Shown here: in pieces, positions 1 through 33,046 of the stretch
How the letters are laid out: each line of letters begins with the position of its first letter
How positions within the stretch are numbered: position 1 is the first letter of the stretch
IMG/VR virus record: IMGVR_UViG_3300007722_000062
Coordinates: 1-33,046 of that record
Source: a virus
DNA length: 33,046 nucleotides
Strand: one strand, 5' to 3'
Position numbers and translations under genes: made by a program
The notes under the pieces: model-generated
Database searches by the model: none
Seen by the model: the letters and a program-made list of their open reading frames with translations, nothing else
What the model was told of the DNA's origin: nothing

Positions 1-429
1 GCGGCGGCGTAGGCCTTGCCCGCCTCAGCCCTCGCGGCGGTGTGGGCCTTGCCCGCCTCAGCCCTCGCGGCGGCGTAGGCCTGGCGCGGCTCAGCCATCG
101 CGGCGGTGTGGGCCTTGCCCGCCTCAGCCCTCGCGGCGGCGTAGGCCTTGCGCGGCTCAGCCATCGCGGCGTCGTAGGCCTGGCGCGACTCAGCCGTCGC
201 GGCGGCGTAGGCCTTGCGCGGCTCAGCCATCGCGGCGGCGTAGGCCTTGCGCGGCTCAGCCGTCGCGGCGGCGTAGGCCTTGCGCGGCTCAGCCATCGCG
301 GCGGCGTAGGCCTTGTCCGCATCAGCCGTCGCGGCGTCGTAGGCCTTGCCCGCCTCAGCCGTCGCGGCGGCGTAGGCCTTGCGCGGCTCAGCCATCGCGG
401 CGGCGTAGGCCTTGCGGGCGGCGGCGTCG
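1..429. repeat. 33-bp tandem repeat array (about 13 units)
   Basis: Twelve contiguous 33-bp units (1-33, 34-66 and so on to 364-396) plus a decayed thirteenth. Each begins GCGGCGGCGTAGGCC or a close variant. Variation is concentrated at the positions encoding the KAY[AD]AA, AEPR, AEAG and ADAD alternatives. The period keeps the minus-strand frame, so this is a coding minisatellite. The window edge falls inside the array. Confidence 0.9.
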
Positions 430-491
430 GCAAACGCGGCTGTCTTTTGCGCGTCGATGAAGCGGGTGGTGGCTGATAGGTCGATTGTCAC
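1..491 (-). CDS. 11-residue (hendecad) repeat protein, 3' end cut by window edge
   Basis: Open minus-strand frame from a GTG at 491-489 to the left edge with no stop (163 complete codons). The start is supported by AAGGA 8 nt upstream (500-504) and a TTGACA promoter further upstream. The N-terminus reads VTIDLSATTRFIDAQKTAA, then about twelve 11-residue units of the type MAEPRKAYAAA, TAEAGKAYDAA or TADADKAYAAA. An 11-residue period fits about three alpha-helical turns, so a long Ala-rich amphipathic helix with a Tyr on one stripe is expected. The pattern recalls group 3 LEA proteins, type I antifreeze proteins and other hendecad helices, but no homology is claimed. A smaller protein with the same units is encoded at 32077-32331. 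Function unknown. The opposite strand is also open across the repeats, which is a by-product of repeat composition. Confidence 0.7.
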   Translation of the reverse strand, partial: MTIDLSATTRFIDAQKTAAFADAAARKAYAAAMAEPRKAYAAATAEAGKAYDAATADADKAYAAAMAEPRKAYAAATAEPRKAYAAAMAEPRKAYAAATAESRQAYDAAMAEPRKAYAAARAEAGKAHTAAMAEPRQAYAAARAEAGKAHTAARAEAGKAYAA

Positions 492-526
492 GGGCGGGTT
501 CCTTGGTTGGTGGGTTGTTGCCCCGG

Positions 527-555
527 TTTATGCGCCAGCGGTCAATGCCTGTCAA
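527..555 (-). promoter_or_regulatory. sigma70-like promoter for the leftward repeat gene
   Basis: On the minus strand TTGACA (555-550) is separated by exactly 17 nt from CATAAA (532-527). The -35 box is a perfect consensus match and the -10 box matches 4 of 6. It sits about 36 nt upstream of the GTG start at 491 with an AAGGA ribosome-binding site between, so the location is right for driving the leftward gene through host RNA polymerase. No experimental evidence. Confidence 0.6.
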
Positions 556-651
556 CTAATTTGTTGCGATAAGGTTAGGTAGCTGGTTAGGTAATGGGAA
601 GGGGCTGGATTGCCTATAAAATACGCTTATGCGCCAAGGGTTTAATGGCCG

Positions 652-860
652 ATTGGCGGTATAGGTAGTGTTTTATACATAAGTTAAACGAAAAATATAT
701 ATATAACCAAATAGGTTAATAGCTGTAATGGCCCGGTCACTCGCGCATTTGCCCGACTTGAAAACGCACTACCTAGATTGCCTAGAACGCCCAGAACTGC
801 CTAGCGCGTATTTATCGCCGGACTTGAAAACGCACTACCTAGATTGCCTATAACGCCAAT
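652..860. repeat. dispersed half-sites of the hairpin repeat family
   Basis: A lone left-type half-site (ATTGGCGGTATAGGTAGTG, 652-670) is followed by two right-type half-sites that share 30 identical bases at 755-784 and 821-850, both beginning GACTTGAAAACGCACTACCT, 66 bp apart. The 847-860 end matches the complement of the 652-665 half-site at 13 of 14 positions. These look like decayed or alternative members of the complete inverted repeats at 873-1028. TTGAAA at 824-829 with TATAAC at 849-854 (19-nt spacing) is a weak promoter possibility only. Confidence 0.65.
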
Positions 861-872
861 CCGCGCGCAAAC

Positions 873-941
873 ATTGGCGGTTTAGGTAGTGCGATGAAAA
901 GTCTAAAACGGACTTGTCAGCTCACTACCTAAACCGCCAAT
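873..941. repeat. long inverted repeat / hairpin unit 1
   Basis: Left arm 873-903 and right arm 911-941 are 31 nt each, with a 7-nt loop (TAAAACG). The outer 19 nt (ATTGGCGGTTTAGGTAGTG and its complement) pair perfectly. Three mismatches lie in the inner 12 nt. There is no T-run after the stem, so this is not a simple terminator. It is one member of an 87-bp tandem pair with the unit at 960-1028. Confidence 0.85.
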
Positions 942-959
942 CGGCTCCCGACCGCAAAC

Positions 960-1028
960 ATTGGCGTTCTAGGTAGTGCGATGAAAAGTCTGAAACGAAC
1001 TTGTCATCTTACTACCTAGAACGCCAAT
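960..1028. repeat. long inverted repeat / hairpin unit 2
   Basis: Outer arms 960-977 and 1011-1028 (ATTGGCGTTCTAGGTAGT and its complement) are perfectly complementary over 18 nt. Inner parts pair imperfectly through AAGT/ACTT. Relative to unit 1, the left arm carries GTTCTA in place of GGTTTA and the right arm carries the matching TAGAAC in place of TAAACC, so base-pairing is preserved by paired changes. Both units are followed by the same flank, beginning CGGCTCCCGA. Confidence 0.85.
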
Positions 1029-1161
1029 CGGCTCCCGATCGCGAAAGCCCCGCGCGGCTTACCCTAGCCGCGGCTTGCGTTTTCATTGCCCAGATTGCCA
1101 AGCCAGGGAAAAGCACCCGCGCCGGGCGCGCGCGGCCCGCGCCGGCTTTTTGCCGCTGCTT

Positions 1162-1180
1162 GGGGGGTGGGGGGTGGGGG
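1162..1180 (+). other. G-quadruplex-forming candidate
   Basis: Two runs of six G and one of five G, separated by single T residues. By the usual G3+N1-7 rule this can supply at least four G-triplets with very short loops. It lies in the gene-free control region. Confidence 0.55.
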
Positions 1181-1214
1181 CCGACGGCCGTGTGTCTGTG
1201 ACAGGCAGGGACCA

Positions 1215-1306
1215 CAAACAAAATTTATTTTTTGCAGAACCTAACGGCAAACAAAATTTATTTTTGCAAAACCTAGGGGCAAACAAAATTTATTTTTTTT
1301 ATTTTT
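1215..1306. repeat. AT-rich 33-bp direct repeats (3 copies)
   Basis: CAAACAAAATTTATTTTT begins at 1215, 1248 and 1280, giving periods of 33 and 32 bp. Between copies are GCAGAACCTAACGG and GCAAAACCTAGGGG, which are also related. In otherwise GC-rich DNA this is the most AT-rich stretch of the control region. Iteron-like repeats or a DNA-unwinding element are plausible, but the sequence alone does not show function. Confidence 0.75.
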
Positions 1307-1408
1307 GTCCCGCCCCGACACACACGTTGGCTTTCTAGTATGTATAGCCATAGACGCACGTCGTCGGCAGCAGGCGGGCAATAAGGGGACGGCGTCCCGC
1401 CCGCTTGC

Positions 1409-1474
1409 TACTTCCCTCCTACCTTTCCCCTACCTCCCTCCTACCTTTCTCCTACCTTCCTCCTGCCTACCCCC
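1409..1474. repeat. 11-bp-period polypyrimidine repeat array
   Basis: Six 11-bp units start at 1409, 1420, 1431, 1442, 1453 and 1464. Five begin TAC and the last TGC, and the other eight positions are almost all C or T. The period is about one DNA helical turn. The run is followed by more C-rich sequence up to the terminase small-subunit gene. Such polypurine-polypyrimidine DNA can bend or form triplex structures. Confidence 0.75.
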
Positions 1475-1534
1475 CCGCCCGCCCGCTTGCTCGTTCCTCT
1501 TGTCACGCAAACGCCAACAGATTATCGTGCGGCC

Positions 1535-2029
1535 ATGACCTTCTATTCAATGCCTTTCGCACCTGACCGCGTTGAAGCCACCGAAGCGCGTTTGGAAGCC
1601 ATCTACGAAGCCGCCCGTTACGGCTTAAAGGGCGATAGCCTCGCCATGCGTGCCGGTTTGACGCCGCGCCAATACCGGCTGATGGCGGAATTTGACCCGC
1701 TGGTTGATCTGGCCGAAATGAAAGGCCGCGCTGACGGCGAGTGGACGGCGGGAAAGACGTTATACGCCGCCGCCGAAGCGGGCGATTCCCGCGCCGCGCT
1801 GGACATTCTCAAGCACCAACATGGGTGGGTAGCGAAGCAACAGCTTGACGTGTCTATTGATCAGCGAATTAGCATCACTGGCGCGCTGGAGAAAGCGCAA
1901 ACGCGCGTCATCGAAGGGACGTATACCGACGTGACGCAGATAGAGGACAACACCCGCCATGCAGCAGACCATCTACAGAGCCTCGGACGAGCAAGAGTTG
2001 ATGACGAGGCTGTGGTCGCCCACGATTAA
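1535..2029 (+). CDS. terS: terminase small subunit
   Basis: A 164-residue protein predicted to recognise phage DNA and load it onto the large terminase. A helix-turn-helix-like segment (YGLKGDSLAMRAGLTPRQY) near residues 30-50 is followed by helical sequence with GKTLYAAAEAGDSRAALDIL and a C-terminal segment like other phage small terminases. ATG at 1535 was chosen over an in-frame TTG at 1487, which lies in the polypyrimidine tract; neither has a good ribosome-binding site, and ATG at 1550 is also possible. The end overlaps the large-subunit gene by 71 nt. Identification rests on size, HTH and position before the large terminase. Confidence 0.75.
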   Translation: MTFYSMPFAPDRVEATEARLEAIYEAARYGLKGDSLAMRAGLTPRQYRLMAEFDPLVDLAEMKGRADGEWTAGKTLYAAAEAGDSRAALDILKHQHGWVAKQQLDVSIDQRISITGALEKAQTRVIEGTYTDVTQIEDNTRHAADHLQSLGRARVDDEAVVAHD

Positions 2030-3494
2030 AGACGACCCGCTAGCGTTCGTGTTGCTGGCGTTTCCGTGGGGCGAGCCCGGCACGCCGCTGGCCAAACACA
2101 CGGGCCCGCGCAAATGGCAGCGGCAGATACTGATCGACATTCGCGACCACATACGCGGCAACAACGGCAAGGTAGACTTTGACGTGTTTCGGGAAGCCGT
2201 GGCGTCTGGGCGCGGGATTGGCAAGTCGGCCCTCGTCAGTTGGCTGGTCATCTGGATGATATCCACGCGCATCGGCGCGTCGGTCATCGTGTCGGCCAAC
2301 TCCGAGGCGCAGCTACGCTCGGTCACATGGGCCGAGATTACCAAGTGGCTGACCATGACCATCAACAGCCACTGGTTCGAGATTGCCGCCACACGCATCA
2401 TGCCCGCCAAATGGCTGACAGAACTGGTCGAGCGTGACCTGAAGAAAGGCACACGCTACTGGTCAGTTGAGGGCCGGCTGTGGTCGGAGGAGAACCCAGA
2501 CAGCTACGCAGGGCTGCACAACGAGGACGGCGTGATGCTGATCTTCGATGAGGCCAGCGGTATTCCCGACAGCATCTGGTCGGTCAGCGACGGGTTCTTC
2601 ACGGAAAATACGCCACACCGCTTTCATCTGGCGTTTTCTAACCCCCGGCGCAACACCGGCTACTTCTATGAGACGTTCCACGGCAAGCGGTCGTTCTGGC
2701 GCCAGCGCAACATCGACGCGCGCAACGTGGAAGGCACCGACAAGAATACCTACCAGCGCATCATCGACGAGTACGGGGCCGACAGCTACCAGGCTAACGT
2801 CGAGGTCTACGGCAGCTTTCCCAACGAAGGTGATGACCAGTTCATCGCCAGCAACGTCGTTGACGACGCCATGAAGCGCCTCCCGCACAAGGACATCAGC
2901 GCGCCCATCGTAATCGGCGTTGACCCGGCGCGGTTTGGCTCAGACGCCACCGTCATCGCCGTGCGCAAGGGCCGGGATGTTATCACGCTCAAACGACTGC
3001 GCGGCGCGGACACGATGGAAGTCGTCGGCCACGTCATCGACGCCATCGAGGAGTATAACCCGGCGCTAGTGTGCGTGGATGAAGGGGGTCTAGGCGCCGG
3101 CGTCGTCGATAGGCTCAAGGAACAACGCTACAAGATCAGGGGCGTCAACTTTGGCAGCAAAGCCAAGAACCAGATCATGTGGGGCAACAAACGCGCCGAG
3201 ATGTGGGGGAACATGCGCGACTGGCTCAAAGACGCGGCGCTGCCTGCGGACAGGTTTCTGAAAACCGACCTGATCGCGCCGCGCACCAAACCCGACAGCA
3301 AGGGCACGCTGTTTCTGGAAAGCAAAAAGGACATGAAGGCGCACGGGTTGGCGTCACCTGACGCGGCGGACGCCATCGCGCTGACGTTTGCGTTTTCTGT
3401 AGCGTCACGCGAGTTCCGCGAAGGCCGCGTTGACAGCCGACGCTCCGCCACGTATTCTCCCGCCGGTGTTGCTACTAGTTGGATGGGGTCGTAG
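1959..3494 (+). CDS. terL: terminase large subunit (packaging ATPase/nuclease)
   Basis: A 511-residue motor that pumps DNA through the portal and cuts concatemers. Walker A is SGRGIGKS (residues 83-90), Walker B MLIFDE (193-198). The RNase H-like nuclease has IGVDPARFGSDAT (Asp322), VCVDEGGLGAG (Asp374) and ASPDAADA (Asp468, Asp471), the expected three acidic sites. The length is normal for a full two-domain terminase. GAGG lies 12 nt before the ATG at 1959; ATG at 2001 is an alternative that would nearly remove the overlap with the small-subunit gene. Confidence 0.93.
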   Translation: MQQTIYRASDEQELMTRLWSPTIKDDPLAFVLLAFPWGEPGTPLAKHTGPRKWQRQILIDIRDHIRGNNGKVDFDVFREAVASGRGIGKSALVSWLVIWMISTRIGASVIVSANSEAQLRSVTWAEITKWLTMTINSHWFEIAATRIMPAKWLTELVERDLKKGTRYWSVEGRLWSEENPDSYAGLHNEDGVMLIFDEASGIPDSIWSVSDGFFTENTPHRFHLAFSNPRRNTGYFYETFHGKRSFWRQRNIDARNVEGTDKNTYQRIIDEYGADSYQANVEVYGSFPNEGDDQFIASNVVDDAMKRLPHKDISAPIVIGVDPARFGSDATVIAVRKGRDVITLKRLRGADTMEVVGHVIDAIEEYNPALVCVDEGGLGAGVVDRLKEQRYKIRGVNFGSKAKNQIMWGNKRAEMWGNMRDWLKDAALPADRFLKTDLIAPRTKPDSKGTLFLESKKDMKAHGLASPDAADAIALTFAFSVASREFREGRVDSRRSATYSPAGVATSWMGS

Positions 3495-3495
3495 C

Positions 3496-3759
3496 GTGGC
3501 CGACAAGAAGAAGTCTGTTTCGTTGGCTGTTGGACGCGGGGAAAAACTGTCTGTTTCTCAGGGCGCGGGGCTAACGGCAAAAGGTCGAGAGAAATACAAC
3601 CGCGAAACAGGCTCAAATCTTAAAGCGCCAGCACCAAACCCCAAGACAAAAGCCGACGCAGGGCGTAAAGCATCATTTTGCGCCCGTATGGGCGCGGTTG
3701 CAGCTAAAGCTAAAGACGGCGAACGTGCCAAAGCCAGCCTCAAACGGTGGAAATGCTAA
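3496..3759 (+). CDS. small basic DUF6321-like phage protein
   Basis: An 87-residue Lys-rich protein starting at GTG 3496, one base after the terminase stop, with GGGG about 8 nt upstream. The central segment GLTAKGREKYNRETGSNLKA followed by KADAGRKASFCARMGAV matches what I recall of DUF6321, a family found in many phages. Role unknown. The high charge and position between terminase and portal suggest a DNA- or packaging-associated factor, which is inference. Its TAA overlaps the next ATG by one base. Confidence 0.75.
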   Translation: MADKKKSVSLAVGRGEKLSVSQGAGLTAKGREKYNRETGSNLKAPAPNPKTKADAGRKASFCARMGAVAAKAKDGERAKASLKRWKC

Positions 3760-3908
3760 TGAAACCCGGTTTATACGCTAACATTAACGCTAAAAAAGCC
3801 CGCATTGCGGCGGGGTCTAACGAAAAGATGCGTAAAGTTGGCACCAAAGGCGCACCGACGGCCAAAGACTTTAAGAACAGCGCCAAAACTGCCAAGAAAG
3901 GCAAATAA
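3759..3908 (+). CDS. small basic phage protein, 49 aa
   Basis: ATG in a TAATG overlap with the preceding gene. The protein starts MKPGLYANINAKKARIAAGS and contains the Lys-rich MRKVGTKGAPTAKDFKNSAK. I recall similar short proteins next to terminase/portal genes in other phages, but no function is known to me. The Lys/Arg content suggests nucleic-acid contact. It ends in another TAATG overlap. Confidence 0.7.
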   Translation: MKPGLYANINAKKARIAAGSNEKMRKVGTKGAPTAKDFKNSAKTAKKGK

Positions 3909-4081
3909 TGGCTCGCATGAACATGATTAAGCCGCCCGCAGCGTTGAAAATGAAGGTCCCAAAGGCTGAAGTTGACGCTATTCCGCTGGCGCGCAAGCCG
4001 CTGGCTACTTCCGGCGGCAAAGATATCATCAGCATTACCACGCGGATGAAAGAAACGCCGACAAAAATGGGCAAGAAGTAG
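3908..4081 (+). CDS. small basic phage protein, 57 aa
   Basis: Starts at ATG 3908 by TAATG overlap and ends four bases before the portal gene. Starts MARMNMIKPPAALKMKVPKA and ends MKETPTKMGKK. No recognisable domain, basic, no signal peptide or membrane segment. Coding is supported by tight chaining with its neighbours rather than by family recognition. Confidence 0.6.
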   Translation: MARMNMIKPPAALKMKVPKAEVDAIPLARKPLATSGGKDIISITTRMKETPTKMGKK

Positions 4082-4085
4082 CATT

Positions 4086-7000
4086 ATGGCCGACGCAGCA
4101 GGCATGAACATGGTTGGCAAGGTCGCCAACATAGGGTCGAACCCCACGAAGTCGTCGGGCGACGACGATAGCAAGATGGCTACCATGCGCAGCCGCCTCC
4201 AGATGGCCATGGCCGCGTATTCGGACAGCCGCGAGGACGAACTGGACGATTTGCGGTTTATGGCCGGCAGTCCTGACAACCAGTGGCAGTGGCCCGCCGA
4301 TGTGCTGGCCACCCGCGGTAGCGTGCAGGGCCAGACGATCAACAGCCGCCCATGCCTGACAATCAACAAGCTGCCGCAGCACGTCCGCCAAGTGACAAAC
4401 GACCAGCGGCAGAATCGGCCCAGCGGTAAAGTCATCCCCGCCGACGACGCCGCCGACGTGCAGGTGGCGGAGATTTTTAACGGCATTGTGCGGCATATAG
4501 AGTATATGTCTGACGCCGACGTGGCATACGATACGGCTTGCGATAACCAGGTGACCTACGGCGAAGGCTACATTCGCTTGTTGACCGAGTATTGCAACGA
4601 CGAGACGTTTGACCAGGACATTCGCATCAAGCGCGTCCGCAACGCCTTTAGCGTTTACATGGACCCGACAATTCAAGACCCTACAGGGTCTGACGCCAAA
4701 TGGTGTTTTATCACCGAGGACATTCTTAAGACCGAATACGAGGAAATGTTTCCTGACGCCTCGCCGGTATCGACGTTGATGGCGCAAGGCGTTGGCAACG
4801 AAAGCATGGCTCAATGGCTGGCGGAAGACACAATCCGTATTGCCGAGTATTTCTATTGCGCCCATGAACCGGCTGTTCTGCATCTTTACCCCGACAACCA
4901 AACAGCGTTCTCGGGAACGAATCGCGACAAACAGTTGACCGCATCTTTTGGCCCGCCGGTTCGCAAGCGTAACGTAAGCCGTAATAAGGTCATGTGGATG
5001 AAAACCAATGGCTTTGACGTTTTAGAAGAACGGGAATGGCCGGGCAAATGGATTCCTGTAGTCCGCGTGATAGGCAACGAGTTTGAAGTCGAGGGACGCA
5101 TTTACATCAGCGGCCTTGTGCGTAACGCCAAGGACGCCCAGCGGATGTATAATTATTGGTGCCCCTTGGCCCTCGACACGCCAGTCCCGACGCCTTCAGG
5201 CTGGGCTGTCATGGGCGATCTAGTCCCCGGCGATACAGTATTCGACGAACACGGCAAGCCTTGCTTGGTTAAGGGTCTAAGCCCGGTGTTCATCAACCGT
5301 GACTGCTACCGCGTGGCGTTCGACGACGGGAGCACCATCGTTGCAGACGGCGAACACCTGTGGGCTGTAGAGGCGCGCGGCGCGCGCAAGGCTACCACTT
5401 GGGACTGGTCCGATAAGACTATCCCCACCCGCGAATTGGTTGCGGGAACGCACTTCATCAAGATGGCCGCGCCGCTCGACTGCCCACAAGTTGAATTACC
5501 CCTGGATCCCTATTTCCTCGGCGTATGGCTCGGAGATGGAGACACGATCAACCCGCAGATTACTCAGGGCGCGGTAGATATAGAACCTATGCGCGCGGTG
5601 CTAAAGGCCAAAGGACTGGATGTAGGCGCGGTGCGGAAGTCCAGCACCACGTTCCGCTTCACGGTGCACGGCGTGCGCGGGCGTATGGCCGAGATGGGCC
5701 TGCTAGGCCGCAAGCATATCCCCGCCGAATACCTGCGGGCGTCCCGCGAGCAGCGCCTCGAACTTCTGAGGGGCCTTATGGACACTGATGGGTCCATCAG
5801 CGCCAATGGGCAATGCTCGTTTACGACGGTGTTGGATAGCCTGCGAGGAGGCATGGAAGAACTTCTACGCTCGCTGGGGTTGAAGGCTATCGCGCTGGAA
5901 CGTGCGGGCTTGATGCAGAAATTTCCCTCCGGACAGACATACCAGTGCGCGGACTCGTGGCAGTTTTCTTTCTCGCTTCCGGCTGGCACCCAGCCGTTCT
6001 GCCTGCCGCGCAAGCAAGCTGGGGTCGGGAAGCGCAAGGCGCACCCGCGCCGCACTCAGCGGTTCACTATATCATCTATCGAGCGCGTGCCTTCGGTCCC
6101 TGTAAGGTGCATCGGCGTAGATACGCCGACGCATTTGTTCCTCGCGGGGGACGCGATGGTACCAACGCACAACAGCCAAGAGGCTGAAATGCTGGCGCTG
6201 GCACCCAAGGCACCCTTTATTGCTTACGGTGGCCAGTTTGAAGGCTATGAGAACCAATGGAAAACGGCCAACGTAAACAACTGGCCGTATCTGGAGGTCA
6301 ACCCGGACGTGACCGACGGCGCGGGCAACGTCTTGCCGCTGCCGCAACGCGCGCAGCCTCCGCTACCCCAGACCGCCTTGATTCAGGCCAAGATGGGCGC
6401 CGCAGACGACATTAAAGGCACAACAGGCCAATATGATGCCAGTCTGGGGATGCAGGGCAACGAACGTTCAGGTAAGGCCATTCTTGCCCGCGAGAAGCAG
6501 GGCGACGTGGGCACCTACCATTACGTTGACAACCTTGCCCGCGCTATCCGCCAGCTTACGCGGCAGATTGTCGACATAATCCCCAAGATTTACGACACGC
6601 AACGTGTCGCGCGCATCATCGGTATTGATAATGAAGTCAGCATGGTCAAGTTTAACCCGGCGCAGCCCGAACCGGTTAAAGAAGTCCGCGACCAGGACGG
6701 CGCGATGGTAGAGAAAATCTACAACCCCACTGTCGGCACTTACGATGTGATGGTTACGACTGGCCCGGGCTACATGACCAAGCGTCAGGAAGCCCTAGAT
6801 GCCATGAGCCAGATTCTACAGACCAACCCGCAGCTTTGGTCTGTGGCAGGCGATCTGTTCATCAAGAACATGGACTGGCCCGGCGCGCAAGAAATAGCGG
6901 CACGGTTCAAGAAGATTCTCGACCCGAAAGTTCTGTCGGAAGGCGACCAGTCGCCTGAGATGATGCAAGCGCATCAGCAGATAGAAGCCATGACGCAAGA

Positions 7001-7367
7001 GCTAAACCGTATGTCGGACATTATGAGCCATGTGCAGGACAGCGTTGCCCAACGCGAAGTGGACATCAAGGAATACAAGGCTCAAGTGGACGCCTACGAT
7101 GCCGAAACCAAGCGCATAAGCGCCATGCAAAACAGTATGTCGCCCGAACAAGTCCAAGATATCGTTATGGGCACCATTCACGCAGCTATTGAAACTGGCG
7201 ATCTTTCCGGGGGTATGCCCCGGATGCCGGAAGCAAAAGAGCCGCGTGAGATGCCCTACGCGGGTGAAGGGCAGGAACCACAGGGTGGTATGGCCCCCGA
7301 AGCCCCCCAGATGGCTCCAGAAGCCCCCCAGATGGCTCCAGAAGCCCCCGAAGGAATGATGGCATGA
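4086..7367 (+). CDS. P22-like portal protein interrupted by an intein
   Basis: The 1093-residue precursor would form the 12-subunit portal ring at one capsid vertex. Residues 1-358 and 697-1093 form the portal, about 755 residues after splicing (P22 portal is 725). Portal features are the N-terminal LTINKLPQHVRQVTNDQRQN, FSVYMDPTIQDPTGSDAKWC, AKDAQRMYNYW just before the insertion and MLALAPKAPFIAYGGQFEGY just after it, then GTTGQYDASLGMQGNERSGK. The C-terminus is helical, then a Pro/Met-rich tail with 7-residue EAPQMAP repeats (21-bp direct repeat at 7299-7340). Residues 359-696 are an intein, listed separately. The gene ends in an ATGA overlap with the next. Confidence 0.92.
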   Translation: MADAAGMNMVGKVANIGSNPTKSSGDDDSKMATMRSRLQMAMAAYSDSREDELDDLRFMAGSPDNQWQWPADVLATRGSVQGQTINSRPCLTINKLPQHVRQVTNDQRQNRPSGKVIPADDAADVQVAEIFNGIVRHIEYMSDADVAYDTACDNQVTYGEGYIRLLTEYCNDETFDQDIRIKRVRNAFSVYMDPTIQDPTGSDAKWCFITEDILKTEYEEMFPDASPVSTLMAQGVGNESMAQWLAEDTIRIAEYFYCAHEPAVLHLYPDNQTAFSGTNRDKQLTASFGPPVRKRNVSRNKVMWMKTNGFDVLEEREWPGKWIPVVRVIGNEFEVEGRIYISGLVRNAKDAQRMYNYWCPLALDTPVPTPSGWAVMGDLVPGDTVFDEHGKPCLVKGLSPVFINRDCYRVAFDDGSTIVADGEHLWAVEARGARKATTWDWSDKTIPTRELVAGTHFIKMAAPLDCPQVELPLDPYFLGVWLGDGDTINPQITQGAVDIEPMRAVLKAKGLDVGAVRKSSTTFRFTVHGVRGRMAEMGLLGRKHIPAEYLRASREQRLELLRGLMDTDGSISANGQCSFTTVLDSLRGGMEELLRSLGLKAIALERAGLMQKFPSGQTYQCADSWQFSFSLPAGTQPFCLPRKQAGVGKRKAHPRRTQRFTISSIERVPSVPVRCIGVDTPTHLFLAGDAMVPTHNSQEAEMLALAPKAPFIAYGGQFEGYENQWKTANVNNWPYLEVNPDVTDGAGNVLPLPQRAQPPLPQTALIQAKMGAADDIKGTTGQYDASLGMQGNERSGKAILAREKQGDVGTYHYVDNLARAIRQLTRQIVDIIPKIYDTQRVARIIGIDNEVSMVKFNPAQPEPVKEVRDQDGAMVEKIYNPTVGTYDVMVTTGPGYMTKRQEALDAMSQILQTNPQLWSVAGDLFIKNMDWPGAQEIAARFKKILDPKVLSEGDQSPEMMQAHQQIEAMTQELNRMSDIMSHVQDSVAQREVDIKEYKAQVDAYDAETKRISAMQNSMSPEQVQDIVMGTIHAAIETGDLSGGMPRMPEAKEPREMPYAGEGQEPQGGMAPEAPQMAPEAPQMAPEAPEGMMA
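5160..6173 (+). other. intein with LAGLIDADG homing endonuclease inside the portal
   Basis: A 338-residue intein, portal residues 359-696. It starts at Cys359 (CPLALDTPVPTPSGWAVMGD). A block-B-like segment, DDGSTIVADGEHLW, contains His424. Two LAGLIDADG-like helices follow: FLGVWLGDGD with Asp484 and LLRGLMDTDG with Asp568. The C-terminal splice block is RCIGVDTPTHLFLAGDAMVP ending His695-Asn696, with Ser697 as the +1 residue. All splicing residues and both nuclease acids are present, so it looks active in splicing and homing. Unusual: Pro directly follows Cys359, giving one residue more than the commoner CLALDTP start. Confidence 0.9.
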
Positions 7368-7726
7368 CTTGCGCTGACTTTGTAGGGGCCCTGTTCCTCG
7401 CCCGCGACGTGACGCACAGCACGCATTTGAACACGCGCAGCTATGCCAAGCATAAGGCTTTGCAGAAATTTTATGAAAATATCATTGATCTAACCGACAA
7501 TTTTGCTGAAGCTTATCAAGGCAAATACGGTCTGATTGGGCCCATCTCGCTTATGACCGCCAAAAAGACCACCAACGTCGTTGAGTTCCTTGAAGGTCAA
7601 GTGGACGAATTGACGGCGATGCGGTATAAAGTCGTCGATAAGGAGTGTACACCGCTCCAGAACATCATCGATGAGATTTTCGGGCTGTATTACTCTACCC
7701 TCTACAAGCTGAAATTTTTGGCGTAA
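7364..7726 (+). CDS. DUF5856-like phage protein
   Basis: A 120-residue protein beginning MTCADFVGALFLARDVTHST, with LNTRSYAKHKALQKFYENI, DLTDNFAEAYQGKYGLIGP and a C-terminal IFGLYYSTLYKLKFLA. Its all-helical look with spaced His/Glu/Asp recalls DUF5856, which I remember as a phage family with a ferritin/Dps-like appearance; this comes from memory. It begins within the ATGA that ends the portal gene, so translation is probably coupled. Function in the phage is unknown. Confidence 0.7.
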   Translation: MTCADFVGALFLARDVTHSTHLNTRSYAKHKALQKFYENIIDLTDNFAEAYQGKYGLIGPISLMTAKKTTNVVEFLEGQVDELTAMRYKVVDKECTPLQNIIDEIFGLYYSTLYKLKFLA

Positions 7727-7735
7727 GGATTGGCC

Positions 7736-8041
7736 ATGGAACTTTTGAACCCCCTAAGCAAAGCTGACTATCCTGCTTACAGCGTCGCGTACACTGGTAC
7801 GGCGGGCAACACGACCGCATGGCCTCCCGGCGCGCAAGGTGTTGTGGTGTGGTCTGACCAGGCTTGCTATATCGAAGTCGGCGTCGGCGCTGTCGCTACG
7901 ACCGCCAGCACGCCAATTCCGCCATTTACGCCAATTCCTTTTGCGCTGACTGTCAACACCAACGGTTCACCGTGGCGCGTCAGCGCGATCCAAGTGTCAA
8001 CCGGCGGAACTGTGTATTGCAAGCCGCTTAACAAGAACTGA
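7736..8041 (+). CDS. small beta-rich phage protein, unknown function
   Basis: 101 residues from ATG 7736 (AAGGA 6 nt upstream, preferred over TTG at 7730). Contains NTTAWPPGAQGVVVWSDQ, AYIEVGVG-like strands and a C-terminal PWRVSAIQVSTGGTVYCKPL. Predicted beta-rich, no signal peptide or TM segment. Its position between portal and scaffold suggests a minor structural or decoration-type protein, which is only inferred. Confidence 0.6.
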   Translation: MELLNPLSKADYPAYSVAYTGTAGNTTAWPPGAQGVVVWSDQACYIEVGVGAVATTASTPIPPFTPIPFALTVNTNGSPWRVSAIQVSTGGTVYCKPLNKN

Positions 8042-8044
8042 CCC

Positions 8045-8354
8045 ATGAGTTTTGGTGTCGCCCTACGTAATAGTGTTGCCCTTGGTTTGGGGGGGCAGTA
8101 TTGCGTTGTTTTCTGGTTACGGCCCGGATCAAGCGCAGAGCAATCTTAAAACGGAAAACGGCAACAATCTCGTCCAAGAGATCGAGCAGGTGTTCCCCGG
8201 TCTTGTCCAAGATGCCGCGCACCCGACCAAAGACGGCATCTGCCACAAGGTGCTCAAGGCCAGCGTATTGGTGCCGATCCTGACCAAAGCCTTGCAAGAG
8301 GCGAACACCAAGATCGACGCTCTTACCGCCCGCGTGGCCAAACTTGAAAAGTAA
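8045..8354 (+). pseudogene. phage gene split by a frameshift at a 7-G run
   Basis: An ATG at 8045 opens a frame reading MSFGVALRNSVALGLGG, which then meets seven G residues (8089-8095) and runs to an early TAA. The next frame, lacking a good start, is open through the same place and continues GSIALFSGYGPDQAQSNLKT and on to VLVPILTKALQEANTKIDAL, ending at 8354. Deleting one G or a +1 ribosomal shift would join them into about 103 residues with a C-terminal coiled coil (TKIDALTARVAKLEK). It could be a sequencing or assembly homopolymer error, a recent mutation, or programmed frameshifting. Function unknown. Confidence 0.55.
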
Positions 8355-8379
8355 GCGCGCCGTTTGATATTTGTTTGAC

Positions 8380-8408
8380 TTGCCAGTTTGCAACAAGCCT
8401 TGTATTCT
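8380..8408 (+). promoter_or_regulatory. candidate promoter before scaffold/coat genes
   Basis: TTGCCA (8380-8385), a 17-nt spacer, then TATTCT (8403-8408), in the only sizeable gap between portal and coat genes. The match to sigma70 is moderate. An independent promoter here would suit the high demand for scaffold and coat protein. Confidence 0.4.
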
Positions 8409-8422
8409 GGCCTATGACCGTA

Positions 8423-8439
8423 CCGGCGAGGCTCACCGG
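8423..8439 (+). promoter_or_regulatory. small inverted repeat in the scaffold leader
   Basis: CCGGCGAG-G-CTCACCGG, complementary except for one C/A pair, lies 20 nt before the ATG at 8460, just ahead of the AGGGG ribosome-binding site. It could be a dyad protein site or a short RNA hairpin in the leader. Confidence 0.4.
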
Positions 8440-8459
8440 GAACTCCATAGGGGTTATAC

Positions 8460-9248
8460 ATGGACGAGAATGTCCCAAACGAAGCGGATGCCTCCGCGCC
8501 GGAACTGGAAGCCACGGCAGCAATCCAGCCCGCAGAAAACACGACGCCGGATGAGCAGCCTGTTGAGCAGGAACCGTCCAAGACTTTCACCCAGGAAGAA
8601 CTGGACGCCATTGTCAGCAAGAGGCTCGCAAGAGAGCAACGTAAGTGGGAGCGCGAACAGTCCCAACGCACTGCGGAAGTGCAGGCCCGGCAAGTGCCGG
8701 TCGCCGGCATTACCCCAGAGCAGTTTGAGACTTACGAGGATTACGCCGATGCTTTGGCAGAGCGTAAGGCCGAGGAGTTGCTGGCACGCCGCGACGCGGA
8801 ACGCCAGCAAAGCGCGATGCTTGCGTCCTATCATGAACGTGAAGAAGCAGCGCGGGACAAATACGATGACTTCGAGCAGGTCGCGTACAATCCCGAACTC
8901 TCAATCACCGAAACGATGGCGCGAGCAATCCAAGCTTCTGATATTGGCCCCGATGTGGTCTACCACCTCGGTGCCAACCCGAAAGAAGCAAGCCGCATTG
9001 CGCGGTTGGAACCTATCTTGCAGGCTCGGGAAATAGGAATGATCGAGGTGCGGCTTGGGTCCGCGCCTTTGTCGAAAAAAACTTCCAACGCCCCGGCACC
9101 GATTGCTCCTGTTACGGCCCGTTCCAACGGAACGCCGCGTTATGACACCACCGACCCTCGTTCGACCAAGTCGATGAGTACGTCAGAATGGATCGAAGCG
9201 GAGCGGCTACGGCAGATCAAAAAGTTCGAGGCACAACGCAACCGCTAA
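8460..9248 (+). CDS. scaffolding protein
   Basis: A 262-residue, highly charged, mostly helical protein directly before the coat gene. It has an acidic N-terminus (about 1-45), then FTQEELDAIVSKRLAREQRK, a heptad-rich segment typical of phage scaffolds, a long Glu/Arg/Ala coiled-coil-like region, and a C-terminus with the basic RLRQIKKFEAQRNR. Scaffolds bind coat subunits through a basic C-terminal helix-turn-helix and leave the procapsid before or during packaging. AGGGG lies 6-7 nt upstream. Identification is from composition, motif and position. Confidence 0.85.
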   Translation: MDENVPNEADASAPELEATAAIQPAENTTPDEQPVEQEPSKTFTQEELDAIVSKRLAREQRKWEREQSQRTAEVQARQVPVAGITPEQFETYEDYADALAERKAEELLARRDAERQQSAMLASYHEREEAARDKYDDFEQVAYNPELSITETMARAIQASDIGPDVVYHLGANPKEASRIARLEPILQAREIGMIEVRLGSAPLSKKTSNAPAPIAPVTARSNGTPRYDTTDPRSTKSMSTSEWIEAERLRQIKKFEAQRNR

Positions 9249-9262
9249 CTTAGGAAACCCCT

Positions 9263-10471
9263 ATGGCTAACTCAATTCTTACTATTGACATGATCACCCG
9301 CAAGGCTCTCGAAATTCTTGAGAACAACCTTGTGCTTACCCGCAACGTCAACCGCCAGTACGACGACAGCTTTGCTGTTGAAGGCGCCAAGATCGGTTCG
9401 ACGCTGCGCATCCGTCTGCCTGACCGCGCTCTCGTCACCGACGGCGCTGCCCTTCAGGTTCAGGACGACAACGAGCAGTTTACGACCCTGACCGTTGCCA
9501 ACCAGAAGCACATCGGCATCACTTTCACGTCCGCTGAATTGACCATGCAGCTTGACGACTTTGCAGACCGCGTACTCAAGCCTCGTATCTCGCAGCTTGC
9601 TTCGAGCATCGACGCCGACGTTGCCAACGCGTTCCTGTCCGTCGGTAACACTGTGGGCACGCCGGGCAGCACGCCAGCCACTTCGCTTGTTCTTCTTCAG
9701 GCGCAGCAGAAGCTGAACGAAAACGCCGCCGTAATGTCGCCACGCTACGCGACGGTCAACCCAGCCGCGAACGCTGGTTTGGTCGAAGGCTTGAAAGGCC
9801 TGTTCAGCCCGACCGACACCATCAGCAAGCAGTTCAAGAACGGCATGATGGGCACCGGCGTGTTGGGCTACGAAGAAATCAATATGTCGCAGTCCATCAA
9901 GCAGTTCACCACTGGTTCGCGTACAGCAACTGGCGGCACAACCTCGGCGGCTATTATTGCTGAAGGTGCAACCACCATTGCTATTACCGGCGCCGGCGCT
10001 TCGGCTACGGTCAAGATTGGCGACGTATTTACCGTTGCTGATTGCTTTGCGGTTAACCCGCAGACCCGCGAAAGCACTGGTTCGCTGTTCCAGTTTGTTG
10101 CTGGCGCGGACGTCACTCTTAGCGGTGCTGGCGCGGGTAACATCACGGTTACGCCGATCTACTCGGCTGACCACGCGCTCGCTACCGTTAACACGCTGCC
10201 TGGCAACGCCAAAGCAATCGTGTTCGTCGGCGCTGCGTCCACCCAGTACGCTCAGAACCTCATCTACCACAAGGACGCTATCACCTTTGCGACCGCCGAC
10301 CTTCTGCTTCCCCAGGGCGTAGATATGGCTTCGCGTCAGGTGCATAATGGCATCAGCCTGCGCGTTGTTCGTCAGTACGACATCAACAACGACCGTATGC
10401 CTTGCCGTATCGACGTTCTTTACGGGTTCAGCACCATTCGCCCACAGATGGCCGTTCGGATGTGGGGCTAA
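9263..10471 (+). CDS. major capsid (coat) protein, P22 gp5-like
   Basis: A 402-residue coat subunit (P22 gp5 is 430). The N-terminus MANSILTIDMITRKALEILE and NNLVLTRNVNRQYDDSF match the P22-type coat pattern, as do IGSTLRIRLPDRALV, IGITFTSAELTMQLDDF and the C-terminal FSTIRPQMAVRMWG. A Gly/Ala/Thr-rich region around 225-300 would correspond to an inserted beta domain. AGGA precedes the ATG. A strong terminator follows the stop, so coat transcription seems to be ended or attenuated here. Confidence 0.9.
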   Translation: MANSILTIDMITRKALEILENNLVLTRNVNRQYDDSFAVEGAKIGSTLRIRLPDRALVTDGAALQVQDDNEQFTTLTVANQKHIGITFTSAELTMQLDDFADRVLKPRISQLASSIDADVANAFLSVGNTVGTPGSTPATSLVLLQAQQKLNENAAVMSPRYATVNPAANAGLVEGLKGLFSPTDTISKQFKNGMMGTGVLGYEEINMSQSIKQFTTGSRTATGGTTSAAIIAEGATTIAITGAGASATVKIGDVFTVADCFAVNPQTRESTGSLFQFVAGADVTLSGAGAGNITVTPIYSADHALATVNTLPGNAKAIVFVGAASTQYAQNLIYHKDAITFATADLLLPQGVDMASRQVHNGISLRVVRQYDINNDRMPCRIDVLYGFSTIRPQMAVRMWG

Positions 10472-10479
10472 CCTAACCC

Positions 10480-10509
10480 GGCCCCCGGTTCGCCGGGGGC
10501 CACATTTTT
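10480..10509 (+). terminator. Rho-independent terminator after the coat gene
   Basis: A perfect 9-bp stem GGCCCCCGG/CCGGGGGCC closed by a TTCG tetraloop (10489-10492), followed by ACATTTTT. It starts 9 nt after the coat stop codon. Stem strength is high but the T-tract is offset by three bases, so partial read-through into the tail genes is plausible. Confidence 0.85.
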
Positions 10510-10520
10510 ACGAGGATTTT

Positions 10521-10697
10521 ATGGCGGTCATCTACCTAGTCCACGACGTTCACGGCGCAAAAGTTGCTATTTCGGAAGCAGAGGCAGTGTGCGATGAAGA
10601 AATTGGCTGGGAACGCTATAACCCTAGCGACAACGCAGCGCCTGCGGTAAACGAGATGCAGGCGCGCAAAAGCCGCCGCCGCGCAACGCAGGAATAA
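10521..10697 (+). CDS. small hypothetical protein, 58 aa
   Basis: ATG 10521 has GAGGA 5-6 nt upstream and lies just after the coat terminator. The protein begins MAVIYLVHDVHGAKVAISEA and ends with the basic RKSRRRATQE. No domain recognised. Its place between coat and head-completion protein suggests a small virion or assembly factor. Upstream in-frame codons run through the terminator and are not used. Confidence 0.65.
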   Translation: MAVIYLVHDVHGAKVAISEAEAVCDEEIGWERYNPSDNAAPAVNEMQARKSRRRATQE

Positions 10698-10703
10698 CCC
10701 GCT

Positions 10704-11414
10704 ATGACGACTGCTGGCGACATCATCAACGGCTCACTCAGGCTTTTGGGTGTGCTGGCCGAAGGCGAAGTGCCGTCAGCCGAAACGTCGCAAGACGCGC
10801 TGAACGCCATGAATCAGATGATTGATAGCTGGAACACCGAACGACTGTCGGTGTTTTCCACGCAAGACCAGGTATTTACTTGGCCCGCAGGTGTGCTGTC
10901 GCGGACGATGGGGCCAAGCGGCGACTTTGTTGGCAACCGTCCTGTGTTGCTGGACGACAGCACCTATTTCCGCGACGCCGGCACAGGCATCAGCTACGGC
11001 ATCAAGTTCATCAACCAGCAGCAATACGACGGCATCGCCGTCAAGACGGTCACATCGACCTTTCCGCAGGTCATTTTTATCAACATGACGTTTCCCGACA
11101 TCGAAATGTTTGTCTACCCGCGCCCGACACGCGATCTGGAATGGCACTTCATTTCCGTTGAGGAACTGACTCAGCCCGCCAATCTGGCTACTGTGTTGGC
11201 GTTTCCCCCCGGCTACCTTCGCGCGTTCCGCTACAATCTGGCGTCCGAAATGGCGCCGGAGTTTGGTGTCGCGCCATCGGCACAAGTCATGCGCATCGCC
11301 ATGACCAGCAAGCGTAACCTGAAGCGCATCAACAACCCCGGCGACGTTATGGCAATGCCGTATAGTCTTATGGCTTCGCGCCAGCGGTTTAACATCTACG
11401 CGGGTAATTACTGA
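10704..11414 (+). CDS. P22 gp4-like tail accessory / head-completion protein
   Basis: A 236-residue protein expected to bind below the portal ring as the first tail-machine adaptor, stopping DNA leakage. Typical features are the N-terminal helix GDIINGSLRLLGVLAEGE, QDALNAMNQMIDSWNTERLS, FTWPAGV and the C-terminal FPPGYLRAFRYNLASEMAPE. It is longer than P22 gp4 (166 residues), as in many relatives. Its TGA overlaps the next ATG. Confidence 0.85.
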   Translation: MTTAGDIINGSLRLLGVLAEGEVPSAETSQDALNAMNQMIDSWNTERLSVFSTQDQVFTWPAGVLSRTMGPSGDFVGNRPVLLDDSTYFRDAGTGISYGIKFINQQQYDGIAVKTVTSTFPQVIFINMTFPDIEMFVYPRPTRDLEWHFISVEELTQPANLATVLAFPPGYLRAFRYNLASEMAPEFGVAPSAQVMRIAMTSKRNLKRINNPGDVMAMPYSLMASRQRFNIYAGNY

Positions 11415-12844
11415 TGCAAACGCCGATCCTTGGGTCGGCGTATGTCGCGCGCAGCGTCAACGCCGCCGACAACCGCATGGTCAACCTTTTCCCCGAAGTC
11501 GTGCCTGAAGGCGGCAAAATGCCTGCGTTTTTGCAACGCGCGCCGGGGCTGGCGTTGTTGGTCACGCTTGGCACCGGCCCTATCCGGGGGATGTGGCAAT
11601 ACGGCGTTTACGGCTACGCCGTGTCGGGCAACACGCTTTACCAGATTGATAGCAATTGGGTTGGCACCGCCAAAGGCACTGTAGCGGGTACAGGGCCGGT
11701 TAGCATGGCCGACAACGGAATCCAGCTATTCATCGCGGCCAATCCGCAAGGATACATCTACAACGCCAACACCGACGTGTTTCAGCAGATCACTGACCCT
11801 GACTTTCCCGGCGCGGGCACGGTCGGCTATATCGACGGCTATTTTACCTTCAACGAACCTAACAGCCAAAAGATTTGGGTGACGTCGCTCCTTGACGGCA
11901 CTAGCGTTGACCCGCTGGAGTTTGCCAGCGCCGAAGGCAACCCCGACGATGTCGTGGCGGTCTTTGTCGATCACCGTGAGGTTTGGGTGTACGGCACGAA
12001 CTCGGCCGAAGTTTGGTATAACGCAGGCACGCTCGACTTCCCGCTGGCGCGCATCCAAGGCGCGTTTAACGAACTAGGCTGTGCGGCGCCCTACAGCATC
12101 GCCAAGATGGATAACCAGATTTACTGGCTGGGCAAAGACGCTCGTGGGCAGGGCATGGTATTCCGCGCTGCGGGCTACATCGGGCAACGCGTCTCGACGC
12201 ACGCTATCGAATGGCAGATGCAGGAATACGCCGACCTTGAGGACGCGGTGGGCTACACCTACCAGCAAGACGGCCACAGCTTTTACGTGCTGAACTTCCC
12301 TAGCGCTAACACGACTTGGGTGTTTGATGTCGCGACCGGCGCGTGGCATGAGCGCGCTTCGTTTTCTAACGGTCAGCTTAACCGCCACCGCGGCAACTCG
12401 CAGATGTTTTTCAACGTGACGAACGTGGTTGGCGACTATGAGAACGGCAAGATTTACGCTTTTGACCTGAACGTCTACGCCGACGACGGCCAACCTCAGA
12501 AGTGGCTGCGGTCGTGGCGGGCATTGCCGACGGGCGCCAACAACCTGACGCGCACAATCCAACACGCCATGCAGCTAGACTGCGAGACGGGCGTCGGCTT
12601 GAACTTAGGCCAAGGCGCAGACCCGCAAGTCATGCTACGCTTTTCTGACGACGCAGGGCATACCTGGTCAAACGAACATTGGAAGTCGATGGGCGCGTTG
12701 GGCCAGTTTAACAAACGCACCATCTGGCGACGCCTTGGCGCGACTATGAAGATACGCGACCGCGTGTACGAAATCTCCGGCACTGACCCCGTGCGCATCT
12801 ACATCATGGGTGCTGAACTGATCCTAAGCGGGACGCGGGCCTGA
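11414..12844 (+). CDS. P22 gp10-like packaged-DNA stabilisation protein
   Basis: 476 residues, almost the length of P22 gp10 (472), the tail-hub factor that binds gp4 and the tailspike. Motifs include DNRMVNLFPEVVPEGGK at about 20-36, APGLALLVTLGTGPIRGMW, and the beta-propeller-like repeats ADNGIQLFIAANPQGYIYNA, DHREVWVYGTNSAEVWYNAG and QDGHSFYVLNFPSANTTWVF. It is the second gene of a gp4-gp10-tail run with one-base overlaps on both sides. Confidence 0.88.
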   Translation: MQTPILGSAYVARSVNAADNRMVNLFPEVVPEGGKMPAFLQRAPGLALLVTLGTGPIRGMWQYGVYGYAVSGNTLYQIDSNWVGTAKGTVAGTGPVSMADNGIQLFIAANPQGYIYNANTDVFQQITDPDFPGAGTVGYIDGYFTFNEPNSQKIWVTSLLDGTSVDPLEFASAEGNPDDVVAVFVDHREVWVYGTNSAEVWYNAGTLDFPLARIQGAFNELGCAAPYSIAKMDNQIYWLGKDARGQGMVFRAAGYIGQRVSTHAIEWQMQEYADLEDAVGYTYQQDGHSFYVLNFPSANTTWVFDVATGAWHERASFSNGQLNRHRGNSQMFFNVTNVVGDYENGKIYAFDLNVYADDGQPQKWLRSWRALPTGANNLTRTIQHAMQLDCETGVGLNLGQGADPQVMLRFSDDAGHTWSNEHWKSMGALGQFNKRTIWRRLGATMKIRDRVYEISGTDPVRIYIMGAELILSGTRA

Positions 12845-14094
12845 TGGCCACGCCTATCAACCCTACACAGATCACGCCGCCCCGCGTCCCGTTTATCGAC
12901 GAACGCAGCGGCTCAATCAGCCGTGAATGGTATCGGTTCTTTCTGTCGCTGCTGACGGCGACGCAGGCTAACCAGCAAGAAGTTGGACCATCACCCGACG
13001 CTAACTCGCTGATGGCCACTTACGACGCTATGCTGGCGTTGCTGGCGCAGGAAACGCAGACAAACACGTCTGATCTGACCGCGTCACTGCAACAGCAGAT
13101 CAATGATGTGTTTACCGCAACCGCCATAACGCCGCTGGCGTCAAATGGCACTGTAACCAGTGTTGATGCATCTGGCGGTTCAACTGGCTTGCTGTTTACT
13201 GGCGGCCCGATTACGACCAGCGGAACGCTTACTCTTAGCGGCACGTTGAACGTCGCCAACGGAGGCACAGGTCAGACCAGCTATACCAACGGGCAGTTGC
13301 TAATCGGCAACACTACCGGCAACACACTGACCAAGGCTACGTTGACGGCAGGCACCGCTATAAGCATCTCTAACGGCGCTGGCTCGATTACGGTCACAAA
13401 CACAGCCCCTGATCAGATTGTCTCATTAACGGGTGCCGGAACGACTGTTGTCACCGGAACCTACCCCAGTTTTACAATTACCTCGAACGACGCATTTGTC
13501 GGCACCGTCACTAGCGTGTCCGGCACCGGAACCGTCAACGGCATCACGCTGACTGGAACTGTCACCAGCAGCGGTTCGCTGACGCTGGGCGGCACTCTTT
13601 CCGGCGTGAGCCTTACCAGCCAAGTCTCTGGGACGCTGCCGGTCGGTAATGGCGGCACAGGCGCGACCACGCTGACAGGCTACGTCAAGGGCAACGGCAC
13701 GTCGGCCTTTACGGCGTCAGCTACCATCCCCGCCAGCGACGTTACTGGCTTGGCGACGGTGGCCACGTCAGGGTCGTTTGCGGATTTGACCAACAAGCCC
13801 GGAATTCAGTCTAACCGCCAGAATGTTGTTGCTGGATCAATAACGCTCGGTTCAGCAAGCAACGGCACAAACGTGCTGATCGTTACGTCAGGGATTACGA
13901 TCACGTTCCCTTCGTCTGGTTATGCCAGCGGCCAAGGCGTGGCGGTCAGCAATGTCAGCGGCGGCAACGTCACGCTGTCCACGCCTGGCGGTTCTGACTT
14001 TGGCGCAACGCTGCCAAACAACGGAACGTTCTTTGCGTTCTGCGACGGTGGTGGGTTCTGGCGTCAGTACTGCTACTCCACCAGCCGGTTGTGA
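12844..14094 (+). CDS. tail fibre / collar-type protein with Gly-Thr repeats
   Basis: 416 residues. The N-terminus (MATPINPTQITPP, then SGSISREWYRFFLSLL, with a helical segment to about residue 95) probably anchors to the tail. The rest is Gly/Thr/Ser beta-repeat sequence: GTVTSV occurs twice, with TLTLSGTLNVANGGTGQTSY, VGNGGTGATTLTGYV and an ADLTNKPG element. The C-terminal TFFAFCDGGGFWRQYCYSTS resembles the end of phage fibre proteins. Probably trimeric and host- or tailspike-facing, but its exact place in the tail is not deducible. Confidence 0.75.
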   Translation: MATPINPTQITPPRVPFIDERSGSISREWYRFFLSLLTATQANQQEVGPSPDANSLMATYDAMLALLAQETQTNTSDLTASLQQQINDVFTATAITPLASNGTVTSVDASGGSTGLLFTGGPITTSGTLTLSGTLNVANGGTGQTSYTNGQLLIGNTTGNTLTKATLTAGTAISISNGAGSITVTNTAPDQIVSLTGAGTTVVTGTYPSFTITSNDAFVGTVTSVSGTGTVNGITLTGTVTSSGSLTLGGTLSGVSLTSQVSGTLPVGNGGTGATTLTGYVKGNGTSAFTASATIPASDVTGLATVATSGSFADLTNKPGIQSNRQNVVAGSITLGSASNGTNVLIVTSGITITFPSSGYASGQGVAVSNVSGGNVTLSTPGGSDFGATLPNNGTFFAFCDGGGFWRQYCYSTSRL

Positions 14095-14101
14095 TCGGCA
14101 A

Positions 14102-14130
14102 TTTACAAAAATGCCTTTGTCGCCTATTAT
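14102..14130 (+). promoter_or_regulatory. sigma70-like promoter upstream of the tailspike gene
   Basis: TTTACA (14102-14107), a spacer of exactly 17 nt, then TATTAT (14125-14130): each box matches consensus at 5 of 6. It lies in the 74-nt gap after the fibre stop and 38 nt before the tailspike ATG, which has AAGGA as its ribosome-binding site. Confidence 0.6.
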
Positions 14131-14168
14131 CGCGCTACGCGCCGGCCCGCAAAACAGAAGGATTGGTA

Positions 14169-15968
14169 ATGGCTGTTAATCTTTCATCACTCGGCGGCGC
14201 TGGGTGGCAATTTTTTGATAACAACGGCAACCCTTTGTCGGGCGGCAAGCTGTATACCTACGTCGCAGGGACATCAACGCCAGCGCCGACTTACACGTCT
14301 GTCAGTGGCGCTACGGCTAACCCCAACCCGATTATCCTGAACTCAGCAGGGCGTCCGCCGTCGCAAGTGTGGTTGGACAACAACTCTACCTACAAGTTTG
14401 TACTGACCACATCGACCGACATTCTGCTGTGGACGATGGACAACATTCCTAGTATCGGGTCGTTTGCTACGGCCACAATCGCGGAACTGCCCAGCGTTCC
14501 GGCAGCCGTCAACGACCTCGCGTATGTCACAGACCCTGGCCGGGCGGGCGCGTTTATTTGCCGTGCAGGCACCGCCCCAAGCGATCCGATGCAAGGCATC
14601 TATGTCGTATCCAACACGCCGAACCTGTACTGGGAGCGCGATTGGGATGGCATTGATTGCCCGCCCGAATGGTTCGGCGGACGTATCAACGACGCCGGTT
14701 TTAATAATTACAATGCTTGTATGGGGGCGCTCAACGTCACGGGAATTTTGTCGCTGGGTAAGGGTTCGTATTATTCGTCAAGCGGTCTTGCGCTCCCGGC
14801 ATATTCGGTTGTAAGAGGGCAAGGCGCGCTTCATACGGCGATTGTTGTTAACAACGCGACTGACCATCTGATAAGCCAAGAAGGTGTCTTTCCGGGTGAC
14901 TATATCGGTGGCGCTAACGTGCAAGGCGTTGGCCTTGTGCGCGGAGTTCCTGCGGCGATCCCTGCAAACCCCGCCGACGACAAGACGCAAGGGCACGGGC
15001 TGCACTTCTCCATGTGCAGCAACCCTATTGTGGAAGATGTATACACATACAACAACCTCGCCGAAGTCTATGTCAGCAACGTTTTGAGCGTGGATTTTTC
15101 GACTATCCGTGGAATTAATTTGACCGGCGGGGGCGTAGCGCGCTGGTATGGTCTTTGGGTAGATGGCGCCAGTCCGATTGGCGCTTTTGGCGGCCCATCG
15201 CCCAACCCTTCAGCCCGGTTTTTTCAAGTCAACATGGTTGGCAGCGGCGCAACGCAAGCGTATGGGTATTATTTCCAAGGCTCTATACAAGACCTATGGG
15301 TAAGCTCGCTAGAGAGCGCGGGATGTTCTAAGGGTATTTTTATCGACAACGGGTCGGGTTTTAACTGTGGCGACGTTCATTTACTAAACCCAGTGATAGA
15401 CGGTTACGCGCAGTACGGCATCCACGTGAAAGAAGTTCAGCAAGGTGCATCCCTGTTTATACTCAACCCTTGGGTGGCAGGCCGGTCGGGCGCAACGGAC
15501 AGCGGTATTTTTATCCAAGGCAGCCACAACGTAGATATTGTCGGCGCTACAGGCGACGGCGTATTATCGACAGGCGTGTATATGCTGGAGATAGAAAACT
15601 GTAGCCAGATTTCGGCTACGCTCACAGCCAATAATTACGTCACGCCTTGCTATATGATCAGTGCGTCTTCTTGCAACGTTAATGTTACAGCGTATAAAAA
15701 TATCGGTGGCGGTGGCGTGTCTGGGAATATAATTGTGGCCATAGGCGGCGACAACACATCGCTTATGGCGGCGGGCACAAAAATTAGCCAAGGTTGGGAT
15801 GCTGGCATTGCTATCGACGCTACTGTTGACTCGTATATGCTTAACGTAGTGGGCGTTGACACCACCGCCGTGACCGCGCGGATCAAACAGGCTAGCGTTG
15901 CAGTGACGACGCAAGGCAACGTCGGCGGCAACGTCATCATCAACCCCGGCGCCGGCGCTTTTCAGTAA
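14169..15968 (+). CDS. tailspike with head-binding domain and beta-helix
   Basis: 599 residues from ATG 14169 (AAGGA 7 nt upstream); the upstream GTG at 14091 is not used. Residues 1-100 (WQFFDNNGNPLSGGKLYTYV, NPIILNSAGRPPSQVWLDN, YKFVLTTSTDILLWTMDNI) form the tail-attachment domain common in podoviral spikes. From about 170 the Gly/Asn-rich strands, for example GILSLGKGSYYSSSGLALPA and DYIGGANVQGVGLVRGV, suggest a right-handed parallel beta-helix that binds or cleaves host surface polysaccharide. Catalytic residues cannot be assigned by eye. It has a likely private promoter. Confidence 0.85.
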   Translation: MAVNLSSLGGAGWQFFDNNGNPLSGGKLYTYVAGTSTPAPTYTSVSGATANPNPIILNSAGRPPSQVWLDNNSTYKFVLTTSTDILLWTMDNIPSIGSFATATIAELPSVPAAVNDLAYVTDPGRAGAFICRAGTAPSDPMQGIYVVSNTPNLYWERDWDGIDCPPEWFGGRINDAGFNNYNACMGALNVTGILSLGKGSYYSSSGLALPAYSVVRGQGALHTAIVVNNATDHLISQEGVFPGDYIGGANVQGVGLVRGVPAAIPANPADDKTQGHGLHFSMCSNPIVEDVYTYNNLAEVYVSNVLSVDFSTIRGINLTGGGVARWYGLWVDGASPIGAFGGPSPNPSARFFQVNMVGSGATQAYGYYFQGSIQDLWVSSLESAGCSKGIFIDNGSGFNCGDVHLLNPVIDGYAQYGIHVKEVQQGASLFILNPWVAGRSGATDSGIFIQGSHNVDIVGATGDGVLSTGVYMLEIENCSQISATLTANNYVTPCYMISASSCNVNVTAYKNIGGGGVSGNIIVAIGGDNTSLMAAGTKISQGWDAGIAIDATVDSYMLNVVGVDTTAVTARIKQASVAVTTQGNVGGNVIINPGAGAFQ

Positions 15969-15995
15969 TTTGCTTCGCGGCATAAGGACGAGATC

Positions 15996-16331
15996 ATGGC
16001 AGTCAACATCAGCAACATCATCCCGGCGAAGACCGCGGAGAACAGCCAGACAACGCAGTACATCTCAAACGGTGTGCAGACGATCATCGACAAGTTCACG
16101 GCGACCAACTACAGCGCCGCGGCTGCGACGATTAGCGTCAACTTGGTGACGGCAGCGGGCAGCGCAGGCAACGACAATTTGATCGTCAAGACCAAGACGC
16201 TCCAGCCAACCGAGACCTACACCTTTCCGGAACTGGTTGGCCACGTCCTGCCGGGCGGCGGCTTCATCTCGACGATTGCCGGAACGGCGTCTGCAATCAA
16301 CATCCGCGCGTCGGGACGGCTGGTCAGCTAA
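15996..16331 (+). CDS. small beta-sandwich-like virion protein
   Basis: 111 residues, beginning MAVNISNIIPAKTAENSQTT, then TIIDKFTATNYSAAAATISV and a C-terminal ISTIAGTASAINIRASGRLV. It looks like an immunoglobulin-like or beta-sandwich small structural protein of the kind found beside tailspikes. AAGGACGAG precedes the ATG. It ends with TAATG, coupling it to the cupin-SET gene. Specific role unknown. Confidence 0.65.
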   Translation: MAVNISNIIPAKTAENSQTTQYISNGVQTIIDKFTATNYSAAAATISVNLVTAAGSAGNDNLIVKTKTLQPTETYTFPELVGHVLPGGGFISTIAGTASAINIRASGRLVS

Positions 16332-17185
16332 TGTTGGCGCTAGCTGAAAACCTGCTAACAACATCAGCGTTTACCGACGCCGAGGTTGAGACCCTAGAGG
16401 CGGCTTTTCTACAGCAGGAGCAGGCCGACTGCCCGGTCACGCACCACTTCGGCCCCGGCGTGTATATTCGCGAAGTCGTGTTGCCGACAGGCGCGTATGT
16501 TATCGGCCACCGCCATAAGGCTTCGCACGTCAACATCATGCTTGAAGGCCGCATAACGCTGTTTAACCAGGACGGCACGCGGACGGAACTGACCGCGCCG
16601 CAAACGTTTGTAGGCGGCGCCGGGCGCAAGATTGCTTACATCCACGAAACAGTGCGCTGGCAGAACGTCTACGCAACCGACGAGACGGATGTGGAAACGC
16701 TGGAAGCGCAAATTCTCGACAAGAGCGTTGTGTCGGAAGAATTTCACAAAGCTAACAGGTTGATGCTGGCCCATAGCTGCAACGCAGACCATGAAGATTT
16801 TGCAGCAGCGATTGCCGAGTATGAGCTTGACCCGGGTACCGTATGGTCAATGTCTTTGGACGAGACAGACCAAATACCGCTGCCTCACGGTAGCTACAAG
16901 ATGCTGGTGGCGGATTCACTTATCCACGGTAAAGGCGTGTTTGCGTCCGACAATATCGCGCAATATGAACTTATCGCGCCCGCGCGGTTAGGCGGAAAAC
17001 GCACGCCCGCAGGCCGTTACACTAACCATTCTGCGGCCCCTAACGCCGTAATGCTTATGGATAACCACGGCGACATATACTTGTTTGCTTCGCAGTCGAT
17101 TTTGGGGAGCAAAGGTGGTAGCGTGGGGCAAGAAATTACCATAGACTATAGACAGGCTTTGGCGCTGTCGGCGGGAGATAGCTAA
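16331..17185 (+). CDS. cupin-SET domain fusion protein
   Basis: 284 residues, starting by TAATG overlap. The N-terminal half (about 30-125) is a cupin: GAYVIGHRHKASHVNIMLEG supplies His60, His62 and His66, with a second conserved stretch KIAYIHETVRWQNVY (His105). The C-terminal half (about 190-275) is a SET lysine-methyltransferase fold: HGKGVFAS (AdoMet-binding GxG, 199-206), GRYTNHSAAPN (NHS motif, 228-238) and GQEITIDYRQ with the catalytic-type Tyr273. No post-SET cysteines. Substrate unknown: a virion protein such as coat or ejection protein, or a host target, is possible. Position between tailspike and ejection genes favours a late, virion-linked job. Domain calls are from visible motifs. 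Confidence 0.78.
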   Translation: MLALAENLLTTSAFTDAEVETLEAAFLQQEQADCPVTHHFGPGVYIREVVLPTGAYVIGHRHKASHVNIMLEGRITLFNQDGTRTELTAPQTFVGGAGRKIAYIHETVRWQNVYATDETDVETLEAQILDKSVVSEEFHKANRLMLAHSCNADHEDFAAAIAEYELDPGTVWSMSLDETDQIPLPHGSYKMLVADSLIHGKGVFASDNIAQYELIAPARLGGKRTPAGRYTNHSAAPNAVMLMDNHGDIYLFASQSILGSKGGSVGQEITIDYRQALALSAGDS

Positions 17186-17186
17186 T

Positions 17187-18173
17187 ATGAGCGCGGTAGC
17201 GGCAGCAATCATCGGCAGCGTCACCGCAATCGGCGGGGGTCTTATCGCTGCTGGCGGAGCCAAAAGCGCAGCCAAAGCCCAAGTGCAAGCTGCGCAAGAC
17301 GCCAACGCCGCTCAAGAGCGTATGTTTGAAAAGCAGACCGCGCTGCAAGAGCCGTTCCGCCAAGGCGGATTGACCGCCCAAAGCCGAATCTTTGAATTGC
17401 TGGGGCTAAAAGACCCTAACGCGCAGCCTTCTGGCGGCGGGGCTAACAACCCTGCGGCCTATGGGCTGACCCCCGTCCAAATACCTAACTTCGGGTTCGG
17501 CGATTACGGTGGCCAGAGCGGCGGCGGCGCTGTCTATCAAGACGCGCAAGGCAACATCGTAACGGATGTCGCGGGCTATATGGCCCAGCACCCGCTGCCT
17601 GCCAGCGCCGGCGCTCCTAGCGCCGACTTCGGCAAGTATGCGCGCGACTTTGGCAACCAAGACTTCCAGCAAGACCCTGGTTACGCCTTTCGCCAAGCGG
17701 AAGGTCAGAAGGCGCTGGAGCGCAGCGCGGCGGCGCGCGGCGGGCTGCTGTCAGGCGGCACGCTCAAAGGCATCCAGCGGTTCGGGCAGGACTTGGCCAG
17801 CCAAGAATACCAGAACGCCTTTAATCGGTATCAGGTAAACCGTTCCAACCAGCTAAATCCGCTTCAGTCGCTGATGGGTTCTGGCCAGTCTGCCACCAAC
17901 ACGCTGACCGGCGCGGCAGGGCAGCAAGGCCAGAATCAAGCTAACAACCTGATGAACGCTGGCGCCGCCCGCGCGTCGGGCTACGTTGGCGCCGCGAACG
18001 CGCTGGGTGGAGCGTTGAACAGTGTCGGCCAAGCGGCGGCGTCGTATCCGTTGATGCAGGCGCAAATTAATTACTTAAACCGTTCGCCAACGGGCGGCAC
18101 ACCACCAATCTACGACAATAACATGAAATATCTAAATTCCAATGGCGGTATACCTATTGGCGCAGGGGGTTAA
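17187..18173 (+). CDS. probable ejection / internal virion protein 1
   Basis: 328 residues. The hydrophobic Gly/Ala N-terminus (AAAIIGSVTAIGGGLIAAGG, residues 5-24) could enter a membrane, followed by a helical AKAQVQAAQDANAAQERMF. The middle is Gly/Gln-rich. The segment DPGYAFRQAEGQKALERSAA, then RGGLLSGGTLKGIQRFGQDL, is a pattern I recall from internal virion or DNA-transfer proteins of podoviruses. First of three consecutive genes that fit the P22 gp7/gp20/gp16 ejection set by position and composition; individual equivalence is not claimed. Confidence 0.7.
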   Translation: MSAVAAAIIGSVTAIGGGLIAAGGAKSAAKAQVQAAQDANAAQERMFEKQTALQEPFRQGGLTAQSRIFELLGLKDPNAQPSGGGANNPAAYGLTPVQIPNFGFGDYGGQSGGGAVYQDAQGNIVTDVAGYMAQHPLPASAGAPSADFGKYARDFGNQDFQQDPGYAFRQAEGQKALERSAAARGGLLSGGTLKGIQRFGQDLASQEYQNAFNRYQVNRSNQLNPLQSLMGSGQSATNTLTGAAGQQGQNQANNLMNAGAARASGYVGAANALGGALNSVGQAAASYPLMQAQINYLNRSPTGGTPPIYDNNMKYLNSNGGIPIGAGG

Positions 18174-18175
18174 GA

Positions 18176-19774
18176 ATGGCTAACCAGATGATTGCGCTCC
18201 AGGCCCGCGCACCGCAAGGCAACCCCCTTGGGGGCGCTATCGCGCAAGGCGCGCAGATGATTAACATGCTGCGCCAGCAGCAGGCGCTTGACCGCCAAGC
18301 TGCGTCTGCGGAACAGTTCGCGCGGCTTCAGCAAGCGCAGGACAGCCGCGCTGTAGCTAAGGAAGGGCGTGAGACTGAATTGCATCCCTTTGCGGTTAGT
18401 GAAGCCCAATTAAAATCAACGGCTGAAAAAATTAAAACTGGAATGGCATTTACCGCGTCTATCTACACCGCCGCGTCAAACGCAAATTCGCCGCAAGAAT
18501 TTACGGCATACGCGCAACGAATTGCAGCAGCGCCTGAATTTCAAGATCCAATATTTCAAGGCGGTTTAGGAGAAGTTGTTAAGTCAATGCCTCAAGACCC
18601 GGCGCAATTTGCGGCGTGGAGGAAAGAAACCGGTATCAAAACGATTGACGCCAACGAACGATATAAAAATATTTTAACGAACCAAGAGACGTCTACAGGC
18701 AAACGGCAAATCGCTACCAACCCGTATGGTGCGCCTAACGCTACGGTTGTTCCCGGTTCCGAAACCGATACGGGGACAGAGGTGACTTACGTCAAAGGCG
18801 CAAACGGCGAAGTTATCCCGGTTCCTAAGCGTATGGGGGGCGCTCCCCCGACAACGGCGTCTTCGCCGACTGGCGCACCGCGGGGTTCAGAAATTGAACA
18901 ACTGGCAAACCAGTTAAACCCCGGCGTTGTTGTCAGCGGTCGTGCGCGCACGCCCGCGCGCAACGCCGAAGTCGGCGGCGTCCGCAACAGCTTGCATCTT
19001 AGCGATAACGCGCGCGACTTTGTGCCAGGCAAAGGACAGACCTTGGCGACATTGGCGTCGAGCCTCCAGCCCCTCAAAGCGCAGGGCTTCGATGTTATCG
19101 TTGAACGCGATCATGTTCATGTCGAACCGTCGCGGCGCGGAACCGCTGGCGGCGGTGTACGGATGGGCCAGCCTATCCCCGGCACAGGCACCGCAGACAA
19201 GCCCAAAGAATTAACCGGTTCGGAGCAAACATCGACCTACAACATCAAGCGTTTGCTGCGCGGCGCGCAGGCAATTAGTACCGCGGTAGAAAAAGATCCT
19301 AGCGCCGGCGCTCCTTCTGGCTTTGAAGCGTTTGTTGGCAACACGCCGCTTTTCGGGCGCGCGGTTAATTTCACGCGCGGGGCGCAGCGCCAGATTGTCT
19401 CCGCCGCCCAGCGCGACATTCTGGACGCGCTGCTGTATCTGGCCACAGGCGCCGCGTATAACAAAGAGCAGCTTGAAGGCCAGATGGAGTCTTACGTCAC
19501 CGCGTACTCGGACGAACCCGCAGCAATTGAATCCAAACGCCAGCGTTTGTCGCAGCTAGTGCTAGACGCAAAATCGCGGGCCGGGAAAGGGTGGACGCCG
19601 GAAGTAGACGCCGCCGCAAAAAAATTGTTTGGTAACGCAGGCTCCGCTTCTAAAACGCCGTCAGCCAACAACGCCGGAGCGCAAAAGACGCCAGTGGCCA
19701 AACCGCCAGAGGGCCTTTCGGCGGACGATTGGAAATATATGACCGCAGAGGAGCGTCGGCTGTGGCAGAAATGA
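18176..19774 (+). CDS. ejection protein with M15-like peptidase domain
   Basis: 532 residues. The N-terminal 120 are helical and Gln/Ala-rich. At about 255-320, SGRARTPARNAEVGGVRNSL continues into HLSDNARDF and ends with VERDHVHVEPS, fitting the zinc-binding SxHx(4-5)AxD and HxH pattern of M15-type D,D-peptidases (two His and one Asp as ligands). A second helical block (340-470) follows, then a linker and the terminal LSADDWKYMTAEERRLWQK. It is likely packaged in the head and helps DNA cross the peptidoglycan. The gene overlaps the next by ATGA. Confidence 0.72.
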   Translation: MANQMIALQARAPQGNPLGGAIAQGAQMINMLRQQQALDRQAASAEQFARLQQAQDSRAVAKEGRETELHPFAVSEAQLKSTAEKIKTGMAFTASIYTAASNANSPQEFTAYAQRIAAAPEFQDPIFQGGLGEVVKSMPQDPAQFAAWRKETGIKTIDANERYKNILTNQETSTGKRQIATNPYGAPNATVVPGSETDTGTEVTYVKGANGEVIPVPKRMGGAPPTTASSPTGAPRGSEIEQLANQLNPGVVVSGRARTPARNAEVGGVRNSLHLSDNARDFVPGKGQTLATLASSLQPLKAQGFDVIVERDHVHVEPSRRGTAGGGVRMGQPIPGTGTADKPKELTGSEQTSTYNIKRLLRGAQAISTAVEKDPSAGAPSGFEAFVGNTPLFGRAVNFTRGAQRQIVSAAQRDILDALLYLATGAAYNKEQLEGQMESYVTAYSDEPAAIESKRQRLSQLVLDAKSRAGKGWTPEVDAAAKKLFGNAGSASKTPSANNAGAQKTPVAKPPEGLSADDWKYMTAEERRLWQK

Positions 19775-21969
19775 CCATTGAACAGCAACGCGCGTTGGCG
19801 GTTGCCCGCGCGCGTCGCCGCCGCGCGGAAGCCTCGCCGCCTACGCAGCCTGAACCAACCTTTATGAGCGAATTGGGCAACTACACAAAAGGCTTCGCTC
19901 GCGGCGTAGCTTCGGGAGACCCCGCCGGGATGCTGGTGCGCGGTGGCACGTATCTTACCGACAAACTGGGATTAACGACCGGCGCAAACGAAAATGTCAA
20001 CGCCATGCTAAACGCAGGTGAAAACACGCAAAACAAGATGTACCGGGGTGGCCGATTCGTAGGCGAGGTCGCTTCAACTATTCCGGTTATCGCTGCCGGC
20101 GGTGGCGGGGTAACCAAAGGCGGACGGGCGCTTGCGGCGGTTGCCCCGCGTGTGGGCGGCGTGGTTGAGCGTGTGGGCCAAGCCATAGGTAGCGGTGGGC
20201 TTGGCTCGGGGCGCACCGCCGCGCAGACAGCCCAAATGACCCGCACCGCACGCGCCGCGGGATTGGCCGAACGTGTCGCCGGAGGTGCCATCGCAGGCGG
20301 CGGCGGCGCGGCGGTGACTGGAGATGATGTAGGGACTGGCGCGGCGTTTGGCGCAGGGTTGCCAATTGTAGCCAAAGTGATCCGCGCAACCGGCGGCAAA
20401 GTGGCGGACATCACTAAAATGCCCCGCGTTCAAGCGGCCAAGATTATGCGTGAAGCTTTGGGTGCCCGCGCCGACGCGGCCCGCGCGGCGTTTGCTGCTT
20501 TGCCCCCCGACGATCAACGGTTGGCGCGGCAAGTGCTGTTAAGCGCGGGAATTGAACCCCGTATATTTATGGGGCTGGGCGCCGACGTAGAACGCGCATT
20601 ACCCGATCAAGTGGCCGGAGTGTTGGCTAGCCAAGCCGCTACCCGCGAGGCGCGTCTAGCGCAGGCGGCAGGAGGCCGCACGGCGACCGCCACGCGGTCA
20701 ACGACGGAGACTGGCCGCCGCGCTGTCAGCGATGCCACAGGAGGGCAGCGCGACGCCGCGCTGGCGCGGGCTAACGTCGCAGGCGCAGAAGTGCCCGCAG
20801 CGGAACAACTGGCGCAGCGCGCGTTGGCCCTTGCGGACGAACAATCTGGATTGGCCCGCCGCATGACGTTTGGCGCAGAACGCGCGGAGACGCGACTGGG
20901 GCAAGCTGACGACCTTGGAGACGCGTTTGACCCGGCGGCTATCAATCGTGAACGCGGCGTTGCTGGCGCGATGACGCAACGCGGCGAACAAGCCTCGCAG
21001 GGCGCCATTGGTTTGCGCCAGCAGGCGGCTGACATGGAAGATCATGTTGCTAATTTGGCCGCGCAGGGCATGACGCCGTTGCGGGTCATGCCTATCGTGC
21101 AGCAGATTCGCAGTATGGCGGGCCAGCCAGGCACACGCGCCGACGACCTTCAGCGAGGCACTTTGGTAAAGCTGGCCAACAAACTTGAAAGTTTGGCAAA
21201 CGAAAACGGCGTCATCGACGCCCGTGACCTATACCAGCTACGTAAGACAGGCTTGAACGACATTGTAGACCGTCTGCTCGGCGCACGCGCGCAACCATCA
21301 TCAGGCACCAAAGAGCGCACGGCGTCACTTTTGACCAGTCTGCGTCCCATGATAGACGACGCCATTGAAAGCGCGGGGGGCGCAAACTGGAAAGACTATT
21401 TAGTCCGCACGCGGCAAGGCTTTGAAGCAGTCAACCGTCAAGAGTTAGGCGCCAAAGCAGCGCAACTCGCAAAAGAATCGCCAAACGAGTTTATGGCGCT
21501 GATGCGCGGTGAGCGCCCTAAAATGGTAGAAGACGTAATGGGTACGGGTCAATACGACATTGGAGGCATGGCGTTAGCCGACCCAAATCGTTATAAAGCG
21601 TTGAAAACATCCGCGGATGAGATGTCGGTTTTAGACCGTATGGGACAACTGGCTAACGAAGGGCAAGACGCGGCGACGACGTTGATTGGGCGCGAGCGTC
21701 CTATGGTGGCACGCAATCTAACTCGATTTGGTTTAGCTGCGTTTCCACCCGCGCGAATTGCGGCTGATTCCGCACAAACGGCAATATCCAATACCCTTGC
21801 CCCAAAAGTTCGGCAAGAATTAGCGCAAGGAATGTTGTCAGGACCAAATGCGCTGGCGTTACTAAACCAATACCCGACATCATTTCATGCGGACGAAATC
21901 GTAAGCCGTTTGTCTCCGGCCATGCGTAACGCAATGACGCAATCGCTTCTAAAGGGTTTTAACCAGTGA
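19771..21969 (+). CDS. large ejection / internal virion protein
   Basis: 732 residues from ATG 19771 in an ATGA overlap (TTG at 19729 rejected). It begins MTIEQQRALAVARARRRRAE, a basic helix. Residues about 75-170 hold Gly/Ala-rich hydrophobic stretches (STIPVIAAGGGGVTKGGRAL, AGGAIAGGGGAAV) that could form membrane-active segments. The remainder is long Ala/Arg/Gln helix with coiled-coil character. Third and largest of the ejection-type cluster, comparable in size to P22 gp16 (609). No enzymatic motif seen. Confidence 0.7.
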   Translation: MTIEQQRALAVARARRRRAEASPPTQPEPTFMSELGNYTKGFARGVASGDPAGMLVRGGTYLTDKLGLTTGANENVNAMLNAGENTQNKMYRGGRFVGEVASTIPVIAAGGGGVTKGGRALAAVAPRVGGVVERVGQAIGSGGLGSGRTAAQTAQMTRTARAAGLAERVAGGAIAGGGGAAVTGDDVGTGAAFGAGLPIVAKVIRATGGKVADITKMPRVQAAKIMREALGARADAARAAFAALPPDDQRLARQVLLSAGIEPRIFMGLGADVERALPDQVAGVLASQAATREARLAQAAGGRTATATRSTTETGRRAVSDATGGQRDAALARANVAGAEVPAAEQLAQRALALADEQSGLARRMTFGAERAETRLGQADDLGDAFDPAAINRERGVAGAMTQRGEQASQGAIGLRQQAADMEDHVANLAAQGMTPLRVMPIVQQIRSMAGQPGTRADDLQRGTLVKLANKLESLANENGVIDARDLYQLRKTGLNDIVDRLLGARAQPSSGTKERTASLLTSLRPMIDDAIESAGGANWKDYLVRTRQGFEAVNRQELGAKAAQLAKESPNEFMALMRGERPKMVEDVMGTGQYDIGGMALADPNRYKALKTSADEMSVLDRMGQLANEGQDAATTLIGRERPMVARNLTRFGLAAFPPARIAADSAQTAISNTLAPKVRQELAQGMLSGPNALALLNQYPTSFHADEIVSRLSPAMRNAMTQSLLKGFNQ

Positions 21970-22133
21970 CAACAGTGGACAAGAATGAAGCCCGTATGGA
22001 GACCCACGAACAGATTTGCGCGCTTAGATATGAGGGTCTTTGCGCGCGTTTAAAACGTATGGAAACTGTTGCAATCACCGTAGCAGGAACAATTATCATG
22101 CTATTGCTCGCCATCGTGCTGAAGCTGAATTGA
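21966..22133 (+). CDS. small C-terminal-anchored membrane protein of the lysis cassette
   Basis: 55 residues from GTG 21966, which overlaps the preceding TGA (GTGA). The N-terminal half is charged and helical (KNEARMETHEQICALRYEGL) and the C-terminus is one TM helix (VAITVAGTIIMLLLAIVLKL). This XhlA-like or accessory-holin layout, immediately before the endolysin, suggests a role in lysis timing. Its TGA overlaps the endolysin ATG. It is too short to stand out by length but fully consistent by spacing. Confidence 0.65.
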   Translation: MTTVDKNEARMETHEQICALRYEGLCARLKRMETVAITVAGTIIMLLLAIVLKLN

Positions 22134-22525
22134 TGAGTATCATGCTTGGCCCTCGGTCGCTATCTCGCTTGGTAGACGTGCGTCCCGATCTGGTGCGTGT
22201 CGTGAAGCGCGCTGCTGCCATGTCCAGTCTGGACTTCACCGTGTTGGAAGGTCTGCGGACGGTCGCGCGGCAGCATGCGTTGATGGCGCAAGGCGCGACC
22301 AAGACGCTAAACTCGCGGCACCTGACCGGCCACGCCGTCGATCTGGCGCCGATGATCGGCGGCACCGTGCGCTGGGACTGGCCATTGTATCACCAACTAG
22401 CCGCGATTGTGAAAGCTGCTGCGGCGTATGAAAAAGTTCCCGTCACTTGGGGCGGGGATTGGCGGACTTTCAAGGATGGTCCACATTGGGAACTGCCTTG
22501 GAAGCAATACCCAAAGGAGAAGTAG
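22133..22525 (+). CDS. endolysin, M15 L-alanyl-D-glutamate peptidase type
   Basis: 130 residues, start by TGATG overlap. It is a zinc peptidase cutting the peptide stem of peptidoglycan. SRHLTGHAVDLAPM carries the SxHxxGxAxD motif (His and Asp ligands) and DWRTFKDGPHWELPW carries the terminal PHWE His and catalytic Glu. FTVLEGLRTVARQHALMAQG matches the N-terminal part of VanY-like endolysins. No signal peptide, so export depends on the holin. Length is normal for the family. Confidence 0.92.
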   Translation: MSIMLGPRSLSRLVDVRPDLVRVVKRAAAMSSLDFTVLEGLRTVARQHALMAQGATKTLNSRHLTGHAVDLAPMIGGTVRWDWPLYHQLAAIVKAAAAYEKVPVTWGGDWRTFKDGPHWELPWKQYPKEK

Positions 22526-22527
22526 TC

Positions 22528-22701
22528 ATGAATTTTGTTAATTTTGTTCTAAACCGGCTCAAGGAGCCTTCGACCTACGCAGGGTTGTCGGGTCTTGCTT
22601 TGGCGCTCGGCGTGTCGGGCGAACTCTACGCCGCAGCCTCGGCGGCGCTAGCCGGCATCGCTGGCCTGATTGCGGTTGTCTTGGGCGAACGCGCCAAGTG
22701 A
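22528..22701 (+). CDS. small holin
   Basis: 57 residues; GGAG 9 nt before ATG. After an amphipathic start (MNFVNFVLNRLKEPSTYAGL) come two hydrophobic segments (about 20-31 and 35-52, the second AAASAALAGIAGLIAVVLGE) and a short charged tail. It lies directly after the endolysin and before the spanins, the standard holin place. It would open the inner membrane to the endolysin. Confidence 0.78.
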   Translation: MNFVNFVLNRLKEPSTYAGLSGLALALGVSGELYAAASAALAGIAGLIAVVLGERAK

Positions 22702-22913
22702 TTCGGTTACTGTCGTCCCTGCTGGCTCTCGTCGAACGGCTATTCGCCTACCTCGACAAAGAGCAATGGAGGCAGCAGGGACGGCAGGAGGCAGCGAAGG
22801 AAGCCGAAGATGTCGTGCAGCGTCAGATTGATCTGGGCGAGGCCGCTGTGGCTGTGCCTGACCCTGTGCGCGATGAGCGGCTGCGCAACCGCTTTGACCG
22901 CGCCGGTCAATAG
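22698..22913 (+). CDS. i-spanin-like protein (Rz-type)
   Basis: 71 residues from GTG 22698 overlapping the holin TGA. A hydrophobic N-terminus (MIRLLSSLLALVERLFAYL) is followed by a charged helix (KEQWRQQGRQEAAKEAEDVV) in the periplasm, as in Rz proteins. It is short for an Rz and the TM segment is interrupted by Glu-Arg, so the call leans on the overlapping lipoprotein gene in another frame. Confidence 0.65.
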   Translation: MIRLLSSLLALVERLFAYLDKEQWRQQGRQEAAKEAEDVVQRQIDLGEAAVAVPDPVRDERLRNRFDRAGQ

Positions 22914-23055
22914 CTACTGCGCCATCGCCAAGCCGATTGGCTACGATAGCGCCAAAGATACACCGGTCACAGTTGCAGCGGTAGAGGCTCACAATAGCCG
23001 TTGGGTATGTCTTTGTGAACAAGACTGCCCTGTAGGCGTTGCAGATACCAAATAG
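22810..23055 (+). CDS. o-spanin lipoprotein (Rz1-type) overlapping the i-spanin gene
   Basis: 81 residues in a different frame from the i-spanin, overlapping its last 104 nt. AAGGA lies 8 nt before ATG 22810. The signal peptide ends in a lipobox, LCAMSGC, with Cys25 as the lipidated residue, and the mature part runs ATALTAPVNSYCAIAKPIGY and on to AAVEAHNSRWVCLCEQ. Together with the i-spanin it would fuse inner and outer membranes in the last step of lysis of a Gram-negative host. The 3' end overlaps the convergent DUF3310-like gene by 89 nt. Confidence 0.78.
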   Translation: MSCSVRLIWARPLWLCLTLCAMSGCATALTAPVNSYCAIAKPIGYDSAKDTPVTVAAVEAHNSRWVCLCEQDCPVGVADTK

Positions 23056-23227
23056 CCTTGCCAAGCTCCTGAAACGTCATGTCCTTATGGCCAAGGCGGC
23101 TTAGGTATTTTATGACGTTGCCGCGCAAATAGCCGCGAAACTCCTCCTGCGTCAGCTTCGCCTGAAGGAAGTCGATTGTCTCAATCCCGCCGATTTTGTA
23201 GTGGTCGGGGTTGATAGGGTCGCTCAC
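22967..23227 (-). CDS. DUF3310-like protein
   Basis: 86 residues from GTG 23227 (GTGA overlap with the upstream gene). MSDPINPDHYKIGGIETIDF, then GYLRGNVIKYLSRLGHKD and ELGKAIWYLQRL, is the recognisable DUF3310 pattern (DP.hPdHYk.ggiEt, nviKYl.R..hK). The family is common near phage replication genes and its biochemical role is not established. The final 25 or so residues are beyond the conserved core and overlap the o-spanin gene on the other strand. Confidence 0.85.
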   Translation of the reverse strand: MSDPINPDHYKIGGIETIDFLQAKLTQEEFRGYLRGNVIKYLSRLGHKDMTFQELGKAIWYLQRLQGSLVHKDIPNGYCEPLPLQL

Positions 23228-23415
23228 TTGCTGATCTCAAGCATCAATTCGCCGCGCTCGCGCATGGTGCGCAGCGACGAATAACGCTGGTGCAAACGGC
23301 GCAGAAACACCGGGCGCTTGTGTTGGCTCACTTCGGCGTCAAGATGCGCCTTGACCTGTTCCTCGGTCATCTCACCTAAGCTTGCAATCATTGTGCGCCA
23401 ATCAAGTTTAACCAT
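23224..23415 (-). CDS. small hypothetical phage protein, 63 aa
   Basis: Start at ATG 23415 was chosen because GAAAGG lies 7 nt upstream; an in-frame extension to 23460 has no such site. The protein starts MVKLDWRTMIASLGEMTEEQ and is rich in Arg/Glu with a predicted helical RRLHQRYSSLRTMRERGELM. No known domain. It overlaps the AP2 gene by 8 nt and the DUF3310-like gene by GTGA, so it is part of one leftward operon. Confidence 0.65.
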   Translation of the reverse strand: MVKLDWRTMIASLGEMTEEQVKAHLDAEVSQHKRPVFLRRLHQRYSSLRTMRERGELMLEISK

Positions 23416-23617
23416 CCCAATACCTTTCTTCAGATGCTTTTCGCGCTTTTGCCGCCGCATCTATGCTGTCAAAATACCCAATGTGTTTCTGCTTGTTATC
23501 GACGTAAATAGCCGCGCGCCATTTTTGTTTAGCTTTGCTCCACGAAACGCCGCGTATACCTGTTTTGTTTGTGCTGTGATTCTCCGTGTTCCGCGTTTCA
23601 CCGATCATGTAGCTCAT
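23408..23617 (-). CDS. small AP2/ERF-type DNA-binding domain protein
   Basis: 69 residues. NKTGIRGVSWSKAKQKWRAA, IYVDNKQKHIGYFDSIDAAA and KARKASEERYWDG match the AP2 beta-sheet-plus-helix pattern (GV.w.k...kW.a.I.v.gk..hlG.fd..eeAa.Ar). In phages AP2 usually sits next to an HNH nuclease; no HNH motif is present here, so this is a stand-alone DNA-binding domain or a homing-endonuclease remnant. The start may be 23617 or 23608. Its 5' end overlaps the helicase gene by 20 nt. Confidence 0.8.
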   Translation of the reverse strand: MSYMIGETRNTENHSTNKTGIRGVSWSKAKQKWRAAIYVDNKQKHIGYFDSIDAAAKARKASEERYWDG

Positions 23618-24905
23618 CCATAGCTAAATCAGACACTTTTCGTTTCTCACGCAACGCAGCTAATATCCGGTCGTCTATGGTTTTTTCCGTTATCATCAAA
23701 TACACCCACACATCGCGGGTTTGCCCGCTACGATGAATACGCCCTATCGCTTGTTCAAAATCAACAAGGCTCCAAGGCAGCGACAGAAACACCATCATGT
23801 TACCGCCGAACTGCAAATTCAACCCATATTGTGCGCTTTTAGGGTGCGCTGCAAGCAAAGGTATTTTGCCGCAATTCCACCGTTCAATAGCGTTATCGTC
23901 GTCTAACGTCTGCAAATCCGGGTAACGGCGGCGAAGTTCAGCCAATTCCTCTTGAAAAGTGTAAAAAATTATGGTGTTGGCCCGCTGGTTTTCCGCCAGC
24001 AGTTCCTCTAGCCGGTCAAACTTATGGCTGCTGAACCAGACCGACCCGCCGTTCTCGCGGTCATAAACAAACCCGCTAGACATTTGTTGAAGCTTGGTCG
24101 TCACGGCAGCGGCGTTCTGGGCAATCACAGTAGTATCGCCGCCGAACCGAACGACATAATCTTTCTTCATCTTCTCGTATGGCTTGCTGTCGTCAAACTG
24201 GCAGCGCACCTCAACGACATGGCACGGCGGCAGCTTGTCGCTGTATTCGCCAGGCTCCAGCACAAACGTCGCCGGGCGTATGCGCGCCATTACCTGCTCC
24301 AGCGCGCCCGGCGCAGGTGTCCACTGGCCGAAGTCGCGGTTGATGCAGTGAAAGTATTGCTGGAGAAACGCGCCCTTGGCGCGGCCCAGCAACGCCTGCT
24401 CGACGATCTTGCACTGGCCGAACACATCCTCAAGGCCGTTCGAGGTGAACGAGCCTGTCAGCCCCCAGCGCACGCGAACCGGCGCCAGTAGCTTCTCCAG
24501 CGCCTTGAAGCGTTTACCCGCCGGGTTCTTCAACCGCGTTAGTTCATCAAACACAATTCCGTCAAAGCCTGACAAATCATCTAGCTTGTCAAGGTTGTCG
24601 TAGTTAATAATGACAACCCTGGCATCGCTTTGGATGGCCGCGGCGCGTTGGGCAGGATTCCCGACGGCAAGCGCTGGAGTGATGCCAGACCACTTCGGCG
24701 CTTCGACCGGCCAAACGTCAGTGCAGACGCGCTTGGGCGCGACCACAAGCCAGCGTTTAACGTGGCCGTCGTTCAGCATCGCCTGCATGGCTGTCAGCGT
24801 AATTGCTGTCTTGCCAGCGCCGACAGGCGCAAGAATCATGGCGCGGTCGCGCGCGTACAGGAAGTCTGCCGCGTCGTCCTGATAGGGGCGCAGTTTCAAC
24901 CCCAT
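23598..24905 (-). CDS. SNF2/DEAD-like superfamily 2 helicase
   Basis: 435 residues. RPYQDDAADFLYARDRAMIL is the Q-motif-like start; Walker A is APVGAGKT (26-33), motif II DELT (120-123), GLTGSF is motif III-like, and the C-terminal domain has LNLQFGGNMMVFLSLPWSLV and motif VI FEQAIGRIHRSGQ. This layout matches phage SNF2-type DNA translocases. It is probably used in replication or recombination, with the overlapping VRR-NUC nuclease gene upstream. It is at the short end for SNF2 proteins, as is usual in phages. Confidence 0.9.
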   Translation of the reverse strand: MGLKLRPYQDDAADFLYARDRAMILAPVGAGKTAITLTAMQAMLNDGHVKRWLVVAPKRVCTDVWPVEAPKWSGITPALAVGNPAQRAAAIQSDARVVIINYDNLDKLDDLSGFDGIVFDELTRLKNPAGKRFKALEKLLAPVRVRWGLTGSFTSNGLEDVFGQCKIVEQALLGRAKGAFLQQYFHCINRDFGQWTPAPGALEQVMARIRPATFVLEPGEYSDKLPPCHVVEVRCQFDDSKPYEKMKKDYVVRFGGDTTVIAQNAAAVTTKLQQMSSGFVYDRENGGSVWFSSHKFDRLEELLAENQRANTIIFYTFQEELAELRRRYPDLQTLDDDNAIERWNCGKIPLLAAHPKSAQYGLNLQFGGNMMVFLSLPWSLVDFEQAIGRIHRSGQTRDVWVYLMITEKTIDDRILAALREKRKVSDLAMDELHDR

Positions 24906-25159
24906 GCGTCCACATCCTCAAGCGACCACAGCACGGCGTAGTGCTGGCCAGTCGCTGCCATCTGTTCCGCAAACACTTCTTGCAACGGCGACAGCCGCCC
25001 GCCGGGTTTCTTCAACTCAACAAACCACGTGCTGCCGTCAGGCATACAAGCGATGCGGTCGCACACGCCGCGCTGCGTCACGCTGCGAAACTTATACGCC
25101 ACTCCACCCAGCGCCTTCACACGCTTGACGAAATACGCCTCGATCGCTTTCTCGGTCAT
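24896..25159 (-). CDS. VRR-NUC domain nuclease
   Basis: 87 residues, essentially one VRR-NUC (PD-(D/E)XK) fold: a helix with conserved Glu (MTEKAIEAYFVKRVKALGGV), KFRSVTQRGVCDRIACMPDG with the catalytic Asp, FVELKKPGGRLSPLQ with the ExK pair, then a closing helix. Small phage VRR-NUC proteins are thought to act as structure-selective nucleases, for example on Holliday junctions. It overlaps the helicase gene by 10 nt, and its start faces the rightward replication operon across a 97-nt divergent gap. Confidence 0.9.
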   Translation of the reverse strand: MTEKAIEAYFVKRVKALGGVAYKFRSVTQRGVCDRIACMPDGSTWFVELKKPGGRLSPLQEVFAEQMAATGQHYAVLWSLEDVDAWG

Positions 25160-25256
25160 GTCATTTTGCTACGCCAAAATTTTTTGCATATCAAGCCTTG
25201 CATACATTTTTGTGACGTGTATGTTGGGCGTCCCAAACAGTGAAATGAGGTACATT
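25160..25256. promoter_or_regulatory. divergent promoter/operator region of replication genes
   Basis: The only gap between two head-to-head operons. On the plus strand TTGCAT (25199-25204), 16 nt, TATGTT (25221-25226) is a modest promoter candidate. TTGCATA occurs twice (25185 and 25199, 14 bp apart), and CATACA (25202-25207) is mirrored by TGTATG (25219-25224) with 11 nt between, which could be an operator overlapping the promoter. No clear leftward promoter was found. Confidence 0.4.
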
Positions 25257-26378
25257 ATGCAACACAGTCGTATCGTCGGCGGCTCGACCGCCAAGCGCGT
25301 CATCAACTGCCCTGGCAGTGTGGCGCTGGTGGATAAGATGCCGCCCCAACCCAGCAGCAGTTACGCCGACGAAGGCACGATGCTGCACAACGCCATTGCC
25401 GAGATATTGGATGGTGACGTCACCCCCGCAGCGTTTCTTGGCCGCAGGCACGGGCAGGCGGAAATGACGCAAGACCTGATTAATGATAAGCTGATGCCCG
25501 CGCTTGACGCGCTTTGCGAGGTAGACCCCGCGCAGGAGATGGAATATGCGGTTGAATCCGACGTCGGATTTGGTGACTTTTTGCCGGGTGTGTTTGGTTC
25601 TGCCGATGTTATCGGTCGTATTGGCAGCAGGGCTATTGTACTGGATTGGAAGTTTGGTAGCGGCGTTTTTGTTCAAGCGGAGGAAAACGAGCAACTGATG
25701 TTTTACGCGGCGGCTGCGATGCGGACGCCCTCGCTGGCATGGGCGTTTGACGGTGCGGCTGATATTGAACTTATTATCGTTCAGCCTCCGGGCGTCCAGC
25801 GTTGGGTTACGTCAACCGAGCGCATCAAGCGTTTTGAAGCTGAACTGGCCGCTGCGGTCAAACAGGCCAAGCAGCCAGACGCGCCGCTGGCGTCGGGCGA
25901 CCATTGCAAGTGGTGCGCCGCCAAGCCAATTTGCCCCTTGATGACTGGCGCGCTCGACCGCATTGCCAAAGCCAAGCTGGACGCGGTGCCTGTCGATCAA
26001 ATCGCGCGCTATCTTGAACAGGTGCCGCTGGTCGAAGACTTCATCAAGAGTTTGCAGGCGCTGGCGCATCAGATGATTGAAGACGGGCGCGCGGTGCCGG
26101 GCTACAAGCTGGTCAACAAGCGCGCGACCCGCCAGTGGGCCGACGAGGACAAGGCCGACGCATGGTTGGAGGCGCGGGGCATATACCCGCTACAGGAGCC
26201 AAAACTTAAATCACCTGCTGTCGTTGAGAAAGAACTCAAGGCGACAAAACAGAAATTGCCGGATGACCTTGTGGTCGCCGTCTCCAGTGGTAGCACTCTC
26301 GTGCCGGATAGCGACCCGCGCCCGTCAGTGTTGCAAATCGGTCATATGCTGTCGAAGGCAATGGCCAAAATCCAGTAA
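25257..26378 (+). CDS. Cas4-like PD-(D/E)XK nuclease (DUF2800 family)
   Basis: 373 residues from ATG 25257 with GAGG 6 nt upstream. GSTAKRVINCPGSVALVDKM and YADEGTMLHNAIAEIL at the N-terminus, FGSADVIGRIGSRAIVLDWK (catalytic Asp and DxK) in the middle, and GDHCKWCAAKPICPLM give the nuclease site plus four cysteines (one N-terminal, three C-terminal) that could hold an Fe-S cluster as in Cas4/AddB-type enzymes. It probably processes DNA ends in recombination. First gene of the rightward replication operon. Confidence 0.87.
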   Translation: MQHSRIVGGSTAKRVINCPGSVALVDKMPPQPSSSYADEGTMLHNAIAEILDGDVTPAAFLGRRHGQAEMTQDLINDKLMPALDALCEVDPAQEMEYAVESDVGFGDFLPGVFGSADVIGRIGSRAIVLDWKFGSGVFVQAEENEQLMFYAAAAMRTPSLAWAFDGAADIELIIVQPPGVQRWVTSTERIKRFEAELAAAVKQAKQPDAPLASGDHCKWCAAKPICPLMTGALDRIAKAKLDAVPVDQIARYLEQVPLVEDFIKSLQALAHQMIEDGRAVPGYKLVNKRATRQWADEDKADAWLEARGIYPLQEPKLKSPAVVEKELKATKQKLPDDLVVAVSSGSTLVPDSDPRPSVLQIGHMLSKAMAKIQ

Positions 26379-26395
26379 CAAAGGAACACACTATC

Positions 26396-27043
26396 ATGTC
26401 AAATATCACTGCATTCGGCGGCGCAAATCTGCCGTCGGTTAAGTCTCTGGCCTCGGCTCTGCGTTCTGTCGCTGCCAGCACGGGCGCCAGTTCCAACGGT
26501 ATTATCCTCAAGATGGATAAAACGGGCCATTGGGTGTTCGGTGCTGACCAGACCGAAGTTGAGGATGACAGCCTGTGGGCGGTCAATCCGTTCTCGTTCG
26601 TTCACGGCTATATCGCTTGGGGTGACGGGGAAGTGCTGGCCGAGACAATGGCCAGTGTATCCGAGCCACTGCCAGACCGTGACGCAGCGCCTGCTGCGGC
26701 CAAGCGCGGTTGGGAGATGCAAGTCGGAATGTCGCTGGCCTGCACTTCTGGCGAGGACGAGGGTCTGCAAGTCCGCTACGCGGCTACTTCGGTCGGCGGT
26801 AAAAAGGCCGTACAGGCGTTGGCGATTGCTATCGCCGAACAGGTGGACAAGGACCAGTCCAAGCCGGTGCCGGTAGTGCGCTTCAAGAAGGAGCATTACC
26901 AGCACAAGTCCTATGGCCGCATTTACACGCCTGTCTTTGACATTGTTAAGTGGATTGGTATGGGCGCTGACGCTTCGCCGGAAGTTGAAGCTGAAGACGA
27001 GGCACCCGCCCCTGCCCGCCGCACCCGCCGCGTAGCAGCCTAA
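26396..27043 (+). CDS. putative single-stranded DNA-binding protein
   Basis: 215 residues with AAAGGAA before the ATG. MSNITAFGGANLPSVKSLAS, NGIILKMDKTGHWVFGADQT, FSFVHGYIAWGDGEVL and QHKSYGRIYTPVFDIVKWIG form a beta-rich pattern that I recall as common in phage replication cassettes between nuclease and polymerase. The C-terminus is acidic then basic (EVEAEDEAPAPARRTRRVAA). ssDNA binding is inferred from place and composition; no diagnostic motif was seen. Confidence 0.55.
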   Translation: MSNITAFGGANLPSVKSLASALRSVAASTGASSNGIILKMDKTGHWVFGADQTEVEDDSLWAVNPFSFVHGYIAWGDGEVLAETMASVSEPLPDRDAAPAAAKRGWEMQVGMSLACTSGEDEGLQVRYAATSVGGKKAVQALAIAIAEQVDKDQSKPVPVVRFKKEHYQHKSYGRIYTPVFDIVKWIGMGADASPEVEAEDEAPAPARRTRRVAA

Positions 27044-27055
27044 AGGGGCGCGAAA

Positions 27056-27081
27056 GCCGGGGCGGTGCAAACCGTCCCGGC
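27056..27081 (+). promoter_or_regulatory. GCAA-tetraloop hairpin ahead of the DNA polymerase gene
   Basis: GCCGGGGCGGT (27056-27066), loop GCAA, ACCGTCCCGGC (27071-27081): an 11-bp RNA stem with a single G-U pair and a GNRA loop. No T-run follows, so it is not a terminator. It ends 10 nt before the AGAGGGG ribosome-binding site of the polymerase, a position suited to translational control. Confidence 0.6.
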
Positions 27082-27103
27082 GAGTAGCGAAAGAGGGGCT
27101 TTT

Positions 27104-29074
27104 GTGGCTATTCTTTGGATTGACTTTGAGACGCGCAGCCGCTGCGACCTCCGTAGCAAGGGCGTTTACAACTACGCGCAGGACGCCAGCACCGACGTGC
27201 TATGCATGTCCTACGCCTTTGAAGATGACGCCGTGCGGACGTGGTTGCCAGGGCAACCTTTCCCGAACGAGGTGCGCGAGCATACCGGCCTGATTTACGC
27301 ACACAACGCTGCGTTCGAGCGGCTGGTGTTTTGGTATGTTCTACAGAACGATTTTGCGCTTGAGCAGTTCTACTGCACAGCCACGCAAGCCCGCGCCAAC
27401 TGCGCGCCGGGTAGTCTAGGGGATGTAGGTCGCTTTGCTGGCGCGGGGATGCGCAAAGATCATCGGGGTAGCCAACTGATTCGGTCGCTGTCTGTCCCGC
27501 AAGGCGACGGCAGCTTTCGCAGCGACCCCGACCTGATGACGGAAATGGTGGCGTATTGCGAGCAAGATGTCCGCGCCATGCGGTCAGTCAGTCAAGCTAT
27601 GCGGCCTCTGTCTGCCGACGAATTCCGCGACTATCACGTTAACGAACGCATCAACGACCGGGGCGTGCTGCTGGACAGGCCGCTGGCGCTGGCGGCGGTG
27701 CGTTACGCCAGCACCGAGACGGTAGAGATACAGGGCCTTGTCCGCGAGATTACCCATGGTGCGGTCACATCCGTGCGTAGCCCCAAGATGCGTAAATGGG
27801 TGTTAGACCGGGTTGGCCCCGAAGCACTGAAGATCGCCACCATACATAAGGACGGCGAAGCTAAACTGTCCATCGACAAGAACGTGCGCGCTAATCTATT
27901 GGTGTTGGCCGAGGAGAATTCAGATGAAGTCCCGGCGGACGTTGCAGAAGTCATTCAGTGTGCGGACGACCTGTGGGCGTCGTCAGTCGCAAAGTTTGCA
28001 CGCGCGGCTGCGCTGGCAGACGACGATGATAGCCGAGTTAGAGGCGCGTTTGTTTTCGCTGGAGGCAGTGCTACTGGCCGCGCTTCATCATTCGGGTTAC
28101 AGGTCCACAACTTTCCACGACGGTGTGCTGCCGACCCTGCACTGACGCGCCAGGCGATGGTGCGCGGCCATCAGATTGTGCCGCAGTTCGGCAAGCGAAC
28201 GACAGACGTGTTGAAGGGTATGCTGCGCCCGTCGATGTTGGCCGCACCCGGTAAGGTGTTGGTCGTGGCCGACTGGGCTTCGGTCGAAGCACGGGTAACG
28301 CCGTGGGCGTCGAACACCAACAGCGGGGCCGCGAAGCTGGCAATCTTTGAGCGCGGCGAGGACGTGTACAAGCACAACGCCGCAGCGACGTTTCAGGTCG
28401 CTTACGCTGACGTGGATAAGGACCAGCGCCAGATCGGGAAGGTGCAGGAATTAAGTTGTGGTTTTGGGGGTGGTGTGGGTGCGTTCGCCAGCATGGGCCG
28501 CATCTATAACGTCGTCTTGCCCGAGAACGACAGCCGGCGGATGGTAGGCGCATGGCGCCGCGCAAATAGTTGGGCTGAACCTTATTGGTCGGGGCTGGAG
28601 CGCGCTTACATGGCGGCAATGCGTAACCCCGGGCAGGAGTTTGGCGCTGGCCGGGTGACCTATGTCTACGACAAGCAGCACCTTTGGTATATTCTGCCGT
28701 CAGGCCGCGTGCTGTGCTATCCTTTTGCCCGCTTCGACGACGAAGGCAATTTGACCTACGCCAAGGCGGCTTGGAAGCCTGCCGCTGATGCGAAGGAATG
28801 GCCAAGGGCGCGGTTGTGGTTTGGAATTCCGTGTGAGAATGTTACGCAATCTATGGCCAATGACCTGCTGCGTCATGCACTGCGGCGGCTGGAAGAAGAA
28901 GGTTTCGAGGTGGTTCTGCACGTTCACGATGAAATCGTGCTGGAAGTACCGGAAGCACAGGCCGATCACGCCGCGCAGCGGCTGGTTGAGATCATGTGCA
29001 CACCGCCAACGTGGGCGATGGGTCTGCCGCTGAACGCGGAAGTCGCCATTATGGCCCGTTACGGCAAAGGCTAA
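27104..29074 (+). CDS. family A DNA polymerase with 3'-5' exonuclease
   Basis: 656 residues from GTG 27104, chosen because AGAGGGG lies 5-6 nt upstream; the in-frame GTG at 27065 lies inside a hairpin. The exonuclease domain has LWIDFETRS (Exo I, Asp7 and Glu9), YAHNAAFERLVFW (Exo II) and VAYCEQDVRAM (Exo III). The polymerase domain has motif A VVADWASVEAR (Asp390), motif B RQIGKVQELSCGFGGG (Lys446) and motif C LHVHDEIVLEV (Asp609, Glu610). All catalytic residues are present. Length is typical of phage replicative family A enzymes. It is the replicase of the phage. Confidence 0.95.
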   Translation: MAILWIDFETRSRCDLRSKGVYNYAQDASTDVLCMSYAFEDDAVRTWLPGQPFPNEVREHTGLIYAHNAAFERLVFWYVLQNDFALEQFYCTATQARANCAPGSLGDVGRFAGAGMRKDHRGSQLIRSLSVPQGDGSFRSDPDLMTEMVAYCEQDVRAMRSVSQAMRPLSADEFRDYHVNERINDRGVLLDRPLALAAVRYASTETVEIQGLVREITHGAVTSVRSPKMRKWVLDRVGPEALKIATIHKDGEAKLSIDKNVRANLLVLAEENSDEVPADVAEVIQCADDLWASSVAKFARAAALADDDDSRVRGAFVFAGGSATGRASSFGLQVHNFPRRCAADPALTRQAMVRGHQIVPQFGKRTTDVLKGMLRPSMLAAPGKVLVVADWASVEARVTPWASNTNSGAAKLAIFERGEDVYKHNAAATFQVAYADVDKDQRQIGKVQELSCGFGGGVGAFASMGRIYNVVLPENDSRRMVGAWRRANSWAEPYWSGLERAYMAAMRNPGQEFGAGRVTYVYDKQHLWYILPSGRVLCYPFARFDDEGNLTYAKAAWKPAADAKEWPRARLWFGIPCENVTQSMANDLLRHALRRLEEEGFEVVLHVHDEIVLEVPEAQADHAAQRLVEIMCTPPTWAMGLPLNAEVAIMARYGKG

Positions 29075-29085
29075 GGGGAAAACTA

Positions 29086-31425
29086 ATGAACGACGAGAGC
29101 CACGAGTTTATCGATTACGTTACCGGTTTGGCGTTTGAGCAAGGCGAGACAGCGCTGCTGCTGCACCAAAAACCTAAGCGCGAGAACGGCGATATTGTTT
29201 TTCACGGCGACGGAGTGCCAAAGGCGACGTTCCCCGCGTATCTCCCAGACAAGGCGCGCATCAAGCCGAGTGAGGCTTGGTACGTCAACACTGGGTCGTT
29301 TATCGTAGACCGGTTTATAGACGGCAAACCCGCCGCGAAACGTGAGAACGTCGAGTATGTTTTGTTTATGATGCTTGACGACATCGGCACAAAGTCAAAA
29401 ACGCCGCCGTTAGACCCGACATGGATTATGGAGACCAGCGCTGGATCGTTTCAGTGGGGCTACGCTTTCGTTGAGCAACCAACTAAGGGCAACTTTAGCG
29501 CGGCCATTAAGGCTATCGCGGCGGCGGGTTACACTGACCCAGGCGCGACTAACCCCGTTCGCAACTGCCGCATCCCCGGCAGCGTCAACCTGAAGCAGGG
29601 CCGCGGCAACTTCGCGGCGCGTCTGGTCGAGTTTCACCCCAAGCGTGAGTATACGCTAAATGCTATCTGCGAGGCGCTAGGCGTCGAGCCAGACGAAGCC
29701 GACACGGCGACCTATTCGTCCATACGCATCCGAGACACCGGCCAAGACAACGTGCTGGCGTGGTTGTCGGAGCAGGCGCTGGTGCTCAGTCACGTTAACC
29801 ACGAAGGGTGGTGCGGCGTTGTCTGCCCGAACAGCGCGCGGCACACGGACGGCAACGTCGAGGGCCGTTACAAGCCTCTGGACCGCTCCTATTGCTGCTA
29901 CCACGGCCACTGCCAAGAGATCAGCAGCAAGACGTTTCTGGATTGGGTTGCGGACAACGGTGGACCACGGGTAACGCCGGGGCTGCGCGACGAACTGATG
30001 GCCGAAGTCATGCAGCGTATGGCGTCCAAGATCACGCCAACAGCGGATTTCCCGGATGAAGCCGCGGCGCGTGTTCGCGAGGTCGAGCGCAAAGAGGCGG
30101 GCAGGGCCGAAAAATCAGAATGGTTTGATCGGTTCGCTTACGTCCAATCGGATGATAGCTATTTTGATATGGTGACGCGCCGGGAGGTGCCGCGCAACGT
30201 GTTTAACGCGCTGTTTCGGCACATCGACTGCCGGTCGATCCACAACAATAAAAACCGCGTTGCCGCCAGCGTCTATTTTGACGAGCGGCGGCAAGAGTAT
30301 GGCGCAGCGGCGCTGGTCGGCGTGACCTATGCAGCCGGCGAGGGTGTTTTTGTATCCCGGGACGGCCTGGCCTACGGCAACCGCTGGGTTAACGCGCGGC
30401 CAGACATGGCTGAAAGCGACGCGATGACTGATATGGACGTGTCGCAATGGCTCGAACATGGTAACAATTTGGTGCCAGATCAAACCGAATTGAACCATAT
30501 TTTGAATGTCATGGCGTTCAAGATTCAGAACCCGAATGTTAAAATCAATCACGCGGTCCTGCATGGCGGCGATGAAGGCAGCGGAAAAGATACGTTTTGG
30601 GCGCCGTTTTTATGGGCTGTTGGCGGGATTCACCAGCACAATAGGTCGGTGATTGAGGCTGGTGGGCTAGATAGTCAATGGGGCTACGCTTTGGAAGCCG
30701 AGGTGGTTATTCTAAACGAACTAAGAGAAAGTGACGCGCGCGAACGGCGGGCGTTATCAAATAAGCTGAAGCCCATAATCGCTGCGCCGCCAGAAACACT
30801 GTTGATCAACCGCAAGGGGCTGCACCCATATGAGATGCTGAACCGGCTGCAGGTCATAGCATTTACCAATGACCCGTTGCCTATCACGATACCATCGCAG
30901 GATCGGCGGTGGTTTTGCGTCTGGTCACGCGCACCGCGCATGGATGAAGACGCCGCGACGGCGCTATGGCGTTGGTATAAGCACGGCGGATATGAAAAGA
31001 TCGCCGCTTGGCTCTGGCAGCGCGATGTGGCGCGGTTTAACCCGGCGGTGGCCCCGCCCGTGACTGAGTGGAAGATGAACATGGTCGAGCATGGCCTATC
31101 GGTTGCGGAATCGTTCTTGGTCGAGTTGATGAAGAAGCGTGTGGGGCCGTTTGCGCCTGGCGTCGTTGGCGGGCCGTTTCATAAGCTGTGCGATACTATC
31201 GCATCGGGTCACGTCCCTCCAGGCACGAAGGTGCCGCAGGCGGCGCTGCTGCACGCGCTGAAAGAGGCTGGTTGGGTCGATGTGGGGCGGCTGGGGTCGG
31301 TAGACTACCAGACCAAGAAACATGTTTTCGCCGCGCCGGAGATGGCCGGTATGGCTAAGTCCGAGTTGCGCCGAATTGTCGAAGGGGTTGCATCGGCAGA
31401 TGGAAAGGTTATAAATATGCGTTAG
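29086..31425 (+). CDS. primase-helicase (AEP-like primase plus DUF5906-type ATPase)
   Basis: 779 residues from ATG 29086 with AAGGGG upstream. An N-terminal primase-like region has VLFMMLDDIGTK (Asp98, Asp99), GSFQWGYAF and CRIPGSVNLK, a pattern of archaeo-eukaryotic primase/RepB-type folds. A Cys/His cluster follows (GWCGVVCPNSARH, then SYCCYHGHC, 241-276), which is zinc-binding-like. The superfamily 3/DUF5906-type helicase has Walker A GGDEGSGKDT (494-503), Walker B VVILNE (540-545) and IAFTNDPLPI as sensor. It would unwind and prime at the fork. A strong terminator follows. Confidence 0.87.
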   Translation: MNDESHEFIDYVTGLAFEQGETALLLHQKPKRENGDIVFHGDGVPKATFPAYLPDKARIKPSEAWYVNTGSFIVDRFIDGKPAAKRENVEYVLFMMLDDIGTKSKTPPLDPTWIMETSAGSFQWGYAFVEQPTKGNFSAAIKAIAAAGYTDPGATNPVRNCRIPGSVNLKQGRGNFAARLVEFHPKREYTLNAICEALGVEPDEADTATYSSIRIRDTGQDNVLAWLSEQALVLSHVNHEGWCGVVCPNSARHTDGNVEGRYKPLDRSYCCYHGHCQEISSKTFLDWVADNGGPRVTPGLRDELMAEVMQRMASKITPTADFPDEAAARVREVERKEAGRAEKSEWFDRFAYVQSDDSYFDMVTRREVPRNVFNALFRHIDCRSIHNNKNRVAASVYFDERRQEYGAAALVGVTYAAGEGVFVSRDGLAYGNRWVNARPDMAESDAMTDMDVSQWLEHGNNLVPDQTELNHILNVMAFKIQNPNVKINHAVLHGGDEGSGKDTFWAPFLWAVGGIHQHNRSVIEAGGLDSQWGYALEAEVVILNELRESDARERRALSNKLKPIIAAPPETLLINRKGLHPYEMLNRLQVIAFTNDPLPITIPSQDRRWFCVWSRAPRMDEDAATALWRWYKHGGYEKIAAWLWQRDVARFNPAVAPPVTEWKMNMVEHGLSVAESFLVELMKKRVGPFAPGVVGGPFHKLCDTIASGHVPPGTKVPQAALLHALKEAGWVDVGRLGSVDYQTKKHVFAAPEMAGMAKSELRRIVEGVASADGKVINMR

Positions 31426-31455
31426 CGCAGGTTTCCCCTCCTCGCGCACATGAAT

Positions 31456-31489
31456 AAGCCCCCGGCAATTGCTTGCCGGGGGCTTTTTT
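31456..31489 (+). terminator. Rho-independent terminator of the replication operon
   Basis: A perfect 13-bp stem AAGCCCCCGGCAA/TTGCCGGGGGCTT (31456-31468 and 31473-31485) with a TTGC loop and a run of T through 31489. It starts 30 nt after the primase-helicase stop. On the other strand the T-run is poor, so it may stop leftward transcripts from the convergent small genes only weakly. Confidence 0.93.
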
Positions 31490-31511
31490 ATCGTCTTGGT
31501 AGTAACGGCCC

Positions 31512-31700
31512 CTATTCGCTGTCTTGCACGACCTGAATCGCGCGCCTAAACGCCTCCATGCGCAAGCCCCACAGGCGTTCCGCGCGCATATAGGCGCCGC
31601 GCATATACGCCAGTTCGGCGTCGATCTCGCACATCTGCGCGGCGCAAGCGTCGCGCCGTTCAAACAGCGCGGCGGCGGCAATACTTTCATCGTATGTCAT
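31512..31700 (-). CDS. small helical hypothetical protein, 62 aa
   Basis: ATG 31700 with AGAGGA 7 nt upstream. It begins MTYDESIAAAALFERRDACA and continues as one Ala/Glu/Arg-rich amphipathic helix to the end (MRAERLWGLRMEAFRRAIQV). No domain. Last gene of the leftward run of small genes, convergent with the replication operon. Confidence 0.7.
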   Translation of the reverse strand: MTYDESIAAAALFERRDACAAQMCEIDAELAYMRGAYMRAERLWGLRMEAFRRAIQVVQDSE

Positions 31701-31703
31701 GGG

Positions 31704-31763
31704 TCAATCCTCTATTGTTAGGCAAAGCAGCCCCAAAATTAGGGCGATAAGCAGCGACATCAT
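31704..31763 (-). CDS. very small membrane peptide, 19 aa
   Basis: ATG 31763, one base after the upstream gene's TAA, so translation by re-initiation is likely; a second ATG follows directly. The whole product, MMSLLIALILGLLCLTIED, is one hydrophobic segment with an acidic tail. Its TGA lies just after the Shine-Dalgarno sequence of the next gene. Coding status is inferred from the tight fit between neighbours and the clean TM-peptide composition. Confidence 0.5.
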   Translation of the reverse strand: MMSLLIALILGLLCLTIED

Positions 31764-31764
31764 G

Positions 31765-32055
31765 TTAACCGCGCGCCGCGGATAAATCGTCAAGTAGGTC
31801 GCTGATCTCGACGGCTTGCGCCGCGTTATCAAGATGAACCAACTCAATTTCATTTTCCAAATCTTCTATCGTGCATCCGCGTTTCTCATGGTCCAATTCC
31901 AACTGGGTGACGTATAGATCGACTCTTGCTAGTTCGGCGGCGATGTCCTCCAGGCGTTCGCCTAAAGCTAACGCTAGTTCATCGCGGCTATCGCGAGCGG
32001 CGATAATCAAAGCAGCGTTGGGTGACGCGCGCCAATAGTTTCTGTCGTGTGTCAT
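31765..32055 (-). CDS. coiled-coil hypothetical protein, 96 aa
   Basis: ATG 32055 with AAAGGGG about 9 nt upstream. Begins MTHDRNYWRASPNAALIIAA, then strongly heptad-like acidic helix: ELALALGERLEDIAAELARV, DLYVTQLELDHEKRG, IEDLENEIELVHLDN. A dimeric coiled coil is likely. No known family recognised. Confidence 0.72.
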   Translation of the reverse strand: MTHDRNYWRASPNAALIIAARDSRDELALALGERLEDIAAELARVDLYVTQLELDHEKRGCTIEDLENEIELVHLDNAAQAVEISDLLDDLSAARG

Positions 32056-32076
32056 GGTAGGGTTCCCCTTTCTAAA

Positions 32077-32331
32077 TTACAGCGTGGCGGCGGCGGCGCG
32101 GGCGGCGGCGTCGTAGGCCTTGTCCGCATCAGCCTTAGCGGCGGCGTAGGCCTTGTCCGCATCATCCATTGCGGCGTCGTAGGCCTCGCGCGGCTCAGCC
32201 ATTGCGGCGTCGTAGGCCTTGTCCGCATCATCCATTGCGGCGCCGTAGGCCTTGTCCGCATCATCCATTGCGGCGGCGCAGGCCACTGCGCCGTGCGAGG
32301 GGTCAATAGCAATCGGTGTTCTAGCGTTCAT
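32077..32331 (-). CDS. 11-residue-repeat helical protein, 84 aa
   Basis: ATG 32331 with AAAGGA upstream. A short leader (MNARTPIAIDPSHGAVACAA) is followed by five 11-residue units such as MDDADKAYGAA, MAEPREAYDAA and KADADKAYDAA, then an Ala-rich end. The units match those of the protein at 1-491 in both amino acids and DNA (33-bp period), so the two genes are paralogues of different repeat number. More acidic (DDADK) than the other copy. Function unknown. Confidence 0.75.
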   Translation of the reverse strand: MNARTPIAIDPSHGAVACAAAMDDADKAYGAAMDDADKAYDAAMAEPREAYDAAMDDADKAYAAAKADADKAYDAAARAAAATL

Positions 32332-32435
32332 TTTACATCCTTTGGGTTTGCTTTTGATACGGCGCGCCAGGCCATGCGGGCGATAAGCGCGTAGAGGGCA
32401 ATGGTAGCGGTGGTGACGGTTACAGCGTAGAGCAT
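32328..32435 (-). CDS. small single-TM membrane protein, 35 aa
   Basis: ATG 32435 with AGAGGA 9 nt upstream. MLYAVTVTTATIALYALIAR is one TM helix, followed by a basic tail (MAWRAVSKANPKDVK). Its TGA overlaps the ATG of the repeat-protein gene (ATGA), the typical coupling in this genome. Supported by start signal and overlap; no family known. Confidence 0.6.
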   Translation of the reverse strand: MLYAVTVTTATIALYALIARMAWRAVSKANPKDVK

Positions 32436-32494
32436 GACGGGATATCCTCTCGTATAGCCGGTCTCATCAGTGGCGGGCGGCTAACCCCTGCCAG

Positions 32495-32521
32495 ACAGGC
32501 GCGTGTGTACATCGCGCCTGT
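32495..32521. promoter_or_regulatory. 9-bp inverted repeat in the gap between small leftward genes
   Basis: ACAGGCGCG (32495-32503) and CGCGCCTGT (32513-32521) with a 9-nt spacer, in the 165-nt gap (32436-32600) where no gene was seen. There is no useful T-run on the minus strand, so it is a weak terminator at best. It could be an operator or RNA-processing hairpin. Confidence 0.45.
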
Positions 32522-32600
32522 TTCGACGTTACGGTTGGGTCTCTAACATCCGTTGCCGTGCGGCGCGTGGTGGTGTGTTAATGACGCGTCGTTCGTTTCC

Positions 32601-33038
32601 TTACGTTGCGAGTACGGCATCAGGATCGGCAAAGCCAAACAGTGGCAGAAAGTAAAACGGTTGGCCTTTCTTTCGCATAATTGCAGCGCCTTGGATTTCG
32701 TTCGTGGCCCATGCAGCGCCTTGGATTTCGTTCGTGGCCCATGCGGCGTCCCCTGCGGCGTTCCATGCGGCGTTCCATGCGGCGTCCCCTGCGGCGTTCC
32801 ATGCGGCGTCCCGTGCGGCGTTCCATGCGGCGTCCCGTGCGACATCGGTCATCGTGTCAAGATGACGCCAGAACGCCAGCACGGTTTGCGCTCGATCGCC
32901 AAGTACTAGCTCTGGGTGCGTAATAACGATTGATGGCGCGCCGGGTCTGCTGTCATTAATCCTGCGCATCAGCACAGAATGTGCGCGGCTGATGCCCCAT
33001 ATGCGCGCGTTTTCAGCGTCGGCTTTTAATTGGTTCAT
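32601..33038 (-). CDS. Ala/Trp-repeat phage protein, 145 aa
   Basis: ATG 33038, 8 nt from the window edge, so a longer N-terminus cannot be excluded and the ribosome-binding site is not visible. The N-terminus (MNQLKADAENARIWGISRAH) is followed by 4- and 8-residue repeats of the DAAWNAARDAAWNAAGDAAW type and two copies of AAWATNEIQG, then IMRKKGQPFYFLPLFGFADP. Proteins with AAWDAAW repeats and this FYFLPLFGF-type ending are common among phage accessory genes. Their function is unknown to me. Confidence 0.72.
   Translation of the reverse strand: MNQLKADAENARIWGISRAHSVLMRRINDSRPGAPSIVITHPELVLGDRAQTVLAFWRHLDTMTDVARDAAWNAARDAAWNAAGDAAWNAAWNAAGDAAWATNEIQGAAWATNEIQGAAIMRKKGQPFYFLPLFGFADPDAVLAT
32683..32742. 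repeat. perfect 30-bp tandem duplication inside the Ala/Trp-repeat gene
   Basis: Two identical 30-bp units (32683-32712, 32713-32742), each starting GCAGCGCCTTGGATTTCG, add ten residues (AAWATNEIQG) in frame. Perfect identity suggests a recent duplication. Confidence 0.9.
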
Positions 33039-33046
33039 TTCGCGCA

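Follow-up and report, generated by a model that had tools for sequence, protein, structure and literature searches.

A putative iteron origin in an uncultivated podovirus, with sites that vary in step with residues of a primase-helicase

Closest described systems

The alpha protein of satellite phage P4 is described as binding the repeats of its origin via a winged helix, and as unwinding and priming there (PMC4234260; Ziegelin et al. 1993 and Yeo et al. 2002, as cited there and in PMC9611036). The phage considered here resembles that system, as those accounts present it, in that one protein combines a primase, an SF3 helicase and a C-terminal winged helix (here predicted), and in that repeats are found at the putative origin. 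The two differ in that P4 alpha possesses a Toprim primase, whereas the protein described here displays a weak RepB-type primase match instead; furthermore, the iterons differ, and in the present phages the apparent specificity switches between close relatives. As judged from its sequence, the element is of a kind already known, a P4-alpha-like iteron origin, in which fast-switching specificity would be the new feature; full membership in the P4-alpha group is not claimed.

SF3 helicases that carry a winged helix have also been proposed to assemble at a stem-loop (PMC4234260). The present phage resembles pRN1 (with its ORF904 protein) and phage BIP-1, described in the same study, in its combination of SF3 helicase and winged helix and in a large stem-loop downstream of the replication gene's 3' end; unlike in those elements, the conserved element here consists of iterons, and the stem-loop is found in two phages only, approximately 4 kb from the gene. 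A conserved stem-loop, by which the pRN1 and BIP-1 elements are recognized, was not found, since the one seen here is not kept among relatives.

Under attack by a nuclease that cuts the origin, ICP1 and its satellite show diversification of their origin iterons and of the domain that binds them (PMC8263062). The iterons of PLE RepA and the ICP1 protein Odn (PMC8263062) share with the present case the diversification of origin iterons and origin-binding domain, accompanied by exchange of modules; PLE RepA is the initiator of a satellite, whereas the initiator proposed here is the phage's own primase-helicase. The literature searched, outside which most subscription journals lay, yielded no account of this origin group.

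The hairpin units and their repeated sites

The window (the whole stretch of DNA that was analysed, 33,046 bases in length) is an IMG/VR virus record corresponding to a podovirus-like genome, in which profile searches identified a P22-type portal, a family-A DNA polymerase and a primase-helicase. A second contig, L085, bridges both ends of the window via 1,784 extra bases, indicating that the genome is circular or permuted and approximately 34.8 kb in length. The hairpin element has a leftward operon on one side and the rightward terminase genes on the other, and a blastn search of positions 600-1050 against annotated phages returned no match.

A sequence-only reading had described two tandem 87-bp hairpin units with outer perfect arms of 19 and 18 nt and two differences between their arms, each matched in the opposite arm, and all of these features were borne out (Table 1), the two differences being G/T and T/C. 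The units are 89% identical and both are followed by CGGCTCCCGA; the inverted repeats match at 28/31 and 27/31 positions in hairpins 1 and 2, and the inner halves of the arms display differences at uncompensated positions. The predicted RNA and DNA folds lie far below those of shuffled sequences (z -12.2 and -11.8, with none of 200 shuffles as good). The exact number of 87-bp units is provisional, since L085 ends within hairpin 1 and L005 ends at window position 1472.

Table 1. Features of the window, with the basis on which each was assigned
Feature	Coordinates	Strand	Basis
Likely leftward-operon promoter: TTGACA, 17 bp, CATAAA	527..555	-	direct reading
Left initiator site (putative), inverted, CACTACCTATACCGCCAAT	652..670	-	mirror-image site at this place in relatives, e.g. 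L212 GACTTAACATTCCATTACCCAGATGACCCAG on -
AT-rich segment, candidate unwinding element	671..720		direct reading; AACC-AAATA-GGTT at 705-717
Right initiator site 1 (putative), GACTTGAAAACGCACTACCTAGATTGCCTAGAACGCC, 9-bp iterons	755..791	+	position and order match relatives' GACTTGAAAACGCATAGCCTAGATAGCCTAGATCGCC
Right site 1, repeated 66 bp further on, 95%	821..857	+	repeat search
Tandem unit 1, 87 bp	861..947	+	repeat search
Hairpin 1 left arm, inverted site	873..903	-	repeat search
Hairpin 1 right arm, direct site (GACTTGTCAGCTCACTACCTAAACCGCCAAT)	911..941	+	matches relatives' second right site GACTTGTTATCTCATAGCCTAGATCGCC
Tandem unit 2, 87 bp	948..1034	+	repeat search
Hairpin 2 left arm, inverted site	960..990	-	repeat search
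Hairpin 2 right arm, direct site	998..1028	+	repeat search
Block upstream of terminase genes, ~75-85% identical in many relatives	1162..1233	+	sequence comparison
Primase-helicase, 782 aa, DUF5906 SF3-type helicase, proposed initiator	29077..31425	+	profile search
C-terminal winged-helix-like domain, residues 664-774	31066..31398	+	AlphaFold2 model, mean pLDDT 73.6
Wing loop, candidate specificity residues 740 (G), 742 (V), 745 (Q)	31294..31311	+	mutual information + model

Each arm corresponds to one copy of a site, GACTT-N7-CA-CTACCTA-N4-GCC, with small changes between copies, and each hairpin joins two of these sites head to head, GACTT end towards GACTT end. Seven copies are found, at 652, 755, 821, 873, 911, 960 and 998 (four in + and three in - orientation), of which that at 652 matches the consensus in its CTACCTA half only; none lies outside 652-1028 in the whole window. 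A scan with TTGGCGNTNTAGGTAGTG, allowing up to three mismatches, yielded 8 matches where 0.2 were expected, all within 653-1027, and established that the related sites previously proposed at 652, 755 and 821 are real. Several copies of a site in one intergenic region and an AT-rich segment beside them, the features by which an iteron origin is recognized, are both present, as the seven copies and the segment at 671-720. The putative origin in the window contains no perfect DnaA box, a lack that is compatible with an iteron origin because such boxes are not required by all origins of that type. Cumulative GC skew, which had been suggested as a check, was uninformative and displayed no clear origin signal.

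Conservation of layout and variation of iterons among relatives

The large terminase subunit, used as a query, recovered 80 loci, many of which share, upstream of terS, the same order of an inverted site, an AT-rich stretch containing AACC-N-GGTT, and two right-hand sites that start with GACTTG. Dozens of relatives show this layout ahead of their terminase genes, most of them with AACC-N2-6-GGTT separating the left site from the right ones; TTATCCACA-type DnaA boxes are located to the left of the AT-rich stretch in roughly one-third of the relatives that have the region. The variable half of the relatives' sites consists of 9-bp iterons of other classes (AGCCTAGAT, GACCCAGAT, GACGTCCAT and AGCCTACAT, and later TGACAACT and CCCACA), the class being largely uniform inside a genome and different between genomes. 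The primase of MW202483 is 54% identical, with a wing that reads F-A-P by eye, and 9-bp repeats (TTGGTAGTG) are found near position 3185 of L385; this case falls outside the code described below and was left out of the class comparison. In DSL-LC05 the terminase is shared and the primase was absent among the matches listed. A scan with TAGGTAGT...ACTACCTA was left unused, since its 120 matches to a short palindromic pattern were expected to come mostly from unrelated contigs.

Co-variation of the iterons with the primase-helicase

The C-terminal part of the primase-helicase contains the sequence W-V-D-x-G-R-x-X740-S-X742, in which the two variable residues follow the iteron class. In a first set of proteins, 83-99% identical irrespective of class, G and T/S accompanied CCTAG, A/H and V/I accompanied CCCAG, N and K accompanied GACGTC, and G and K accompanied CCTAC. 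A later primase search, only partly independent in that some contigs overlap the first set, gave GST and GSS with CCTAG, HSV, ASV and ASI with CCCAG, and GSK with CCTAC, as the rule predicted. NSK was again found with GACGTC, and NSK having Q745 with TGACAACT; this split by residue 745 is a refinement made after the fact, and the classes GACAAC and CCCACA were likewise defined after being seen. Among the regions added afterwards, GSR (CCTACA), HSR (CCCACA) and GSA (CCTAAA, twice) also agreed with prediction, and ASG (CCCAAA) fits as well.

Across 39 dereplicated pairs, mutual information with class was 1.58 bits for residue 742, 1.56 for residue 740 and 1.08 for residue 745, the highest values among 408 variable columns, while 300 shuffles of the labels reached a maximum of 0.96; for TerL, used as a control, the top value was 0.56 and so did not reach the shuffle mean of 0.63. 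When a tree is built from the primase core with the wing left out, at least 16 changes of class are required, and phylogenetically independent pairs on its well-supported branches agree in 6/6, 6/6 and 4/4 cases with none against, although, with so few supported pairs, the sign tests give no better than p 0.03, 0.03 and 0.125.

The correspondence has exceptions. Two distant phages, L319 (ASV) and L305 (ASS), carry AGCCTAAAT (CCTAAA) and so break the rule that pairs A740 with CCCA, while L309 (ASS) has both forms and phages with ACV are mixed; the misfits in L319 and L305 indicate a code that holds strongly for the main clade but is incomplete for a distant one. V742 of the window pairs with CACTACC, yet L270 (also GSV) has CATAGCC, and the window's own variant is therefore not fully explained by the residue rule. 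In the cases open to comparison, C at iteron position 7 (G on the opposite strand) always accompanied K or R at residue 742. The wing and the origin, separated by approximately 4 kb, may be transferred jointly by recombination. The change of the sites in step with the primase-helicase supports both the replication origin and the protein-binding dyad that had been among the earlier suggestions, and points to the primase-helicase as the protein that would start replication.

Within that protein, the SF3-type helicase domain was recognized by a DUF5906 match above cut-off; for the primase part, the profile search gave no Toprim match and a weak RepB_primase match below cut-off. The model of the C-terminal domain contains helices at 79-89 and 99-109 followed by strands at 112-117 and 126-130, an order of elements that is predicted, at middling model confidence, to be that of a winged helix, and residues 740, 742 and 745 (model residues 118, 120 and 123) lie in the loop that joins the two wing strands. 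The best structural matches of the model include many winged helices at modest Z of 4-6, while neither Foldseek with the model nor a PDB sequence search with the C-terminal alignment returned a significant match.

A proposed initiation mechanism and its alternatives

The reading that best fits these observations, to which we assign a probability of roughly four in five, is that 652-1028 is the replication origin of the phage, bound and opened by the primase-helicase at the repeated sites, with the hairpins representing extra pairs of sites. The C-terminal winged-helix domain would bind those sites and its wing loop would read the variable 9-bp iteron; copies of the protein on sites oriented towards one another on either side of 671-720 would open the AT-rich segment, which would permit helicase loading and the priming of synthesis. 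The two hairpins would have arisen by an inverted and then a tandem (87-bp) duplication of the same site, and extrusion of a hairpin or cruciform would not be needed.

The alternative that survives best, although it is unlikely, is that the hairpins themselves are functional, as extruded or single-stranded stem-loops at which the primase-helicase assembles or primes. The folds in the window are very stable; a hairpin of different sequence, its arms 38 nt long, occupies the equivalent place in the distant relative L309; and pRN1 needs its stem-loop, a requirement which those authors extend to proteins combining SF3 helicase and winged helix (PMC4234260). Against this, L207, whose primase is 93% identical and which is the closest relative found, has retained the inverted pair but folds only weakly there (z -1.4), the ordinary relatives L040 and L065 have no hairpin at the equivalent place, and the scan that was used found such a hairpin in no relative other than L309. 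Pairing is therefore not generally conserved, and the earlier suggestion of selection on pairing gives way, relatives having been found in which the arms diverge and pairing is lost, while its reading as a binding site stands. The likeness of the arms would follow from both being putative initiator sites, which would be sufficient alone; copying from arm to arm by template switching during replication has probably contributed as well. Template switching explains matched changes in both arms of a hairpin by a single event, an effect described for RNA genes (PMC8794818), and the matched changes seen here can arise in that way or because a single protein uses both arms as its sites.

It is more doubtful still that the sites are operators for a repressor or activator at divergent promoters, with the origin located elsewhere. 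The region does lie between leftward and rightward operons, and a likely leftward promoter is present, whose hexamers have counterparts at the equivalent place in some relatives and which is absent from the list of a strict promoter scan. The co-varying protein is the primase-helicase, however, rather than a regulator, and none of the window genes tested belongs to an HTH regulator family. Initiators often repress their own region too, and a dual use of the sites in replication and in transcription control is possible. Promoter hairpins of the phage N4 type, which have much shorter stems, were considered and set aside.

A packaging (pac) or recombination site is very improbable, in that the element adjoins the terminase genes but its site class tracks the primase and not the large terminase subunit. 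A structured RNA, as had also been suggested, or a 5' leader on the terminase transcript can be nearly dismissed: the hairpins lie upstream of terS and contain two compensated changes, but they have no Rfam match, the L207 fold is no better than shuffles, most relatives lack a long hairpin while keeping terS, and the site occurs in both orientations, as fits double-stranded DNA.

A possible diversification of origins among uncultivated podoviruses

It can be proposed, tentatively and at somewhat below even odds, that a widespread group of uncultivated podoviruses repeatedly switches the specificity of origin and initiator via two or three wing residues, giving rise to many mutually incompatible replication types whose initiators are otherwise approximately 90% alike; such switching would be driven by conflict with satellites, origin-targeting nucleases or co-infecting phages, and would follow a simple readable code (for example, that linking K/R742 to iteron position 7). 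Dozens of putative initiators, each with its matched origin and set apart by few residues, form a natural series, which makes the change of a winged helix's DNA target and the diversification of phage origins directly testable, and by which origins of uncultivated phages become findable and typable from sequence. The hairpins also serve as a warning that compensated arms need not imply a selected RNA or cruciform.

Other features of the genome

Immediately before terS, CAAACAAAATTTATTTTTT occurs three times at 1215-1298, and in L261, L289 and L385 genes resembling HNH or homing endonucleases lie between the origin and terS. The portal gene (4086-7367) contains an in-frame, intein-like insert with a LAGLIDADG match, and relatives such as L211 are without approximately 1 kb at its place. 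An early leftward gene of the bridging contig (L085:1212-1943) displays a weak likeness to the beta clamp of DNA polymerase III (E 0.07). The genes at 1-491 and 32052-33046, which flank the point at which the contig is cut, are built of 33-bp and 12-bp tandem repeats that encode alanine-rich sequences (KAYAAAMAEPR and DAAWNAA).

Follow-up and report, generated by a model that had tools for sequence, protein, structure and literature searches.

A cupin-SET fusion protein encoded beside the ejection genes of podophages is a candidate modifier of the ejection complex

RESULTS

The cupin-SET gene and its operon

The window analyzed here is a 33,046-nucleotide stretch of viral DNA (IMG/VR record IMGVR_UViG_3300007722_000062) in which the gene order runs portal, scaffold, coat, adaptor, head closure, three open reading frames (ORFs), cupin-SET, DNA-ejection protein, and two ORFs in ejection slots. 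This order bears out the location within a virion operon that the original prediction, made by reading the letters of the window, had assigned to the cupin-SET gene. The tail/ejection part of the operon and the parts of the fusion protein are as follows, with the evidence for each in brackets.

11414..12844, + strand: head-closure protein Hc3 (P22 gp10-like), with which the tail/ejection part of the operon begins (phrog_578, 1.7e-133)
15996..16331, + strand: small 111-aa protein whose stop overlaps the cupin-SET start (ORF call)
16331..17185, + strand: cupin-SET fusion protein, 284 aa (Pfam, PHROG, AlphaFold, Foldseek, and family profile against the PDB)
16370..16726, + strand: cupin (jelly-roll) domain, residues ~14-132 (PHROG matches, tblastn, and Foldseek; Pfam Cupin_2 sub-threshold)
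16727..16879, + strand: helical linker, residues ~133-183 (AlphaFold helices 133-163 and 168-176)
16880..17173, + strand: SET domain, residues ~184-281; its SET-I insert region is down to ~10 residues (Pfam, profile, and Foldseek)
16928..16936, + strand: SET GxG motif, G200-K-G202 (neither Gly varies among 47 members)
17015..17044, + strand: SET motif R229-x-x-N232-H233-x-x-x-P-N238 (R, N, H, and N invariant in 47 members)
17132..17149, + strand: SET motif E268-I-T-I-D-Y273 (E and the catalytic-position Tyr unchanged in all 47 members)
17187..18173, + strand: DNA-ejection (pilot) protein, first ejection gene, in the P22 gp7 slot (phrog_598 "DNA ejection," 1.5e-38)
18176..19774, + strand: second ejection-protein slot (P22 gp20 position), with an M15 peptidase domain (Pfam Peptidase_M15_3, 4.6e-8; position versus P22)
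19729..21969, + strand: third ejection-protein slot (P22 gp16 position), 746 aa, start uncertain (position only; no Pfam or PHROG match)

At TAATG (16329-16333), the cupin-SET gene starts within the stop of the ORF before it, and its own stop is followed 2 nt later, at 17187, by the start of the next gene, a tight packing that makes translational coupling plausible. The coordinates first given for the gene, and the residues and motifs read in it (His60, His62, His66, HGKGVF, NHS, and EITIDY), were all found in the ORF. It is a genuine gene under selection, far beyond chance: comparison with a close relative (L003) gave dN/dS values of 0.092 for the cupin and 0.076 for the SET half, which indicates purifying selection on both. 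PHROG_34170 matches the protein over its full length (2.6e-78). That family has no function assigned to it; the fold, the slot, and the partners are added by the present analysis. The AlphaFold model of the protein has a mean pLDDT of 89.8 and a pTM of 0.85.

Several other features of the window were recorded. The portal ORF (4086-7367, + strand, 1093 aa) has two stretches that match the P22 portal and, between them, an insert of ~340 residues, which matches unrelated PHROG profiles (terminase, primase, and DnaC-like) as well as LAGLIDADG_3 (E 3e-4) and is probably an intein. Between the portal and scaffold genes lies a homologue of phrog_858, "starvation-inducible transcriptional regulator" (7364-7726, + strand, 1.3e-27). 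An SNF2/DEAD-type helicase is encoded on the minus strand among plus-strand genes (23598-24905), and a nucleotidyltransferase-like protein (26396-27043, + strand; phrog_9528, 8e-16) is placed between the exonuclease and DNA polymerase genes. The M15 domain of the second ejection slot (18176-19774, + strand) places a cell-wall enzyme within a putative ejection protein, and a second M15-type gene, an endolysin, is found at 22040-22525.

The SET domain

The C-terminal half of the protein matches Pfam SET (PF00856) with an E value of 2.4e-6 and 28.3 bits against a gathering cut-off of 22.4; the SET-I insert is not a condition of membership in this Pfam family. A search of PDB chains with the single cupin-SET sequence gave no matches, while a family profile did find SET chains, among them MLL1 (1.5e-7), EZH2 (5e-4), and chlorovirus vSET (2e-3). 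This profile was built from 47 non-redundant members, obtained by clustering 126 complete cupin-SET ORFs that two scans had found in phage contigs. In the AlphaFold model, pLDDT over the SET domain is mostly >90, and Foldseek matched this half to EZH2 and MLL1 (E ~1e-4). Pfam, profile, and Foldseek therefore agree on the SET fold that had been proposed, and structure prediction did not place the C-terminal half outside it.

Residues G200, G202, T225, R229, N232, H233, N238, E268, and Y273 never vary in the 47 members, and those of the GxG, R..NH, and GEE..DY motifs are essentially invariant across the family. The fold and the GxG, R..NH, and E..DY motifs are common to the phage domain, to vSET (A612L of chlorovirus PBCV-1), and to MLL/EZH2, which are enzymes that methylate histones; like the phage domain, vSET is a short viral SET. 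The phage SET differs from these enzymes in its fusion to a cupin, in having almost no SET-I, and in the lack of a recognizable post-SET region. SET-I ordinarily contributes to the substrate groove and spans ~44 residues in MLL1 versus ~10 in the phage SET. With this segment nearly absent, something other than SET-I must make up the rest of the peptide groove; candidates are a second subunit, the substrate, or, within the protein itself, the cupin or the linker helices.

The cupin domain

Foldseek matched the N-terminal half of the model, a double-stranded beta-helix, to PDB cupins with a probability of 1.00, in line with the cupin fold originally read from the sequence. Pfam Cupin_2 scores 17.8 bits with the full protein and 19.2 bits with the isolated half, both below the gathering cut-off of 27.2. 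This half is homologous to phage "short tail fiber" proteins (phrog_12032 and phrog_24280) and to BPP-1 bbp23; the matches to the two "tail fiber" PHROGs are confined to the cupin. The broad cupin alignment was too diverse for use as a scanning profile.

The three histidines for which the domain had been described as a metal-type cupin, His60, His62, and His66, are all present in the window protein, but the triad is not a feature of the family. Among the 47 members, H60 is kept in 45 and H66 in 42, position 62 holds Gln in 27 members and His in the other 20, and residue 105 is His in only 20. In cupin-only relatives, H62 is mostly kept and residue 60 varies, being usually other than His. Since position 62 is often Gln and position 60 is variable in the cupin-only relatives, the family has no conserved three-histidine metal site; the metal-cupin motif 1 (His/His/Glu-or-His) and the motif 2 His are likewise not conserved. 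A short C-terminal tail with a Cys (LCHG, CLG, CQE, or CHP) is found in many of the cupin-SET and cupin-only proteins and is missing from the window protein.

Spread and modularity of the family

The fusion proposed for the window protein proved to be an architecture common to >100 distinct phage proteins, including a full-length relative, gp30 of Rhodoferax phage P26218, in the same operon place. Of 399 Burkholderiales genomes sampled, only one, the prophage-bearing genome used as the centre, contained the phage-type SET, and on this count a bacterial origin was rejected. The original prediction had called the gene unexpected on the ground that SET proteins are mainly eukaryotic or from bacterial pathogens; the same count and the spread among phages indicate a phage family in its own right and not a stray gene of either kind.

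In the tree of cupin domains, most cupin-SETs fall in one clade, and the deep forks are soft because the alignment has only 118 columns. Pseudoalteromonas phage PH1 carries SET and its sister X14 is cupin-only (tree support, 100/100). A second prophage-like locus, from a Paraburkholderia metagenome-assembled genome (L384), likewise carries SET, and in a Paraburkholderia ferrariae genome (L312) it is a separate gene that overlaps the cupin gene and directly follows it. The coupling of SET and cupin is therefore recurrent, with SET attached or adjacent to separate cupin branches. Within the main cupin-SET clade, one locus (L051) encodes a cupin only, its gene overlapping the pilot gene directly, and represents one clean loss of SET. 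Two further "cupin-only" rows in this clade were artifacts, one of a contig end (L159) and one of frameshifts that leave SET in the next ORF (L049). A Comamonadaceae contig (L311) carries SET without cupin, one short ORF before a gene called ejection-like by eye.

A fixed position before the first ejection gene

A pilot gene lies directly downstream of 111 of the 118 distinct cupin-SET genes with enough downstream sequence (pilot start -60 to +100 nt from the stop), a figure that measures the uniformity of the neighbor, as the profile of SET-positive pilot proteins was built from such downstream genes. Five SET-positive pilots that were scanned independently matched PHROG "DNA ejection." A pilot matching the same profile is found directly 3′ of 25 of 40 cupin-only genes. 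Cupin-only relatives stand in the same place in Vibrio, Shewanella, Thalassomonas, Dickeya, Variovorax, Sphaerotilus, and other phages, and hold it in P22-like, T7-like, and other podophages alike. Relatives of the upstream 111-aa protein were found near 77 of 213 SET loci and 15 of 48 cupin-only loci, and the first of these counts led us to reject it as an obligate partner.

The gene order is 10, 26, 14, 7, 20, 16 in P22 and 12, 13, 14, 15, 16 in T7. The cupin-SET gene stands in the slot of P22 gp14 and T7 gp13, immediately before the first ejection gene, and P22 gp14 is annotated as a head-morphogenesis factor.

GNAT proteins in the slot and beside cupins

An AlphaFold model of P22 gp14 (DUF2824) from 22 relatives has a pLDDT of 86.0, and its best PDB matches in Foldseek are N-acetyltransferases (SpeG, E 3e-9; TM 0.7-0.8), from which gp14 is predicted to have a GNAT acetyltransferase fold. 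The evidence is structure prediction: sequence profiles of P22 gp14 and T7 gp13, built from few sequences, gave no relation to the GNAT set. P22 gene 14 corresponds to positions 8911-9366 of L145, and the Pfam label for DUF2824 is still unknown function. P22 gp14 and T7 gp13 share the slot with cupin-SET and both are without a cupin; the modeled GNAT fold of gp14 is unrelated to SET, and cupin-SET is not homologous to the gp14 family. An earlier Cobavirus study noted that a GNAT neighboring the internal virion proteins may correspond to T7 gp13 and suggested a role in morphogenesis (PMC6775973).

GNAT genes also pair with cupins. In BPP-1, the GNAT gene bbp24 (Pfam, 6.4e-7) overlaps the cupin gene bbp23, and a GNAT gene likewise overlaps a cupin gene in ctQRb9 and two further loci (L313/L314), all in the arrangement GNAT, cupin, and small N-terminally hydrophobic protein; the pairing is read from gene neighborhood only. 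As in the window, a member of the same cupin family is paired with an amine-modifying enzyme in BPP-1, but there the enzyme is a GNAT and not SET, the genes are separate, and they are located between terminase and portal. Limnohabitans phage DC33 and ~30 relatives carry an Asp/Asn-hydroxylase-like gene, a GNAT gene, and then, where readable, a small N-terminally hydrophobic protein. These Asp/Asn beta-hydroxylase-like and GNAT genes (L300 4327-5734 and L315-L347; ~30 phage contigs) are possibly a second protein-modification pair. In Vibrio phage 1.209, a GNAT gene precedes a small protein of the N-hydrophobic type. A PHROG scan did not recognize the small proteins after GNAT in BPP-1 and DC33 as ejection proteins, so we refer to them as putative pilots.

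Candidate substrates

A conserved lysine was not found in the pilot proteins of SET-positive phages (best column, 38%), and three of these pilots contain zero lysine. A pilot lysine thus cannot be the universal target of SET and was rejected as such. The methylation target is possibly another virion protein or the N-terminal amine of the pilot, whose start, MSxVA, is its best-conserved stretch, with Ser2 in 49 of 55 sequences. SET enzymes are able to methylate N-terminal amines, as in the Rubisco small subunit, and N-terminal Ser/Ala is acetylated by Rim-type GNATs, so that both reactions could use a single site. Since a small second residue is widespread among proteins of all kinds, the N-terminal amine stays a hypothetical target.

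DISCUSSION

We propose, tentatively and with a little less than even confidence, that the window protein is a cupin-tethered methyltransferase of the SET fold that acts in assembly on the ejection complex or on a tail protein contacting it. The protein would act in the infected cell during virion morphogenesis, from the slot of P22 gp14 and T7 gp13, which follows the head-closure/tail genes and precedes the first ejection gene. Its cupin domain would serve as an assembly or targeting module for the SET half, whose methylation target would be an amino group of the ejection complex or of the contacting tail protein, and this mark may let the ejection complex fold, be packaged, stay stable, or eject properly. 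Both folds, the SET motifs, purifying selection, the fixed position, SET-cupin coupling, the modeled GNAT fold of P22 gp14, and GNAT-cupin pairing were computed; catalytic activity, action during assembly, and a client within the ejection complex are what we infer. Methylation of virion or ejected proteins had been among the functions first suggested for the gene and stands as the leading idea, favored by synteny. The presence of the cupin without SET in many phages indicates that methylation is not needed for the basic job of the slot.

The protein might instead be mainly a structural virion component, such as a collar or short-fiber subunit, in which SET decorates the cupin or modifies only the neighboring subunit. 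Cupin homologues go by the names "short tail fiber protein" or "tail fiber adhesin" in PHROGs and RefSeq, the record of Shewanella X14 gp38 bears the note "structural gene," and cupin-only versions are common. However, we found no experiment behind the fiber label in the papers we searched, and the P26218 and X14 papers mention neither a tail fiber nor a cupin. The invariant active-site motifs and a dN/dS of 0.08 argue against a merely decorative SET, and the P22 annotation makes the slot that of a morphogenesis factor. We therefore regard the structural reading as unlikely.

It is improbable that the protein is a co-packaged effector, ejected with the DNA to methylate a host protein early in infection, although host modification after ejection was also among the functions first suggested. 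The gene immediately adjoins the ejection genes, and some bacterial pathogens have SET proteins with host targets, but the cupin-only versions in the slot and the clean SET loss in L051 suggest that the job of the slot is not host modification, as does the morphogenesis annotation of its P22 occupant. We also give little credence to a catalytically dead SET kept as a binding module, whether for AdoMet or as a peptide reader; the missing SET-I groove segment would fit such a module, yet the NH and Tyr positions are invariant in the 47 members and NH is altered (to NQ) in only 1 of 106 SET segments. Cupin oxidation paired with SET methylation in a demethylation/hydroxylation cycle, an idea of the original prediction that could draw on the cupin fold with some histidines and on the Asp/Asn-hydroxylase-like gene adjoining GNAT in the DC33 clade, is very improbable given metal ligands that are not conserved (Gln at position 62 in most members, a variable residue 60 in cupin-only relatives) and the Cupin_2 score below cut-off.

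Methylation of the ejection complex during assembly, the reading we prefer, may have a wider setting, which we offer as speculation that is more doubtful than the proposal itself. Podophages may hold an "ejection-protein modification slot" in which unrelated amine-modifying enzymes, GNAT acetyltransferases or SET methyltransferases, often with a cupin, swap beside the pilot gene, and the shared substrate of these enzymes may be the N-terminal amine of the pilot.

Our literature search found no paper joining a SET domain, a phage, and a cupin. One phage paper names a SET protein, only within a list (PMC9025141), and acetyltransferases and cupins go unmentioned in a recent review of ejection proteins (PMC8954989). 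New here is a SET methyltransferase domain in a slot otherwise known for an assembly factor of modeled GNAT fold. Little is understood of how podophage ejection proteins are made ready to be packaged and to cross the envelope, and the finding raises the question of whether, and why, phages modify these proteins. If the slot does encode modifying enzymes, genome delivery would depend on methyl or acetyl marks placed deliberately on virion proteins, P22 gp14 and T7 gp13 would gain a functional reading, and SET methyltransferases would have a clear role in phages.
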